From: Aquabacterium sp. CECT 9606
GTDB taxonomy: Bacteria > Pseudomonadota > Gammaproteobacteria > Burkholderiales > Burkholderiaceae_C
NCBI RefSeq assembly: GCF_918741295.1
Contig: NZ_CAKKNB010000004.1
Location: 793,830-857,829 of the forward strand
Length of the DNA: 64,000 nt
Direction of reading: 5' to 3'
The notes beneath the pieces are model-generated. The model saw only the letters and a list, made by a program, of their open reading frames with translations, made no database searches and was not told the DNA's origin. Shown piece by piece: positions 1-64,000 of the stretch. Within the stretch, counting starts at the first letter, position 1. Every line of letters begins with the position of its first letter. Both the position numbers and the translations under genes were made by a program.

Positions 1-1
1 T

Positions 2-29
2 TTGAAATTTGCGCCGAACTCTGTAGAAT
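2..29 (+). promoter_or_regulatory. Candidate sigma-70 promoter of aceA
   Basis: A -35 element TTGAAA (2-7) and a -10 element TAGAAT (24-29) are separated by 16 bases, about 40 bases before the aceA start. A good Shine-Dalgarno sequence (GGAGA) follows just ahead of the ATG. The match was made by eye against the sigma-70 consensus, and sequence further upstream lies outside the window. Confidence 0.55.
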
Positions 30-71
30 CACGGGTTTTCCTCGTACCCACCAACCTCCCCCGGAGATGTC

Positions 72-1388
72 ATGACGAAACTCACACGCGAACAACAGAT
101 CGCCGCCCTGGAAAAAGACTGGGCTGAAAACCCCCGCTGGAAGCTGGTCAAGCGCGGCTATTCCGCAGCTGACGTCGTGCGTCTGCGCGGCAGCCTGCAG
201 CCTGAGTACACCCTGGCCAAGAACGGCGCTGAAAAGCTGTGGGAAAAAGTCAACGGTGGCGCCAAGAAGGGCTACGTCAACGCTTTCGGCGCCATCACCG
301 CCGGTCAAGCCATGCAACAAGCCAAGGCTGGCCTGGAAGCCGTGTACCTGTCGGGCTGGCAAGTCGCCGCCGACGGCAACACCTCCGAAACCATGTACCC
401 CGACCAATCGCTGTACGCGTACGACTCGGTGCCCACCATGGTTCGCCGCATCAACAACACGTTCAAGCGCGCTGACGAAATCCAATGGGGCCGTGGCATC
501 AACCCAGGCGACGAAGGCTTTGTTGACTACTTCCTGCCGATCGTTGCTGACGCTGAAGCCGGTTTCGGTGGCGTTCTGAACGCTTTCGAACTGATGAAGA
601 ACATGATCGCTTCGGGCGCTGCTGGCGTTCACTTCGAAGACCAACTGGCTGCCGTGAAGAAGTGCGGTCACATGGGCGGCAAGGTGCTGGTTCCTACACG
701 TGAAGCCATCGAGAAGCTGATCGCTGCTCGTTTCGCTGCCGACGTGATGGGCGTGCCCACCATCGTTCTGGCCCGCACCGATGCTGAAGCAGCCAACCTG
801 CTGACCAGCGACTGCGATGCCAACGACCAACCTTTCGTCACCGGCGAACGCACCCAAGAAGGCTTCTACCGCGTCAAGAACGGTCTGGAACAAGCCATCA
901 GCCGTGGCGTGGCTTACGCTCCCTACGCTGACTTGGTGTGGTGCGAAACCGGCGTGCCTGACATCGGCTTCGCCCGTGAATTCGCGCAAGCTGTGCACGC
1001 TGCCTGCCCCGGCAAGCTGCTGTCGTACAACTGCTCGCCTTCGTTCAACTGGAAGAAGAACCTCAACGACAAGCAAATCGCTTCGTTCCAAGAGGACCTG
1101 TCGGCCCTGGGCTACAAGTACCAGTTCATCACGCTGGCTGGTATCCACATCAACTGGTACAACACGTTCCAGTTCGCTCACTCCTACGCCAACGGCGAAG
1201 GCATGAAGCACTACACCGAAATGGTTCAAGAGCCAGAATTCGCAGCTCGCGAAAAGGGCTACACCTTCGTGTCGCACCAACAAGAAGTGGGCGCTGGCTA
1301 CTTCGACGACGTGACCACCGTGATCCAAGGTGGTTCGTCTTCCGTGAAGGCCCTGACCGGCTCGACCGAAGAAGAACAGTTCCACTGA
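72..1388 (+). CDS. aceA: Isocitrate lyase
   Basis: Cleaves isocitrate to glyoxylate and succinate, the first step of the glyoxylate bypass used for growth on acetate and fatty acids; cytoplasmic. The 438-residue protein has the family's length and the catalytic motif KKCGH, with the active-site Cys at about residue 198. It also carries the typical WVTARTDA-like segment, here VLARTDAEA. The ATG at 72 follows GGAGA at a suitable distance and lies downstream of a sigma-70-like promoter. Codon use is biased towards GCT, CGT and GAA compared with neighbouring genes, as expected for a strongly expressed metabolic gene. It stands alone, ends at a strong terminator and converges on the gene that follows. 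No aceB is in the window. Confidence 0.97.
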
Positions 1389-1433
1389 TCGGCGCGGGCC
1401 GCGAGGCCCGTTGTCATGACTCAGTCAGGCATG

Positions 1434-1463
1434 AAAAGCGGCACCCTTGGGTGCCGCTTTTTT
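1434..1463. terminator. Bidirectional intrinsic terminator between aceA and the convergent gene
   Basis: A 13-bp perfect hairpin (AAAAGCGGCACCC, two-base loop, then its complement) is flanked by an A tract on one side and a T tract on the other. It can therefore serve both aceA and the convergent gene at 1491-2492. Confidence 0.9.
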
Positions 1464-1490
1464 CATTGGCGGTCCGACGTGAGTCAAGGC

Positions 1491-2492
1491 TTAGAACTTC
1501 AGCGTGATCGCGCCACCCAATGCCCAGGCGCGACCGCGACGGCTGAGTGCATCGGCGCGTGGCCAGAAATGACCCACGATGATTTCACCCAGCACGAAGT
1601 CTTTGTGGATGGGCTGAATCCATTTTGTCTGCAGGCCAAAGTCCGAGACTGGAACGGCCGCTCCTGCGACGCCACTGAACAGCGCTTCTACCGACAGGAC
1701 GCGCTGCTCGCCAAATGATTGATGCATGCCCAGATTGCTGGACCAGGCGAACTTTGGTGATTCCTGAGTGATGGTCGCAGCGTTGAGCCAGCGGGCTGCC
1801 AGCGTTGATGAAAGAGCATGCTCGTAGGAGCCCACCGTTGTCGAACCGAGGCGGTCGTCGCGGGTCAAAAACAAGGTCTCGCGGAAATCAATCCGATCGG
1901 TGGGGCTGAGCTGCCAATCATGGCGGTAGCGAGCCTGTGCGTAAGGTTTCAAACCGCTGCGCACGCCCAATCGGAAGTCGACCGCCTCGATCAATCTCAT
2001 GCCGAATCCGGCGAAGAACGAAGAATCTCTGCGGTCGCTGGGCAGCAGCAACTGCTGTCGTGAGAACGCCTCAGGTTGGTCCGTGATGACCTCTCGCCGA
2101 TTGTCGTTGCCCACGAACAGGTACTTGTAGTTCTCCACATTGGGCAAACGGAAGCGGGCGTTGAAGCGCACGCCGGTGTCCAGTGATTGGTCTTGCCGTT
2201 TCAGCAGACTCAGGCTCAGTTGGCCCTGAGTGACTTCGCCGCCCTCCGAGAAGGGTTTGTCGCCAAACCAGCTGTCCACGCCACTGGCCAACCATTCGAC
2301 CGTTGACCGCACGGCGCTTCGCGTTGATTCCGCGACCTGCTCGATGGAGCGCCCCGAAGGGGGCTCCTCGGTGGCCTGCGCGCTCACGGACGTGGACAGG
2401 GTGGTCGCCCAGGCCAGGATCGTGGCGCCAAGCAGACGGCGGTCAAGTCGGCTGTGATGAAAGTAGGCAAAGGGTTCGCTCTTGTGGACCAC
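1491..2492 (-). CDS. Predicted outer-membrane beta-barrel protein of unknown function
   Basis: I do not recognise a named family. I chose the GTG start at 2492 because a clear Shine-Dalgarno AAGGAAG lies six bases upstream. The 333-residue product then opens with a short basic stretch, a hydrophobic segment and a signal-peptidase-like SVSAQA site near residue 40. The mature part alternates polar and hydrophobic residues, has many aromatic residues, and ends in a C-terminal Phe (ITLKF), the usual signature of a protein inserted by the BAM machinery. Segments such as ARFRLPNVENYKYLF and YAQARYRHDWQL look like transmembrane beta strands. The frame stays open upstream to 2690, but that extension would read through the thrS leader on the other strand and has no ribosome site. 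Function unknown. Confidence 0.7.
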   Translation of the reverse strand: MVHKSEPFAYFHHSRLDRRLLGATILAWATTLSTSVSAQATEEPPSGRSIEQVAESTRSAVRSTVEWLASGVDSWFGDKPFSEGGEVTQGQLSLSLLKRQDQSLDTGVRFNARFRLPNVENYKYLFVGNDNRREVITDQPEAFSRQQLLLPSDRRDSSFFAGFGMRLIEAVDFRLGVRSGLKPYAQARYRHDWQLSPTDRIDFRETLFLTRDDRLGSTTVGSYEHALSSTLAARWLNAATITQESPKFAWSSNLGMHQSFGEQRVLSVEALFSGVAGAAVPVSDFGLQTKWIQPIHKDFVLGEIIVGHFWPRADALSRRGRAWALGGAITLKF

Positions 2493-2649
2493 GCGCGCTT
2501 CCTTGTGCTGTGAGGCAGTGCGAAATGATGATCGCACACGGCCGTGCCAGGCCTCGGGGCTTTTTCCCTGGATCCTTGATGTGGAACAGGTTAAAATCCA
2601 CGCTAACCGATTCATCCATTCATCAAGAGCGAGAAAGGCAATCACGGTT

Positions 2650-2700
2650 ATGACACCGCGAACGACGACCACCACCACTTCGACCTCCACCGAGGTCTAA
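2650..2700 (+). CDS. Threonine-rich leader peptide of the thrS attenuator
   Basis: A 16-codon open frame, MTPRTTTTTTSTSTEV, contains nine threonines, six of them consecutive. It ends 38 bases before an intrinsic terminator that itself lies 24 bases before thrS. This is the layout of ribosome-mediated attenuation: a shortage of charged tRNA-Thr stalls the leading ribosome on the Thr run and favours the antiterminator. AGAAAGG upstream can act as a Shine-Dalgarno. The resemblance to the E. coli thr operon leader is in composition only; there are no Ile codons here. E. coli thrS is known to use translational autoregulation instead. Confidence 0.85.
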   Translation: MTPRTTTTTTSTSTEV

Positions 2701-2707
2701 AAGGCTG

Positions 2708-2750
2708 GCCGCTGCTTCGATTGCTTTTCTCCCTTCCTAAAAAGCGCGGC
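2708..2750 (+). promoter_or_regulatory. Antiterminator of the thrS attenuator
   Basis: Bases 2708-2712 plus 2714-2717 (GCCGC, bulged T, GCTT) are complementary to 2742-2750 (AAGCGCGGC), which overlaps the left arm of the terminator. The two structures are mutually exclusive. Pairing was worked out by eye; no folding energies were computed. Confidence 0.6.
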
Positions 2751-2767
2751 TCACCCCGCGCTTTTTT
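2739..2767 (+). terminator. Attenuator terminator before thrS
   Basis: An 11-bp hairpin (AAAAAGCGCGG, six-base loop, complement) ends in a T6 tract, 24 bases before the thrS ATG. It lies after the leader peptide and on the path into thrS, so it must be conditional for thrS to be expressed. Confidence 0.85.
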
Positions 2768-2791
2768 AATGGCTCAACAAACAGGTTCACC

Positions 2792-4711
<1,920 letters not shown>

Positions 4712-4822
4712 GGTGAAGCGTGGGTGTTTTCAGCCCACGCCAGCTTCGCTTTCCGGGACGCGTGTTTCATTGTTGACTGGTGCGGGCTCCATTGAAGAGC
4801 CCGTGGCCTGAAGGAATTCGAG

Positions 4823-5371
4823 ATCGCTAACTTTTTTGACCGCCGGACGCCCAATGTTGAGCGCAAGCACCGGCTGAATCGTGAGATCACTGCGCTAGAG
4901 GTCCGGTTGAACGGGATTGAGAACGAGCCTTTGGGCATCGTGAGCATCCAGGACGCCTTGCGCATGTCTGCCGAAGCCGATGTGGACCTGGTTGAAATTG
5001 CCGCTGCGGCTGAGCCGCCGGTCTGTCGTCTGATGGACTACGGCAAGTTCAAATACCAGGAGCAGAAGAAAGCTCACGACGCCAAGCTCAAGCAGAAGGT
5101 CATCGAAGTCAAGGAAGTGAAGTTCCGTCCGGGCACCGATGAAGGCGACTATCAGATCAAGATGCGCAATTTGCGCAAGTTCCTGGAAGACGGCGACAAG
5201 GGCAAAGTGACCTTGCGTTATCGGGGCCGAGAGATCACCCACCAGGACATTGGTATGCGTTTGTTGGAGCGTGTGCGTGATGAGCTCGCCGATGTGTCGG
5301 TGGTCGAGAACATGCCCAAGCTTGAAGGTCGCCAGATGATCATGATTCTGGGTCCGAAGAAGAAGAAGTGA
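4823..5371 (+). CDS. infC: Translation initiation factor IF-3, with an AUC start codon
   Basis: Binds the 30S subunit, prevents 50S joining and checks start codons. The first ATG/GTG/TTG in frame is at 4907, which would delete the conserved N-terminal segment [16 protein letters not shown]. That segment begins at an ATC (4823) preceded by AAGGAA at ideal spacing, with an in-frame stop at 4793-4795. I therefore place the start at ATC, giving 182 residues, the usual length. Non-canonical starts of infC are known (AUU in E. coli) and allow IF-3 to repress its own synthesis. Both domains are intact: N-domain with [14 protein letters not shown]-domain with EVKFRPGT and [11 protein letters not shown]. 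Confidence 0.93.
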
Positions 5372-5519
5372 TTTGAAAGATGACATCCCTCGGGCGACCG
5401 GGGGTGTTTGCCCTGGAGAAGGTTTGGTCGCCATCTCCGTGGGTTCAAAGTGCCTGCAGGCCATCAAGACGCGGAGAAGTTCGCGGCGCCTGTCAGGAAC
5501 AATTTAAAAGGAGCAGAAC

Positions 5520-5723
5520 ATGCCCAAAATGAAGACCAAGAGCAGTGCGAAAAAGCGTTTTCGCGTGCGTCCGGGTGGCACCGTCAAGCGCGGTTCCGCC
5601 TTCAAGCGCCACATCCTGACCAAAAAGTCCACGAAGACGAAGCGCCAACTGCGCGGCATCTCCAACGTGCATGAAACCAACATGAGCTCCGTCGCACAGA
5701 TGTTGCCCGGGTTTGGTATCTGA
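5520..5723 (+). CDS. rpmI: 50S ribosomal protein L35
   Basis: Small basic ribosomal protein of 67 residues starting [14 protein letters not shown], typical of L35. The start follows an AAGGAG Shine-Dalgarno. It lies 148 bases after infC and 38 before rplT in the universally conserved infC-rpmI-rplT order. In E. coli this pair is repressed by L20; I did not identify the equivalent RNA structure here. Confidence 0.97.
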
Positions 5724-5761
5724 TTTTTTGATTTTGATTCATCGCCTGAAGGAGTTCATCC

Positions 5762-6121
5762 ATGCCTCGCGTTAAACGTGGTGTAACAGCCCGTGCTCGT
5801 CACAAAAAAGTCCTAGCCCTTGCCAAGGGTTTCCGCGGTCGCCGCAAGAACGTTTTCCGCATTGCCAAGCAAGCGGTCATGAAAGCTGGGCAATACGCCT
5901 ACCGTGACCGCCGTGCCAAGAAACGCGTGTTCCGTCGCTTGTGGATTGCCCGGATCAACGCCGGCAGCCGTTCACTGGGCTTGACTTACAGCAAGTTCAT
6001 GGCCGGCATCAAGAAAGCGTCGATCGAGATCGACCGCAAGGTCCTGTCCGACATGGCCATCAACGACCCGGCTGCTTTTGCAAGCCTGGTTGAGATCGCC
6101 AAGTCCAAGTTGGCCGCTTGA
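5762..6121 (+). CDS. rplT: 50S ribosomal protein L20
   Basis: 119-residue 23S rRNA-binding protein needed early in 50S assembly. It starts [18 protein letters not shown] and has the conserved core [25 protein letters not shown] and SKFMAGI. The AAGGAG ribosome site precedes the ATG. It is the last gene before the terminator-like structure in front of pheS. Confidence 0.97.
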
Positions 6122-6153
6122 TAGCCTTGCACAGCACACCATGCTGAAACGGT

Positions 6154-6214
6154 TCGGCTGAATTTTCAGCCGAGCTTTCACAAAGGCCTGACCCTGGTGT
6201 CCGGCCTTTTTTTT
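6154..6214 (+). terminator. Tandem hairpins before pheS (terminator or attenuator)
   Basis: First a 9-bp perfect hairpin (6154-6173, TCGGCTGAA and complement). Then a strong intrinsic terminator (6182-6214: AAAGGCC and GAC arms around a short loop, then T8). Only 29 bases separate the T tract from the pheS ATG, too few for a full promoter. The structure is therefore either leaky or conditional. The only small frame in front (6141-6161, MLKRFG) has a single Phe codon. Confidence 0.75.
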
Positions 6215-6243
6215 CGACGCAATATGACGAAGAACGCGACGAA

Positions 6244-7281
6244 ATGAACGACCTCGAACTACTGGTTCAATCCGCTACCGAGGCCTTCGTGGCCGCCGCC
6301 ACGCCCGCCGACCTTGAAAACGCCAAAGCGCGCTTTCTGGGCAAGTCGGGCAGCCTGACTGAGTTGCTCAAAGGCATGGGCGCCTTGAGCGTGGAAGACA
6401 AGAAAACACGCGGCGCCGCCATCAACCAGGCCAAGCAGCAGGTGGAAGCGGCTTTGACCGCGCGCCGCCAGGCCCTGGCCGATGACGAGCTGGCCTTGCA
6501 ACTGCGTGCCGAGAGCCTGGATGTCAGCTTGCCTGGACGCAGGCGCGGCGAGGGCGGCCTGCATCCTGTGTCGCTCACATTGGAGCGCATGGAAGCCATA
6601 TTCGGTTCGATGGGTTTTGCCGTGGCCGATGGCCCGGAAATCGAGACCGACTGGTTCAACTTCACGGCCCTGAACACGCCGGAAGACCACCCCGCACGCT
6701 CGATGCACGACACCTTCTATGTGGAAGGCGGCAACCTGCTGCGCACGCACACCAGCCCCATGCAGGTGCGCTATGCGGTTCAGCACGTCAAACAACACGC
6801 CGAGGCCGTGGGCCGTGGTGAGCGCATCCCTGAAATCCGCGTGATCGCGCCGGGCCGGACTTACCGCGTGGACAGCGACGCCACGCACTCGCCCATGTTC
6901 CACCAGTGCGAAGGCCTGTGGATTGGCGAGGCGGTGAGCTTCACCGACCTGAAAGCCGTGTTCGCTGATTTCTTCCGCAACTTCTTCGAGACTGACGACC
7001 TGGACATCCGCTTCCGGCCGTCGTTCTTCCCCTTCACCGAGCCTTCGGCCGAGGTGGACATCGCTTTCGCCAGTGGGCCTTTGAAGGGCCGTTGGCTGGA
7101 AGTGGGTGGTTCGGGCCAGGTGCACCCCAATGTGGTCCGCAACTTTGGGCTGGACCCTGAAAAGTACATTGGTTTCGCCTTTGGCCTGGGGCCTGATCGC
7201 CTGACGATGCTGCGTTATGGGGTCAATGACCTGCGCCTGTTCTACGAAGGCGATCTGCGCTTTTTGTCGCAGTTTCAGTGA
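6244..7281 (+). CDS. pheS: Phenylalanyl-tRNA synthetase alpha subunit
   Basis: Catalytic subunit of the alpha2-beta2 PheRS, which charges tRNA-Phe. The 345-residue protein has an N-terminal coiled-coil arm (about 1-90) and a class II catalytic domain. Motif 2 region is [12 protein letters not shown], with [23 protein letters not shown] after it; motif 3 is [18 protein letters not shown] near the C-terminus. Normally pheT follows directly, but here an alcohol dehydrogenase gene starts 31 bases after the stop. Confidence 0.96.
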
Positions 7282-7312
7282 AGATTGACGTTCCCACTTC
7301 AGGAGCCGAACG

Positions 7313-8347
7313 ATGACCACCGCCGCCACGTCCATCCAAGCCTGGGCCGCCAATGCCGCTGGGCAACCGCTCGAACCTTTCAACTACGAGCCCGGCCCTT
7401 TGGGCCTGGAAGAAGTCGAAATCCAGGTTGAACATTGCGGCCTGTGCCACTCCGACCTCTCCCTGATCGACAACGAGTGGGGTATCGCGCCTTACCCGAT
7501 GGTGGGCGGCCATGAGGTGATTGGTCGCGTCGTGGCCTTGGGCTCATCGGCCAAGGGCTTGACGCTGGGTCAACGCGTGGGGCTGGGCTGGAACGCTTCC
7601 AGCTGCCTGCATTGCAACCCTTGCCTGAGTGGCTTGCAGCAGCTGTGCCGCAAGGCGCAGCCCACCATCATTGGCCACCATGGCGGCTTTGCTGAAAGAG
7701 TGCGTGCGCATTGGGTTTGGGTGGCGCCGATTCCCGAGGGCCTGGATGCCAGCAAGGCCGGGCCTTTGCTGTGCGGCGGCGTGACGGTGTTTTCGCCATT
7801 CCTGACCTATGACATCAAGCCGACGAGCCGGATTGGCGTGGTGGGCATTGGTGGCTTGGGCCATCTGGCGCTGAAGTTCGCGCGTGCGTGGGGTTGCGAG
7901 GTCACGGCCTTCACCTCATCTGAGTCAAAGCGGGACGAGGCCCTGCAACTGGGGGCGCACCGCGTGGTGTCCAGCGTTGATCCGGCCTCCATGAAGCAGA
8001 TCGCCGGTCAACTGGACCTGGTGCTGGTCACCGTCAACGTGATGCTGAACTGGAAGGCCATCGTGGGCACCTTGGCGCCCAATGGCCGCTTGCACCTGGT
8101 GGGCGTGCAAACCGAAGCGATGCCGGTGGACACGCGCAGCTTGATGAACGCACAGCGCAGTGTCTCGGCGTCGCCCACGGGCTCGCGCACCGACATCGAC
8201 GCGATGCTCGCCTTTGCCGCGCGCCATGGCATCGCGCCGCAAACCGAACATTTCCCCATGAGCCGCATCAATGACGCGCTGGACCACTTGCGCGCCGGCA
8301 AGGCCCGTTACCGCGTGGTGCTGGACGCTGATTTCGCGCAAGCTTGA
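7313..8347 (+). CDS. Zinc-dependent alcohol dehydrogenase (YahK/cinnamyl-alcohol type), located between pheS and pheT
   Basis: Medium-chain dehydrogenase/reductase of 344 residues, probably an NADP(H)-dependent aldehyde reductase of broad specificity. Catalytic-zinc ligands are visible in HCGLCHSD, in GGHE, and in the Cys of LLCGGVTV. A structural-zinc lobe carries four Cys (SSCLHCNPCLSGLQQLC). The Rossmann fold has GIGGLGHLALKFA. The start follows an AGGAG ribosome site. The gene lies 31 bases after pheS and 24 before pheT on the same strand, so it is probably co-transcribed with a tRNA synthetase it has no known link to. Base composition is like that of its neighbours, so any insertion is old or from a relative. 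Substrate unknown. Confidence 0.9.
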   Translation: MTTAATSIQAWAANAAGQPLEPFNYEPGPLGLEEVEIQVEHCGLCHSDLSLIDNEWGIAPYPMVGGHEVIGRVVALGSSAKGLTLGQRVGLGWNASSCLHCNPCLSGLQQLCRKAQPTIIGHHGGFAERVRAHWVWVAPIPEGLDASKAGPLLCGGVTVFSPFLTYDIKPTSRIGVVGIGGLGHLALKFARAWGCEVTAFTSSESKRDEALQLGAHRVVSSVDPASMKQIAGQLDLVLVTVNVMLNWKAIVGTLAPNGRLHLVGVQTEAMPVDTRSLMNAQRSVSASPTGSRTDIDAMLAFAARHGIAPQTEHFPMSRINDALDHLRAGKARYRVVLDADFAQA

Positions 8348-8371
8348 TTTAAAAATTTCCAAGGATCCCTC

Positions 8372-10801
8372 ATGCAATTTCCCGAGTCCTGGCTGCGTTC
8401 GTTTTGCAACCCTGACCTGAACACCCAGCAACTGGCCGACCTGTTGACCATGGCCGGCCTGGAGGTGGAGGAGCAGCAGCCGGTGGCGCCTTCGTTCACC
8501 GGTGTGGTGGTGGGCCTGGTGCTGGAAGTGGCCAAGCACCCTGATGCGGACCGCCTGAACGTGTGCAAGGTGGATGCTGGCACGGGCGAGGTGTTGCAGA
8601 TCGTGTGTGGCGCGGCCAATGTGGCGGTGGGCATCAAGGTGCCCTGCGCGACGGTGGGGGCCGAGTTGCCGCCCGGCGCCGATGGCAAGCCCTTCAAGAT
8701 CAAGCTGGGCAAGCTGCGTGGGGTCGAGAGCCAGGGCATGCTGTGCTCGGCCCGCGAGTTGGGCGTGTCTGAAGAGGCGTCTGGCTTGCACATCTTGCCC
8801 GACGATGCGCCCGTGGGCACCAGCATCCGCGATTATCTGAAGCTGGATGACACGCTGCTGACACTCAAGCTCACGCCCAACCTGGCCCACTGCCTGAGCG
8901 TGCAAGGCGTGGCCCGCGAGGTGTCGGCCTTGACCGGCGCCCACCTGACTCGCCTGCCCATCAAGCACGTGGTGCCCACGATCGACGATCGGCTGCCCGT
9001 CAAGGTCACGGCGCCCGATCTGTGCGGCCGGTTTGCTGGCCGCGTCATCCGTGGCGTGAATCCTCAAGCGCCCACGCCCGCTTGGATGGTGGACCGCCTG
9101 GCCCGTTGTGGCCAGCGTTCGGTGTCTGCCCTGGTCGATATCTCCAACTATGTGATGTTCGAGCTGGGCCAGCCTTCGCACGTGTTCGACCTGGACAAGG
9201 TGCATGGCGGCCTGACCGTGCGTTGGGGTCAGCTTGGCGAATCCTTGAAGCTGCTCAACGGCCAGACGGTGACCTTGGACGAACACGTGGGCGTGATCGC
9301 CGACGAACAGCAAGTCGAATCCTTGGCCGGCGTGATGGGCGGCGATGCAACTTCGGTGGGTGACGATACGCGCAATGTCTACCTGGAGGCGGCCTTCTGG
9401 TGGCCTAAGGCCATTGCTGGCCGGGCTCGCCGCTACAACTTCTCGACCGATGCCTCGCACCGCTACGAGCGTGGCGTGGACCCGGCACCCACGGTGGAGG
9501 CGATCGAGCGCATCACCCAGTTGATCCTGGACATCTGCGGCGGCCGCGCCGGCCCGGTGGATGACCAGCTGATCAAGGCGGCCGAACGTCCGCCCGTGAC
9601 GCTGCGCCTGTCGCGTGCCCAGCGGGTCATCGGCATGCCCGTGACCCTGGCGCAATGCCAGGAGGTGTTCACGCGCCTGGACTTGCACTACAGCACGCAG
9701 GCCAAGGGCAGCGACACGCACCTGGTGGTCATCCCACCCAGCTGGCGCTTTGACCTGCAGATCGAGGAAGACTTGATCGAAGAAGTGGTGCGCGTGATTG
9801 GCTTCGACCAACTGCCCAAGCGCCCGCCCAAGGCGCCGATCGAGGCGCAAGTGCTGCCCGAAGCCAAGCGCAGCCTGTTCGCGGTGCGCCGCTCGGTGGC
9901 CAGCCGTGGTTACCAGGAAACCATCAACTTCAGTTTTGTGGAGGAGCGCTGGGAGCGCGAGTTGGCGGGCAACGAGAACCCCATCCGTGTGCTCAACCCC
10001 ATCGCCAGCCCCTTGAGCGTGATGCGTTCCAGCCTGGTCGGCAGCCTGCTCGAAGTGCTGCGCACCAACCTGTCGCGCAAGGCTGACCGTGTTCGCATTT
10101 TCGAGATCGGGCGGGTGTTCAAACGCGATGCTTCCGTCATCAACAGTGACCAGACCGTGGCCGGCATCGACCAGCCGGTTCGCGTCACCGGGCTGGCCTA
10201 TGGTCCGGCCGATGTGCAGCAGTGGGGCGCCCCCTCGCGCACCGTCGATTTCTTCGATGTGAAGGGCGATGTGGAGGCCTTGCTGGCGCCGCGACAGCCG
10301 CGCTTTGTGGCCGCCGAACATCCTGCCTTTCACCCTGGGCGTTGTGCCCGCGTGGAGTTGGATGGCCAAGCCGTGGGCTTTGTGGGTGAGCTGCACCCCA
10401 AGTGGCGCCAAGGCTATGAGCTGCCGCAAGCCCCGGTGCTGTTCGAGCTCGATGCTGCTGTGCTGACCCAGCGTGTGGTGCCTACCTTCCAGGCCGTGCC
10501 GCGCCTGCAGTCGGTCTACCGCGATTTGGCCCTGGTGGTGAACGACAGCGTCACGCACGATACCTTGATGGCCGCGATCACCGAGGCGCCGTCCGAGGGC
10601 TTGGTGCGCGGTGCGCGCTTGTTCGACATCTACAAACCCAAGGCCGCCGTGGCGGGCATGGCCGAGAACGAGCGCAGCCTGGCGGTTCGCCTTGAGTTGC
10701 GTGACGACGAGCAAACCTTGACCGATGAGCGCATCGAGGCCTCCTTGAAGGGCGTGCTCGAATCCTTGTCGCAACGCGTCAGTGCACGGGTGCGGTCATG
10801 A
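8372..10801 (+). CDS. pheT: Phenylalanyl-tRNA synthetase beta subunit
   Basis: Non-catalytic beta subunit of PheRS, responsible for tRNA binding and editing of misacylated Tyr-tRNA-Phe. The 809 residues follow the family order: tRNA-binding OB domain (about 39-150), B3/B4 editing domain, B5 domain, the inactive synthetase-like core, and the C-terminal ferredoxin-like anticodon-binding domain (about 715-809, from [18 protein letters not shown]). The stop overlaps the ihfA ATG (ATGA), so the two are translationally coupled. Confidence 0.96.
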
Positions 10802-11157
10802 CCGACAAGCTCCCCGAAGTGAACGTGCTGCTGCCGACCCTGGAGACGCCCACGCTGACCAAGGCCGACCTGTCAGAGATGTTGTTTGACCGGCTGGGCC
10901 TGAACAAACGCGAGTCCAAGGACATGGTCGAAGCGTTCTTCGAGCTGGTGCACGAGACGCTGGACCAGGGCCAGGACGTGAAGCTGTCGGGCTTTGGCAA
11001 CTTCCAGATTCGGCGGAAGGCACCCCGCCCGGGGCGCAATCCCCGCACCGGTGAGGCCATTCCCATCGCCGAGCGGCATGTGGTCACCTTCCATGCCAGC
11101 CAGAAGCTCAAGGGCATGGTGCAAGGAGACTCACCCATCGAGGACGAGTTGGAGTAA
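10798..11157 (+). CDS. ihfA: Integration host factor alpha subunit
   Basis: DNA-bending nucleoid protein that forms a heterodimer with IHF-beta. The 119-residue protein has the HU/IHF fold: [30 protein letters not shown] and the beta-arm [10 protein letters not shown] with the intercalating proline. An N-terminal extension of about 20 residues precedes the core, making it longer than E. coli IhfA (99 residues). Start codon overlaps the pheT stop. IHF could assist the sigma-54 promoter of glnA in this window, but that is inference. Confidence 0.94.
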
Positions 11158-11218
11158 AGTCTCAGGCCCTTCACCGATCTTGTTGATTTAGATCGGGATT
11201 CTCAGTATTGGGTGCCCT

Positions 11219-11749
11219 TTGACGACCACGGACAGCGCCTTGCCGCCAATTCCCGCCAAACGCTACTTCACCATTGGTGAGGTGAGTGAGCTGTGCCTGG
11301 TCAAGCCTTATGTGCTGCGCTACTGGGAGCAGGAATTCGTGCAGCTCAAACCCATGAAGCGGCGCGGCAATCGGCGCTATTACCAGCACCATGAGGTGCT
11401 GCTGATCCGCCGTATCCGCGAATTGCTGTACGACCAGGGTTTCACCATCAGCGGCGCCCGCAATCGCTTGTCCGAGCTGGGTGCCCGTGGTGCTTTGCCC
11501 AAACTGGATCCGGCCTTGTTGAGCGAAGAACTTGAGCCCTTGGACGAAGCGATGCCGGATCACCAGCCGGCCGTGGCCTTGCAAGCAGGTGCGCGGGCGC
11601 CTGCCACGTCGCAGCGCTTGGGTCATGCTTCACCTGAGGCTGAGGCAAGCTGGTTGGGGCCCGATGTGCGTGAACTGCAAAAGGCCAGTCCGCAAGCGGT
11701 GGAACAGCTGCGCGAAGCCTTGTTGTCGATCCGCGAATTGCTGGAATGA
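11219..11749 (+). CDS. MerR family transcriptional regulator following ihfA
   Basis: 176-residue protein with an N-terminal winged helix (about 17-85: YFTIGEVSELCLVKPYVLRYWEQEF, RRGNRRYYQHHEVLLIRRIRELL), followed by a poorly conserved acidic and Ala-rich tail. It lacks the Cys residues of metal sensors. The TTG start at 11219 gives a normal N-terminus; no strong ribosome site is visible, so the start is uncertain. A MerR-type gene after ihfA is common in betaproteobacteria. Target unknown. Confidence 0.85.
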   Translation: MTTTDSALPPIPAKRYFTIGEVSELCLVKPYVLRYWEQEFVQLKPMKRRGNRRYYQHHEVLLIRRIRELLYDQGFTISGARNRLSELGARGALPKLDPALLSEELEPLDEAMPDHQPAVALQAGARAPATSQRLGHASPEAEASWLGPDVRELQKASPQAVEQLREALLSIRELLE

Positions 11750-11768
11750 CCAAAATTAATGGTATAGT
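11738..11768 (+). promoter_or_regulatory. Candidate promoter of tRNA-Pro
   Basis: An extended -10 (TGG then TATAGT at 11763-11768) lies nine bases before the tRNA. A weak -35 (TTGCTG, 11738-11743) sits at a long 19-base spacing, inside the end of the MerR gene. Confidence 0.5.
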
Positions 11769-11775
11769 CTAAGTC

Positions 11776-11854
<79 letters not shown>

Positions 11855-11864
11855 AGCATCACGA

Positions 11865-11895
11865 GGGTTAGTAGGTTAGCGCCTACTAACCCTTT
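11865..11895 (+). terminator. Terminator after tRNA-Pro
   Basis: An 11-bp perfect hairpin (GGGTTAGTAGG, six-base loop, complement), followed by TTT, starts ten bases after the tRNA CCA. Confidence 0.8.
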
Positions 11896-12020
11896 CGTGT
11901 TTCTGGGCCACCCTGATGCCGACTTATCCCCGACTTCTGTGGATAACCTTGTTGGCAAGTGCTGGGTAAAGCGTCCCTCCCCAGGCTAGTGCTTTCTGTG
12001 CTGCGAAATGAGGCAGTTCT

Positions 12021-12650
12021 GTGACATCTGGAGTGCCGTTGTCCATGAGAAAAATTGCTCCCTCGAAGGACGAGACCGCGCTGATGCCGCCGTTCCCTGG
12101 TTTGCCGTTGGAGCGCATCTTCGTGCCGCGCACCCAGGCCGAGTTTTCAGCGGCGTTTGACGAGATCATGGCGGCGGGCCGGGCTGGCTTCGACACCGAA
12201 TCCAAGCCCACCTTCACGTTTGGCGAGGTCAGCGAGGGGCCGCACGTTGTGCAGTTCGCCTTGAGTGACAAGGCCTTCATCTTCCAGCCGCATCGCAGCG
12301 AGGGGCACGCTTTCCTGGCCGAACTGCTGCACTCTGACAAGGTGCTGAAAGTTGGCTTTGGCCTGCAATCCGACAAAGGGCAGATCCAGGCCAAGCTGGG
12401 CGTTCAGCTTCAAGCGGTGCTTGACCTGAACAGCGTGTTCCGCCAAGAGGGCTACAACAACTCGATGGGAGTGCGCGCCGCCGTGGGCGTGGTGTTCCAG
12501 CAGCACTTCCACAAGTCCAAGAAGACGACCACCTCCAATTGGGAAGCGCGTGAGCTCACGGACAAGCAGTTGCTGTACGCCGCCAATGACGCCTACGCCG
12601 CGCTCAAGGTGCTTGAGGCCTTGAAGCTGTCTCACCCCGATTTGCCATAG
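12021..12650 (+). CDS. 3'-5' exonuclease, RNase D / DEDDy family
   Basis: 209-residue single-domain nuclease related to the RNase D catalytic domain; it lacks the C-terminal HRDC domains, so it is not a full-length Rnd. DEDDy residues can be placed: Asp and Glu in GFDTESKP, Asp in VLDLNSVF, and the Tyr and Asp in LLYAANDAYAALKV. The GTG start at 12021 has GAGG at good spacing. An ATG at 12045 with a more distant GGAG is an alternative. RNA or DNA substrate cannot be decided from sequence. Confidence 0.82.
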   Translation: MTSGVPLSMRKIAPSKDETALMPPFPGLPLERIFVPRTQAEFSAAFDEIMAAGRAGFDTESKPTFTFGEVSEGPHVVQFALSDKAFIFQPHRSEGHAFLAELLHSDKVLKVGFGLQSDKGQIQAKLGVQLQAVLDLNSVFRQEGYNNSMGVRAAVGVVFQQHFHKSKKTTTSNWEARELTDKQLLYAANDAYAALKVLEALKLSHPDLP

Positions 12651-12659
12651 CGCTCACCG

Positions 12660-12683
12660 GGGCCTGATGGCCTGATCAGGCCC
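12660..12683. terminator. Possible hairpin between convergent exonuclease and dctA genes
   Basis: GGGCCTGA pairs with TCAGGCCC over an eight-base loop in the 38-base gap between the two stops. There is no T tract, so this is only a weak terminator candidate. Confidence 0.35.
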
Positions 12684-12688
12684 TCCGA

Positions 12689-14008
12689 TCAGACCGGCAT
12701 GCGTTGCTCGACGCGGTCGAGCACGGCTTCCGGCTCTTGCGCGTCAACGGCTGTTTCGTTGTTCAACTGACGGTGCAGTTGGGCTTTGTCCAGGTCACCG
12801 GTCATGTTGGCCACCACGATCGTGGCCACGCCATTGCCCACCAGGTTGGTCAGCGCGCGTGCCTCTGACATGAAGCGGTCGATGCCCAGGATCAGCGCCA
12901 GGCCCGCGACCGGCACATGCCCCACGGCCGACAAGGTGGCCGCCAGCACGATGAAGCCACTGCCAGTGACGCCCGCCGCGCCCTTGGACGTGAGCAAGAG
13001 CACCGCCAGCAGGGTGATTTGCTGGGTCAGGGTCATGTCCGTGTTGGTGGCTTGCGCGATGAAGACCGCGGCCATCGTGAGGTAGATCGAGGTGCCATCC
13101 AGGTTGAAGGAATAGCCTGTGGGGATCACCAGCCCGACCACCGACTTGCGGGCGCCCAGGTTCTCCATCTTGACCATCATGCGCGGCAGCACCGATTCTG
13201 AAGAGGACGTGCCCAGCACGATCAGCAGTTCCTCCTTGATGTACTTGACGAACTTCCAGATCGAGAAGCCGTTGAGCCAGGTGATGATGCCCAAGACCAC
13301 AAACACGAAGATCAGGCAGGTGACGTAGAAGGTGCCCATCAGCTTGCCCAGTGACACCAGCGAGCCTGCGCCGTACTTGCCGATGGTGAAGGCCATGGCG
13401 CCGAATGCACCGATGGGGGCCAGCTTCATGATCATGCCGACGATGCTGAACAGCACGTGCGATGACTTCTCGATGAAATCGAACACCAGCGTGCCACGGC
13501 CACCGAACTTGTGCAGTGCGAACCCGAACAGCACGGCGAACAGCAGCACCTGCAGGATCTCGCCCTTGGCAAAGGCATCGAACACCGTCGAGGGGATGAT
13601 GTTGAGCAGGAAGTCGGTGGTGGTCTGCATCTTGCCCGGGCCGGTGTAGGCGGCGATGCCCTTGGTGTCCAGCGAGGCGACATCGATGTTCATGCCCGCC
13701 CCCGGCTTCACCAGGTTGACGATCACCAGGCCAATGATCAGCGAGATGGTGCTGACCACTTCGAAATACAGCAGGGCCAGGCCACCGGTTTTGCCGACCT
13801 TCTTCATGTCTTCCATGCCGGCGATGCCGACCACCACCGTGCAGAAGATGATCGGGGCAATGATCATCTTGATGAGCTTGATGAAGCCATCACCCAGCGG
13901 CTTCATGGCTTCGCCGGCGGCAGGGTAGTAATGGCCCAGCAGCACACCGATCACGATGGCCGTGATGACCTGAAAATACAGCGACTTGTAGAGGGGTTTT
14001 TTGGGCAT
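12689..14008 (-). CDS. dctA: C4-dicarboxylate:H+/Na+ symporter
   Basis: Inner-membrane importer for succinate, fumarate and malate. The 439-residue protein is closely similar to E. coli DctA along its length: LYKSLYFQV at the N-terminus, [14 protein letters not shown], the [13 protein letters not shown] re-entrant loop and [21 protein letters not shown] place the start at the second ATG (14008), because AGGAG sits six bases before it and directly abuts the first ATG at 14014. No dctBD genes are adjacent. Confidence 0.95.
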
Positions 14009-14115
14009 GCTCATCTCCTGGTGGACGCCGCGGGATCACGAGGAAGTATGCCGATCTGCACCTGCTTGCGCAGTACGTAGATCCCACAGAGATGAGTGGA
14101 GGCTTTGTTCTGCGA

Positions 14116-15129
14116 CTACCCTTGCTGGGTCTGTGCGCGCGCCGCATACTTGCGCGCCATCAGCGAGCACACGAACAACTGAAGCTGGTGGTAGAACATG
14201 ATGGGCAGCACCAGCACGCCCAGGGCCGGGTCGCCACCGAACAGCAAGCGCGCCATGGGCACCCCCGAAGCCAGTGTTTTCTTCGAACCGCAGAACACCG
14301 CCACGATCTCGTCCTCAACCGGAAAGCCCATGATCTTGGCCACGCGCTGGGTGAACCACAGCATCGGGAAGAGGAACAAGGCCGCACCCACCAGCGTGAT
14401 GGCGATCAGGCTCAGGCCATGCTTGCTCCACAAGCCATCGGCCACCGAATCGCTGAACGAACACCACACCAGCAGCAGGATCACGCCCTTGTCCACCAGC
14501 GTGGTCTTGGACTTGATGCTTTTGAAGAAATTGCCCAGCCAGGGCCGCAGCAACTGGCCCAGCACGAAGGGCAACAACAACATGCGCGCCACCTTGAGCA
14601 TCGTGTCGCCCAGGTCCATGCCCTGGCCGGTGCCGGTGTGGCCGCCAAACACCAAGCTGGCCAGCAAGGGTGTCAAAAACACACCCAGCAAGGTCGACAA
14701 GGTGGCGTTCAAGATCGCGGCGGCCACATTGCCCCGCGCCAGCCCCGTCATGGTGACCGAGGATGACACCGTGGACGGCAGCACCGCCAGGTAGAAAAAC
14801 CCCAGCAGCAGATCGTGCGGGATGTAAGGGCCCAGGCCCAGGCTCAGCAACCACCACCACAACGGAAAGGCCACGAACGTGCAAACCTGCACCACCAGAT
14901 GAAGCCGCCAGCGCGAGGCGCCCTGCTTGAGGCTGTCGGTCGACAAGCCCATGCCGTGCAGGAAGAACACGATGAAAATGCCGACATTGCCCACCTGGTC
15001 CAGGTGCAGCGTGCCCCCAGTCTTGCCCAGTTGGGGCAGCAAGGAGGCCAGCAACACGGCGGCGATCATGCCAACGAGGAAGCCGTCAACCGCACCGCGT
15101 TGCTTTTGGGGGTGGCGTTGCATCATCAT
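14116..15129 (-). CDS. Bile acid:sodium symporter family transporter (SBF-like, YfeH/RCH1 type)
   Basis: 337-residue membrane protein with about ten hydrophobic helices. It matches the SBF-like group of the BASS superfamily: FLVGMIAAVLLASLLP, FFLHGMGLSTDSLKQG, LPSTVSSSVTMTGLARGN and the late FCGSKKTLASGVPMA. Polar residues in the last two motifs correspond to the crossing helices that bind Na+ and substrate in the family. The ATG at 15129 overlaps the stop of the methyltransferase gene (ATGA), so I prefer it to an upstream start at 15246. Substrate unknown. Confidence 0.87.
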   Translation of the reverse strand: MMMQRHPQKQRGAVDGFLVGMIAAVLLASLLPQLGKTGGTLHLDQVGNVGIFIVFFLHGMGLSTDSLKQGASRWRLHLVVQVCTFVAFPLWWWLLSLGLGPYIPHDLLLGFFYLAVLPSTVSSSVTMTGLARGNVAAAILNATLSTLLGVFLTPLLASLVFGGHTGTGQGMDLGDTMLKVARMLLLPFVLGQLLRPWLGNFFKSIKSKTTLVDKGVILLLVWCSFSDSVADGLWSKHGLSLIAITLVGAALFLFPMLWFTQRVAKIMGFPVEDEIVAVFCGSKKTLASGVPMARLLFGGDPALGVLVLPIMFYHQLQLFVCSLMARKYAARAQTQQG

Positions 15130-15758
15130 GGTCCGGTCTTGCGCCACACGCTGGCCAGCCAGGGCTGCTGTTCGCGCGGCAGGCCCTCGGGACGGTAGTA
15201 ATGGGTTAACTCGGTGAAGCCGACTGCCGTCAGGTGCTCGCGCCAAGCGGGCAGGTCGTGATAAGCACCATAGCGGCCACCACTCCAGCCTTCCTGGCCT
15301 TGGCCCCGCGGATTGGAGCTGAACAGCACGCCGCCTGGTTTGAGCGTGCCGTGCAATTGCTTGAGCACCCGGGGCAGTTCCTGCTGGGGCACATGGAAGA
15401 GCGAAGCATTGGCGAACACGCCGTCAAAACGCTCAGGCGGCAGGTCCAGTGCCAGGAAACTTTGTTGCAGCACCTCGCAGCCGCTGTAAGAGCGTGCCAT
15501 CTCGGCGAAGCGTTCGGCACCTTCCAGTCCGACGGGGCGGTGACCCAGATCGGCGAAAGTTTTGAGGTCTCGTCCAGGGCCGCAGCCAAAGTCCAGGATG
15601 CTGAAAGGCGCGTGTCCCTGGATGTGCTTCAGCAAAGCGTCGATGTTCTGTCCAACGTCGTGGTCGCGCGTGCCTTGCCAGAACTGCTCGGCCTGCTGGT
15701 TGTAGTGGGCAAGCGTGGTCGTGGCGATGTGGTTCAGGTCGTCGGGCTTCAGGGGCAT
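15126..15758 (-). CDS. Class I SAM-dependent methyltransferase
   Basis: 210-residue soluble protein with the Rossmann-type SAM site ILDFGCGPGRDL near residue 55. Motif post-I is PVGLEGAERFAEMA, a central DGVFANASLFHV segment follows, and the motif III region is TLKPGGVLFSSNPRG. It resembles small-molecule or tellurite-resistance-type methyltransferases, but the substrate is not evident. Translationally coupled to the transporter gene downstream, which hints at a shared role. Confidence 0.87.
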   Translation of the reverse strand: MPLKPDDLNHIATTTLAHYNQQAEQFWQGTRDHDVGQNIDALLKHIQGHAPFSILDFGCGPGRDLKTFADLGHRPVGLEGAERFAEMARSYSGCEVLQQSFLALDLPPERFDGVFANASLFHVPQQELPRVLKQLHGTLKPGGVLFSSNPRGQGQEGWSGGRYGAYHDLPAWREHLTAVGFTELTHYYRPEGLPREQQPWLASVWRKTGP

Positions 15759-15862
15759 GGTGGAATGATGATCTCAAAAGCGCATTGAGCAAGGGTGGCC
15801 GGCATGAGGTGAAAGCTTTCCTGCCGAAATATGATGCGGATGTACAAAGCCTGAGAGTCCAC

Positions 15863-16144
15863 ATGCCGCACGTCTTGATCATCCACGAAGTTGAAAGCTA
15901 CCCCGCCTGGAAAGCCATTTTCGACCAGGCGGCGCAGATTCGAAAAGACGCCGGCGAAATCAGCTATCAACTGCTGCGCCATGACACCGATGCCAACAAC
16001 ATCGTGCATTTCTCGCAGTGGTCGTCGCTGGCCAACGCGCGGCGTTTTTTCGAATCACCGGAACTGGTCGAGATCAGGAAAAAAGCGGGCGTGAAGGCGC
16101 CCGACTTCATCTACCTGGAGCAGATCGAGCATGGCGTTTTGTAA
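15863..16144 (+). CDS. Small dimeric alpha/beta-barrel (antibiotic-biosynthesis-monooxygenase-like) protein
   Basis: 93 residues from the ATG at 15863 (MPHVLIIHEVESYPAWKAIFDQ). An initial beta strand, a W-containing helix and HFSQWSSLANARRFFESPEL match the ABM-like ferredoxin fold that works as dimers. No catalytic function can be assigned. The open frame extends upstream to 15785, but the residues there look non-coding. Divergent from the methyltransferase. Confidence 0.75.
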   Translation: MPHVLIIHEVESYPAWKAIFDQAAQIRKDAGEISYQLLRHDTDANNIVHFSQWSSLANARRFFESPELVEIRKKAGVKAPDFIYLEQIEHGVL

Positions 16145-16469
16145 GCTTGGCGCGGCGCTGTTGGCCGCCTCGTGCTCGGTGCTGGCCACAGTCGCAGGAT
16201 TGGCCTGCGCCAGCCCCGCGCGGCCTGCGCGAGAGCCGGCCACGAGCGACCCGGCGGTGGCCGGCCGTTTGCTGGACTCCACCGCTGAGCTCACCATCCG
16301 CCGACTCCCCACCTGCGAGGTCGCCATCAACACCCGCGTGTCTGAGTGGAAGGCGTCGGCGTCGATTGCTTGCAGGAAGGCCCCGGCCTCGAGCGAGGCT
16401 TGTGTGGCGGCGCTATTGACGGCGCGTGCCGAGCAGTTGAAGCAGATCAGGTCGTGCCGCTCGCTTTGA
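16131..16469 (+). CDS. Hypothetical small secreted protein
   Basis: 112 residues overlapping the previous stop by 14 bases. The first 30 residues form a plausible signal peptide (GAALLAASCSVLATVAGLACAS). The mature part is Ala-rich with three further Cys. No family recognised. The overlap and the lack of a clear ribosome site make it doubtful; it could be a chance frame in GC-rich DNA. Confidence 0.35.
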   Translation: MAFCKLGAALLAASCSVLATVAGLACASPARPAREPATSDPAVAGRLLDSTAELTIRRLPTCEVAINTRVSEWKASASIACRKAPASSEACVAALLTARAEQLKQIRSCRSL

Positions 16470-16548
16470 CCTGGGCAAGGGGCGCCGGCGATGCGACGGG
16501 GCAGGGCCTTCGGCTTATATTCCCCATGTTCTCTATCGCCCTCACGCC

Positions 16549-19500
16549 ATGTCCAGCACGCCAGTCAAGACCCCCGCCTCGTTGCACCAAAAAAATGGGG
16601 CCGTGAAGGTTCTCATCGGTTTGGCAGTGTTCGCGCTGGTCTGGACGGTGCTCCTGGGTTGGTGGTTGCCCCGCTGGGTCAAAGGTCAGGTCGAGTCGGC
16701 GGCCGCTGAAACTTTGGGTACGCCCGTCACGTTGGCGGAGTTGAGCATTCAGCCTTGGACACTCACCGTGTCTTTGAAAGACCTGAAAGTGGGCCCGCCC
16801 AAGGCCGAGTTGATGCAATTGGCGGCTGCTCAGGCCCAGCTCTCGCTCGAATCCATCTGGCGCCTGGCGCCTGTCGTGCGGCGCATCACCTTGGACCAGC
16901 CGCAGGTGTGGGTCGAGCGCCAATCCGCTGACCACTTCAATTTCACCGACATCGTCAAGCGGCTGCAATCGGGGCCGTCGCAGCCGGCCAAAGACCCTGC
17001 GCGCTTTGCCGTCTACAACATCCGCATCAACAATGGGCTGGTGCGTTATTCGGACCACGTGCTGAAGCAAGAGCACCGCATCGAGGCGCTCAACATGGGC
17101 GTGCCTTTTGTCTCCAACCTGCCCAGCTTCATTTCGGTGGATGTGCAGCCCTTGCTGGAAGCGCGCGTGGACGGCAGCCCGCTGCGTGTGAGTGGCCGCA
17201 CTTTGCCGTTCAGCGAAGGTTTGCGGTCCACGCTCGACCTGAATTGGCGCGACGTGGACGTGGCTCATTGGATGCTGGCAGCCAAGCCCTTCATGCCGCC
17301 ATCGGTGATGGTGAGCGTTGCCAAGGGCCGGCTGGACACCCACCTGACCGTGAGTTTTGAGGAGCGCAAGCCGCCCGCGGCGGCCATCTTGACCATCCGG
17401 GGGGGCTTGAAGGTGTCGGGCATCGACCTGGACTGGCCTGCTGGGGGCGTGCAGGGGCGGTGGTCAGCGTTGGACATCGAAGGCATTGACGCGTCACCGC
17501 TGGCTCGCCAGTTGAAGATCGGCAATGTGGCACTCGCCGGCTTGCAGGTCGAGGCGAAAGACCGGCCGGCCGCGGCATCCAAGCCGGCGCCTGATAAAGC
17601 CGCCCCAGCTGCCAGTCCAGACGAGCAGCCGTGGTCGTGGTCGGTGGACAAGGTTCGCCTGGCCGCCACGAGCCTTCAGGCCGAAGCCCCAGGCGGTGGC
17701 GCTTTGCCGAAGCTTGGCCCCGTGACCTTGAGCATTGATGGCCTGAACTCGAACAACAAGGCCGCGCCGGCGGTCCTCGTGCTGGCGGCCACAGACGCTC
17801 ATGGTGGGCAGGTCCAGGTCAAGGGCGTGGTGACACCCATGCTGCCGCAAGCGACCTTGACGGTGTCGGTCAGCAAGCTTCAACCCGTGCCTTGGCTGGT
17901 CGCCCTGGGCAAGACAGTGCCTTTGCCCCTGCAGGTCTTGTCAGGCGAGTTGGCCTTGAAGGCCGAGCTGCAAGCCAATGCGCAGACCTTGAGCTTGTCC
18001 CAAGGCCAGGTGCAGTTGACGAGCATCAAGACCCGGGCCACCAAGCCCAAAGCCACGGACCATGTCGATCTGGCGGCCCTGGATATGCAAGGCCTGGAGG
18101 CGCGCGTGGGGTTCGCTTCACCCTCCAGCGGGCTGCAGTCATTGAGCCTGGCCACAGTGACGATTGACAAGCTGGACGCGCAAGCCACACGTGACCCGCA
18201 GGGTCACTGGGTGATGCAGCCTGCACCTGTCACCACCAGCCACGCACCCGCCCAGCCTGCCACGGCGCAGGCCACCACCTTGGTCAACGTGGGCGAGTTG
18301 CGCTGCAAGCAATGCAAGGTCCAGGTCGACGACCAAGCGGTGACGCCCGTCGCCCGGATGTCGCTGCACCAGGTCGACCTGGGCTTGAAGAACCTGTCCA
18401 GTGATCTCACCCAGGTCATGGGTTTTGACCTGGATGGTTTGGGCCAGAGCAATGGCCGCGTCAAGCTGACAGGCGACGTGCGTGTGCAGCCGTTGCGGGT
18501 GAATGCCCAACTGGCCATCGCCGGCCTGGATCTGAAAGCCTTTCAGTCCTACATCGCGCCTTACCTCAACCTCACCTTGGTGTCGGCCAAGACCAACGTC
18601 AACGGCAAGCTCAGCCTGGAGGCCTCGCCTGGCAAGGATCCCCAGGCCGTCAATGCCCGCTACCAAGGTCGCCTCGCCCTGACGGACTTGCGCACGCAAG
18701 ACAGCGTCAACCAGGCCGATTTTTTACGTTGGCGGTCATTGGCACTGGATGGGCTGGATGTGAACTGGAAGGCCGGCGCGCTCAATGCCGACCTGGGCCG
18801 CATCGCGCTCAATGACTTCTACGGCCGACTCATCATCAACCCCACGGGCAAGCTCAACCTGTCGGATCTGGTCAAGCACGAAGCGGGCACCCAAGCCCAA
18901 TCGCTGACCACGCCACAAGCCAGCCCGCCAGTGGCGCCACCTGTGGCTGCATCGGCGGCGGCCAGCGCGCCTGCACCAGCTTCGCCCGCCCTGGCCGGCA
19001 TGAACCTGCGCTGGCAGGGCATCAAGTTGAGCAAAGGCCGCATCGACTTCACCGACAACTTCATCAAGCCGAACTACTCGGCCCGCCTCACGCAGGTGGA
19101 GGGCGATGTGTCGGCCGTGGCCTCGTCCAAGCCCGAGCCCGCCACCGTCAAGATCTCGGGCGCGGTGGACGACAGCGCCCCTTTGTTGATCACCGGGCAA
19201 TTGCACCCGCTGGGCCCGCGCCTGTACACCGACATCCAGGGCTCGGCCAAAGGCATCGAGCTGACGCGCCTGACGCCATACGCCGGTCGCTATGCCGGCT
19301 ATGCGATCGAGAAAGGCACGCTGTCAGTGACCGTGCACTACAAGGTCGACAACGGCAAACTCGAGGCCGAGAACCAGATCTTCCTGGACCAACTCACCTT
19401 TGGCGACAAGGTCGACAGCCCAGATGCCACCAGCCTGCCCGTGCAGTTCGCCGTGTCGCTGCTCAAGAACAGCCGTGGCGAGATCGACGTCAGCCTGCCG

Positions 19501-20166
19501 GTCTCGGGGTCGCTGGACGATCCGCAGTTTTCGGTGGGCAGCATCATCTGGCGCGTGGTTGTCAACCTGTTGACCAAGGCCGTGAGCGCGCCATTTTCAT
19601 TGCTGATGGGTGGCGGCCAGGACGAGCTGGGTTTCGTGCCCTTCGAGCCCGGTGATGACGACCTGAGCGACACAGCTCGGCAACGCCTGGACACCTTGGT
19701 CACCAAGCTGACCGACCGCCCAACCGTCAAGCTGGAGGCGACCGGCCGTGCTGATCCCGCTTTCGACGAGGAAGGCCTGCGCCAGCGCCACGTGGTGCGC
19801 CTGATGCGCCAGGCCAAAGCCAAGGCCACCGAGCAGTCATTTGGATCCGTCACCATCGACCCCGACGAGCGCGACAAGTGGCTGGCCGCTGCCTACAAAG
19901 CCGCCGACATCAAGAAGCCCCGCAACCTGGTCGGCTTGGCCAAGACCTTGCCAGCGCCCGAGATGGAAGCGTTGCTGAAAGCCGCCGCCCCTGTGGACCA
20001 GGCCAGTTTGCTGACCTTGGCGAATCGGCGTGGCGATCGGGTCAAGGCTTACCTGGCCACGAAGCTGTCGCCCGAGCGGGTGCTGCTGACGGCCTCCAAG
20101 GTCGGCACCGACCAGCTGCCCGACGACAAGGGCCCAACCACGCGCGTGCAGTTTGCGCTGAAGTGA
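16549..20166 (+). CDS. DUF748 / AsmA-like large envelope protein
   Basis: 1205-residue protein with one N-terminal transmembrane helix (about 20-42: VLIGLAVFALVWTVLLGWWLP) and a long periplasmic part. It begins with the AsmA-like start LGTPVTLAELSIQPWTLTVSLKDLKVG and holds repeated beta-rich segments typical of the bridge-like lipid-transport superfamily (AsmA, TamB, YdbH). Two Ala/Pro-rich linkers lie near residues 340-360 and 785-820. The last 170 residues (VKLEATGRADPAFDEEGLRQRHV) match the DUF748 C-terminal part and resemble an OmpA-like peptidoglycan-association fold. Likely role: phospholipid transport or outer-membrane homeostasis, inferred from family only. Confidence 0.88.
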   Translation: MSSTPVKTPASLHQKNGAVKVLIGLAVFALVWTVLLGWWLPRWVKGQVESAAAETLGTPVTLAELSIQPWTLTVSLKDLKVGPPKAELMQLAAAQAQLSLESIWRLAPVVRRITLDQPQVWVERQSADHFNFTDIVKRLQSGPSQPAKDPARFAVYNIRINNGLVRYSDHVLKQEHRIEALNMGVPFVSNLPSFISVDVQPLLEARVDGSPLRVSGRTLPFSEGLRSTLDLNWRDVDVAHWMLAAKPFMPPSVMVSVAKGRLDTHLTVSFEERKPPAAAILTIRGGLKVSGIDLDWPAGGVQGRWSALDIEGIDASPLARQLKIGNVALAGLQVEAKDRPAAASKPAPDKAAPAASPDEQPWSWSVDKVRLAATSLQAEAPGGGALPKLGPVTLSIDGLNSNNKAAPAVLVLAATDAHGGQVQVKGVVTPMLPQATLTVSVSKLQPVPWLVALGKTVPLPLQVLSGELALKAELQANAQTLSLSQGQVQLTSIKTRATKPKATDHVDLAALDMQGLEARVGFASPSSGLQSLSLATVTIDKLDAQATRDPQGHWVMQPAPVTTSHAPAQPATAQATTLVNVGELRCKQCKVQVDDQAVTPVARMSLHQVDLGLKNLSSDLTQVMGFDLDGLGQSNGRVKLTGDVRVQPLRVNAQLAIAGLDLKAFQSYIAPYLNLTLVSAKTNVNGKLSLEASPGKDPQAVNARYQGRLALTDLRTQDSVNQADFLRWRSLALDGLDVNWKAGALNADLGRIALNDFYGRLIINPTGKLNLSDLVKHEAGTQAQSLTTPQASPPVAPPVAASAAASAPAPASPALAGMNLRWQGIKLSKGRIDFTDNFIKPNYSARLTQVEGDVSAVASSKPEPATVKISGAVDDSAPLLITGQLHPLGPRLYTDIQGSAKGIELTRLTPYAGRYAGYAIEKGTLSVTVHYKVDNGKLEAENQIFLDQLTFGDKVDSPDATSLPVQFAVSLLKNSRGEIDVSLPVSGSLDDPQFSVGSIIWRVVVNLLTKAVSAPFSLLMGGGQDELGFVPFEPGDDDLSDTARQRLDTLVTKLTDRPTVKLEATGRADPAFDEEGLRQRHVVRLMRQAKAKATEQSFGSVTIDPDERDKWLAAAYKAADIKKPRNLVGLAKTLPAPEMEALLKAAAPVDQASLLTLANRRGDRVKAYLATKLSPERVLLTASKVGTDQLPDDKGPTTRVQFALK

Positions 20167-20177
20167 AGTGATGACCG

Positions 20178-20993
20178 TCAGCGTTTTTTGCCGCCGGCCT
20201 TAAGCCGCTTCTTGATCCCGTTGTCGAACTCCTGCTGAAGCACCACCGGGAAAGCCGCCGAGATGGAGCCAATGGCCAACGGCCGCAGGCGTTCGAACAC
20301 CGCATGCAGTTGCGCGATTTGCCGCGCGTCGATGGTGGTCGGGGCGTCAGAGCCTGGCGTCTTGTTGTCCTTGGTCATCGTCTGGATCAGGTCCAGGAAC
20401 AGCTGCTCGACGTAGGTCTTGGCAATCGCGCGCGTGTGCCTGATCAGGTCGTCCTGCAAGTCCAGCACCGTGTCCAATGACACGCCCAGCTCGGCCAGTT
20501 GGATGCCAATGCGCTCCAGCGACGGGCTGAGCATCTCGACCTCGTCGCCCTCGACCGGCCGGTACAGACCATTCTTGGCCAGGCGCTCTTTCTGCGCCGG
20601 GCTGGCGGTGGCGCCCCAATGCGCCGCCATCTCGGCCATGGCCTTGCGCTGAGAAGGCTCTACGGTGAAGAAGCTCTTGGAAAACAGGTGGGTGACCAGC
20701 GAGTATTCGGACCAGGCGCCATCCGGGGTGTTGGCGAGCATGCCGCCAATGGCCTCCAGCCCGAAACCCTGCTGACGCAGGTCGCGGATCAATTCCAGCT
20801 TGCCCAGGTGCTCTTGCCCGTACAAGCCCAGGCGTCCCTGCAGGCGGGGCGAGGGCAACAAGCCCGCGGTTTGGTAAGCCCGGATGTTGCGAACACTCAC
20901 GCCGGTCTGGTTGGCCAAGTCCTCTACCGTCATGTCCGACGTGTCGGTGGGGCGGCGGCGAGACCGTGAATGGTTGGCAGAAGAGGCAGTCAT
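20178..20993 (-). CDS. MerR family transcriptional regulator
   Basis: 271 residues from the ATG at 20993. An N-terminal winged helix (MTVEDLANQTGVSVRNIRAYQTAGLLPSP) and the wing RLGLYGQEHLGKLELIRDLRQQGFGLEAI are followed by a C-terminal all-helical domain with no Cys sensor. An ATG at 21044 is in frame but lies inside an inverted repeat, which argues for the shorter form. Divergent from the chalcone-isomerase-like gene, which it may control. The 11-base gap to the DUF748 stop is convergent. Confidence 0.85.
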   Translation of the reverse strand: MTASSANHSRSRRRPTDTSDMTVEDLANQTGVSVRNIRAYQTAGLLPSPRLQGRLGLYGQEHLGKLELIRDLRQQGFGLEAIGGMLANTPDGAWSEYSLVTHLFSKSFFTVEPSQRKAMAEMAAHWGATASPAQKERLAKNGLYRPVEGDEVEMLSPSLERIGIQLAELGVSLDTVLDLQDDLIRHTRAIAKTYVEQLFLDLIQTMTKDNKTPGSDAPTTIDARQIAQLHAVFERLRPLAIGSISAAFPVVLQQEFDNGIKKRLKAGGKKR

Positions 20994-21036
20994 TGCAAGG
21001 TAACGGGGTGCAGTAAATAGGATGATAGCGTTGCAG

Positions 21037-21057
21037 TGTTGCATTTGCGATGTAACA
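21037..21057. promoter_or_regulatory. Inverted repeat between divergent genes, possible MerR operator
   Basis: TGTTGCAT, five bases, ATGTAACA: 8-bp arms with one mismatch, centred in the 114-base divergent spacer. Additional TTGCA half-sites lie at 21031 and 21065-21072. The long spacer promoter typical of MerR targets was not clearly resolved. Confidence 0.45.
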
Positions 21058-21107
21058 TTAACCCTGTTGCATTGGTGCGGCCATTTTTTGGGGTGTCAAA
21101 GATCGTG

Positions 21108-21704
21108 ATGAAGGCAGTTGGTTCGATGGTGTTGGCCCTGGGCCTGTTGGGGGCAGCCACGCTGCCATCGTTGGCGAGTGCGGCTCAAGTGGTGGCGGGT
21201 GTCACGTTTGACGACCGTTGCGAAGTGGCGGGCCAATCGCTGGTGCTCAATGGCGCTGGCTTGCGCACCAAGCTCATCTTGAAGGTCTACGCCGTGGCGC
21301 TGTACCTGCCCGGGCGTGATCGCAACCCCGGCGCGGTGCTGGCCCAGCCCGGGCCCAAAAGCATCCACATCACCATGCTCAGGGATGTGCGGGGCCGTGA
21401 TTTGTCGGAAGCGCTGGTCAAGGGCATGGTGGCCAACCTCAGCCCACGCGAACTGGTGGCCTTGCAGTCACGCCTGGACGACCTGCACGCCACGCTGATG
21501 TCGGCCGGTGACGCCAAGAAAGGCGATGTGATCCAACTGGATTACCTGCCTGGCTCCGGGGCGCACATTGTTCTGGGCGGCCAGCCATTGGGCAAGGACA
21601 TCCCTGGCGAAGACTTCTACCAGGGGCTGCTGAAAATCTGGATTGGCGAGAAGGTCTCGGACAAAGACCTCAAGGCTGATTTGCTGGGCTTGTCGTCACG
21701 CTGA
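21108..21704 (+). CDS. Chalcone-isomerase-like periplasmic protein
   Basis: 198 residues from the ATG at 21108: a signal peptide (VGSMVLALGLLGAATLPSLASA), then the CHI-like domain. Typical parts are LVLNGAGLRTKLILKVYAVALYLPG, ITMLRDVRGRDLSEAL and DFYQGLLKIWIGEKVSDKDLKADLLG. Bacterial members of this fold are fatty-acid-binding or of unknown function and are not flavonoid enzymes. The open frame runs upstream to 21036, but that part would lack a signal peptide at its N-terminus. Ends nine bases from the convergent ubiE stop. Confidence 0.85.
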   Translation: MKAVGSMVLALGLLGAATLPSLASAAQVVAGVTFDDRCEVAGQSLVLNGAGLRTKLILKVYAVALYLPGRDRNPGAVLAQPGPKSIHITMLRDVRGRDLSEALVKGMVANLSPRELVALQSRLDDLHATLMSAGDAKKGDVIQLDYLPGSGAHIVLGGQPLGKDIPGEDFYQGLLKIWIGEKVSDKDLKADLLGLSSR

Positions 21705-21713
21705 AAGGCCGGT

Positions 21714-22445
21714 TCAGCACTTGATGCCCATGTGGAGGGCCACCACGCCGCCCGTCATGTTGTGCACATCCACGTGGCCAAAGCCGGCGGTCTTCATCAG
21801 GCCCTTGAGCGTGGCTTGGTCGGGGTGCATGCGGATGGATTCGGCCAGGTACTTGTAGCTGGCACCATCGCCTGCCACCAGTTGTCCCAGCTTGGGCAAC
21901 ACGTTGAATGAATACCAGTCGTAGGCTTTTTCCAGTGGCTTGGCCACTTTTGAAAACTCCAACACCAGCAAGCGGCCACCCGGCTTGAGCACCCGGCACA
22001 TCTCGGCCAGGGCCAGGTCCTTGTGGGTCATGTTGCGCAGGCCGAAGGCCACGCTGACGATGTCGAAGGTGCCGGTGGGGAAGGGCAGCTTTTCAGCGTC
22101 GCAGATGGTGGTGGGCAGGACCACGCCTTCGTTGTGCAGGCGATCGCGGCCGGTGCTGAGCATGGCCTCGTTGATGTCGGTGTGCACCACGGTGCCCGAC
22201 GCGCCCACGCGCTTGGCAAAGGCCTGTGCCAGGTCGCCTGTGCCCCCCGCGATGTCCAGCACCTTGTGGCCCTCTTTGGCGCCACTGGCTGCGATGGTGT
22301 AGGCCTTCCACAAACGGTGCATGCCCATCGACATCAGGTCGTTCATGACGTCGTACTTGTTGGCCACCGAATCGAAAACCCCGCGCACGCGCTGGGCTTT
22401 TTGTGATTCGTCAACCGTCTCGAAACCGAAGTGTGTGGAGCTCAT
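21714..22445 (-). CDS. ubiE: Ubiquinone/menaquinone biosynthesis C-methyltransferase
   Basis: SAM-dependent methylation of the quinone ring in ubiquinone synthesis. The 243-residue protein has [38 protein letters not shown]-type N-terminus and SAM motif [12 protein letters not shown]. It also has [24 protein letters not shown] and [24 protein letters not shown]. The ATG at 22445 overlaps the stop of the upstream flavoprotein gene (ATGA). The frame remains open far upstream inside that gene, but this is a shadow. Confidence 0.96.
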
Positions 22446-23710
22446 GGATGGGATCTTACCAAGCTGCGGGCGCAGGCGGCGGCGCTGGCCCAGGCCCATT
22501 GAAAGTTGTAGCCGCCCAGCCAGCCGGTCACGTCCACCACCTCGCCGATGAAGTGCAGGCCGGGCACCTTCTTGCTCTCCATGGTTTGTGAGCTCAGCTC
22601 TTGCGTGTTCACGCCACCGGCGGTCACCTCGGCCTTGGCGTAGCCTTCGGTGCCCTTGGGTGTGATGGTCCACGCATTGGCTGAGGCCCCCAGGGCGTCC
22701 AGGTCGCGGTCTTTCATCTCTGCCAGTGGGGCGTCGGGGCGCAAGGCGGGCAGGGCGATGGCGGCTTGCTCCAGCCAAGTTTGGGCCAGGCGCTGCGGCA
22801 CGCCTTCGGGCAGGGCCTGCGCCCAGGCCGACGACAGCTGCTTGCGGGAGCCGGTCTTGGCTTGTTTCAGCGCATCGGCCAGGCTGCCCTGCGGTGCGAT
22901 GTCGATGGTCAAGGCCTGGCCGGGCCGCCAATAGCTGGAGATCTGCAGCACGGCCGGGCCGCTGAGCCCGCGGTGAGTGAGCAACAGGTCTTCCAGAAAA
23001 TGCACGCTGCTGGTCTGCTTGCGTTTGCCGGTCGATTCCATGCTCACCGACACATCCACCGGCAAGGCGATGCCTGACAAGGCCGACCAGGGCGCCCACT
23101 CAGCCGCGTCAAAAGTCAGGGGTACCAGCGCCGGCCGCAGCGCCACGATGGTGTGGCCCAATTGCTGCGCCAACTTCTGGCCAAAGTCCGTGGCGCCAAT
23201 TTTGGGGATCGACAAGCCTCCGGTGGCAATGACCACCTGGTGTGCTTGCACCGTGCCCTGGTCGGTGTCCAGCTCAAAGCGCTGGCCAGCGCCGCCCTGG
23301 ATGGGCCGTACTTGCTTGACCCCGCAAGGCTGCCAACGCACCACGCCACCGGCTTCACATTCCTTCAGCAACATCTGGATGAGGTCGTCGGCACGCCGAT
23401 CGCAGAACAACTGGCCTTTGTGCTTCTCGTGCCAAGGGATGCCGTGGCGGTCCACCAGCGCGATGAAATCCTGCGGTGTGTAGCCCGCGAGGGCCGAGCG
23501 GCAGAAGTGAGGGTTCTCGCTCAGGAAGTTGGCGGGCGTCACATCCTTGTTGGTGAAGTTGCTCCGGCCGCCCCCCGAGATGCGGATTTTCTCGGCCACT
23601 TTCTCGGCATGGTCGATCACCAGGACCTTGAGCCCCCGTTGCCCGGCGATGCCGGCGCAAAACAGACCGGCCGCGCCTGCGCCGATCACCACCACGTCAA
23701 ATTGCTGCAT
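22442..23710 (-). CDS. HI0933/YhiN-family FAD-dependent oxidoreductase
   Basis: 422-residue flavoprotein with the N-terminal dinucleotide-binding motif [14 protein letters not shown]. The family signature [17 protein letters not shown] follows near residue 45, and the C-terminal FAD-closing motif is [28 protein letters not shown]-like. Members include BaiN-type proteins; the reaction in proteobacteria is not established. Four-base overlap with ubiE suggests one transcript, though the frame of the start (ATG 23710) has no strong ribosome site. Confidence 0.9.
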
Positions 23711-23738
23711 GGCGGGATTGTCGCGCCTTATCAGCGTC

Positions 23739-24974
<1,236 letters not shown>

Positions 24975-25156
24975 CGATGAACGCTGATCATGCGCGTGGC
25001 GCGGGTGGCTTTGGGCGACAATCTGAAGGGCGCGACAGCCCCGATCATGAAACACTTTTGGGTGCTTGTGGTGCCCTTAGTTTCCCCCAAGCGCCCGCCA
25101 TTTGCGGGGGGGCAAGCGGGTAAAGATCGTGTATTTAACGGAACAGGAGACAAGTC

Positions 25157-25978
25157 ATGGCCATGGATGTGGTGGATTTCGAGATCAAGGGCGCGGAGAT
25201 GCAGTTTGTCGAGGTGGAGCTCGACCCCGGCGAGGCTGCCATCGGCGAGGCCGGCAGCATGATGTTCATGGACGCGGGCATCGAGATGGACACCATCTTT
25301 GGCGATGGCTCTGGCAACCAGTCCGGCGGCCTGTTCGGCAAGCTGCTGGGCGCTGGCAAGCGCTTGATCACGGGTGAATCCTTGTTCACCACCATTTTCA
25401 CCAACCAGGGTTCCGGCAAGAAACGCGTTGCGTTTGCCGCTCCATATCCAGGCAAGATTTTGCCCATGGACTTGAGCCAGCTGGGTGGCAGGTTGATTTG
25501 CCAGAAGGATTCCTTCCTGTGCGCTGCGCGCGGCGTGTCGCTGGGCATCGCATTGCAAAAGAAACTGGGCACCGGATTCTTTGGTGGTGAAGGTTTCATC
25601 ATGCAAAAGCTGGAAGGCGATGGCTTGGCGTTTGTCCATGCGGGGGGCACCGTGGTTCGCCGCGACCTCAAGCCCGGCGAGACCCTGCTGATCGACACGG
25701 GTTGCGTGGTGGCCTACACCAGCGATGTCGATTTCGACATCCAGTACGTGGGCAAGATCAAGACGGCCTTGTTTGGCGGCGAAGGCCTGTTCCTGGCCAA
25801 GGTGAGCGGCCCCGGGCAGGTTTGGCTGCAAAGCCTGCCGTTTTCTCGTCTGGCTTCTCGCATCTTTGCCGCCGCGCCGCAAAACCGTGGTGGTGGCGGC
25901 CGCGAAGAAGGCTCTTTGCTGGGTGGCTTCGGCGCTGGCGGCCTGCTGGGCTCGGTATTGGGCGGAAGCGACGACTAA
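25157..25978 (+). CDS. AIM24 / TIGR00266 family protein
   Basis: 273 residues. The whole length matches the TIGR00266 group of AIM24-like beta-barrel proteins: EVELDPGEAAIGEAGSMMFMD, LFTTIFTNQGSGKKRVAFAAPYPGKI, KLEGDGLAFVHAGGTVVRRDLKPGE and LAKVSGPGQVWLQSLPFSRLA. The tail is Gly-rich. AGGAGA precedes the ATG at good spacing. Biochemical role is unknown. Divergent from the diguanylate cyclase; the 182-base spacer contains a GC-rich imperfect inverted repeat near 25085-25125. Confidence 0.88.
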   Translation: MAMDVVDFEIKGAEMQFVEVELDPGEAAIGEAGSMMFMDAGIEMDTIFGDGSGNQSGGLFGKLLGAGKRLITGESLFTTIFTNQGSGKKRVAFAAPYPGKILPMDLSQLGGRLICQKDSFLCAARGVSLGIALQKKLGTGFFGGEGFIMQKLEGDGLAFVHAGGTVVRRDLKPGETLLIDTGCVVAYTSDVDFDIQYVGKIKTALFGGEGLFLAKVSGPGQVWLQSLPFSRLASRIFAAAPQNRGGGGREEGSLLGGFGAGGLLGSVLGGSDD

Positions 25979-26040
25979 TTGTCTCGAGTGGGCAGTGAAT
26001 GCGGCGCGTACACTGCCCGCCTTGACCCCAGGTGATCCAA

Positions 26041-27048
26041 TTGACGAAGTTTTTCAATCAATGCGCACCGCGGTGGCTTCACGCCGCCGCCTTGCTGCTG
26101 ACGCTGTGCGTCTCCAACGCTGGCGCCGCGCCCATTTTTGCCCTCAATTCGCTGGATGCCACCATCAGCATCATCGACCCGGTGAGCTTCAAGGAGGTCC
26201 GGCGCGTGCCCACCGGCAAGGAGCCGCACCACCTGTATTTGTCTCCTGACGAAAAATCCTTGATCGTGGCCAACGCCTTGAGCGACTCGCTGACCTTGAT
26301 TGACCCCAAGACCGGTGAAGTCCAGCGCGTGATCGAGAACATCGCCGATCCCTACCAGTTGCGCTTTTCGCCCGACATGAAGTGGTTCGTGACCACGGCC
26401 AACCGCCTCAACCACGTGGACATCTACCGCGTGACCATGCGGGTCGGTGGTGGTTTTGACCTGACCCTGGCCAAACGTGTGCCCACTGGCAAAACACCCA
26501 GCCACCTCAACATCGACAGCAAAAGCACCGTGGTCTATTCGACCATGCAGGACAGTGACGAGCTGATTGCCATCGACCTGGCCACGCAAACGCCGCGTTG
26601 GAAGGTGCCGGTGGGCAAGATGCCCGCCGACATCTTCATCACCCCCGATGACATGCGCATTCTGATCGGCCTGACGGGTGACACCTATGCCGAGGTCTAT
26701 GACGTCAGCGGCGCCAAGCCGGTGCTGGTCAAGCGCCTGGTCACTGGCGCGGGCGCCCACGCTTTCCGCGCCTGGGGCGACAAGCGCCATGTGCTGCTGA
26801 GCAACCGGGCGGCCAACACCATCAGCCGCATCGACATGCAGACGCTCACGGTGGTGGACACCTACCCGGCACCGGGCGGCCCAGATTGCATGGACTTGTC
26901 CGCCGACACCAAAACGATCCTGGTGACCTCGCGCTGGGCCCGGAAAGTCACCTTCATCGACACCGTTGCCAAGAAAGTGGTGCGGCAAGTGAAGGTAGGC
27001 CGCTCACCCCACGGCGTGTGGACGCTGGACCACGCGCCCATGCGTTGA
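26041..27048 (+). CDS. YncE-like periplasmic beta-propeller protein
   Basis: 335 residues with a signal peptide (LHAAALLLTLCVSNAGAAP). Repeated propeller blades follow, of the form DATISIIDPVSFKEVRRVPTGKEPHHLYLSPDEKSLIVAN. Such YVTN-type propellers bind partners or DNA; no catalytic role can be given. The TTG at 26041 has an ideal AGGTGA ribosome site five bases upstream. A GTG at 26032 lies inside that site, so I prefer TTG. Probably transcribed with the deacetylase gene, 10 bases downstream. Confidence 0.82.
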   Translation: MTKFFNQCAPRWLHAAALLLTLCVSNAGAAPIFALNSLDATISIIDPVSFKEVRRVPTGKEPHHLYLSPDEKSLIVANALSDSLTLIDPKTGEVQRVIENIADPYQLRFSPDMKWFVTTANRLNHVDIYRVTMRVGGGFDLTLAKRVPTGKTPSHLNIDSKSTVVYSTMQDSDELIAIDLATQTPRWKVPVGKMPADIFITPDDMRILIGLTGDTYAEVYDVSGAKPVLVKRLVTGAGAHAFRAWGDKRHVLLSNRAANTISRIDMQTLTVVDTYPAPGGPDCMDLSADTKTILVTSRWARKVTFIDTVAKKVVRQVKVGRSPHGVWTLDHAPMR

Positions 27049-27058
27049 GGTGGCCAGC

Positions 27059-27853
27059 ATGCGCTTGCTCCGTGCCCTCGCGGTCTTGATGACCACCCTG
27101 GGCTGCGCGACGGCTTTTGCCGACGGGACGTGCGCCAAGCCGGTCTACCTCACGATCGACACCGGCCACATGGGCGTGGCGCCTTTGATCGTTGACGTGC
27201 TCAAACGCCAGCACGTCAAGGCCACATTCTTCCTGGCCAATGAGCGAACCCAGGCGGTGGGCGACAAGGCTGCCGGCACCACCCTGGATGACCAATGGGC
27301 TCCCTGGTGGAAGGCCCTGGCCGCCGATGGCCATGACTTTGGTTCGCACACCTGGGATCACCTGATCTGGCGCGCCGACAAGCCCAAAGGCTTTGTCTTG
27401 CAAGCCACGGCTGGCCCCCGCACTGGTCAGAAACTCCAGCTCAGCCAAGCTGACTATTGTGAGGAGTTGGCCAAGCCTGCCCGCCGCTTCCAGGCCATGA
27501 CCGGGCGGCCCATGCGGGCCTTGTTCCGGGCCCCGGGCGGCAAGACCTCGCCAGCCTTGCTCAGCGCCGCCAAGGCCTGCGGCTGGCAGCACGTGCCGTG
27601 GGCGCCGGCTGGTTTCCTCGGCGATGAATTGTCCAGCGATCGCTACCCTAACCAGGTTTTGCTCGATCGCGCCTTGCGCGATGTGCGCAGTGGCGACATC
27701 TTGCTCATGCACTTGGGCATCTGGTCCCGTCAAGACCCTTGGGCGCCTGCCGTGCTGGAGCCCTTGATCACCGGCCTCAAGGCCAAGGGCTTGTGCTTTG
27801 CCACCTTGCGCGACCACCCCGCGTACGCGCAGGTGGGCACCGCCCCCCGTTGA
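27059..27853 (+). CDS. Polysaccharide deacetylase (NodB domain)
   Basis: 264-residue secreted carbohydrate esterase family 4-like protein: signal peptide (LLRALAVLMTTLGCATAFA), then NodB motifs. These are YLTIDTGHMG (usual TFDDG, here TIDTG), the metal-binding SHTWDH, FRAPGG and ILLMHLG near the end. Replacement of the second Asp of the TFDD motif is a notable change. Substrate (peptidoglycan or exopolysaccharide) unknown. Ten bases after the propeller gene and ten before the desaturase-like gene, suggesting one operon. Confidence 0.85.
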   Translation: MRLLRALAVLMTTLGCATAFADGTCAKPVYLTIDTGHMGVAPLIVDVLKRQHVKATFFLANERTQAVGDKAAGTTLDDQWAPWWKALAADGHDFGSHTWDHLIWRADKPKGFVLQATAGPRTGQKLQLSQADYCEELAKPARRFQAMTGRPMRALFRAPGGKTSPALLSAAKACGWQHVPWAPAGFLGDELSSDRYPNQVLLDRALRDVRSGDILLMHLGIWSRQDPWAPAVLEPLITGLKAKGLCFATLRDHPAYAQVGTAPR

Positions 27854-27863
27854 GGCGTTTGCC

Positions 27864-28868
27864 ATGATCGACCTCGACATCATCTCCGGCTTGAGCGATG
27901 CCTTTGGCAACGTACAGCAATGGCTGTTCGAAACGGTGGTGCAGCCTGCGGTGTATGGCCTGGGCATGGGCAATCTGCTGGAGGACGCTTACGAGGCCAC
28001 CGGCTGGCTGATGGTCGGCCTCATCCAGTTGCTGGTGATGCTTTGCCTGCTGGCGCCCCTGCAACGGTGGCGCCCGGTCGAGCCCTTGCACGACCGCATG
28101 GCCGTGCGGGTGGACATGGTCTACACCTTCATCCACCGGCTGGGCCTGTTCAGGCTGCTGATGTTTTTCTCCGTTGAGCCCCTGCTGGACGAGGTTTTCG
28201 GCTCGGCCCGCGTGCACGGCATCGACGGCATTCAGCTGGACGCGCTGATGCAAGGCTGGTGGCCCGGCGTGACCGACACCGCCCTGGCCAGTTTCATCTT
28301 GTACCTGCTGGTGTTTGACCTGGTGGATTACTGGATCCACCGGGGGCAGCATGGCCTGGGCCGCTGGTGGGCACTGCATTCGCTGCACCACAGCCAGCGC
28401 CAGATGACGATGTGGAGCGACAACCGCAACCACTTGCTCGATGACCTGATCCGGGACACCATCATCGCCTTCACGGCCCGTGCCATTGGCGTGCCACCGG
28501 GGCAGTTCATTGCCGTGGTGGCCTTCACGCAGTTGATGGAAAGCCTGGCCCATGCCAATGCGCGCCTCACCTTTGGCTGGCTGGGCGAACGCCTGCTGGT
28601 CAGCCCGCGTTTTCACCGCATCCACCATGGCATTGGGATAGGGCATGAGGGGCCGACTCCCGGCACCTTGGGCGGCTGCAACTTCGCCGTGCTGTTCCCG
28701 GTGTGGGACATCCTCTTTGGCACCGCCCGCATCGACACGCGTCCGGGCCTGGCCATGGAGCCCACGGGCGTGCGCGATCAACTGCCTGAATTTGGCGGCA
28801 AGGACTACGGGCGTGGCTTCTGGGCCCAGCAATGGTTGGGCTTGAAAAGACTGGTCCAGGGCAGCTGA
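27864..28868 (+). CDS. Sterol desaturase / fatty acid hydroxylase family membrane protein
   Basis: 334-residue integral membrane di-iron enzyme. Histidine clusters of the superfamily are present: HRGQH (HxxxH), HSLHHS (HxxHH) and HRIHHG (HxxHH). About five hydrophobic helices. Bacterial members hydroxylate or desaturate lipids, but the substrate here is not evident. GAGGCG precedes the ATG at 27864. Confidence 0.87.
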   Translation: MIDLDIISGLSDAFGNVQQWLFETVVQPAVYGLGMGNLLEDAYEATGWLMVGLIQLLVMLCLLAPLQRWRPVEPLHDRMAVRVDMVYTFIHRLGLFRLLMFFSVEPLLDEVFGSARVHGIDGIQLDALMQGWWPGVTDTALASFILYLLVFDLVDYWIHRGQHGLGRWWALHSLHHSQRQMTMWSDNRNHLLDDLIRDTIIAFTARAIGVPPGQFIAVVAFTQLMESLAHANARLTFGWLGERLLVSPRFHRIHHGIGIGHEGPTPGTLGGCNFAVLFPVWDILFGTARIDTRPGLAMEPTGVRDQLPEFGGKDYGRGFWAQQWLGLKRLVQGS

Positions 28869-28893
28869 ACCCGACCTTGGGTATCCTGTCGTC

Positions 28894-29727
28894 ATGCAAA
28901 AGACGATCGATGCTTTCTGGCGTGCCGCGGCCTACTGCCTTCATCCCCGTGTGATCTGGCTGTCCTTGCTGCCTTTGCTGGCAGCGGCTGTGCTGTCAGT
29001 GGGCCTGGCTCACTTTTACTGGGAGGACGCCGTGGCTGGCGTGCTTCAGGGTCTGCACAGCTGGGCCATCAGCCAGACGCTGATGGATTGGCTGGACACC
29101 GTGGGGGCTTCAGGCTTGCGGGCTGTCATCGCGCCCTTGATCGTGGTGGTGCTGGCCGTGCCCTTGCTGGTGGTGTTGTCGCTGCTGCTGGTGGCCACCC
29201 TCATGATGCCCGCGCTCGTTCGGTTGGTGGTTCAGCGGCGTTTCGCCGGGCTGGAGGTGCGCCACGAGGCGCCCTGGTGGACTTCCCTGTCGTGGTCATT
29301 GGGCGCCACCTTGATCGCCGTGCTGGTGATGGTGGTCAGCTTGCCGCTGTGGCTCATTCCACCGTTCGGGCTCATCCTGCCGCCCCTCATCTGGGGTTGG
29401 CTCACCTACCGCGTCATGGCCTTCGATGCGCTGGCAGGCCATGCCACCGTGCAAGAGCGCGTCACCCTGCTTCAGGATCACCGCGTGCCTTTGCTCATCA
29501 TGGGCGTGGTGTCGGGCTACCTCGGTGCGGCACCCACGGCTTTGTGGGCGGTGCTTGGGGCGATCTCCGTGGTCGTGGCCCCCTTGCTCATCGTGGCCTC
29601 GGTGTGGGTGTACACGCTGGTGTTTGCTTTTTCGTCGCTGTGGTTCAGCCACTATTTGCTGGCCGCCTTGCGTGACTTGCGCTCGGCCAGCCCCACGCCT
29701 CAACTCGTTATCCTGGACCCGGCATGA
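28894..29727 (+). CDS. EI24 domain membrane protein (CysZ-like)
   Basis: 277 residues with an N-terminal amphipathic segment and six hydrophobic stretches. The first is LPLLAAAVLSVGLAHFY; the PLWLIPPFGLILPPLIWGWLTYRVMAFDALAGHAT region is typical of the EI24/CysZ family. E. coli CysZ is a sulfate uptake protein, but this more distant member need not be. The stop overlaps the next start (ATGA). Confidence 0.82.
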   Translation: MQKTIDAFWRAAAYCLHPRVIWLSLLPLLAAAVLSVGLAHFYWEDAVAGVLQGLHSWAISQTLMDWLDTVGASGLRAVIAPLIVVVLAVPLLVVLSLLLVATLMMPALVRLVVQRRFAGLEVRHEAPWWTSLSWSLGATLIAVLVMVVSLPLWLIPPFGLILPPLIWGWLTYRVMAFDALAGHATVQERVTLLQDHRVPLLIMGVVSGYLGAAPTALWAVLGAISVVVAPLLIVASVWVYTLVFAFSSLWFSHYLLAALRDLRSASPTPQLVILDPA

Positions 29728-30518
29728 TCGGCATCATCATCATTGGCGACGAAATCCTCAGCGGGCGCCGCGAAGACAAGCACCTGGTCAAGGCCATCGA
29801 GCTGCTCAAAGAGCGAGGTTTGCGTTTGTCCTGGGCCCGCTACGTGGGCGATGAGCCCGAGCACATCACCGCCGAGCTGCGCCATGCCTTGAGCGGCAGC
29901 GACGTGGTGTTCTCGTTCGGCGGCATTGGCGCTACCCCGGACGACCACACCCGGGCCTGTGCCGGTGCGGCCTGGGGCCGAGACCTGACGCTGCACCCCG
30001 AGGCGCGCGAGTTGATCCTGGCGCGCAGCAAGGCCATGGCCGAGAAAGAAGGCACGCCGTTTTTGCCCGATCACCCCGATACCCTTCGCCGTCTGGACAT
30101 GGGACGCTTTCCGCAAGGCGCCACCATCATCCCCAATCCCTACAACCAGATCCCTGGTTTCTCGATCGAAAGCCGCGTTCATTTCTTGCCCGGCTTTCCC
30201 GTCATGGCGTGGCCCATGATGGCCTGGGTGCTGGACGAGTTGCACGCCGATCTGCATGGGCAGTCGCAGCAAGTTGAGCACTCTGTCATCGTCTATGCCA
30301 TGGCCGAGTCCGTGTTGACGCCGATGATGGTGGAGCTGGAGCAGCGCTTCGCCGGTGTTCGCGTGTTCAGTTTGCCCAGCGTGGATCACCCGGTGCATGG
30401 ACGCCACATTGAGCTTGGGGTCAAAGGCATGGCCCCAGAGGTGGGGCAGGCCTTTGAGTGGATGAGGGCAGCGCTTGTCCAAATCGGTGCGTCATGCGGC
30501 CCAATAATGGTGCGTTAG
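29724..30518 (+). CDS. Molybdopterin-binding domain protein (CinA N-terminal / MoaB-like)
   Basis: 264 residues. The N-terminal MoCF-type domain is clear: IIIGDEILSGRREDKHLVKAIELL, DVVFSFGGIGATPDDHT. It lacks the CinA amidase domain, so it is a CinA-N-only protein, as is common in betaproteobacteria. Whether it binds molybdopterin or hydrolyses ADP-ribose as CinA does is unknown. Translationally coupled to the EI24 gene. Confidence 0.85.
   Translation: MIGIIIIGDEILSGRREDKHLVKAIELLKERGLRLSWARYVGDEPEHITAELRHALSGSDVVFSFGGIGATPDDHTRACAGAAWGRDLTLHPEARELILARSKAMAEKEGTPFLPDHPDTLRRLDMGRFPQGATIIPNPYNQIPGFSIESRVHFLPGFPVMAWPMMAWVLDELHADLHGQSQQVEHSVIVYAMAESVLTPMMVELEQRFAGVRVFSLPSVDHPVHGRHIELGVKGMAPEVGQAFEWMRAALVQIGASCGPIMVR
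30498..30514 (+). promoter_or_regulatory. Candidate NtrC-binding site 1 upstream of glnA
   Basis: 17-base element GGCCCAATAATGGTGCG. It shares the outer half TGGTGC and the GC...CA core with the enteric NtrC consensus TGCACCAnnnTGGTGCA, and overlaps the end of the preceding gene. Assigned by eye. Confidence 0.45.
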
Positions 30519-30535
30519 ATAAATTGCTTTTTTAT

Positions 30536-30552
30536 TGCACCATTTTAGTGCA
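30536..30552 (+). promoter_or_regulatory. Candidate NtrC-binding site 2 upstream of glnA
   Basis: TGCACCATTTTAGTGCA matches the NtrC consensus palindrome at 13 of 14 fixed positions. Its centre lies 38 bases from that of site 1, within an otherwise AT-rich patch. Confidence 0.7.
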
Positions 30553-30696
30553 AAACGAGCGTGTCTTGAGCATCAGAGGGTGCTCACTCCTCGCTGAAAA
30601 CTCGGCGCATGGCGTGTTGGGGTGCATCAGGCACCGATTTTGTGGGGTCGCCAGCGGCTTGAATTGCCGAATTCCCGAAGATGACCACCCCGTCGG

Positions 30697-30712
30697 CGGC
30701 ACGCTTTCTGCT
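30697..30712 (+). promoter_or_regulatory. Sigma-54 promoter of glnA
   Basis: CGGCACGCTTTCTGCT carries the GG and GC dinucleotides at exactly the -24/-12 spacing (ten bases between). Ten of the twelve fixed positions of TGGCAC-N5-TTGCT match. It lies 85 bases before the glnA ATG and about 145-200 bases downstream of the NtrC sites, which allows looping. A reverse palindrome GGTGC-N5-GCACC lies between them (30621-30635). Confidence 0.7.
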
Positions 30713-30797
30713 ATTACACTGCGCGCTGTTTCTGATCTGGAAACAACCTCATTCGATTACCCCTGCTTTAACTTAAGCCTCTGGCTAGGAGCTTCTG

Positions 30798-32216
30798 ATG
30801 GCCAATAAGACCGTCGCCGACGTGATGAAGTTGGTGAAAGACAACGAAGTCAAGTTTGTTGATTTCCGTTTCACCGACACCCGCGGCAAAGAACAGCACG
30901 TCACCGTGCCCGTGTCGCACTTCGACGAAGACAAATTCACCTCGGGCCACGCCTTCGACGGCTCCTCGATCGCCGGATGGAAGGGCATTGAAGCCTCCGA
31001 CATGCAGTTGATGCCTGACCCCAACACGGCCAACATCGACCCCTTCTTCGAAGAACCCACGCTGATCCTGTCTTGCGACGTGGTCGAGCCTGCCGACGGC
31101 AAGCCCTACGAGCGCGATCCCCGCTCGCTGGCCAAGCGTGCTGAAGCCTACATGAAGGCCTCCGGCCTGGGCGACACCGCCTACTTCGGTCCTGAGCCTG
31201 AATTCTTCGTGTTCGACAGCGTCCGCTGGGGCAACGACATGTCCGGCTGCTTCTCGAAGATCGAATCCGAAGAAGCTTCGTGGAACACCGGCAAGGAATA
31301 CGAGCACGGCAACACGGGTCACCGTCCCGCCGTCAAGGGTGGCTACTTCCCCGTGCCTCCCGTTGACAGCTTCCAGGACATGCGCTCGGAAATGTGCCTG
31401 ATCCTCGAATCGCTGGGCATTCCCGTTGAAGTGCACCACCACGAAGTGGCCAACGCTGGCCAGATGGAAATTGGCACCAAGTTCAGCACGCTGATCCAGC
31501 GCGCCGACTGGGTCCAGCTGCAAAAGTACGTGATCCAGAACGTCGCCCACGCCTATGGCAAGACCGCGACCTTCATGCCCAAGCCCATCGTTGGCGACAA
31601 CGGTTCCGGCATGCACGTTCACCAATCGGTCTGGAAAGACGGCAAGAACCTGTTCGCAGGCGACGGCTACGCTGGCCTGAGCGAATATGCGCTGTTCTAC
31701 ATCGGCGGCATCATCAAGCACGCCCGTGCCCTGAACGCCATCACCAACCCTGGCACGAACTCGTACAAGCGTCTGGTGCCTGGCTTCGAAGCCCCGGTGA
31801 AGCTGGCCTACTCGGCCAAGAACCGCTCGGCCTCGATCCGGATTCCTCACGTGGCGAACCCCAAGGGCCGTCGCGTGGAAGCCCGCTTCCCCGATCCACT
31901 GATGAACCCCTACCTGGGTTTCTCGGCACTGCTGATGGCCGGTCTGGACGGCGTGGAAAACAAGATCCATCCTGGCGAAGCCGCCACGAAGGACCTGTAC
32001 CACCTGCCCCCAGAGGAAGATGCACTGATCCCCACCGTTTGCCACAGCCTGGACCAGGCTCTGGAATACCTGGACAAGGACCGTGCGTTCCTGACCAAGG
32101 GTGGTGTGTTCACCGACGCTTATATCGACGCTTACATCGAGCTGAAGATGCAGGAAGTCACCCGCTTCCGCATGGCCACTCACCCGGTCGAGTTCGACAT
32201 GTACTACAGCCTGTGA
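30798..32216 (+). CDS. glnA: Glutamine synthetase type I
   Basis: Makes glutamine from glutamate, ammonia and ATP; the entry point of ammonia assimilation, forming a dodecamer in the cytoplasm. 472 residues starting [25 protein letters not shown]. Active-site segments include [28 protein letters not shown] and [17 protein letters not shown]. The adenylylation site is Tyr 401 in [10 protein letters not shown], so activity can be switched by GlnE. TAGGAG precedes the ATG. A sigma-54 promoter and NtrC-like sites upstream indicate nitrogen control. Confidence 0.97.
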
Positions 32217-32246
32217 TTCCTCCCGGGATCACGCCATGGCGTGTGT

Positions 32247-32275
32247 AAAAGGGGCGACTCCGGTCGCCCCTTTTT
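32247..32275 (+). terminator. Terminator after glnA
   Basis: GGGGCGAC, loop TCCG, GTCGCCCC, with flanking A4 and T5 tracts: a strong intrinsic terminator 30 bases after the glnA stop. It partly separates glnA from the ntrBC genes. Confidence 0.9.
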
Positions 32276-32343
32276 GCTTTTCAAGCGTTATGGGTGCTGG
32301 GCTGAAGGCATACTTGCCCCGAATCAAGCTGGAGCGCTCCGAC

Positions 32344-32871
32344 ATGCACGACAGGAAGAACACTTTGACCGAGGGTTGGGCCCCTGCTGCCCGTGGTCTG
32401 GCTTTGGTGGCATGGCTGCTGGCCGGGTCTGCCCAGGCGCAGGCGGAAGACAAGCCTGTCTACCGCTGTCCCGGCAACCTCTACACCGATGCCTTGTCGG
32501 CCAAGGAGGCGATTGGCAAGGGATGCAAGACGCTGGAAGGCGCGCCCATCACGGTGATCCAGTCGATCAAGCCCAAGGCAGCTTCCACGTCATCGTCCTC
32601 CACCGGCGGTGAAAAAGTGGCCGCCGATGACCAGAAGGCCCGCGATGCCGACAAGCGCCGCATCCTGGAGGCCGAGCTTCAGAAGGAAGAAGCCGCGCTG
32701 AGCGCCTTGCAAAAGCAATACAACAATGGCCAGCCCGAACGCCAGGGCGACGAGCGCAATTTTCAGAAATACCAGGACCGCGTCAATGAGCTGAAGGCCG
32801 CCTTGACCCGCAAGGAGGCAGACGTGGCCGCACTGAGGCGTGAGCTGACCGCGGCAGGAAGCGGCAAGTGA
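32344..32871 (+). CDS. DUF4124 domain periplasmic protein between glnA and ntrB
   Basis: 175 residues from the ATG at 32344 (GGAGCG upstream). Signal peptide (ARGLALVAWLLAGSAQAQA), then a DUF4124-like region with VYRCPGNLYTDALSAKEAIGKGC, a Ser-rich linker, and a C-terminal coiled coil of about 70 residues (DADKRRILEAELQKEEAALSALQ...). Function unknown. The stop overlaps the GTG start of ntrB, so it is coupled to the nitrogen two-component system. Its placement here is seen in related Burkholderiales. Confidence 0.78.
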   Translation: MHDRKNTLTEGWAPAARGLALVAWLLAGSAQAQAEDKPVYRCPGNLYTDALSAKEAIGKGCKTLEGAPITVIQSIKPKAASTSSSSTGGEKVAADDQKARDADKRRILEAELQKEEAALSALQKQYNNGQPERQGDERNFQKYQDRVNELKAALTRKEADVAALRRELTAAGSGK

Positions 32872-34034
32872 GCCAGGCGGCTTCATCGGGGCGGGGTGGT
32901 GCGCACTCTGGGCGCCAATCCAGCATGGCGCGGGGTGGGTCCACCGTGGACCCCAGCGAAGTTCAAAAACTCTTGCCCAGCGGTCTGGAGGTGTTCGACT
33001 ATCTGGCCACCATGGTGGCCGTGGTGGAGCCTGACGGGCAATGCCTGTTCGCCAATGCCGCTTTTGAAGAGGTGCTGGGCTTGTCGCGCCGCAGTGTCTT
33101 GCGCGAGTCGATCTTCGATTGGTTCGAAGACCCCATGCTGCTGCAAGACATCGTGGGCGCCGTGGCGCGCAACGAATTCGCCACCAGCCGCATCGAGGCC
33201 CAACTCAAGCGACATCCCCATGTTTTTGTGGATTCGCTGCCTGTTCAGGTGATCGTGACGCGGCTGGAGCATGCCGATCTGGTTCTGATCGAGCTGGTCG
33301 AGGTCGAGCAGCAAACCCGCCAAGAGCGCGAAGAGCGCGCCTTGGACCAGGCCCAGGCCAACAAAGAGCTGATCCGCAACCTGGCTCACGAGATCAAGAA
33401 CCCCTTGGGCGGCATCCGTGGCTCGGCGCAACTGCTGCAGATGGAACTCGAGTCCAAGTCGCTGACCGAGTACACCCAGGTCATCATCCACGAGGCCGAT
33501 CGGCTTCAAGCGCTGGTCGATCGCCTGCTGGCGCCGCACCGCCGGCCGCACCTGGTGGGCGACGTGAATGTGCACGAGGTGTGTGAGCGGGTTCGCTCTC
33601 TGATCCTGGCCGAGTTCCCCAAGGGGCTGAAGGTCTGGCGCGATTACGACACTTCCTTGCCCGAGTTCCGGGGCGACCGCGAGCAACTGATCCAGGCCGT
33701 GTTGAACATTGCCCACAACGCGGCCCAGGCCTTGTCGGACCGGATTCAGACTGGCGACGCCATGCTGACCTTGCGCACGCGGGTGGCTCGTCGCGTCACC
33801 ATCAATCGGCAATTGCACCGCCTGGCACTGGTCTTGCATATCGAGGACAACGGCCCGGGTATTCCTGAGTCCATCCGCGATCGCATCTTCTACCCATTGG
33901 TGTCTGGGCGAGACGGTGGTTCGGGACTGGGTCTGACATTGGCACAAACCTTCGTTCAACAGCACCAAGGCACCATCGAATGCGAGAGCGAGCCAGGACG
34001 CACGGTTTTCAAGTTATTGATTCCCTTGCCGTGA
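32868..34034 (+). CDS. ntrB: Nitrogen regulation sensor histidine kinase NtrB
   Basis: Cytoplasmic kinase/phosphatase controlled by PII that sets phosphorylation of NtrC. 388 residues: PAS domain (about 40-150), dimerisation/HisKA with phospho-acceptor His 174 in LAHEIKNPLGGIRGSAQLL, and a HATPase domain (N box VLNIAHNAAQAL, DNGPGIP, GSGLGLTLAQ). No membrane helices, as expected. GTG start overlapping the stop of the DUF4124 gene. Confidence 0.94.
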   Translation: MSQAASSGRGGAHSGRQSSMARGGSTVDPSEVQKLLPSGLEVFDYLATMVAVVEPDGQCLFANAAFEEVLGLSRRSVLRESIFDWFEDPMLLQDIVGAVARNEFATSRIEAQLKRHPHVFVDSLPVQVIVTRLEHADLVLIELVEVEQQTRQEREERALDQAQANKELIRNLAHEIKNPLGGIRGSAQLLQMELESKSLTEYTQVIIHEADRLQALVDRLLAPHRRPHLVGDVNVHEVCERVRSLILAEFPKGLKVWRDYDTSLPEFRGDREQLIQAVLNIAHNAAQALSDRIQTGDAMLTLRTRVARRVTINRQLHRLALVLHIEDNGPGIPESIRDRIFYPLVSGRDGGSGLGLTLAQTFVQQHQGTIECESEPGRTVFKLLIPLP

Positions 34035-34043
34035 CCGGGCTGC

Positions 34044-34082
34044 CCTGTCAGCATTCGACCATCGGGTGCACTCACTGACAGG
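34044..34082 (+). promoter_or_regulatory. Hairpin in the ntrB-ntrC gap covering the ntrC ribosome site
   Basis: Perfect 8-bp inverted repeat CCTGTCAG / CTGACAGG (arms 34044-34051 and 34075-34082). The right arm contains the only plausible ntrC Shine-Dalgarno (ACAGG), five bases before the ATG. It could lower ntrC translation or couple it to ntrB; no T tract follows, so it is not a terminator. Confidence 0.4.
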
Positions 34083-34087
34083 CCGGC

Positions 34088-35671
34088 ATGAAACCTATCT
34101 GGATCGTTGACGACGACCAATCCATCCGCTTTGTGCTTGAAAAAGCGTTGGCGCGCGAAGACCTCCCGGTGCGCAGCTTCACGAATCCGCGTGACGTGCT
34201 GGCCGCCCTTGAAGATGACGAGCCACAGGTGCTGGTCTCCGACATCCGCATGCCTGGCGGGTCGGGCATTGATCTGCTGAGCAAGGTCAAGGCGCGCTTC
34301 CCCGGCTTGCCCGTCATCATCATGACGGCGTATTCCGATCTGGACAGCGCCGTGTCGGCCTTCCAGGGCGGCGCTTTTGAGTACCTGCCCAAACCGTTTG
34401 ACCTGCCCAAGGCCGTGGAGCTGATCCGCCGCGCGGTGGACGAGAGCGTGCGCGAGGACGTCTCTGACGAGCGCCTGCAGCAAATGCCCGAGATGCTGGG
34501 CCAGGCCCCGGCGATGCAGGACGTGTTCCGCGCCATTGGTCGGCTTAGCCAGAGCAACGTGACCGTGCTGATCACGGGCGAATCCGGCTCGGGCAAAGAG
34601 CTGGTAGCGCAGGCGCTGCACAAGCACAGCTCACGCAGCAGCGGGCCTTTCGTGGCGATCAACACGGCGGCCATCCCCAAGGATTTGCTCGAATCCGAAC
34701 TGTTCGGGCACGAGCGTGGCGCGTTCACGGGGGCGCAAACCATGCGCCGTGGCCGCTTCGAGCAGGCCGATGGCGGCACTTTGTTCCTCGATGAAATCGG
34801 CGACATGCCGTTTGACCTGCAGACGCGTTTGTTGCGTGTGCTGAGCGATGGCCAGTTCTACCGCGTGGGCGGCCACCACCCGCTCAAGAGCAATGTGCGC
34901 GTGATCGCAGCCACCCACCAGAACCTGGAAGACCGCGTGCGCCAGGGCGTGTTCCGCGAGGACTTGTTCCACCGTCTGAATGTGATCCGCCTGCGCCTGC
35001 CGCCCCTGCGCGAACGCCGTGAAGACGTGGCCGCCTTGGCGCGTTTCTTCCTGCAAAAAAGTGGCAAGGATCTGGGCGTGGATGCCAAACGCATCTCGGA
35101 ACCGGCCTTGGCCAAGCTCACGGCCTTTGACTTTCCGGGCAACGTTCGCCAACTGGAAAACATTTGCCATTGGCTGACCGTGATGGCGCCCTCGCAAGTG
35201 ATCGAGTCCAAGGACTTGCCGCCCGAGTTGATGGGCGTGCAACCCGCCGCCCCTGCCATGCCTGGCGGCCTGCCTGCCCCTGCGCAGGCTTCTTATGCGC
35301 CGCCAGAGCCGGTCGCACCGATGGCCGGTTTTGGCCCTTCTGACAGCCACGCCGTGGCGGTGCCCGTCGGTGAGGCCGTTGCGTTGGAGGCGCAGCATGC
35401 GCCAGCCAGCTCCTTTGCCGCCGCAGTGGCGCCCAGCATGCCCGCGATGGCCCCCGCCAACTGGCTGTCCGACCTGGAGCGCGAGGCCCGCGTCAGGCTG
35501 GAGTCTGGCGCCACGGATGTCTGGGATGTGCTGACCCGCCAGTTCGAGGCTCAGTTGATCCATACCGCGCTTGAGATCACGCGTGGGCGGCGCATCGAAG
35601 CCGCGCAAAAGCTTGGCATTGGGCGCAATACCATCACGCGCAAGATTCAGGAATTGGGCATCGAAGATTGA
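34088..35671 (+). CDS. ntrC: Nitrogen regulation response regulator NtrC (sigma-54 activator)
   Basis: 527 residues. Receiver domain (1-120) with phospho-acceptor Asp 52 in LVSDIRMPGGSG and the Lys of YLPKPFD. The AAA+ domain has Walker A GESGSGKE (164-171) and the sigma-54 contact loop GAFTGA (from 211). A C-terminal Fis-type helix-turn-helix (GRRIEAAQKLGIGRNTITRKIQELG) ends the protein. Between the AAA+ domain and the helix-turn-helix lies an unusual Ala/Pro-rich linker of about 80 residues (380-460), longer than in E. coli NtrC (469 residues in total). It probably acts on the glnA promoter region just upstream. Confidence 0.95.
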   Translation: MKPIWIVDDDQSIRFVLEKALAREDLPVRSFTNPRDVLAALEDDEPQVLVSDIRMPGGSGIDLLSKVKARFPGLPVIIMTAYSDLDSAVSAFQGGAFEYLPKPFDLPKAVELIRRAVDESVREDVSDERLQQMPEMLGQAPAMQDVFRAIGRLSQSNVTVLITGESGSGKELVAQALHKHSSRSSGPFVAINTAAIPKDLLESELFGHERGAFTGAQTMRRGRFEQADGGTLFLDEIGDMPFDLQTRLLRVLSDGQFYRVGGHHPLKSNVRVIAATHQNLEDRVRQGVFREDLFHRLNVIRLRLPPLRERREDVAALARFFLQKSGKDLGVDAKRISEPALAKLTAFDFPGNVRQLENICHWLTVMAPSQVIESKDLPPELMGVQPAAPAMPGGLPAPAQASYAPPEPVAPMAGFGPSDSHAVAVPVGEAVALEAQHAPASSFAAAVAPSMPAMAPANWLSDLEREARVRLESGATDVWDVLTRQFEAQLIHTALEITRGRRIEAAQKLGIGRNTITRKIQELGIED

Positions 35672-35753
35672 GGCCATTCGGGCTTGACCCGGTGTCAGCC
35701 GAGATCTTGGGGGATGCGTTAAAGTGACTTCATCGTCGCTGAGGACCATCCCC

Positions 35754-36233
35754 ATGAAACGCTTTGTGATCGCCGCCAGTACCGGCCTGACGTTGGCCGT
35801 GCTGGCCGCCTGTTCCACCACCAGCCCCGACGTGGTCAAGCCGGGCGATGCGCAGCGTCTCTCCCAGGTGGAGGATGCCGTGGTGCTGAATGTTCGACCG
35901 GTCGTGGTGGAGGGCTCCCAAAGCGGGGCGGGCGCGGCCACCGGTGCCGTCATTGGCGGCGTGGGCGGCTCGGCGGTGGGGGGCTCGCGAGAGCAGGTGA
36001 TCGTGGGGGTGCTTGGCGCGGTGGTGGGCGGCGTGGTGGGCAATGCTGCCGAGCGCTACGGCACCCGTGAGGATGCCAACGAGATCTTGCTGCAAATGAG
36101 CAATGGGCAACGCCGTTCCATCGTCCAGGCCAAGGGCAACGAGAACTTCAAGCCTGGCGATGCGGTGCTGTTGGTGACCACGGGCGGCAAGGTCCGCGTG
36201 ATGCGGGCCCCGCCGATTCAACCGGCGCGCTGA
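35754..36233 (+). CDS. SlyB-like outer-membrane lipoprotein with glycine-zipper domain
   Basis: 159 residues from the ATG at 35754 (GAGGA upstream). Lipoprotein signal ending in the lipobox LAAC, then a glycine-zipper region (GAGAATGAVIGGVGGSAVGG, VLGAVVGGVVGNAAE), and a C-terminal beta domain (ILLQMSNGQRRSIVQAKG, GDAVLLVTTGGKVRVMR). This is the SlyB/Pcp family layout, involved in outer-membrane stability. Followed by a convergent ABC exporter gene. Confidence 0.88.
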   Translation: MKRFVIAASTGLTLAVLAACSTTSPDVVKPGDAQRLSQVEDAVVLNVRPVVVEGSQSGAGAATGAVIGGVGGSAVGGSREQVIVGVLGAVVGGVVGNAAERYGTREDANEILLQMSNGQRRSIVQAKGNENFKPGDAVLLVTTGGKVRVMRAPPIQPAR

Positions 36234-36241
36234 TCAGTCAA

Positions 36242-37390
36242 TCAGTCCAGTGTCTGCCGATAACGCATCATGGCGATGGTGCCCACCACCACGGTGAACA
36301 GCGCCATTGGCCACAGCTGGGGCCAGATCTCCATCAAGGTCGAGCCCTTGAGCATGATGCCGCGCACCACCCGTAAAAAGTGGGTGATGGGCATGACCTC
36401 GCCCACCCACTGAGCCCAGGTTGGCATGCCCCGGAAGGGGAACATGAAGCCCGACAGCAGGATGTTGGGCAGGAAGTAGAAGATCGTCATCTGCGTGGAC
36501 TGCATCTGCGTGCGCGCGATGGTCGAGAACAAAAAGCCCACCACCAGCGTGGCGATGATGAACACCAGCACCGTCAGGGTCAGCAGCAGGTGGTTGCCGA
36601 ACATGGGGATGGCGAACAGCCAGCGCGAGGCGATGTAGACCATCAGCACCTGCAGGTAGCCGATCAGCACGTAAGGCATGATCTTGCCGATCATCACTTC
36701 CAGCGGCTTGACGGGCGTGGCCAGCAGGTTTTCCAGGGTGCCGCGTTCGCGCTCGCGGGTCATGGCCATGGCGGTCATCATCACCAAGGTCATGACCAGG
36801 ATGATGCCCATCAGGCCGGGCACGATGTTGTACTGTGTGATGCCTTCGGCGTTGTAGCGGCGGTGAATGCGCAGCTCGAAGGGGGCAGGGCCCGCCTGCA
36901 GCCGGCTCAGGGGGCCGCGCAGTTCCGAGTTCAAGGCCAGGTTGGGCAGCAGGCTCAAGGTCGCCAGGGCGCCGCCTGAGGTGGATGGGTCGCTGGCGTC
37001 GCTGTAGACGGCGATGGCGGGGCGTTCACCACGCATCAGCTTGTGCGTGAAGTCAGACGGAAACACGAGCGCGAACTGCGCGTCGCCCTCGGCCAGCCAG
37101 CGCTCGGCTTCCTGCTCGGTGACGATGGCCTCGACGTTGAAGTAGCCGGTGTTTTCAACGGCCCGGATGATGCTGCGCACCATGGGGCTGGCATCGGGCG
37201 CCACGACCACGGTGGGGAGGTGCTTGGGGTCGCCATTGATGGCGTAGCCGAACATCACCAGCTGCAGCAAGGGGATGGCGACCAGCATGGCCAGGGTCAG
37301 CCGGTCGCGCTTGATTTGCACGAACTCCTTGCGCAGCACCGCCCAGATGCGGCGCCATGACAGCGGCTTATCGGTAATTGTCTTGTGCAT
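36242..37390 (-). CDS. ABC-2 type exporter, permease subunit
   Basis: 382 residues. An N-terminal helix ([19 protein letters not shown]) is followed by a large extracytoplasmic domain (about 45-180) and five C-terminal helices. The ABC-2 signature [31 protein letters not shown] appears here as [18 protein letters not shown]. It resembles E. coli YhhJ/YbhR/YbhS. Overlaps the ATPase gene by 23 bases; the three genes form a fusion-protein/ATPase/permease operon. Only one permease gene is present, so it probably homodimerises. Confidence 0.9.
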   Translation of the reverse strand: [382 protein letters not shown]

Positions 37391-38300
37391 GCTGGCTCAG
37401 GTGGATGAAGACGTCTTCCAGGCTGGTGGGGATGCTCTCGACCAGCCAGTCGTGCCGGGGCGACTGGGCTCGCAGCCAGTCGGCGAAATCCAAGAAGCTG
37501 GTGCTGCTGACGTGCACCGAGGTGCCAAAGGGAATGGCCATCCAGTCGTCGCTGTGGTTGGTCAGGCCGATGACCTTGTCGAGCTGTTCGCCGCGCACCT
37601 GCCAGGTTTTCAGGCCGGAGGTGTCGATCACGTGCTCGGCCGTGCCTGCGGTCAGCACCTTGCCGTAAGAGATGTAGGCCAGGCGGTGGCAGCGCTCGGC
37701 CTCGTCCATGTAGTGGGTGCTGACCAGCACGGTCAGGCCCTCGGCGGCCAGCAGGTGGATCTGGTGCCAGAAATCGCGGCGGGCTTTGGGGTCGACACCG
37801 GCGGTGGGTTCGTCCAGCAGCAGCAATTGGGGTTCGTGCAGCAGGCAGGCGCCCAGCGCCAGGCGTTGCTTCCATCCGCCGGACAATGATCCTGCCAGTT
37901 GATGGCGGCGCTCGGTCAGGCCCAGGCGCTCCAGTGTCTGCTCAACCTTTTGCCGGCCGCCGGGCATGCCATAGACCTCGGCGATGAAGTACAAGTTCTC
38001 TTCGATGTTCAGGTCTTCGTACAGGCCGAACTTTTGCGTCATGTAGCCGGTGCGCAGCTTGATCTGGCGCGATTGCGTGACCAGGTCGAAGCCCAGGCAG
38101 TGGCCCTGGCCGGCGGTGGGCTCCAGCAGGCCGCACAGCATGCGGATGGTGGTGGTCTTGCCGCTGCCATTGGGGCCCAGGAAGCCGCAGATCTCGCCGC
38201 GCCGCACCTGGATGTCGATGCCATCGACGACCATGCGGTCACCGAAACGCTTGCTCAGGCCTCGGACATCGATGGCCAGATCGGGAGTCCGCTCGCTCAT
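37368..38300 (-). CDS. ABC-2 type exporter, ATP-binding subunit
   Basis: 310 residues with one nucleotide-binding domain: Walker A GPNGSGKTT, Q-loop YMTQKFGLYEDLN, signature LSGGWKQRL, Walker B LLLLDEPTAGVD, and switch His in VSTHYMDE. A C-terminal domain of about 80 residues follows, as in YbhF/DrrA-type ATPases. The stop of the upstream HlyD gene overlaps its ATG (ATGA). Drives export together with the permease at 36242-37390. Confidence 0.93.
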   Translation of the reverse strand: MSERTPDLAIDVRGLSKRFGDRMVVDGIDIQVRRGEICGFLGPNGSGKTTTIRMLCGLLEPTAGQGHCLGFDLVTQSRQIKLRTGYMTQKFGLYEDLNIEENLYFIAEVYGMPGGRQKVEQTLERLGLTERRHQLAGSLSGGWKQRLALGACLLHEPQLLLLDEPTAGVDPKARRDFWHQIHLLAAEGLTVLVSTHYMDEAERCHRLAYISYGKVLTAGTAEHVIDTSGLKTWQVRGEQLDKVIGLTNHSDDWMAIPFGTSVHVSSTSFLDFADWLRAQSPRHDWLVESIPTSLEDVFIHLSQHAQDNYR

Positions 38301-39277
38301 GTCTTGGCGGCGGCAGGGGCGGGCGTCACGCTCAAGGGCTGGCCGGGCTTGAGGGTGTCGGAGGCCTGGTCATCGGGCGTGGCCTCGACCATGTAGACCA
38401 ACTTGCCTTTGCTCTCGTTGCTGTAGATCACCGGGGGTGTGAACTCAGCCTGGGGGGACACATAGCGGATGGTGGCGGTCCCTGCGGTGCAGCCGTCGCA
38501 GTTGTAGCGCACGGCCTGCCCAACCTTGGTCTGGGCCAGGGCCTCCTGTGGCACGAAGAAACGCACCTTCACGGCGTGATCCGGCAGCAAGGCCACGACG
38601 GGGGCGCCCGCCGGCACCCACTCGCCTTGCCGATACAGCACATCGAACACGCGCGCGGCGACGGGCGCACGCCGCACCTTCTGATCTTCGGCCCAGCGCT
38701 GCTGCGACACCTGGGCCTTGGCGGCCTGAAGCTCGGCCTTGGCAGCGGCCACGGTGTCGGGGCGGGCACTGTCCTGGGCGGCGGCCAGTTGCGCCTGCAA
38801 CTCGTGCACGCGGGCCGTGTCACGCGCCTTGGCGGCTTCCAGCTCGTCCATCTGCGAGGGCGTGATGAAGCCCTGGCGCACCAGATCCTTGTTGCGCTTG
38901 AGCTGCGCGGCCGAAATGGTCAGAGCCGCCTTGGCCTGGTCCAGCTGGGCCTTGATGGCTTTCAGTTCGTTCTGACGGCGCCCCTTGCCCAGGTCGGCCA
39001 ACTGGGCGGCGGCCTTGCTTTGCTGCGCCTGGGCCGCTTGCTTGCCGTAGATTTCAGAGGCCGCGTCAATCTGGAACAGGTCGGCGCCCGCCCGCACCAC
39101 ATCGCCCCGCTGAACCTGAATCGTGCTGAGCACACCTGCACCCGAAGAGGCCAGGTAGACCAGATCAGCCTCGGCATAACCCGACCACGGCGTCACGTCA
39201 TTCTTGCCACAGCCAGGCAGCAAAAAGAGCCCAGCCAGGCTGGCCAAAACGGTGACAGAACGTGAGCATCGGTTCAT
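38297..39277 (-). CDS. HlyD-family membrane-fusion lipoprotein of the ABC exporter
   Basis: 326 residues from the ATG at 39277. Lipoprotein signal with lipobox LLPGC, a split biotinyl-lipoyl-like domain (LSTIQVQRGDVVRAGADLFQID ... ARVFDVLYRQGEWVPAGAPVVAL), a long coiled coil between them (about 75-190), and a beta-barrel domain. Resembles E. coli YhiI/YbhG. First gene of the exporter operon, divergent from the M16 peptidase. The exported substrate is unknown. Confidence 0.9.
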   Translation of the reverse strand: MNRCSRSVTVLASLAGLFLLPGCGKNDVTPWSGYAEADLVYLASSGAGVLSTIQVQRGDVVRAGADLFQIDAASEIYGKQAAQAQQSKAAAQLADLGKGRRQNELKAIKAQLDQAKAALTISAAQLKRNKDLVRQGFITPSQMDELEAAKARDTARVHELQAQLAAAQDSARPDTVAAAKAELQAAKAQVSQQRWAEDQKVRRAPVAARVFDVLYRQGEWVPAGAPVVALLPDHAVKVRFFVPQEALAQTKVGQAVRYNCDGCTAGTATIRYVSPQAEFTPPVIYSNESKGKLVYMVEATPDDQASDTLKPGQPLSVTPAPAAAKT

Positions 39278-39400
39278 GTTGATGTGAAGTTTTGTGATGA
39301 CAGCTGGGGCACCCATCAGCATAAGGCCTGAAACGGGAACCTTTCGGGCCCACGCCTACACTGAACCGCATTGCCACCATCCGATCCCGTCGGCGCCGTG

Positions 39401-42154
39401 ATGACTCCCATCCGATCAAAAAATGCATTTGCTTCTGTGTTGAGCCTGGCCTTGGCCACGGCCTTGATGAGCCCGGCGCTGGCCAAAGGCCCGGTCGCCT
39501 CCACGACCTTGAGCCAGGTCACCGCGGTGGAAGGCATCCGTGAATACCGCCTGCCCAATGGCTTGCAGGTGCTGCTGATCCCCGATGATTCCAAACCCAC
39601 GACCACCGTCAACGTGACCTACCGTGTGGGCTCGCGCCACGAAAGCTATGGCGAGACGGGCATGGCGCACCTGCTGGAACACATGCTGTTCAAGGGTTCT
39701 CCCCGGCATCCCCAAGTGTGGGGTGATTTCAACAAACGTGGCTTCAGTGCCAATGGCTCCACGTCTTACGACCGCACCAACTATTACGCCAGCTTTGCCG
39801 CCAACGACGAGAACCTGCGTTGGTATTTGGAATGGCAGGCAGATGCCATGGTCAACAGCTTCATCGCGCGCAAGGACCTGGACAGCGAAATGACCGTGGT
39901 GCGCAACGAGATGGAAATGGGCGAGAACTCGCCCAGCCGCGTCTTGTTGGAGAAAACAGTGGCCTCCATGTACCAATGGCACAACTACGGCAAATCCACC
40001 ATCGGTGCCCGAGCCGACGTGGAAGGCGTGGACATCAGCCATTTGCAAGCCTTCTATCGCAAGCACTACCAGCCCGACAACGCGACCCTGATCGTGTCGG
40101 GCAAGTTCGACCAGGCCAAGGTGCTGGCCTGGGTGCAGCAATACTTTGCCGTGATCCCCAAGCCCAAGCGCGTGTTGCCCTCGTTGTACACGCTGGACCC
40201 GGTTCAGGATGGCGAAAGGGCCGTGACCTTGCGCCGCGTGGGCGGCGTGCCGCTGCTGTACGCGGGCTACCACGTGGTGCCTGGCGCCCACCCCGATTTT
40301 GCGGCGGTGGAGTTGCTGGAGGTGATCATGGGCGACAACCCATCCGGGCGCCTGCACAAGCGCCTGACCGACCAGCAATTGGCTGCTTCGGTGTTCAGCT
40401 TCTCACAAGCCCTGGCCGACCCGGGCTTCATGATCATGGGGGCTCAATTGGCGCCCGGCCAAGACATCGAGGCCTCTCGAAAAGCCTTGCTCGACGTGGT
40501 CGAATCGGTGGGCCGCGAGCCCATCACCCAGGAAGAACTCGACCGCGCGCGCACCAAATGGCTGAACGACTGGGACATGGGCTTTGCCGATTCGCAGCAT
40601 GTGGGCGTGGCCTTGTCCAGCGCGGTGGCCCAAGGCGACTGGCGTTTGATGTTCCTCAGCCGTGATCGCGTCAAGGCGGTCAAGCTGGCTGATGTGCAAC
40701 GCGTGGCCCAGCAGTACCTGGTGCAGTCCAACCGCACGGTGGGCGAGTACCTTCCCACTGCCACGCCGGTCCGCGCGCCGACGCCCCAGCGCGTTGACGT
40801 CGTGGCCATGCTGAAAGAATTCAAGGGCCAGGATGCGGGCGTGCAGGCCGAGACTTTCGTGGCCAGCCCCGCCAACATCAACGCGCGAACCCAACGCCTG
40901 ACCATCGAGCCAGGTTTGAAAGTGGCACTGTTGCCCAAGACCACCCGTGGCCAGGCCGTTAGGGCCACCCTGACCTTGCGCATGGGTGATGAAAAATCAC
41001 TGGCCAATTGGGGCGAGGTGCCCTCGGCCTTGGGCGAGCTGCTGGACAAGGGCAGCAGCACCTTGTCCCGACAGCAGGTCCAGGATCGGATGGACGCCTT
41101 GCAGGCCGAGGTGTCTTTCCAGGCCGACGATGGCACCTTGAGCGTGGGCATCTCGACCAAGCGCGAGAACCTGCCCGCCGCCATCGAGCTGGTGGGCGAT
41201 CTGTTGCGCCACCCCAGCTTGCCAGCCGATGCCTTGGAAGAGATTCGTCGCCAGGCCCTGACCGGCCTGGAAGGGCAGCGCAAAGAGCCCCAGGCGGTCC
41301 TGAACGAAGCCTTGTCGCGCCATGGCAACCCTTATCCACGCGGTGATGTCCGCCATGCCCGGACCTTTGACGAGATCGAATCCGATTGGCGTGCCGTGAA
41401 GATCGAGCAGGTGCGCGAGTTTCACACCAAATTCGTGGGCGCCAGCCAGGCTCAGTTTGCCGCGGTGGGCGATTTTGACGCCAAGGCCGTGACCTTGGCT
41501 TTGCAGCGTGCTTTGGGTGGGTGGAACAGCCAGCAAGCGATAGCACGCGTGCCATCCCCTTTGATACCCGTGCCGCCCGCGCGCCTGGTGTTGCCCACGC
41601 CCGATAAACAGAATGCGGCCATGCAGGTGCTGCAAGACTTGCCATTGAATGATTTGCACCCAGACTATCCCGCTTTCATGCTGGCGAATCATCTACTGGG
41701 CTCTGGCGGTGATTCCAGATTCTGGAATCGCATCCGTGAAAAGGAGGGTTTGTCTTACAGCGTTTACAGCGCGGTGCAATGGAATTCGATCGAACCCAAT
41801 TCTCAATGGATCGCCGCGGCCATTTTTGCGCCGCAAAATCGGGACAAGGTGGAAGCAGCTTTCCGCGAGGAAGTTGCCAAAGTGTTGGCCCAGGGGTTTA
41901 CGCAGGCCGAGTTTGAGGCAGGGAAACGCGGACTCTTGAATTTCAGGCAATTGTCACGCGCGCAAGATGCGCGCTTGGCGGCGGCCTGGGTCAGCAACCT
42001 TTACCTGGACCGCACATTCGAGGTGTCTGCCAAAGTGGACGCCGCCTTGGAAGCCCTGACCCTGGACCAGGTCAACCAGGCATTGAGGCGTTATCTCAAG
42101 CCCGATCAATTCGTGTTTGGGCTGGCCGGGGATTTCAAGGACAAGGCCCCATAA
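39401..42154 (+). CDS. M16-family zinc metallopeptidase (pitrilysin-like), periplasmic
   Basis: 917 residues from the ATG at 39401: a signal peptide ([19 protein letters not shown]), then an N-terminal active half with the inverted zinc motif HLLEH (residues 90-94) and the distal Glu in [15 protein letters not shown] second, inactive half begins near residue 500. The C-terminal RxY-type pair of the inactive half appears as [23 protein letters not shown]. Probably degrades peptides in the periplasm. Stands alone and ends in a strong terminator. Confidence 0.92.
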
Positions 42155-42185
42155 AAAAAGCCGGCGCACCAGCGTCGGCTTTTTT
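42153..42185. terminator. Terminator between the M16 peptidase and hns genes
   Basis: AAAAAAGCCGGCGC, loop ACCA, GCGTCGGCTTTTTT (one G-T pair). A and T tracts on both sides let it work for both convergent genes. Confidence 0.9.
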
Positions 42186-42213
42186 GCAGAATCAACCAGA
42201 GGTTGATTCAAAT

Positions 42214-42552
42214 TCAGATCGCGAAATCTTCGAGTTTCTTGCCCGATGCCACAGCGGCTTGAACCCACTTGGGTTGCAGGCCACGGCCAGTCCACGTCTC
42301 GCCCGTGGCGGTATTGCGGTATTTGGGGGCGACCTTGCGGCCAGCACTGGCCGAAGGTGCCTTGCCCGTGCCGCCGGCCTTGCCGCCGCCCAGGTCTGCC
42401 AAGGTCAGGCCATGCTCGGCCATCAGTGACTTGACTTGGGCAATCACGCCAGCACGCTCGGCGCGGCGAGCATCTTGCAATTGTTTATCGAGTTCGGCCG
42501 ATTGCTTTTCGAGGGCGGCCTTTTTTGCCAGAAGATCTTGGTAGTTGCTCAT
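42214..42552 (-). CDS. H-NS family nucleoid protein
   Basis: 112 residues: an N-terminal coiled-coil oligomerisation domain (YQDLLAKKAALEKQSAELDKQLQDARRAERAGVIAQVKSLM), a flexible Gly/Ala/Lys linker, and the C-terminal DNA-binding domain YRNTATGETWTGRGLQPKWVQAAVASGKKLEDF. The AT-hook-like core is WTGRGLQPKW. Silences AT-rich DNA. AAGGA precedes the ATG. The upstream 147 bases are AT-rich compared with the rest of the window, which would suit self-binding. Confidence 0.94.
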   Translation of the reverse strand: MSNYQDLLAKKAALEKQSAELDKQLQDARRAERAGVIAQVKSLMAEHGLTLADLGGGKAGGTGKAPSASAGRKVAPKYRNTATGETWTGRGLQPKWVQAAVASGKKLEDFAI

Positions 42553-42699
42553 GAAGAGTCCTTGTGACCCGCAGTCGAGGGCGTTGAATACTTATTGAGG
42601 GAATCAGAGCGGGACGTTAAACGCCACAGTCGAATTTTAAGCACAAATATATTCAGTCTGCAAATCAGGCCTCAATTTTTTTAAATGGCGGGCCGGAAC

Positions 42700-43872
42700 T
42701 CAAGGCAAATTGCTCACATCCCGTGACACGGCCTGCCCCAGTTGAATCACCGCCAAGGCGTAATAGCTGGATTGGTTGTAGCGGGTGACCGCATAAAAAT
42801 TGTCCGTTCCTGCCACATATGTGGGGGCCGAATCGCCATTTTGAAGTTTCACCAAAGCCAGCAAACCCGTGTGGGTTTGGGCTGCATCGGGAAGCACGGC
42901 ACTCAGGCCTTGCATCTGAGTCACGCTGAAGCTGGGCACGATGTCAGGCGCGAGCAGTTTGGCCAGGGCATCCGCATCGGTGGGCGGGGTTACTTCGTAG
43001 TAGATGGGCATGTCTTTTTGCCAGCCATGCTCTGCCAGGTATTTGGCCACGCTGCCAATCGCGTCCACGGGGCTGCGAAGCAAGTCAATGCGGCCATCGC
43101 CATCAAAATCAATGGCGTAGTTGCGCACTGAGCTCGGCATGAATTGCGGTAAACCCAGCGCCCCGGCGTAAGAACCCAACACGGTGGTGGGATCCATGTT
43201 TTGTTCGTTGCACAGCTTTAGAAAGTGACCCAATTCTTTTTGAAAGAAAGCACTTCGGTCGCTGCGTCCTTTTGGAAAGTCCAAACCCAAGGTGGTCAAA
43301 GCATCCAGCACCCGGTAATTGCCCGTTTGGCGACCGTAGATGGTTTCCACGCCAATGACGCCGGCGATGATGCTGGCGGGTACGCCCCAGCGGGCTTCCG
43401 CACGCCGCAGGTCCAATTCGTAAGTGCGCCAGAAGGTCACCCCGGCTTTGATGCGTACGGGATCGATGAAGCGGCTGCGGTAAACGGCCCAGTTCTTGGC
43501 CGTGCCGCTGGGCGCGGGCATGATGAACTTGGTAATGCTCTCTTTGAAGCGCGCTTGAGACAGCGTGGAAAAGACCCAGGCCGGGTCCAGCTGAAACTCT
43601 GCCGCGAGGCGATCGGCCAGTGCGCGCGCATCGTCTCTTTGCGAGTAGTTGCCGGGCTCCACGGCGGCCACCTCGGTTTGCATCAGCATTGGCGCGGCAA
43701 CCGCTTGGCCGTCGGGTGTCTCTGCGATGGCTTGCGCAGCTTCAGGCAAAGCCGGGGCCTGGGCGGCTTCGGGCTCTGGCACGGGCGTGCTGGCGCAGCC
43801 ACTCAAGCCCAGGACCACAGCGCAAGGCAGGGTCAGGCGAAGTCGAAAAAAGAAGTCGGTCAATGTCGTCAT
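42700..43872 (-). CDS. mltB: Lytic murein transglycosylase B (lipoprotein)
   Basis: Cleaves peptidoglycan glycan strands at the inner face of the outer membrane. 390 residues from the ATG at 43872: lipoprotein signal with lipobox LSGC, an Ala/Pro/Glu-rich linker, then the SLT-like domain. Catalytic Glu 176 lies in AGVIGVETIYGRQTG. LGLPQFMPSSVRNYAIDFDGDGRIDL and the C-terminal SSYYALAVIQLGQAV follow. The frame is open to 43962, but the lipoprotein signal fixes the start. Confidence 0.93.
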   Translation of the reverse strand: MTTLTDFFFRLRLTLPCAVVLGLSGCASTPVPEPEAAQAPALPEAAQAIAETPDGQAVAAPMLMQTEVAAVEPGNYSQRDDARALADRLAAEFQLDPAWVFSTLSQARFKESITKFIMPAPSGTAKNWAVYRSRFIDPVRIKAGVTFWRTYELDLRRAEARWGVPASIIAGVIGVETIYGRQTGNYRVLDALTTLGLDFPKGRSDRSAFFQKELGHFLKLCNEQNMDPTTVLGSYAGALGLPQFMPSSVRNYAIDFDGDGRIDLLRSPVDAIGSVAKYLAEHGWQKDMPIYYEVTPPTDADALAKLLAPDIVPSFSVTQMQGLSAVLPDAAQTHTGLLALVKLQNGDSAPTYVAGTDNFYAVTRYNQSSYYALAVIQLGQAVSRDVSNLP

Positions 43873-43919
43873 GAAGGCGCGTGATGTCTGATGGCGCCGC
43901 CATGCGGGCACCTCGGACC

Positions 43920-46049
43920 TCAGTGTGCCCGATGCCGAACCTTGGCTCGTTGCACGCGCCACTGGCGGGCGTTGTCTTCGATGGACCTGATCAGTGGTTT
44001 GGCCAGAGCCAACAGCTGGCGTGGCTTGATGCTTTGGCCGGTGGCATCTTGGCTTGGGCCATAACGCAGGGCGTCCAGCGCCTGAAGCGCCGACACCGTT
44101 TGGCGCACCAGTGTTGCCTGGCGTTCATCGGCGGCAGGGCCCATGTTTTGCAAGACCCTGGCCCAGCTCAAGGCATATGCCGGCGCCTGGCCATCGGGCG
44201 GCGGAAAGCCTGCCTTGACCAAAGCCCGGTGCACGCTCCAAAGGGGGCGCAGCCAGGGCGATTGATGGAGGCGTTCCCGGGTGAGCCAAAGCCAGCCCAC
44301 ACCGGCCAGGGCAATGCCTGACAAGGCGATGGTCAAGGCGCGTGCCACGTCCGTCCAATCGTTGGCATCCCACCCCAGCTTGCCCAGCAATTGCTGCTGG
44401 CGGCCGCGTGAATATTGCAAAACCCAGACATTCCACCGGTGGTTGGTCGCTTCCCAGAATGCTTTGCCCTGGCGCCAGACCGGTGAGTCGAACTCGGGCA
44501 GGGCGCCAGCCAATCCGGTTCTGGGCGCGGCCAGCGGGCGACTGCGGTCAATGCGCTCGGGGGCGACCGCGGCGGTGGGGTCGGCACGCACCCAGCCTTC
44601 TCCGGCTTGCCAGTATTCGGCCCACGCATGGGCGTGGCTGTTGCGGACGATGTACAGGCCGTTGACGCTGTTGAGCTCCGCGCCTTGGTAGCCCGTCACC
44701 ACCCTGCTGGGCACCCCCATGGCGCGCATCACCACCACGAAAGACGAGGCGAAGTGCTCGCAAAAGCCAGCGCGTCGGTCCAACCAGAACCGGTCGACCT
44801 GGTGCGGCTGCGCTTGGTTTGGCGAGGTTTCGTCATCGCCCGGCGCCAGGGTGTAGCTGTAGTTTTCTCGGCGGATGTGGGCCAGCACGGCTTGCACCAG
44901 TTGGCGCGGACTGGCTTGTGCCAGGGCAGGATCGCGGTGCATGTTCTGGGCCCAGGCGATGGTGCGTGGGTTGTACCCCTGTGGCAATTGCACCCAGGTG
45001 GCCAGCTCCGACGGCGTATGGTTCACGCCATGGCGGAAATGGGTCCAGGCCTGCGCATCAAGCTGAATGCGCTCATGCAGGGGTGCGCCCATGGTCCAGG
45101 CCAGCCCTTGGCGCTGCAGCCGCAAGGCCGCTTGCTGCGCCGGTGTCTGAACTTTCAGCGTGGCTTCCAGCAGTGGCAAGATCCTGGCGTGGGTCGCCTC
45201 CATCGTGAGTTGGTAGCGGATGGCGGGGCCGCGGGTCTCGATGGGCGCTGGCTCGGTGTCTTCGGGCTCACCTCGGCGCACTCGCCGTGTGCGCCAGGTC
45301 TTGCCATCAAAGTCGTCCAGCACAGGCCCCCGGAAATACATCTCCGATGGGGCGGGGGGCGGGCCTTCAAAGCGCAGGTGCATGGCGATGCTGTCGTCCA
45401 GGGCCAATTCGGCCACATTGCCCAGGGTCAAGCTGTCGGACAAGCCTGACCGGGCCTGCGCGTCCGAGGGCAGTGCCCAGAGCGGTCCAATGCGCGGGAA
45501 CAGCAGAAACAGCACCAGCATCAGGGGCGCGCCCCAGACCAGCGTGCGGCCAGCTTCGCGCGACACGGCCAGCAGGGAAGGGCGGCCCAAAGGCCGTTGC
45601 GCCAGCACCAATGAGGTCATCAAGCCCCAGACGGCCAGCGCCATCAACACGGCCAGCACGATGCTTTGCGAATACAGAAACTGCGTCAGGATCAGGAAAA
45701 AGCCCAGCGAGGTCACCACGAAGGCGTCGCGGCGGGCGCGCAGCTCCAGCGTCTTCAAGCCGGTCAGCACGACCACCAAGGTCACACCTGCTTCACGGCC
45801 AAACAGCGCCCGGTGGGTCATCAGCGTGAGCCCCACGCACACGGCCAGGGCGGCCAGCAGCACCCAGCGTGGCGGCAGACGACCATCGCGCCAGGCCATG
45901 TGAGCCCGCCACAGCATGGCCAGCGTGGCTCCTGCGGAACACCACAGCGGCAAGCGGGCGGCATGGGGCGCCATGATCAAGGCCAATGTGGCCAACAGCC
46001 ACAAGGTGTCGCGTCCTTCGCGGCTGATGGCCAGGCGGGGGGCCCTCAT
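43920..46049 (-). CDS. TgpA-type membrane transglutaminase-like protein (DUF3488 + transglutaminase)
   Basis: 709 residues from the ATG at 46049: six or so N-terminal membrane helices (DUF3488), then a periplasmic transglutaminase core. A catalytic triad can be placed: Cys in RRAGFCEHFASSF, His in NSHAHAWAEYW and Asp in WVRADPTAAV. A further membrane helix (LTIALSGIALAGVGWLWL) and a cytoplasmic tail follow. TgpA is essential in Pseudomonas aeruginosa; its substrate is unresolved. Four-base overlap with DUF58 completes the moxR-DUF58-tgpA operon. Confidence 0.92.
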   Translation of the reverse strand: MRAPRLAISREGRDTLWLLATLALIMAPHAARLPLWCSAGATLAMLWRAHMAWRDGRLPPRWVLLAALAVCVGLTLMTHRALFGREAGVTLVVVLTGLKTLELRARRDAFVVTSLGFFLILTQFLYSQSIVLAVLMALAVWGLMTSLVLAQRPLGRPSLLAVSREAGRTLVWGAPLMLVLFLLFPRIGPLWALPSDAQARSGLSDSLTLGNVAELALDDSIAMHLRFEGPPPAPSEMYFRGPVLDDFDGKTWRTRRVRRGEPEDTEPAPIETRGPAIRYQLTMEATHARILPLLEATLKVQTPAQQAALRLQRQGLAWTMGAPLHERIQLDAQAWTHFRHGVNHTPSELATWVQLPQGYNPRTIAWAQNMHRDPALAQASPRQLVQAVLAHIRRENYSYTLAPGDDETSPNQAQPHQVDRFWLDRRAGFCEHFASSFVVVMRAMGVPSRVVTGYQGAELNSVNGLYIVRNSHAHAWAEYWQAGEGWVRADPTAAVAPERIDRSRPLAAPRTGLAGALPEFDSPVWRQGKAFWEATNHRWNVWVLQYSRGRQQQLLGKLGWDANDWTDVARALTIALSGIALAGVGWLWLTRERLHQSPWLRPLWSVHRALVKAGFPPPDGQAPAYALSWARVLQNMGPAADERQATLVRQTVSALQALDALRYGPSQDATGQSIKPRQLLALAKPLIRSIEDNARQWRVQRAKVRHRAH

Positions 46050-47137
46050 GCGCGCTTCCTTCGGGGTGGCGGCTCCACGATGCCCCAGGTGGCCAGGGCG
46101 TCCAGGCAGGACCGCAGGTGAGCACTGCCTTGTGCACACTCGATGGTTTGGCCCGGCAACTTCAAACCATAGGCCATGCCCGTTTGCTGGTCAGCCAGGA
46201 TCACCCAGCTGGCCAGGCGGCTCAGGCGCGCTTCGGCGTCCAGCCCCTGTAGTCCCGGGCTGTGCTCCCAATCCAGCCATAAATCGGGCGTGCGGCCAGC
46301 GGCAGGCTCCCGGCTGACCAGCCCTGTGCCCGCGGCCAGCGCGTGGCTTGATTTTTTCCAGGCTATCCAGCGCAGCGGGTCACCACGCCGGTAGGCCCGC
46401 AAACCTTCGGGCATCTCGGCCGAGGGAATGAAGGGGCGCACCGTGTGCGCGTCTGGCACCTCGCTGGCGCTGTCGGGCAGGGGCGGAGCGAAAGGGTCGA
46501 GTGCTGGCCAGACCAGCACCCTGCCTTGAGGCCGCCAATACCCCCAGGCCCGGAACAGCCCAAGGGGGTAGCGGCTTTGCAGCGTCAAGCGTGGCAGGTC
46601 CAGCCAGCCACGCAAGGCGGCGGGCACGTCCATCTCCACGGTGGTTTCGCTGGCAGGCCCCACCTCGCACTCGACCTTGGCCTCTTCATGCGAAGCGATG
46701 CCTGCTGCAATCGGCCGCGTCACCCGCAGCTCCAGGCCAAAACGCCCCCGGCGCTTGCCCGTGTGGGCCAACACCACGCCCACCCTCAGCACATCGCCCG
46801 CGTGCAGGCTGCGCAACGGCAGCAACCGCAGGCTCAAGCCGCGCACATTGGCGTGCGTGATGTGCATCGTCATCAAGGCCGCCCCGCTGACCATGAAGGT
46901 CAGCGCATAACCCAGGTTGATTTGTTCATTGATGGAGGCCAGCAGCATCACCATGATCACCACCGCGAACCCCCAGCCCGCTGGCGTGGGCAGGATGTAC
47001 AGGTTGCGCTGGGTGAAGGTGACCTGCTCGCGCGGGTGCAAGCGCGCCTCCCACCATTGGCGCCACCAAACCTGCGGCAGTTGCACCAGCCACTTGAAGG
47101 GATCCAGCAGACGACCGGGACGCCAGCCGCTGCTCAT
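46046..47137 (-). CDS. DUF58 domain membrane protein
   Basis: 363 residues: two close N-terminal helices (GWGFAVVIMVMLLASINEQINLGYALTFMVSGAALMTM), then a beta-rich part and the DUF58 signature RPFIPSAEMPEGLRAYRRGDPLRWIAWKKSS. It is the von Willebrand-like partner that is nearly always found with MoxR ATPases. The ATG at 47137 overlaps the moxR stop (ATGA); the longer open frame to 47236 is a shadow. Confidence 0.92.
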   Translation of the reverse strand: MSSGWRPGRLLDPFKWLVQLPQVWWRQWWEARLHPREQVTFTQRNLYILPTPAGWGFAVVIMVMLLASINEQINLGYALTFMVSGAALMTMHITHANVRGLSLRLLPLRSLHAGDVLRVGVVLAHTGKRRGRFGLELRVTRPIAAGIASHEEAKVECEVGPASETTVEMDVPAALRGWLDLPRLTLQSRYPLGLFRAWGYWRPQGRVLVWPALDPFAPPLPDSASEVPDAHTVRPFIPSAEMPEGLRAYRRGDPLRWIAWKKSSHALAAGTGLVSREPAAGRTPDLWLDWEHSPGLQGLDAEARLSRLASWVILADQQTGMAYGLKLPGQTIECAQGSAHLRSCLDALATWGIVEPPPRRKRA

Positions 47138-48102
47138 GGCACTTGGGTGGCCTCCAGCAGCGCGCGAGCCTGAGCGGTGGCGCTGCGGCCGGATTGCGGC
47201 AGAGAGATCAAGCGGTGCGCCACGGTGGGCACCCACAAGGTCTGAATGTCTTCAGGCGACACATGGCCACGTCCCAGGAACAAGGCGCGTGCCCTGGCGA
47301 GCCTGAGCAATGACAAGCCCGCCCGTGGGCTGAGCCCCTGGGCGAACCAGCGGCCGTCGCGTGTGGCCGTGAGCAGTGCTTGCAGGTAGTCGAGCAAGTC
47401 CTCGGCCACATGGATGGTGTTCACCTTGGCCTGCCAAGCGGCCCATTCACTGGGCGACAGCAAGGGCTGCAGGTGTTGGATGGCTTGGCGTCGGTCTTCA
47501 CCCATCAACAAGGCGCGTTCAGAGGCGGGGTCGGGGTAGCCCAGCGACAGGCGCATGGCAAACCGGTCCAGCTGAGATTCAGGCAACGGGTGCGTGCCCA
47601 GTTGTTCGGACGGATTCTGCGTGGCGATCACGAAAAACGGCGAGGGCAGGGGGCGTGTTTCGCCCTCCACGGACACCTGGCGTTCTTCCATGGCTTCCAG
47701 CAAGGCGCTCTGGGTGCGGGGCCCCGCCCGGTTGATTTCGTCGGCCAGCAGCACCTGGACAAAGACCGGGCCGGGGTGGAACACGAATTCTTCGCGCTGG
47801 CGTTCATACACGCTCACACCGATCAAATCGGATGGCAGCAAATCGGCCGTGAACTGGATGCGTGAGAAACTCAAGCCTAAGCAACGCGCCAGGGCTTGCG
47901 ACAGAGTGGTTTTGCCCACGCCCGGCACGTCTTCGATCAGCAGGTGGCCACCCGCCAGCAGGCAGATCACGCTCAGCGTGACCTGGTCTCGTTTGCCCAC
48001 GATGATCGTGCTAATCTGATCAACAAGCTGTGTGATCTGCGAGGCCTTCAAGGCGGCGGCGCTGGACGCTGCGGCAGGGATCGGTTCGGTGCGAAGAAGC
48101 AT
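47134..48102 (-). CDS. MoxR-family AAA+ ATPase
   Basis: 322 residues. Walker A PGVGKTTLS, Walker B LLADEINRAGPRTQSALLEAMEE, sensor FFVIATQNPSEQLGTHPLPESQLDRF, and the C-terminal lid domain with LSPRAGLSLLRLARA. Acts as a chaperone-like ATPase in concert with DUF58 proteins. First gene of the three-gene operon, 49 bases from the divergent deacetylase gene. Confidence 0.94.
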   Translation of the reverse strand: MLLRTEPIPAAASSAAALKASQITQLVDQISTIIVGKRDQVTLSVICLLAGGHLLIEDVPGVGKTTLSQALARCLGLSFSRIQFTADLLPSDLIGVSVYERQREEFVFHPGPVFVQVLLADEINRAGPRTQSALLEAMEERQVSVEGETRPLPSPFFVIATQNPSEQLGTHPLPESQLDRFAMRLSLGYPDPASERALLMGEDRRQAIQHLQPLLSPSEWAAWQAKVNTIHVAEDLLDYLQALLTATRDGRWFAQGLSPRAGLSLLRLARARALFLGRGHVSPEDIQTLWVPTVAHRLISLPQSGRSATAQARALLEATQVP

Positions 48103-48151
48103 GGCATTACCTTAACCCAAACCGGCGGGCCACACCGCGCTGGACTGACCC

Positions 48152-49087
48152 ATGTCGACCGGTTATTTCACCCATCCCGATTGCCTGGCCCACGACATGG
48201 GCCACGGCCACCCAGAGTGTCCTCAGCGCTTGCTGGCCATCGCCGATCACCTCAGGGTCCAGGGCCTGGATGCCCTGATGTCGCAGCGCGAAGCACCGCT
48301 GGCCAAATTGTCTGACCTCAGCCTGGCCCACGAGAGCAACTACGTGACCACGCTGGATGACTTCCTGCACCAGCTGGAGGCCACGGGTGACACACGTGCG
48401 CTTGACCCCGACACCCTGGCTTGCCCGGGCACCCGCTCTGCTGCATGGCGAGCTGCAGGCGCGGCCGTGGCCGCCACTGACGCCGTCATCGATGGGCAAC
48501 TGGACAATGCCTTTTGCGCGGTGCGCCCCCCAGGCCACCACGCCACACGCCGGCAGACCATGGGCTTTTGCCTTTTCAACAACGTCGCCGTGGCGGCCCG
48601 GCATGCCCTGGACGTTCGGGGCCTCAAGCGCGTTGCCATCGTGGATTTCGATGTTCACCATGGCAACGGCACCCAAGACATCATGGCCGACGACGATCGG
48701 GTGCTGATGGTCAGTTTTTACCAACATCCTTTCTACCCTTACAGTGGGGAAGAGTGCCGCGCAAGCAACATGGTCAACGTGCCCGTGCCCGCCCGCAGCA
48801 ATGGCAAGGTCGTCCGCGAAATCGTGGAGACCTACTGGCTGCACCGGCTGGAGTTCTTCCAGCCCGAGATGATTTTCATCTCCGCCGGCTTTGACGCCCA
48901 CCGCGAGGACGACATGGGCGGCCTGGGCCTGGTCGAAGCCGACTACGCCTGGATCACCAGCAAAATCATGGCTGTGGCCAAACGCTTTGCCAAGGGCAGG
49001 ATCGTCTCCTGCCTGGAAGGTGGCTACAACCTGGACGCCCTGGGCCGCAGTGTCGCGGCCCATCTGCGCGTGTTGATCGACGAATGA
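48152..49087 (+). CDS. Histone-deacetylase-superfamily amidohydrolase
   Basis: 311-residue zinc deacetylase of the acetoin-utilisation/acetylpolyamine amidohydrolase/class II HDAC group. Motifs: RPPGHHATRRQTMGFCLFNN (tandem active-site His), AIVDFDVHHGNGTQDI (zinc ligands Asp and His), ISAGFDAHREDDMGGL (third zinc ligand) and the Gly-rich LEGGYNLDALG. Bacterial substrates are probably small acetylated amines or acyl-lysines. Separated by eight bases from the mscS-like gene. Confidence 0.92.
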   Translation: MSTGYFTHPDCLAHDMGHGHPECPQRLLAIADHLRVQGLDALMSQREAPLAKLSDLSLAHESNYVTTLDDFLHQLEATGDTRALDPDTLACPGTRSAAWRAAGAAVAATDAVIDGQLDNAFCAVRPPGHHATRRQTMGFCLFNNVAVAARHALDVRGLKRVAIVDFDVHHGNGTQDIMADDDRVLMVSFYQHPFYPYSGEECRASNMVNVPVPARSNGKVVREIVETYWLHRLEFFQPEMIFISAGFDAHREDDMGGLGLVEADYAWITSKIMAVAKRFAKGRIVSCLEGGYNLDALGRSVAAHLRVLIDE

Positions 49088-49095
49088 CCTGACCC

Positions 49096-50427
49096 ATGCC
49101 GACGACGTCTTCCCTGCACCCCGCCCAGCCCTTGACGGCCGAAGAACTCACCAAACTCTGGACCCAACTGCAACAGCCCACCGCGCTGGCCGAGCTGGGC
49201 CTGTTGCTGGCTTGCCTGGGCGGCGCCTGGCTCATCGTGCGCCTGATGCGGGGCCGGCAGGCCGATGCCAAATCCATCTGGTTTGGCCAGCATGTGGTGG
49301 ATGGCGTGCTGTTCCCCATCCTGGCCTTGATCCTGGCGCTGGGCGCGCGGCGTTTTTTGGCAGGGGTCGAAATCCCGCTGGCCGTGTTTCGGGTGGCCAT
49401 CCCGGTGCTGGTGTCCCTGGCCGTCATCCGGCTGACCGTCAAGGTGCTGGGCGTCGTGTTTCCCAACGCACCGGCCATGCGGGTCATCGAACGCACCGTG
49501 TCGTGGATGGCCTGGGTCGGCAGCGTGCTGTGGATCATCGGCGTGATGCCTTTGGTGCTGGATGAACTGGACGGCATCACCTGGAAGATCGGCGCCAGCC
49601 AGGTCAGCCTGCGCAACCTGATCGAAGGGGCGTTCAGCGCGGTGCTGGTGCTGATCCTGTCGCTATCGCTGTCCTCGGCCATCGAGAACCGCCTGCTCAA
49701 AGGCGCCACCGACAACATGTCGCTGCGCAAGATCATGGCCAACCTGTCCCGGGCCTTGTTGCTGACCGTGGGCTTGATGATGGCCTTGTCGGCCGTGGGC
49801 ATCGACCTGACAGCGCTGTCGGTGCTTGGCGGCGCCATTGGCGTGGGCGTCGGCTTTGGTCTGCAGAAGCTGGCCGCCAATTACGTCAGCGGTTTCGTGA
49901 TCCTGGCTGAGCGCAGCCTGCGCATCGGTGACCTGGTCAAGGTGGACAACTTTGAAGGCCGCATCACCGACATCAACACCCGCTACACCGTCCTGCGCTC
50001 ATCCGCGGGGCGCGAAGCCATCGTCCCCAATGAGATGCTGATCACCCAGCGGGTGGAGAACGCCTCGTTGGCCGACAACAAGTTGCTGCTCATGACCGAG
50101 GTGCAAGTGGCCTATGGCACCGACCTGGATTGGTTGCGCCCCTTGCTGGCCGAGGCCGTGGCCAAGGTGCCCCGCATCTTGCCCAGCCCCGCTCCCGCGG
50201 TTCATTTGACGGCGTTCGCGCCCGATGGCTTGGGCCTGACCGTGGCCTTCTGGATCGGTGATCCCGAGAATGGTCAATTGGCGGCGCGGTCCGAGGTCAA
50301 TCTGGCCATTCTGGCCGCGCTGAACCACTTGAAGGTTGATATTCCCTATCCTCAAAGGGTCGTTCATATCAATGCGCCGCTTGAGGTATCCTCCGCCGAA
50401 CATGACATTACCCACGACGCAACCTGA
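49096..50427 (+). CDS. MscS-family mechanosensitive ion channel
   Basis: 443 residues with five or six membrane helices. The pore-lining helix and upper beta domain read SVLGGAIGVGVGFGLQKLAANYVSGFVILAERSLRIGDLVKVDNFEGRITDINTRYTVLRS, the MscS signature. The cytoplasmic vestibule domain follows. Longer than E. coli MscS (286) because of additional N-terminal helices. Its end overlaps the pssA start by 26 bases. Confidence 0.92.
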   Translation: MPTTSSLHPAQPLTAEELTKLWTQLQQPTALAELGLLLACLGGAWLIVRLMRGRQADAKSIWFGQHVVDGVLFPILALILALGARRFLAGVEIPLAVFRVAIPVLVSLAVIRLTVKVLGVVFPNAPAMRVIERTVSWMAWVGSVLWIIGVMPLVLDELDGITWKIGASQVSLRNLIEGAFSAVLVLILSLSLSSAIENRLLKGATDNMSLRKIMANLSRALLLTVGLMMALSAVGIDLTALSVLGGAIGVGVGFGLQKLAANYVSGFVILAERSLRIGDLVKVDNFEGRITDINTRYTVLRSSAGREAIVPNEMLITQRVENASLADNKLLLMTEVQVAYGTDLDWLRPLLAEAVAKVPRILPSPAPAVHLTAFAPDGLGLTVAFWIGDPENGQLAARSEVNLAILAALNHLKVDIPYPQRVVHINAPLEVSSAEHDITHDAT

Positions 50428-51262
50428 CCCATCCTCGACCCGAGTGGTCGACCTGCCCCTGGACGACACGGAAGACTCGCCCGGCGTGCGTCGGCGCCGC
50501 AAGGGCATCTTCATCTTGCCGAACCTGTTCACGCTGGCCGCCCTGTTCGGCGGTTTTTACGGCATCGTGATGGCCATGAACGGGCAATTCGAGCAATCGG
50601 CCATTGGCATTTTCTGCGCCATGGTGCTGGACAGCCTGGACGGCCGCGTGGCCCGCATGACCAACACGCAAAGCGCGTTTGGCGAGCAGATGGACAGCCT
50701 GTCGGACATGGTGTCCTTTGGCGCCGCGCCCGCGCTCATCGTCTACGAGTGGGCACTCAAGGGCCTGGGCAAATGGGGCTGGATCGCCGCCTTTGTGTAT
50801 TGCTCTTGTGCGGCCTTGCGCCTGGCGCGCTTCAACACCAACATCGGTGTGGTCGACAAGCGCTTTTTCCAGGGCCTGCCCAGCCCGGCCGCCGCCGCAT
50901 TGGTGATCGGCCTGATCTGGGTGGTGACCGACCTTGACCCGGGGCTCCGCTCGGCGCCCTGGATGGTTTGGCTGGCCTTTGGCTTCACGTTGTACGCGGG
51001 CCTGACCATGGTCACCAACGTGCCCTTCTACAGTTTCAAGGATGTCAGCTTCAAACGCACAGTGCCTTTCATCGTGATCGTGGCGATCGCGCTGGGCATC
51101 GCGGTGGTGACGATTCACCCGCCTGTGGTGCTCTTCGGCGTTTTCGTGGTCTATGGCGTGTCCGGTTACGGCGTCTATGTCTGGAAGCGCATGAAGGGCA
51201 AACCGGTGAGCGTGATCTCCACCTCGACCGATGAACCCGATGAAGAAGGACTGCACCGCTGA
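50402..51262 (+). CDS. pssA: CDP-diacylglycerol-serine O-phosphatidyltransferase
   Basis: Makes phosphatidylserine, the precursor of phosphatidylethanolamine, in the inner membrane. 286 residues with the CDP-alcohol phosphotransferase motif LDGRVARMTNTQSAFGEQMDSLSD (DG-x2-AR-x8-G-x3-D-x3-D), about eight helices and a basic N-terminal stretch (VRRRRKGIF). This is the type II (Bacillus-like) enzyme. I chose ATG 50402; an in-frame ATG at 50372 with poor context is possible. Confidence 0.93.
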   Translation: MTLPTTQPDPSSTRVVDLPLDDTEDSPGVRRRRKGIFILPNLFTLAALFGGFYGIVMAMNGQFEQSAIGIFCAMVLDSLDGRVARMTNTQSAFGEQMDSLSDMVSFGAAPALIVYEWALKGLGKWGWIAAFVYCSCAALRLARFNTNIGVVDKRFFQGLPSPAAAALVIGLIWVVTDLDPGLRSAPWMVWLAFGFTLYAGLTMVTNVPFYSFKDVSFKRTVPFIVIVAIALGIAVVTIHPPVVLFGVFVVYGVSGYGVYVWKRMKGKPVSVISTSTDEPDEEGLHR

Positions 51263-51306
51263 TGGCTTTTTCGGGGCTTTTGCCCGGTATCAAGCCATGA
51301 GCCGCG

Positions 51307-51315
51307 TGCTATATT
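51307..51315 (+). promoter_or_regulatory. Candidate extended -10 promoter of the leuA leader
   Basis: TGCTATATT is an extended -10 element. The expected start point, six to eight bases on, falls at or just before the leader-peptide ATG (51323). No convincing -35 element is present at normal spacing. Confidence 0.45.
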
Positions 51316-51322
51316 GCTTTCC

Positions 51323-51379
51323 ATGACGACCTTCAACGCCAACCTGCTACTACTTCTAGGAGTGCCTCGGGCGCGTTGA
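51323..51379 (+). CDS. Leucine leader peptide of the leuA attenuator
   Basis: An 18-codon frame, MTTFNANLLLLLGVPRAR, has five Leu codons in a row (CTG CTA CTA CTT CTA). CTA is rare in this GC-rich sequence, which makes the run a sensitive detector of charged tRNA-Leu(UAG); a gene for that tRNA lies at 61886. It is followed 39 bases on by an intrinsic terminator ahead of leuA. Leader-peptide attenuation of leu genes is established in other proteobacteria; its presence here is read from the sequence. Confidence 0.87.
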   Translation: MTTFNANLLLLLGVPRAR

Positions 51380-51429
51380 TCGCTTTCGTTTGTACCTTGT
51401 ACACATCCGAACTTTCGCAAAACGGCCCG
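51368..51429 (+). promoter_or_regulatory. Antiterminator of the leuA attenuator
   Basis: 51368-51372 and 51374-51377 (CGGGC, bulged G, CGTT) are complementary to 51421-51429 (AACGGCCCG), which is the left arm of the terminator. The segment lies at the end of the leader frame, where a ribosome stalled on the Leu codons would leave it free. A small palindrome TGTAC-CTT-GTACA (51391-51403) sits in the loop. Confidence 0.6.
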
Positions 51430-51453
51430 CCAGCATTGCCCGCGGGCCGTTTT
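51419..51453 (+). terminator. Attenuator terminator before leuA
   Basis: 12-bp hairpin AAAACGGCCCGC / GCGGGCCGTTTT with an 11-base loop, followed by GTTT. It lies 95 bases before leuA and after the Leu leader peptide. Confidence 0.85.
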
Positions 51454-51547
51454 GTTTGGTAGCAGTCATTTCAAGTGTCGCCAAGCCAAACCAGCCCCCA
51501 GTGCTGAGGTTTGACCAGAACCCTTGACGTGTCCCACGGAGACCACC

Positions 51548-53089
51548 ATGACCGACAAACTCATCATTTTCGACACCACCTTGCGCGATGGCGAGCAATC
51601 GCCCGGCGCCTCCATGACCCGCGACGAGAAGCTGCGCATCGCCAAGCAACTCGAGCGGCTGAAGGTGGACGTGATCGAAGCCGGTTTCGCCGCTTCATCC
51701 AATGGTGACTTCGAGGCTGTCAAGTCCATCGCCGCCGCCATCAAGGATTCCACCGTGTGTTCGCTGGCCCGGGCCAACGACCGCGACATTGCCCGCGCCG
51801 CCGAAGCCTTGAAGGGCGCCAACTCATGGCGCATCCACACCTTCATCGCGACCAGCGCGTTGCACATGGAAAAGAAGCTGCGCATGTCGCCCGAGCAGGT
51901 ACTTGAGCAGGCCAAGCTGTCGGTGCGGTTTGCCCGCAACCTCACCAGCGACGTCGAGTTCTCGGCCGAAGACGGTTACCGCTCTGACATCGATTACCTG
52001 GCCCGCGTGGTCGAGGCCGTCATCAACGAAGGTGCCACCACCATCAACATCCCCGACACCGTCGGCTATGGCATCCCCGACCTGTACGGCACGTTCATCA
52101 AGACCCTGCGTGAGAAGGTGCCCAACTCCGACAAGGCGATCTGGTCAGTGCACTGCCACAACGACCTGGGCATGGCCGTGGCCAACTCGCTGGCCGGCGT
52201 CAAGATCGGTGGCGCGCGCCAGATCGAATGCACCATCAACGGCCTGGGCGAGCGCGCTGGCAACTGCGCCCTTGAAGAAGTCGTGATGGCCGTCAAGACG
52301 CGCCGCGAGTACTTTGGTCTGGACACGCGCATCGACGCCAGTCAGATCATGTCGGCGTCTCGTTTGGTGTCGCAAACCACGGGCTTTGTGGTGCAACCCA
52401 ACAAGGCCGTGGTGGGGGCCAACGCATTCGCGCACGCTTCGGGCATCCACCAGGATGGCGTGCTCAAAGCGCGCGACACTTACGAAATCATGCGCGCCGA
52501 AGACGTGGGCTGGGCCGCCAACAAGATCGTGCTGGGCAAATTGTCGGGCCGCAACGCCTTCAAGCAGCGCCTGACCGAACTGGGCATCGACCTGGATTCC
52601 GAGGCCGGCATCAACACGGCCTTCGCCAAGTTCAAGGAACTGGCCGACCGCAAGAGCGAGATATTTGACGAGGACATCATCGCCTTGGTGGGCGACGAAA
52701 GCGTCACGCCTGAACAAGAGCACTACCGCCTGGTGTCGCTGTCGCAGCGCTCCGAAACTGGCGAGCGTCCACACGCCAGCATCGTCTTCGCGGCCGGTGA
52801 CACTGAACACCAATCCGAGAGCGATGGCAATGGTCCGGTGGACGCGAGTCTCAAGGCAATCGAGACCGTCGTGAAAAGTGGCGCGGAAATCGTCCTCTAC
52901 TCGGTCAATGCAATCACCTCCGGAAGCACAGAATCGCAGGGAGAGGTGACCGTTCGTTTGCAACACAGTGGGCGCGTGGTCAATGGGGTCGGAGCCGATC
53001 CGGACATCGTGGTGGCGTCAGCCAAAGCCTACCTGGCAGCGTTGAACAAGCTGCACAGCAAGGCCGAAAGGGTTGCAGCGCAAGGGTAA
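51548..53089 (+). CDS. leuA: 2-isopropylmalate synthase
   Basis: First committed step of leucine synthesis: acetyl-CoA plus 2-oxoisovalerate gives 2-isopropylmalate. 513 residues: catalytic TIM barrel with [15 protein letters not shown] at the N-terminus and the metal-binding [15 protein letters not shown] linker holds [17 protein letters not shown] and [12 protein letters not shown], and the C-terminal LeuA regulatory domain (about 385-513) mediates leucine feedback inhibition. GGAGA precedes the ATG at 51548. Expression is governed by the Leu attenuator upstream. Confidence 0.97.
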
Positions 53090-53129
53090 ACCCTTGATCA
53101 TGATGGCCTGAATGGCGAGGTCACTTTAC

Positions 53130-53166
53130 AAAAGGCGCGTAAGTCATTGATCTGGCGCGCCTTTTT
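53130..53166 (+). terminator. Terminator after leuA
   Basis: 10-bp hairpin AAAAGGCGCG / CGCGCCTTTT with a 16-base loop and T5, 40 bases after the leuA stop. Confidence 0.85.
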
Positions 53167-53175
53167 AATTACACT
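53147..53175 (+). promoter_or_regulatory. Candidate promoter of the endopeptidase gene, overlapping the leuA terminator
   Basis: TTGATC (53147-53152), 17 bases, TACACT (53170-53175). The -35 hexamer lies in the terminator loop and the spacer covers its right arm and T tract. Confidence 0.5.
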
Positions 53176-53199
53176 TCGCACTGTGACGAAAGGGCTGTG

Positions 53200-54354
53200 A
53201 TGGTCGTGCTCAAGAAGTTCAAGAAAAGTTGTCTGACATTGATGGTGATGCTGTCTGTGGCCTGCTTGGCCATGACCACGCCAGGCTTGGCCGAGGCCAA
53301 GGCAAAAACGAAATCCAAGGCCCGCACCACCGCCACTGCTAAGGTTAAAGTCAAGGCCAGCACCGTGCGCAAAGTCCGCACCATTCGTGCTCGTGGCGCT
53401 GCCAAGGTGTCGCGCGCCCAGGTTCGCATGCCGGTCATTGAGTCCTTGTCGACATCTGCTGGCGGCTCGGTCATCAAGGCCACGGCCATTGGCGCTGCGG
53501 CGGGCATGTCCGCTGCCTCCGGCGCATCGTTTGGCCAGCTTTATGGCCTGCACCACACGCCCGACCCCCTGGACCTCAAGTCCAGCGTGGCCTTCGTGAT
53601 GGACCAGGACACCAATGAGATCTTGCTGTCCAAGAATTCTGAAGCGGTCTTGCCCATTGCCTCGCTGACCAAGCTGATGACCGCCATGGTGGTGGTCGAG
53701 GCCAAGTTGCCGCTCGATGAATCGATCACCATCACTTCTGATGACGTGGACACGGAAAAGAACAGCAGCTCGCGCCTGGCCGTTGGCGCCACGCTGACGC
53801 GGGGCGAGTTGTTGCACCTGGCCTTGATGTCCTCTGAAAACCGGGCTGCCCATGCGCTGGGCCGCATCTACCCTGGTGGTTTGCAGGCCTTTGTCGTTGC
53901 GATGAACCGCAAGGCGCAGCTGTTGAGCATGGCCGACACCAAGTATGTCGAGCCCACCGGTTTGAGCAGCCAGAATCAATCCAGTGCCCGTGATTTGGCC
54001 ACGCTGGTCAAGGCCGCCTACCAGCAGCCTTTGATCCGCGAACTGTCCACATCGCGCGAGTACGCTGTGCACCTTGGCGCGCGCCAGCTTCAGTTCCACA
54101 CCACCAACAGCCTGGTGCGCAATCCCAACTGGGACATCGGTCTGCAAAAGACCGGCTACATCGTGGAGGCGGGACGCTGTCTGGTCTTGCAGGCCCGCAT
54201 GGCCGGCCGCAAGTTGATCATGGTGTTCCTTGATTCCACCGGCAAATATTCGCGCCAGGCTGATGCCGAGCGCGTTCGCCGCTGGATTGAAACCTCGCCT
54301 CAACCACCGCGTGGTTCGGCCGATCTGGTCGCCATTCCCAAGGTCACCTCCTGA
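53200..54354 (+). CDS. pbpG: D-alanyl-D-alanine endopeptidase (PBP7-type)
   Basis: 384-residue periplasmic serine peptidase that cuts peptidoglycan cross-links (peptidase family S11). Signal peptide (CLTLMVMLSVACLAMTTPGLAEA), then an unusual basic, low-complexity stretch of about 45 residues rich in Lys, Arg, Ala, Thr and Val (about 28-75). The catalytic domain carries SLTK (Ser 155, Lys 158), SEN (212-214, usually SxN) and KTG (317-319). I start at ATG 53200; GTG 53197 just before it is possible. Confidence 0.88.
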   Translation: MVVLKKFKKSCLTLMVMLSVACLAMTTPGLAEAKAKTKSKARTTATAKVKVKASTVRKVRTIRARGAAKVSRAQVRMPVIESLSTSAGGSVIKATAIGAAAGMSAASGASFGQLYGLHHTPDPLDLKSSVAFVMDQDTNEILLSKNSEAVLPIASLTKLMTAMVVVEAKLPLDESITITSDDVDTEKNSSSRLAVGATLTRGELLHLALMSSENRAAHALGRIYPGGLQAFVVAMNRKAQLLSMADTKYVEPTGLSSQNQSSARDLATLVKAAYQQPLIRELSTSREYAVHLGARQLQFHTTNSLVRNPNWDIGLQKTGYIVEAGRCLVLQARMAGRKLIMVFLDSTGKYSRQADAERVRRWIETSPQPPRGSADLVAIPKVTS

Positions 54355-54393
54355 GGGATCACCTGCCGGCCTGACTGGGTCGGCAGCTTGAAG

Positions 54394-54417
54394 AAAAAGG
54401 CCCCAAGGGGCCTTTTT
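54394..54417. terminator. Bidirectional terminator between pbpG and the IclR gene
   Basis: AAAAAGGCCCC, loop AA, GGGGCCTTTTT: an 11-bp perfect hairpin between convergent genes. Confidence 0.92.
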
Positions 54418-54442
54418 CACGTCTGGCGAAGTGCTTGTGTGA

Positions 54443-55186
54443 TCAACGCCCAGACCAGCCCATCGACGTGGAAATCCGGCATGCGGCGCTTTTCAGTGCC
54501 TCGCCCCACTCGGCGCTCAGGCGCAAGCTGGAGGTGTTCAATGCCAGGCTGGCCACGATCTGGCCCTGATCGTCCATCACTGGTGCCGCCGCCTGTTGCA
54601 ATGCGGCCTCCACCGAATCGCTATCCACCGCGAGGCCATTTGCCCGGATGTTCTGCAGTTCGGTGTGTAGCGTGTCAGCACGGGTGCCGTTGACGTGGGC
54701 CAGGGCGTGCAACTGAGCGGCTGTCCATTGGCTGATCAACACCTTGCCTGCCGCGCTGGCCGCCAGTGGCGTGCGAGCGCCAAGCACGCGGTTCACCTGG
54801 ATGCCATTGCGTTCGCTGCTGGTGCGCTCGGCGCACACCGATTCGTCATCTTGGCGGATGTGCAAGGCCACGGTCTGGCCGGTCAGGCGATGCAGTTCCT
54901 GCATGGGGCGCATGGCCAGATCACGAACGTCCAGCCTTGACTTGACCAGGTTGCCCAATTGGAGCAAGCGCAAACCCAGGCGGTAAGTGCCGGGGCCGGA
55001 GCGCTCGACAAACCCGCCGACCGCCAGATCATTGAGGATGCGGTGGGCCGTGGATGGGTGCAAACCCGTGCGTTCGCTCACGGTTTTCAGCGAAACGGAG
55101 TCTCCTTCGTGGGCCAGGGTGTCCAAAAGACTGAACATTCTGGCCATGACCTGGATCGAAGTGGAGGGCGAAGTGGATTCACTCAT
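54443..55186 (-). CDS. IclR family transcriptional regulator
   Basis: 247 residues from the ATG at 55186, which follows AAGGAAAA. N-terminal winged helix (VMARMFSLLDTLAHEGDSVSLKTVSERTGLHPSTAHRILNDLAVGGFVER) and C-terminal effector domain (MQELHRLTGQTVALHIRQDDE, RTPLAASAAGKVLIS). The effector is unknown. The open frame continues to 55519 through the divergent gene's start region, without support. It may regulate the TIGR03790 gene across a 124-base spacer; no clear palindrome was seen there. Confidence 0.9.
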   Translation of the reverse strand: MSESTSPSTSIQVMARMFSLLDTLAHEGDSVSLKTVSERTGLHPSTAHRILNDLAVGGFVERSGPGTYRLGLRLLQLGNLVKSRLDVRDLAMRPMQELHRLTGQTVALHIRQDDESVCAERTSSERNGIQVNRVLGARTPLAASAAGKVLISQWTAAQLHALAHVNGTRADTLHTELQNIRANGLAVDSDSVEAALQQAAAPVMDDQGQIVASLALNTSSLRLSAEWGEALKSAACRISTSMGWSGR

Positions 55187-55310
55187 CGGGTTTTCCTTTG
55201 TGGCAAACCATTTTGAAAGGTGGGATCCCTCGTCATTCGGCGAAATAATCAGTGGCTTGAGGCCCATATAGGGGCACATCAGCCCACTTTCCGGGATTTG
55301 ATAACGCCTT

Positions 55311-56438
55311 ATGAAAAATCTCTTGCATGAAGTCCTTGGGCTGGCAGTGGCATTGCTCATGTGCGCGGGAGCGGCCAACGCCGCGGTGCCCTCCCTGGCG
55401 GCCGAGTTCAGCGAGGCGGCGGCCAGCGGCTCATCGCCTGGCTCGGGCCGCCGCTGGATGACGATGCCGCGGGTGTTTGGGCACCTCACCGCCAAAGACC
55501 TGGGTGTGGTCATCAACACCGACGATCCTTATTCCGTGCAGGTCGGCGAGTACTACGCCAAGGCGCGGGGCATTCCGGCCAGCCGTGTGCTTCGCATCAG
55601 CTTGCCCATGAAGCCCACCCTGGCGCCGGACGAGTTCGACGATTTCAAAAAACAGATCGACGCATTCTTTGGCCCCAAGGTGCAAGCCCTGGCTTTGACC
55701 TGGAGGCTGCCTTATGGGGTGAACTGCAACTCCATCACCGGGGCGCTGGCCATGGGCTACGACGCCAAGCTGTGTGGCAACAGCTGTGCCGTGCCGGGCA
55801 AGACTTCCACTTATTTCGGGTCCAGCTCCACCAAGCCCTTCACCGACCACCGCATGCGCTTGAGCATGTTGCTGGCAGCGAAGGACGCTGATTCAGCCAA
55901 AGCCCTGATCGACCGTGGTGTGCGCTCAGATGGCACTTTGGGCTTGCGGGGCGCCCCTGCGGTGAATGCCCATTTTGTCACCACGTCCGACAGCATCCGC
56001 AGCGTTCGCCAGCAACTCTTCCCGCCTGCGGGCAGCAATCCACCCTTTGGCGTGGACGTCTACCTGGACCAGACCGAGGCCTTGAAGAACGCCGACCGTG
56101 TCATGCTTTACCAAACAGGGCGTGCGCAGGTGGACTTCCTGGAGACAAATGAGTTCGTGCCGGGGGCGTTGGGAGACCACCTCACATCGTTTGGCGGCAT
56201 CCTCGACAAGCCACATGGTCAGATGACCGTGCTGTCCTGGATCGACGCCGGGGTCACCGCCACCTATGGCACCACGAGCGAGCCCTGTGCGCATTTGCAG
56301 AAGTTTCCCCATCCTCAAGCCCTGATCGGGTTTTACCTGCAAGGGGCCACCGCCCTTGAGGCCTATTGGAAAAGCGTGGCCTGGCCTCAGCAAGGGTTGT
56401 TCGTGGGCGAGCCGCTCGCTTCACCGTTCGGGCGCTGA
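55311..56438 (+). CDS. TIGR03790 family secreted protein, function unknown
   Basis: 375 residues with a signal peptide (EVLGLAVALLMCAGAANA). Matches the TIGR03790 group by LGVVINTDDPYSVQVGEYYAKARGIPASRVLRI, KVQALALTWRLPYGVNCNSITGALAMG and the C-terminal FYLQGATALEAYWKSV...GLFVGEPLASPF. Two further Cys pairs (LCGNSC) may form disulfides. Biochemical role unknown. Divergent from an IclR regulator. Confidence 0.82.
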   Translation: MKNLLHEVLGLAVALLMCAGAANAAVPSLAAEFSEAAASGSSPGSGRRWMTMPRVFGHLTAKDLGVVINTDDPYSVQVGEYYAKARGIPASRVLRISLPMKPTLAPDEFDDFKKQIDAFFGPKVQALALTWRLPYGVNCNSITGALAMGYDAKLCGNSCAVPGKTSTYFGSSSTKPFTDHRMRLSMLLAAKDADSAKALIDRGVRSDGTLGLRGAPAVNAHFVTTSDSIRSVRQQLFPPAGSNPPFGVDVYLDQTEALKNADRVMLYQTGRAQVDFLETNEFVPGALGDHLTSFGGILDKPHGQMTVLSWIDAGVTATYGTTSEPCAHLQKFPHPQALIGFYLQGATALEAYWKSVAWPQQGLFVGEPLASPFGR

Positions 56439-57296
56439 ATACCAGCCCCAGCGCACCTGGGTGGCGATCCACCACTTGCGCAGTGGCGTGAGCATCAGCC
56501 GTTCGTGCAGCACGCGCTCGCCCTGTGCGGCGATCTCGTCGATCAACGCCATCTGCAAAGCCGCCAGCACGGCCAGGGGGCGCAGAGCGTGTCGCTCTGC
56601 GGCAGGCAGTTGGTCGATGGACCGCCAGGACACCGCCAGGCTTTGACGTGCTTGCGCGTGCAGGTGCGCGAGCAGGGCAGGCCACTGCGCTGGTGCCTGG
56701 CCCGGCTGCGGGCGCAGCAACTCATGGGCTTTCACGTCGTGTTGCTGCAGGATGCTGACCGGCGTGTGCAGCCAGCCCAGCCGTGCGTCCTGCCCCAGCC
56801 GGCTCAAGTGGTGGGCTTGCCGCAGTCCCCAGCCCAGCTCACGGGCGGCTGACAGGGCCTGGGGCGACCGGGCGCCCAACAGATGCGCCGCGGCTTCGCA
56901 GGCGGCGCCCGTGGTGGTCAGGGCGTGCTTGCGCTGGCTGACTTCATCCAACCAGCGCGTTTGTTGCACCAAGGCCTGCATGCCATCGACCTGCGCCAGC
57001 CACAGGTCTTGCGGCGGCCAGTGCCCTGGGGCGGGTACCGGCTGGGCCAAGGGTTTGGTCAGTGGGTGGGTGGGCTTGCCCTCAAAGCTGTTGCGCACCT
57101 CCTGGCCCCACCAGGCCAGCTTGGTCTGGGCCACGCCCGGGTCGTTCACGCTCAGCGGGATGGCGCTGACCTCGTGCCACCAATGAACCCAGGCTTGAAG
57201 CGCCGGGCGCAAGGTCCCGGGGGCGGATTGCAGCGCATAGTAGAGACTGCTGCCCGGCCTGATGGGTGACAGTGGGGCGTTTGGCGATGGAGGCAT
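56421..57296 (-). CDS. Squalene/phytoene-synthase-like protein lacking the Asp-rich motifs
   Basis: 291 residues from the ATG at 57296. Fold-level similarity to trans-isoprenyl diphosphate synthases is seen in AQTKLAWWGQEVRNSFEGKPTHPLTKPLA and ELGWGLRQAHHLSRLGQDARLGWLHTPVSILQQHDV. The first Asp-rich motif is absent, and the second keeps a single Asp (LGQDARLG) where active enzymes have RDxxED. This resembles the non-catalytic NDUFAF6-like branch more than squalene or phytoene synthases. No carotenoid or hopanoid genes are nearby. Its 3' end overlaps the convergent TIGR03790 gene by 18 bases. Confidence 0.75.
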   Translation of the reverse strand: MPPSPNAPLSPIRPGSSLYYALQSAPGTLRPALQAWVHWWHEVSAIPLSVNDPGVAQTKLAWWGQEVRNSFEGKPTHPLTKPLAQPVPAPGHWPPQDLWLAQVDGMQALVQQTRWLDEVSQRKHALTTTGAACEAAAHLLGARSPQALSAARELGWGLRQAHHLSRLGQDARLGWLHTPVSILQQHDVKAHELLRPQPGQAPAQWPALLAHLHAQARQSLAVSWRSIDQLPAAERHALRPLAVLAALQMALIDEIAAQGERVLHERLMLTPLRKWWIATQVRWGWYSAPER

Positions 57297-57362
57297 GAGT
57301 TGGATGTGGGCAAAGACACGACATTGTCTCAATTGCCGCGTGCCCGCATAAAAAACAAGATT

Positions 57363-57380
57363 ACTGACCCGTTGGTCAGT
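57363..57380. promoter_or_regulatory. TetR-type operator upstream of the RND pump
   Basis: Perfect 7-bp inverted repeat ACTGACC-CGTT-GGTCAGT, extended by one more pair in TTACTGACC / GGTCAGTTA. It lies between the divergent isoprenoid-synthase-like and efflux genes, about 50-110 bases before the possible starts of the latter. This motif shape is typical of TetR-family sites in front of RND pumps. No TetR gene is adjacent. Confidence 0.6.
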
Positions 57381-57472
57381 TACGATGGCGCCCTGAAAGT
57401 CAGCGGATTTAGACAATGACAGGGATGAACCATGAGCCGCTGCCATGGGCCCTCCTTCAATTGAGCGACCTC

Positions 57473-58621
57473 ATGAGCATGCCCCCTCGGACCCGGCTTT
57501 TCGCGTTTGTCCTGGTGACCCCCTTGTTGTTGGCCGCCGTGGGTTGCAGCAAGGCCCCCCCAGCGCCTGAGCCGGTCCGATCGGTGCGCACACTCGTGCT
57601 GAGTGAAACCGGTGGTGTGGTTGACCGCGAGTTTTCCGCTGAGATTCGCGCCCGCGTGGAGGCGCCCTTGAGCTTTCGGGTGCCCGGCAAGATCTTGCGC
57701 CGGCAAGTCGAGTTGGGCCAGGCCGTCAAACCAGGCCAGGTGCTGGCCCAGCTTGATCCACAAGACCTGACCTTGTCGCAGGAGTCCGCCCGCGCGGGCC
57801 TGGCCGCGGCCGAGGCCAATGCGGCGCAGGCAGCGTCCGATTTCAAACGCTTCAGCGAACTCAGGAGCCAGGGCTTCATCAGCGCGGCCGAGCTGGACCG
57901 CCACAGCACCACCTTGAAGTCGGCCGAGGCCAGCTTGCGGCAGGCGCGAGCACAAGCGGGTGTACAGGGCAATCAGGCCACTTATGCCACCTTGACGGCC
58001 AATGCCTCAGGCGTCATCACCGCGGTAGACGCCGAGCCGGGCCAGGTGGTCAATGCCGGCACGCCGGTGCTGACCCTGGCCCAGGATGGCCCGCGCGACG
58101 CGCTGTTTTCGGTGCCCGAGGACATGGCGCCCACCATGCGCGCCTTGCTGAACAAGCCCGGTGCCATCAAGGTGCGCCGCTGGGGCACACAAGATTGGCT
58201 GCCGGCCAAGATCCGCGAGGTGTCTGCCGCCACCGACAGCCTCACCCGCACTTTCCTGGTCAAGGCCGATGTGGGGCAGGGCGCCTATGAGTTGGGGCAA
58301 ACCGCCACAGTGGCATTGGGTACCCCGGTGCGTTTTGCTGGCGGATTGAGGGTGCCCTTGCAGGCCTTGGTCGAGCTGAATGGCCGCTCGGCCGTGTGGG
58401 TGCTGGATGGCGCCAGCATGACCGTCAAGCCTCAGCCCGTGGTCACAGCCGATGTCACCGGCAACATCGTGATCGTGGCCAATGGGCTCAAGGCCGGCCA
58501 AGAGATCGTGACCGCCGGGGTGCACGTGCTCAAACCTGGTCAGAAGGTCAAGCGCTACCAGACGGCATTGGATCTGGCTGCCAAGCAAGCGGCGGCCAGC
58601 CAGCCCGCCGTGTCGCAGTGA
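57473..58621 (+). CDS. RND efflux pump, membrane-fusion (adaptor) lipoprotein
   Basis: 382 residues from the ATG at 57473: lipoprotein signal with LLAAVGC. The lipoyl halves are EAPLSFRVPGKILRRQVELGQAVKPGQVLAQLDPQDL and LTANASGVITAVDAEPGQVVNAGTPVL, flanking a helical hairpin (about 100-175); beta-barrel and membrane-proximal domains follow. In-frame ATGs at 57416, 57425 and 57479 also exist; the later ones give a normal-length signal peptide. Joined to the transporter gene 16 bases downstream. No outer-membrane factor gene is present locally. Confidence 0.9.
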   Translation: MSMPPRTRLFAFVLVTPLLLAAVGCSKAPPAPEPVRSVRTLVLSETGGVVDREFSAEIRARVEAPLSFRVPGKILRRQVELGQAVKPGQVLAQLDPQDLTLSQESARAGLAAAEANAAQAASDFKRFSELRSQGFISAAELDRHSTTLKSAEASLRQARAQAGVQGNQATYATLTANASGVITAVDAEPGQVVNAGTPVLTLAQDGPRDALFSVPEDMAPTMRALLNKPGAIKVRRWGTQDWLPAKIREVSAATDSLTRTFLVKADVGQGAYELGQTATVALGTPVRFAGGLRVPLQALVELNGRSAVWVLDGASMTVKPQPVVTADVTGNIVIVANGLKAGQEIVTAGVHVLKPGQKVKRYQTALDLAAKQAAASQPAVSQ

Positions 58622-58637
58622 TCGCCAGGAGCCCACT

Positions 58638-61600
58638 GTGACCGACATCGTCAAGAAAGTGCCTGATCCTTCGGCCCGTCATTTCAACCTGTCCCGCTGG
58701 GCTCTGGAGCACCAGGCCCTCACGCGCTACCTGATGGTCGTGCTCATGTTGTTGGGGTTGGCCGCCTATTTCCAGTTGGGGCAAGACGAAGATCCGCCCT
58801 TCGCCTTTCGCATCATGGTGGTTCGGGCCTATTGGCCAGGCGCCACCGCGCAAGAGATGGCCGAACAGGTCACCGACAAGATCGAGCGGACGCTGCAAGA
58901 GGTGCCTTACGCGGACAAGATCCGCTCCTACAGCAAGCCCGGCGAATCCCTGACCTTCATGCAAGTCAAGGACTCCTCGCCGCCCAAGGAAATCCCCAAT
59001 CTTTGGTACCAGGTGCGCAAAAAGATTGGCGATATCAAACAGACCTTGCCGCCAGGTGTCGTGGGCCCGTTCTTCAATGATGAGTTCGGCGATGTCTATG
59101 GCTCCATCTACGCCTTGTCGGCCGATGGCTTCACCCCGGAAGAGTTGCGCCAGTTCGCTGAAAAAGTCAGATCAGAGTTCCTGCAGGTGCCCAGCGTGGC
59201 GAAGGTCGAGCTGTTCGGCGTGCAGCCCGAGAAGATCTTCATGGAGGTGCCCCAGCAGAAGCTGGCCCAGATGGGCCTGGACATGAACCAGTTCATCCAG
59301 CAGCTCAATGCCCAAAACGGCATCGAGGGCGCTGGCGTCTACTCGGGCGCGAACGACAGCATCCAGATGCGGGTCACCGGCGCTTTCACGTCCATCGAGC
59401 AATTGCGCCAGATGCCGATCCGGGCGGTCAATCCGGCCACCGGGCAGGCCCGAACCGCGCGGCTTGGCGATGTCGCCACCGTCCGGCGTGCCTACGAGTC
59501 ACCGGCGACCACCAAGGTGCGCCACAACGGCAAGGACATCATCGCGGTCGGCATTTCCATGGCCAAGGGTGGCGACATCATCAAGTTGGGCAAGAGCCTG
59601 ACCGCCGCCGCTGAAAAAGTGCATGCGGATCTGCCCGTGGGCATCGAGTTGGACCAGATCCAGGACCAGCCCAAGTCGGTGACCAACTCGGTCGGCGAGT
59701 TCGTTCACGTGCTGGTCGAGGCCGTGGCCGTGGTGCTGGCCGTGAGCTTCATCAGCCTGGGCCTGCACACCAAACCCTTGCGCCTGGACATCTGGCCTGG
59801 CCTGGTGGTGGCCATCACCATCCCGCTCGTGCTGGCCGTCACCTTCCTGATCATGTATTTCTGGAATGTGGGGTTGCACAAGATTTCGCTGGGGGCGTTG
59901 ATCATTGCGCTGGGGCTGTTGGTGGACGACGCCATCATCGCGGTCGAAATGATGGTGCACAAGCTGGAAGAGGGCTACGACAAGGTCAGCGCCGCGACCG
60001 CCGCCTACGACATCACGGCGATGCCCATGCTGACCGGCACCTTGATCACCGCAGCGGGCTTCCTGCCCATCGGCATGGCGCAATCCGCGGTGGGTGAGTA
60101 CACCTTCGCGATCTTCGCCGTCACCGCTACCGCCTTGATCGTGTCCTGGGTGGTTTCGGTCTACTTCGTGCCTTACCTGGGCCAGCACTTGCTCAAAACG
60201 CGGCCCAAAGTGCAGTCCGCCGATGGTGGCCCCAAAGTCGATCTTCACGACACACCCTTCTACCGCCGTTTCAAAGCCTTGGTGAACTGGTGCGTGGAGC
60301 ACCGCTGGATCACCATTGGCCTGACGATCCTGGCCTTGGTTTTGGGTGTGCTGGGCATGGGCAAGGTGCAGCAGCAGTTCTTCCCTGACTCAAGCCGCCC
60401 CGAGCTGATCGTGGACTTGTGGATGCCCGAAGGCACCAGCTTTGACGCGACCGAAGCCGTGGCCAAACGCTTCGAGGCGCGTGTCCTGAAAGAGCAGGGC
60501 GTCAAGACGGTCAGCACCTGGATCGGCTCCGGCGTGCCGCGCTTTTACCTGCCGATGGACCAGATCTTCCCGCAGAGCAACGTCAGCCAGGCCATCGTCA
60601 TGCCGACCGACCCGCAAACGCGTGAAGCCCTGCGCGCCCGCTTGCCCGAATTGCTGGCCAGCGAGTTCCCCGAGGTCCGTGCTCGCCTGCGGCTGTTGCC
60701 CAATGGGCCGCCCGTGCCCTATCCCGTGCAGTTTCGCATCGTGGGGGAAGACCCCGCCCAACTTCGCCACTGGGCCGAAGAGGCCAAGACCTTGATGCGC
60801 GCCCATCCCAACATGACGGGCGTCAACGACAACTGGAACGAATCGATCAAAGCCATCCGCCTGACCGTGGACCAGTCCAAGGCGCGTGCCCTGGGCGTGA
60901 CCAGCCAATCGATTGCACAGGCGATTCGGGTCACGACCTCCGGCACGCCCGTGGGCCAGTACCGCGACCAGGACCGTCTCATCGACATCGTCATGCGCAC
61001 CCCCTTGTCGGAGCGCGCCACCTTGAGCGCGCTGGACAACTCCTACATTCCCACCGCGTCGGGCCGCATGGTGCCAGTGCTGCAGGTCGGCAAGCCCCAA
61101 CTGGTGTGGGAGCCGGGCGTGCTGTGGCGCGAAGGCCGGCATTTCGCCATCACGGTGCAGGGTGATGTGACCGAAGGCACGCAAGGGCCCACCGTCAGCA
61201 CCGCCTTGTGGCCCCAGATGCAGGCCCTGCAGCAGAAGATGCCACCGGGTTTCCGACTGGAGCTGGCGGGCACCGCCGAGGAAAGCAGCAAGGGCCAGGG
61301 TTCGATTTTTGCCAACATGCCGGCCATGCTGTTCATCATCTTCACCTTGCTGATGCTGCAATTGCAAAGCTTCTCGCGCGCCTTGCTGGTGTTCCTGACC
61401 GGGCCCATGGGCATCGCGGGGGTGGCCATGGCCTTGCTGGCCCTGAACCGGCCATTTGGCTTCGTGGCCCTGCTGGGGGTGGTGGCCCTGATGGGCATGA
61501 TCATGCGCAATTCGGTCATCCTGATCGACCAGATCGAGCAGGACCGCGCCCAGGGCGTGGCCGACTGGGACTCCATCGTGGGAGCGGCCGTGCGCCGTTT

Positions 61601-61781
61601 CCGCCCGATCGTGCTGACTGCCGCTGCCGCCGTGCTGGCCATGATTCCCCTGACGCGCAGCGTCTTCTGGGGGCCCATGGCCGTCGCCATCATGGGGGGG
61701 CTGATCGTGGCCACCGCTTTGACCCTGCTGGCCTTGCCGGCGATGTACGCGGCGTGGTTCCGGGTTCGCCGGCCCGCATGA
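58638..61781 (+). CDS. RND efflux pump, inner-membrane transporter
   Basis: 1047-residue proton-driven exporter with twelve membrane helices and two large periplasmic loops (about 50-340 and 575-880). The helix-4 proton-relay Asp pair is in IIALGLLVDDAIIAVEMM. The second-half family motif is FVALLGVVALMGMIMRNSVILIDQI. It belongs to the HAE-like branch, not the heavy-metal group with its DFG-type signature; substrates are unknown. GTG start with AGGAG seven bases upstream. Expected to be repressed through the palindrome at 57363-57380. Confidence 0.93.
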   Translation: MTDIVKKVPDPSARHFNLSRWALEHQALTRYLMVVLMLLGLAAYFQLGQDEDPPFAFRIMVVRAYWPGATAQEMAEQVTDKIERTLQEVPYADKIRSYSKPGESLTFMQVKDSSPPKEIPNLWYQVRKKIGDIKQTLPPGVVGPFFNDEFGDVYGSIYALSADGFTPEELRQFAEKVRSEFLQVPSVAKVELFGVQPEKIFMEVPQQKLAQMGLDMNQFIQQLNAQNGIEGAGVYSGANDSIQMRVTGAFTSIEQLRQMPIRAVNPATGQARTARLGDVATVRRAYESPATTKVRHNGKDIIAVGISMAKGGDIIKLGKSLTAAAEKVHADLPVGIELDQIQDQPKSVTNSVGEFVHVLVEAVAVVLAVSFISLGLHTKPLRLDIWPGLVVAITIPLVLAVTFLIMYFWNVGLHKISLGALIIALGLLVDDAIIAVEMMVHKLEEGYDKVSAATAAYDITAMPMLTGTLITAAGFLPIGMAQSAVGEYTFAIFAVTATALIVSWVVSVYFVPYLGQHLLKTRPKVQSADGGPKVDLHDTPFYRRFKALVNWCVEHRWITIGLTILALVLGVLGMGKVQQQFFPDSSRPELIVDLWMPEGTSFDATEAVAKRFEARVLKEQGVKTVSTWIGSGVPRFYLPMDQIFPQSNVSQAIVMPTDPQTREALRARLPELLASEFPEVRARLRLLPNGPPVPYPVQFRIVGEDPAQLRHWAEEAKTLMRAHPNMTGVNDNWNESIKAIRLTVDQSKARALGVTSQSIAQAIRVTTSGTPVGQYRDQDRLIDIVMRTPLSERATLSALDNSYIPTASGRMVPVLQVGKPQLVWEPGVLWREGRHFAITVQGDVTEGTQGPTVSTALWPQMQALQQKMPPGFRLELAGTAEESSKGQGSIFANMPAMLFIIFTLLMLQLQSFSRALLVFLTGPMGIAGVAMALLALNRPFGFVALLGVVALMGMIMRNSVILIDQIEQDRAQGVADWDSIVGAAVRRFRPIVLTAAAAVLAMIPLTRSVFWGPMAVAIMGGLIVATALTLLALPAMYAAWFRVRRPA

Positions 61782-61793
61782 GGGTCACCGCCG

Positions 61794-61823
61794 GTGAAAA
61801 CTGTGCTCAGGGCACGGTAGAAT
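61794..61823 (+). promoter_or_regulatory. Candidate promoter of tRNA-Leu
   Basis: GTGAAA (61794-61799), 18 bases, TAGAAT (61818-61823). This places transcription start about 55 bases before the tRNA, leaving a 5' leader for RNase P. Confidence 0.45.
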
Positions 61824-61885
61824 CGGCGGTTCCGACCAAATAGCCTGCTTGGCTGCATCAGTGCAGTCCGGTTGTCAAAGTCGAT

Positions 61886-61972
61886 GCGCGGGTGGCGAAA
61901 TTGGTAGACGCACCAGGTTTAGGTCCTGACGCCAGCAATGGTGTGGGGGTTCGAGTCCCCCCCCGCGCACCA
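61886..61972 (+). tRNA. tRNA-Leu(UAG)
   Basis: 87 bases with an encoded CCA. Acceptor GCGCGGG / CCCGCGC; D arm with TGGTAGACGC; anticodon loop TTTAGGT (anticodon TAG); long class II variable arm (TGACGCCAGCAATGGTGT region); T arm GGGGGTTCGAGTCCCCC. It reads CUN Leu codons including CUA, the codon enriched in the leuA leader peptide of this window. Confidence 0.96.
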
Positions 61973-62010
61973 GGCCTTTTATCAATCACCTAATTTTGAG
62001 AGTACAGAAC

Positions 62011-63330
62011 ATGGCTGTCACCGTGGAGACCCTCGACAAGCTGGAACGACGCATCACGCTGTCGTTGCCAGCCGACGTGCTCAGGAACGAAGTCGACGCC
62101 CGCTTGAAGAAGCTGGCCCGCACCGTCAAGGTTGACGGCTTCCGTCCTGGCAAAGTGCCCATGACCGTGGTCGCCCAGCGCTACGGCTATTCCGTCCAGT
62201 ACGAAGTGGTCAACGACCAGGTCGGCCAGGCTTTCAACAAGGCCGCCGCCGAAGCGCAATTGCGCGTTGCCGGCCAGCCTCGCATCGCGGAAAAGGAAGG
62301 CTCGTCCGCCGAAGAAGGCAAGCTGCTGTTCGACGCCACCTTCGAGGTCTATCCCCAAGTCGTCATCGGCGACCTGGCCACTGCCGAAATCGAGCGCGTG
62401 ACCGCCGAAGTCAACGAAGCAGCCATCGACCGCACCGTCGAGATCTTGCGCAAGCAACGCCGCACGTTCGAGCAACGCGCTGCCACCGAAGCCGCAGCCG
62501 ATGGCGACCGCGTCACCATCGACTTTGAAGGCAAGATCGACGGCGTGCCTTTTGACGGAGGCAAGGCCGAGGGCTACCAGTTCCTGCTGGGCGAAGGCCA
62601 GATGCTCGAAGCTTTCGAGAAGGCTGTTCGTGGCATGAAGACGGGCGAGTCCAAGACTTTCCCCCTCAAGTTCCCCGAGGATTACCACGGCAAGGATGTC
62701 GCTGGTAAAGAAGCCGACTTCCTGGTCACCCTGAAGAAGCTCGAAGCGCAAAACCTGCCTGAAGTGAACGAAGAGTTCGTTGCCAGCCTGGGTCTGCCCG
62801 AGTCGTCGATCGAAGCGTTGCGCGCCGACATCAAGAAGAACCTTGAGCGTGAAGTCAAGTTCCGTGTGGCCGGCCGCAACAAGGCTGCCACCATGGATGC
62901 GCTGCTCAAGCTCGCCGAGTTCGACGTGCCCAAGTCCTTGGTCGCTGCTGAAACCGATCGCCTGGTCGAAGGCGCCCGTGCCGACCTGAAGGCCCGTGGT
63001 GTCAAGGATGCCGACAAGGCCCCGATCCCCGCCGAGATGTTCCAGCCTCAGGCCGAGCGCCGCGTGCGCCTGGGCCTGATCGTGGGCGAACTGGTGCGCA
63101 ACAACAACCTGGCCGCCAAGCCCGAGCAGTTGCAAGAGCACATTGCCGAACTGTCGCAAAGCTACGAGCAACCGCAGCAAGTGGTGGCCTGGTACATGAG
63201 CGACCGCCAGCGCATGGCCGAAGTCGAAGCCGTTGTCATTGAAGGCAATGTGGTTGATTTCGTGCTGTCCAAGGCCAAGGTCACCGACAAGGGCTTGGGC
63301 TTCGAAGAGCTGATGGGCCAGCAAGGCTGA
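62011..63330 (+). CDS. tig: Trigger factor (ribosome-associated chaperone)
   Basis: Binds near the ribosome exit tunnel and helps nascent chains fold. 439 residues from the ATG at 62011: N-terminal ribosome-binding domain with the signature GFRPGKVP, a central FKBP-like prolyl isomerase domain (DGDRVTIDFEGKIDGVPFDGGKAEGYQFLLGEGQMLEAFEKAVRGMKTGE), and a C-terminal helical arm domain. An ATG at 61996 is in frame but gives a non-conserved extension. Followed by clpP, the usual order. Confidence 0.96.
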   Translation: MAVTVETLDKLERRITLSLPADVLRNEVDARLKKLARTVKVDGFRPGKVPMTVVAQRYGYSVQYEVVNDQVGQAFNKAAAEAQLRVAGQPRIAEKEGSSAEEGKLLFDATFEVYPQVVIGDLATAEIERVTAEVNEAAIDRTVEILRKQRRTFEQRAATEAAADGDRVTIDFEGKIDGVPFDGGKAEGYQFLLGEGQMLEAFEKAVRGMKTGESKTFPLKFPEDYHGKDVAGKEADFLVTLKKLEAQNLPEVNEEFVASLGLPESSIEALRADIKKNLEREVKFRVAGRNKAATMDALLKLAEFDVPKSLVAAETDRLVEGARADLKARGVKDADKAPIPAEMFQPQAERRVRLGLIVGELVRNNNLAAKPEQLQEHIAELSQSYEQPQQVVAWYMSDRQRMAEVEAVVIEGNVVDFVLSKAKVTDKGLGFEELMGQQG

Positions 63331-63368
63331 TTTTTCCCGTCTTTCCGGGGCGTGAAGCCCTGGCAAAG

Positions 63369-63405
63369 GGCACCTGCCAATCCCCAGCGGAGGCAGGTGC
63401 CTTTT
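63369..63405 (+). terminator. Terminator after tig
   Basis: GGCACCTGCC, 13-base loop, GGCAGGTGCC and TTTT. It separates tig from clpP, so clpP probably has its own promoter in 63411-63542. That stretch contains an additional CGCCGG / CCGGCG hairpin and a possible -10 CATAAT at 63503. Confidence 0.85.
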
Positions 63406-63542
63406 ATTTTGTGCGAACGTCCCCATGTGCGTCCTAGCAACGGAAAGACGACAAGGACACTCGCCGGCTTTTTCCGGCGTTCGAGGTGGCCTTCCAAGGC
63501 GCCATAATCAAATCACGCATTGAATATTCCACAAGGAAGCAC

Positions 63543-64000
63543 ATGAGCGCACTGGACACACAAAACCTGGGCTTGGTGCCCATGGTCATCGAGACATCAG
63601 GCCGCGGCGAACGCGCCTACGACATCTACAGCCGCTTGCTGCGCGAGCGGGTGGTTTTCCTGGTGGGGCCGGTCAATGACCAATCGGCCAACCTGGTCGT
63701 GGCACAGCTGCTCTTCCTCGAAAGCGAAAACCCTGACAAGGACATCTCCCTGTACATCAACTCGCCCGGCGGCAGCGTGAGCGCAGGGATGTCGATCTTC
63801 GACACCATGCAGTTCATCAAGCCCGACGTGTCGACGCTGTGCATGGGCATGGCCGCCTCCATGGGCGCCTTCTTGCTGGCCGCCGGCGCCAAGGAAAAGC
63901 GTTTCGCTTTGCCCAACTCCAAGATCATGATCCACCAGCCGCTGGGCGGCACGCAGGGTCAGGCCACCGATATCGAGATCCATGCCCGAGAGATCTTGAA
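63543..64000 (+). CDS. clpP: ATP-dependent Clp protease proteolytic subunit (5' part)
   Basis: The window edge cuts the gene after about 152 codons of the usual 200 or so. The N-terminus reads [33 protein letters not shown]. The oxyanion-hole segment is [18 protein letters not shown], the catalytic Ser lies in [16 protein letters not shown], and the catalytic His is in [15 protein letters not shown] precedes the ATG. Forms the 14-mer protease barrel that works with ClpX or ClpA. Confidence 0.96.

Follow-up and report, generated by a model that had tools for sequence, protein, structure and literature searches.

The threonyl-tRNA synthetase gene (thrS) of Aquabacterium sp. CECT 9606 is preceded by a leader that is very probably a ribosome-mediated transcription attenuator, sensing charged tRNA-Thr and controlling thrS. 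A preliminary description of this DNA had proposed a threonine leader-peptide attenuator with competing antiterminator and terminator before thrS; the comparison of genomes supports this proposal, and the leader is conserved in most of the relatives examined. Judged from sequence, the mechanism is of a kind already known; for this group, we found no description of it.

Organisation of the thrS leader

The window, i.e., the whole stretch of 64,000 nucleotides that was analysed, carries thrS (2792-4711, 639 aa, the putatively controlled gene), infC, rpmI, rplT, pheS, one further gene and pheT in this order on the same, forward strand, to which all features below belong; gene names were taken from the translations. 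The assignment of thrS comes from the list of open reading frames and from tblastn, in which the ThrRS of the window gave matches in all 191 sequences examined (window included). The protein is 99% identical to ThrRS of Leptothrix sp. PB2.3.27, and groups beside this organism and Sphaerotilus in a FastTree phylogeny of 80 ThrRS proteins with many weak forks.

Upstream of thrS, the sequence TAAAAT at 2592-2597 is the probable -10 element of a predicted leader promoter, which would place the transcription start near 2604. It was absent from the listing of a sigma-70 promoter scan of the window; of 44 leaders from the named set of relatives introduced below (window included), 18 have the motif TA[AT]AAT 80-35 nt 5' of their ATG (median position -50; 0.3 in shuffles). 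The putative ribosome-binding site GAGAAAGG (2631-2638) lies in a tract rich in A and G that is conserved in 45 named-set leaders, at positions of about -24 to -11 relative to the ATG. It is followed by an ultraconserved core, GGTTATGACACCGCGAAC (2646-2663), which extends over the leader start codon and codons 2-5 and was delineated from the alignment of the 45 leaders and a scan of the family.

The leader peptide open reading frame (2650-2700; ATG at 2650, stop codon TAA at 2698-2700) encodes MTPRTTTTTTSTSTEV, with nine threonines in 16 codons. The best short frame in the 300 nt before thrS, with any start codon permitted, contains 10 threonines; none of 1000 dinucleotide shuffles exceeded seven. 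A scan of 628 short window frames that considered the first start codon only listed no Thr-rich frame, because the same frame is also open upstream from a TTG.

Four segments of the leader can pair in alternative ways. Segment 1 (2659-2671) lies inside the Thr codons and is a partner of segment 2 in the minimum free energy structure of 2640-2775 and in partition functions; the small hairpin GACCTC-CACC-GAGGTC at the end of the leader frame (2682-2697) belongs to the same predicted minimum free energy structure. Segment 2, GCCGCTGCTT (2708-2717), just 3' of the stop codon, would form the left arm of the antiterminator: it pairs with AAGCGCGGC (2742-2750) with one bulged U, and its duplex with segment 3 amounts to -15.4 kcal/mol. 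Segments 3 (2739-2749) and 4 (2756-2767, with the U tract), defined by folding and a terminator search, are the left and right arms of the intrinsic terminator AAAAAGCGCGG-CTCACC-CCGCGCTTTTT (2739-2766), and 24 nt separate base 2767 from the thrS ATG at 2792. Coordinates and sequence here agree with three statements of the preliminary description: a 16-codon frame with nine Thr codons, six of them consecutive (codons 5-10), an intrinsic terminator 24 bases 5' of thrS, and a stretch at 2708-2717 able to pair with 2742-2750 as an antiterminator.

The terminator hairpin folds with -15.9 kcal/mol (z -4.7), a value equalled by none of 200 shuffles. It was not listed by a consensus terminator scan of the window, apparently because the stem extends into the T tract. 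The whole leader (2640-2775) has a z of -3.4, with one of 200 shuffles as good. The antiterminator fold of 2700-2752 (-12.4 kcal/mol) was matched by 102 of 200 shuffles and is thus not significant in the window alone, so its support is the comparison of leaders.

Distribution and conservation among relatives

The named set comprised the best 80 of 584 relatives by scan; one of them (L053), which lacks upstream sequence, was left out, giving 79 evaluable relatives, and two entries that are the window itself (L001 and L101) were excluded from locus counts. A related leader stands before thrS in 57 of the 79: 44 possess a leader that starts with MTPRT and 13 a diverged leader that keeps Arg-Thr (R-T), hand-picked from a scan with free third positions and exemplified by MFFPLARTTTRNFRPMSR in Achromobacter, MIQAPRTTTASERQ in Ralstonia and MFMIARTFTVVKVRR in Pandoraea. 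The other 22 have no recognised leader. Mapped on the ThrRS tree (FastTree, many forks weak), leader states require 15 changes vs 30.8 for shuffled labels, and an old leader that was then lost several times fits this distribution.

Among 250 genomes of the window's family, that of the window counted, 188 carry the core GGTTATGACACCGCGAAC with at most one mismatch, once each; the reversed-pattern control matched one of the 250. Family genomes without the core are mostly small (46 of 62 have at most 3.4 Mb by rounded size). A 33-nt pattern matched six of 200 genomes spread over the order; it also misses the window, where the spacer has one additional base. All 60 order genomes searched gave a ThrRS, and the 30 order loci most similar to the query, the window among them, were inspected for an ATG frame with CGA-AC(T/G) and at least two Thr codons: 11 have one, vs 0.13 expected from shuffles, and 19 have no such frame. 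These order-wide leaders include MFKRTTTTRISR (L215) and MQRTSTKTITYLG (L208); one of the 11 matches (L222) looks spurious. The core motif was also used to fetch 110 further loci, 35 from the order and family scans (window excluded) and 75 from further scans, mostly one per genus, and thrS lies downstream in all 110. Altogether 155 MTPRT leaders were analysed, five of which occur twice because two collections share their genomes, so that 150 are distinct; in the 155, thrS lies 113 to 193 nt from the leader ATG.

The codons that follow MTPRT are strongly enriched in threonine in the leader frame only. Across the 155 leaders, 27% of them are Thr codons (379 of 1423), vs 1.5% in frame +1 and 3.2% in frame +2, and base shuffles of the same codons gave 110 ± 9, with a maximum of 142. 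For the 150 distinct leaders the values are 26.5% (364 of 1371), vs 1.6% and 3.4% in the other two frames. Threonine is 8-18 times commoner in the leader frame than in the others, and from this bias we infer that the leader is translated. The number of Thr codons per leader varies between two and nine (two in eight leaders, three in 30, four in 51, and five or more in 66). The conserved Thr run that the preliminary description expected in relatives was not found, as only the window and one other locus (L002) have six consecutive Thr codons, and we rejected the run as a conserved signal; what is conserved is the enrichment in threonine, together with the MTPRT core. Leaders of the other three genomes of the window's genus (L098-L100) have eight, six and five threonines.

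The core is conserved at the nucleotide level. Bases -4 to +13, GGTT-ATG-ACA-CCG-CGA-AC, are nearly invariant in the 45 named-set leaders (window included), in a set whose selection pattern fixed part of codons 1-5 and left positions -4 to -1 and the third positions free. We quote this conservation from the named set because the 110 motif-fetched loci are biased to an intact core. The codons are ACA in 45 of 45 leaders, CCG in 45, CGA in 42 (CGG in three) and ACT in 39 (ACG in six). In the thrS genes of the same loci, CGA accounts for 3.1% of Arg codons, and ACA and ACT for 5.2% and 5.4% of Thr codons. CGA is also present in all 13 diverged leaders and ACT in 12, in this hand-picked group found with free third positions. 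Neither the invariant core nor the pairing of segment 1 with segment 2 had been part of the preliminary description.

A terminator was detected in 151 of the 155 leaders, and the other four show hairpins by eye. Pairing tests were applied to 146 leaders, after removal of nine (four without a detected terminator, and five identical or with too short a spacer). The duplex between the stretch after the stop codon and the left arm of the terminator has a mean z of -1.4 against shuffled stretches, with at most five of 100 shuffles as good in 59 of 146 leaders. Own antiterminator partners beat swapped partners in 100 of 146. In 122 of 146, the first base of segment 2 falls between positions -3 and +8 relative to the stop codon. 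Adjacent to the CGCGG core of the antiterminator duplex, the next base is paired with its partner in 78 of 108 leaders, mainly as C-G (35) and A-U (33), vs 48.2 ± 4.6 for permuted partners (maximum of 66 in 2000), a permutation result inflated by shared descent. The 108 leaders are conditioned on a paired core, 43 of 151 having been dropped (no CGCGG in the arm, no fully pairing spacer pentamer, or identical). Two other antiterminator positions gave no clear coevolution in the same 108 leaders (68 vs 64.3 for the following base, 83 vs 81.4 for the other side). Of the conserved stems and compensatory changes by which the preliminary description proposed to check the attenuator, the terminator stem and coevolution at one antiterminator position were observed, and coevolution at the two other positions was not.

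Before segment 3 is made, partition functions predict that 0.452 of segment 2 is paired with codons 2-9, vs 0.21 in shuffled leaders; the pairing is above that of shuffled leaders in 111 of 146, and the window has a value of 0.71. A simpler duplex test of segments 1 and 2 was not better than shuffles (mean z -0.3, n=146).

A Polaromonas locus (L015) keeps most of the core around the place of the leader start, with the start codon gone, likely a recent loss of the leader. A tRNA-Val (GAC) gene is seen by eye shortly upstream of thrS, on the same strand, in 20 of 29 order-wide loci (L195, L197, L198, L200, L201, L204, L205, L208, L210-L213 and L215-L222), so that a leader there would be part of a tRNA-thrS transcript.

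Predicted switching and competing explanations

Transcription, translation, termination and the threonine response of the leader are deduced from its sequence, and we propose that they would be coupled as follows. RNA polymerase would start near 2604 and transcribe the 16-codon leader. With Thr-tRNA scarce, the leading ribosome would pause on the Thr codons and cover segment 1 (2659-2671), leaving segment 2 (2708-2717) to pair with the emerging left arm of the terminator, and polymerase would continue into thrS. With Thr-tRNA plentiful, the ribosome would reach the stop codon and cover segment 2, the terminator (2739-2767) would form and transcription would stop. The additional ThrRS made under scarcity would restore charging, closing a feedback loop on the synthetase itself. 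Without translation, segment 1 could hold segment 2 before segment 3 is made; at equilibrium the antiterminator would still form.

When folded with a ribosome mask that covers the A-site codon together with 20 nt behind it and 14 nt beyond it, most leaders are predicted to switch in the classical way. Mean pairing of segments 2 and 3 (n=146) was 0.53 with the ribosome on codon 5, 0.51 on the last Thr codon and 0.115 on the stop codon, vs 0.37 for ribosome-free RNA. It was higher on codon 5 than on the stop codon in 133 of 146 leaders, in 99 of them by more than 0.3; 39 of 146 show little predicted switching (a difference below 0.1), and in four the stop codon position pairs more by over 0.1. 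Codon 5 raises pairing by more than 0.05 above ribosome-free RNA in only 72 of 146, and the step of the switch that is predicted most clearly is the block that a ribosome imposes when it stands on the stop codon. Masks placed 12 and 24 nt beyond the stop codon reduce the pairing to 0.01 and 0.006, and a mask 12 nt before it causes no block (0.52); since masks beyond the stop codon block more than the stop codon itself, the stop position appears adequate, not optimal. In the window, about nine segment 2:3 pairs are expected with the ribosome on codons 5, 8, 10 or 14, and 2.3 when it stands on the stop codon; ribosome-free RNA gives 7.5. Given the 7.5 pairs expected without a ribosome, basal termination in the absence of translation is not predicted. 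With the right arm transcribed, the terminator of the window is more stable than the antiterminator in every state computed, so that antitermination would have to be kinetic.

Sensing of threonine alone does not predict the near-invariant third positions in ACA-CCG-CGA, which is the main unexplained feature of the leader. Pairing with segment 2 may account for part of the core invariance, but not for GGTT-ATG-ACA. CGA is read by inosine. On a tentative reading, possible but in our view doubtful, GGUU-AUG-ACA-CCG-CGA-AC(U), whose rare codons CGA and ACU return in the diverged leaders from other families, is a dedicated pause element that heightens the ribosome's sensitivity to Thr-tRNA to an unusual degree, with the result that no more than two or three Thr codons would be needed; the pause could come from CGA in the ribosomal P site beside a Thr codon in the A site, or from an RNA hairpin over the start codon.

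The same rare codons, and the 38 of 155 leaders with only two or three Thr codons, could also be expected of a general sensor of translation speed, responding whenever ribosomes slow down, be it through drugs, starvation for rare codons or a shortage of ribosomes, and not especially to threonine, as the conserved CGA, ACA and ACT are all rare in these thrS genes. Such a sensor is improbable: it would have to accommodate the 8- to 18-fold excess of threonine in the leader frame and the presence of thrS behind the core in all 110 fetched loci.

Near-invariance of the core bases, which extends to third codon positions and to the four nucleotides 5' of the ATG, is what one might expect if ThrRS regulated its own expression as in E. 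coli, by binding a GGUU-AUG-ACACC hairpin with the start codon in the loop and controlling leader translation or termination; a GGU/ACC hairpin is indeed predicted around the start codon. This alternative is nonetheless very unlikely, as inspection of the predicted hairpin by eye shows no anticodon-like loop (NGU), and the diverged leaders of Achromobacter, Bordetella and Pandoraea keep the R-T codons without the hairpin sequence. Moreover, the terminator, its spacing from the stop codon and the frame-specific threonine enrichment, to which attenuation by charged tRNA-Thr assigns a function, would have no role.

A hairpin with a T tract shortly before thrS is kept in 15 of the 22 leaderless named relatives (e.g., L013, L021, L028, L038 and L043), in several of which TAAAAT precedes it and aceA lies directly upstream by eye; in these relatives it could represent either the terminator of aceA or the remnant of an attenuator. 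That the hairpin in general is merely the terminator of an upstream gene or an mRNA 5' hairpin, with the Thr-rich frame incidental, is barely credible, as the upstream gene in the window is apparently on the other strand and as 155 leaders combine the core with the frame, the stop-codon spacing and the pairing.

Downstream genes and relation to known systems

The preliminary description had further suggested that infC-rpmI-rplT are perhaps under threonine control through thrS, and this is not supported as it was written. A putative internal promoter for these genes (TTGCGA, 17 nt, TAAAAT; 4517-4545) lies in thrS and was listed by a promoter scan (one found, 0.8 expected). In the 3'-terminal part of thrS, 76 of 78 loci share the sequence TATAAAAT, and TTG stands at the -35 place in 39 of 78; of 110 sequences tried, 32 were dropped from this count, in which the protein motif was unmatched or that part of the gene was not covered. 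The protein fixes most bases of TATAAAAT, but not all: its Tyr codon is TAT in 77 of 78 loci (26% TAT in the thrS genes of 81 sequences), its Lys codon is AAA in 76 (29%), and the next Ile codon is the rare ATA in 46 (3.5% in thrS genes). According to the part of the Cupriavidus metallidurans study that deals with these genes, a mapped infC start there has the promoter TTGCGTAACG + TATAAAATTC, matched at the same spacing by TTGCGAAACG + TATAAAATCC of the window, and thrS and rpmI have separate mapped starts as well (PMC9045368). We therefore reject full threonine control of infC-rpmI-rplT; with a conserved promoter inside thrS, read-through and hence threonine control of IF3, L35 and L20 would be partial at most.

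By eye, infC seems to start at a non-ATG codon, ATC (4823-4825), which AAGGA precedes by a few bases; in the list of open reading frames, the earliest start given for this frame is TTG at 4907. Between rplT and pheS the window has a hairpin with an eight-T tract (about 6180-6222), and T-tract hairpins occur there in many of 30 sequences. No Phe-rich leader before pheS was seen by eye in these 30 sequences. The 400 nt before the sole homoserine dehydrogenase match in the window's genome, which closely follows another coding region, showed no Thr-rich leader.

Several known systems resemble the leader in part. The thr operon leader thrL of E. coli and its relatives (Rfam RF00506, Thr_leader) is a Thr-rich leader with alternative antiterminator and terminator that senses Thr-tRNA and Ile. 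With the window leader it has in common a Thr-rich peptide, an antiterminator/terminator switch and sensing of Thr-tRNA (for the window, a deduction), but it controls thrABC biosynthesis and senses Ile too, whereas the window leader precedes thrS. In E. coli pheST, a leader-peptide attenuator governs an aminoacyl-tRNA synthetase gene; there, likewise, the synthetase gene stands behind a leader rich in cognate codons and a terminator, but the amino acid is another one, and the window leader has the conserved rare-codon core R-T. Feedback of ThrRS or Thr-tRNA on thrS is achieved by other mechanisms in E. coli, in which ThrRS binds a tRNA-like operator for translational autoregulation, and in Bacillus, in which a T-box before thrS reads uncharged tRNA directly, without a leader peptide. 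Membership in RF00506 was rejected (13.5 bits vs a gathering score of 55; E = 10), as was membership in the T-box family, with no Rfam T-box match at gathering in the window nor at E ≤10 in 2300-2900. In the Rfam scan of the window, the leader had no match at thresholds.

The nearest system found is thrL-thrS of Streptomyces lividans, for which a Thr-containing leader peptide before thrS was proposed from RNA-seq; in the relevant passages of that paper, the leader MKRVRPFLETTPGFVPAR has two threonines, one hairpin and no U-rich tract, and termination was unclear to its authors (PMC8079986). It differs in being actinobacterial and in having a leaderless transcription start, and no likeness is seen by eye in what that paper gives of the leader. 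Histidine leader peptides precede hisS* and hisZ in bacilli, where another hisS copy has a T-box, so that a leader peptide likewise stands before a synthetase gene and its paralogue, for histidine and in Firmicutes; the accessible portion of the same survey of premature terminators names threonyl-tRNA synthetase once, for E. coli autoregulation (PMC2965389). The sections seen of an actinobacterial comparison have the Pfam threonine leader peptide merely among domain counts (PMC3388012), and those of a Burkholderia cenocepacia transcription start paper (PMC4603805) and a Herbaspirillum sRNA paper (PMC7011215) contain nothing on a thrS leader. We found no description of a betaproteobacterial thrS leader peptide in the open-access literature, as far as its searchable excerpts go, and four leader peptide strings searched there as text gave no match.

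Overall, the results suggest that many Burkholderiales regulate ThrRS by a leader-peptide attenuator, unlike the E. coli operator or the Firmicutes T-box. The attenuator would account for the conservation of a non-coding block upstream of an essential gene, and its 18-nt core is a signature that finds the leader. The broader suggestion that threonine governs IF3, L35 and L20 is corrected, because their genes have their own conserved promoter. The unexplained invariance of the core opens a question to experiment: with how few cognate codons, and in what context, a tRNA can be sensed. If the core were indeed a dedicated pause element, it would represent an amplifier of tRNA sensing that is based on a codon pair and maintained in much of a bacterial order.
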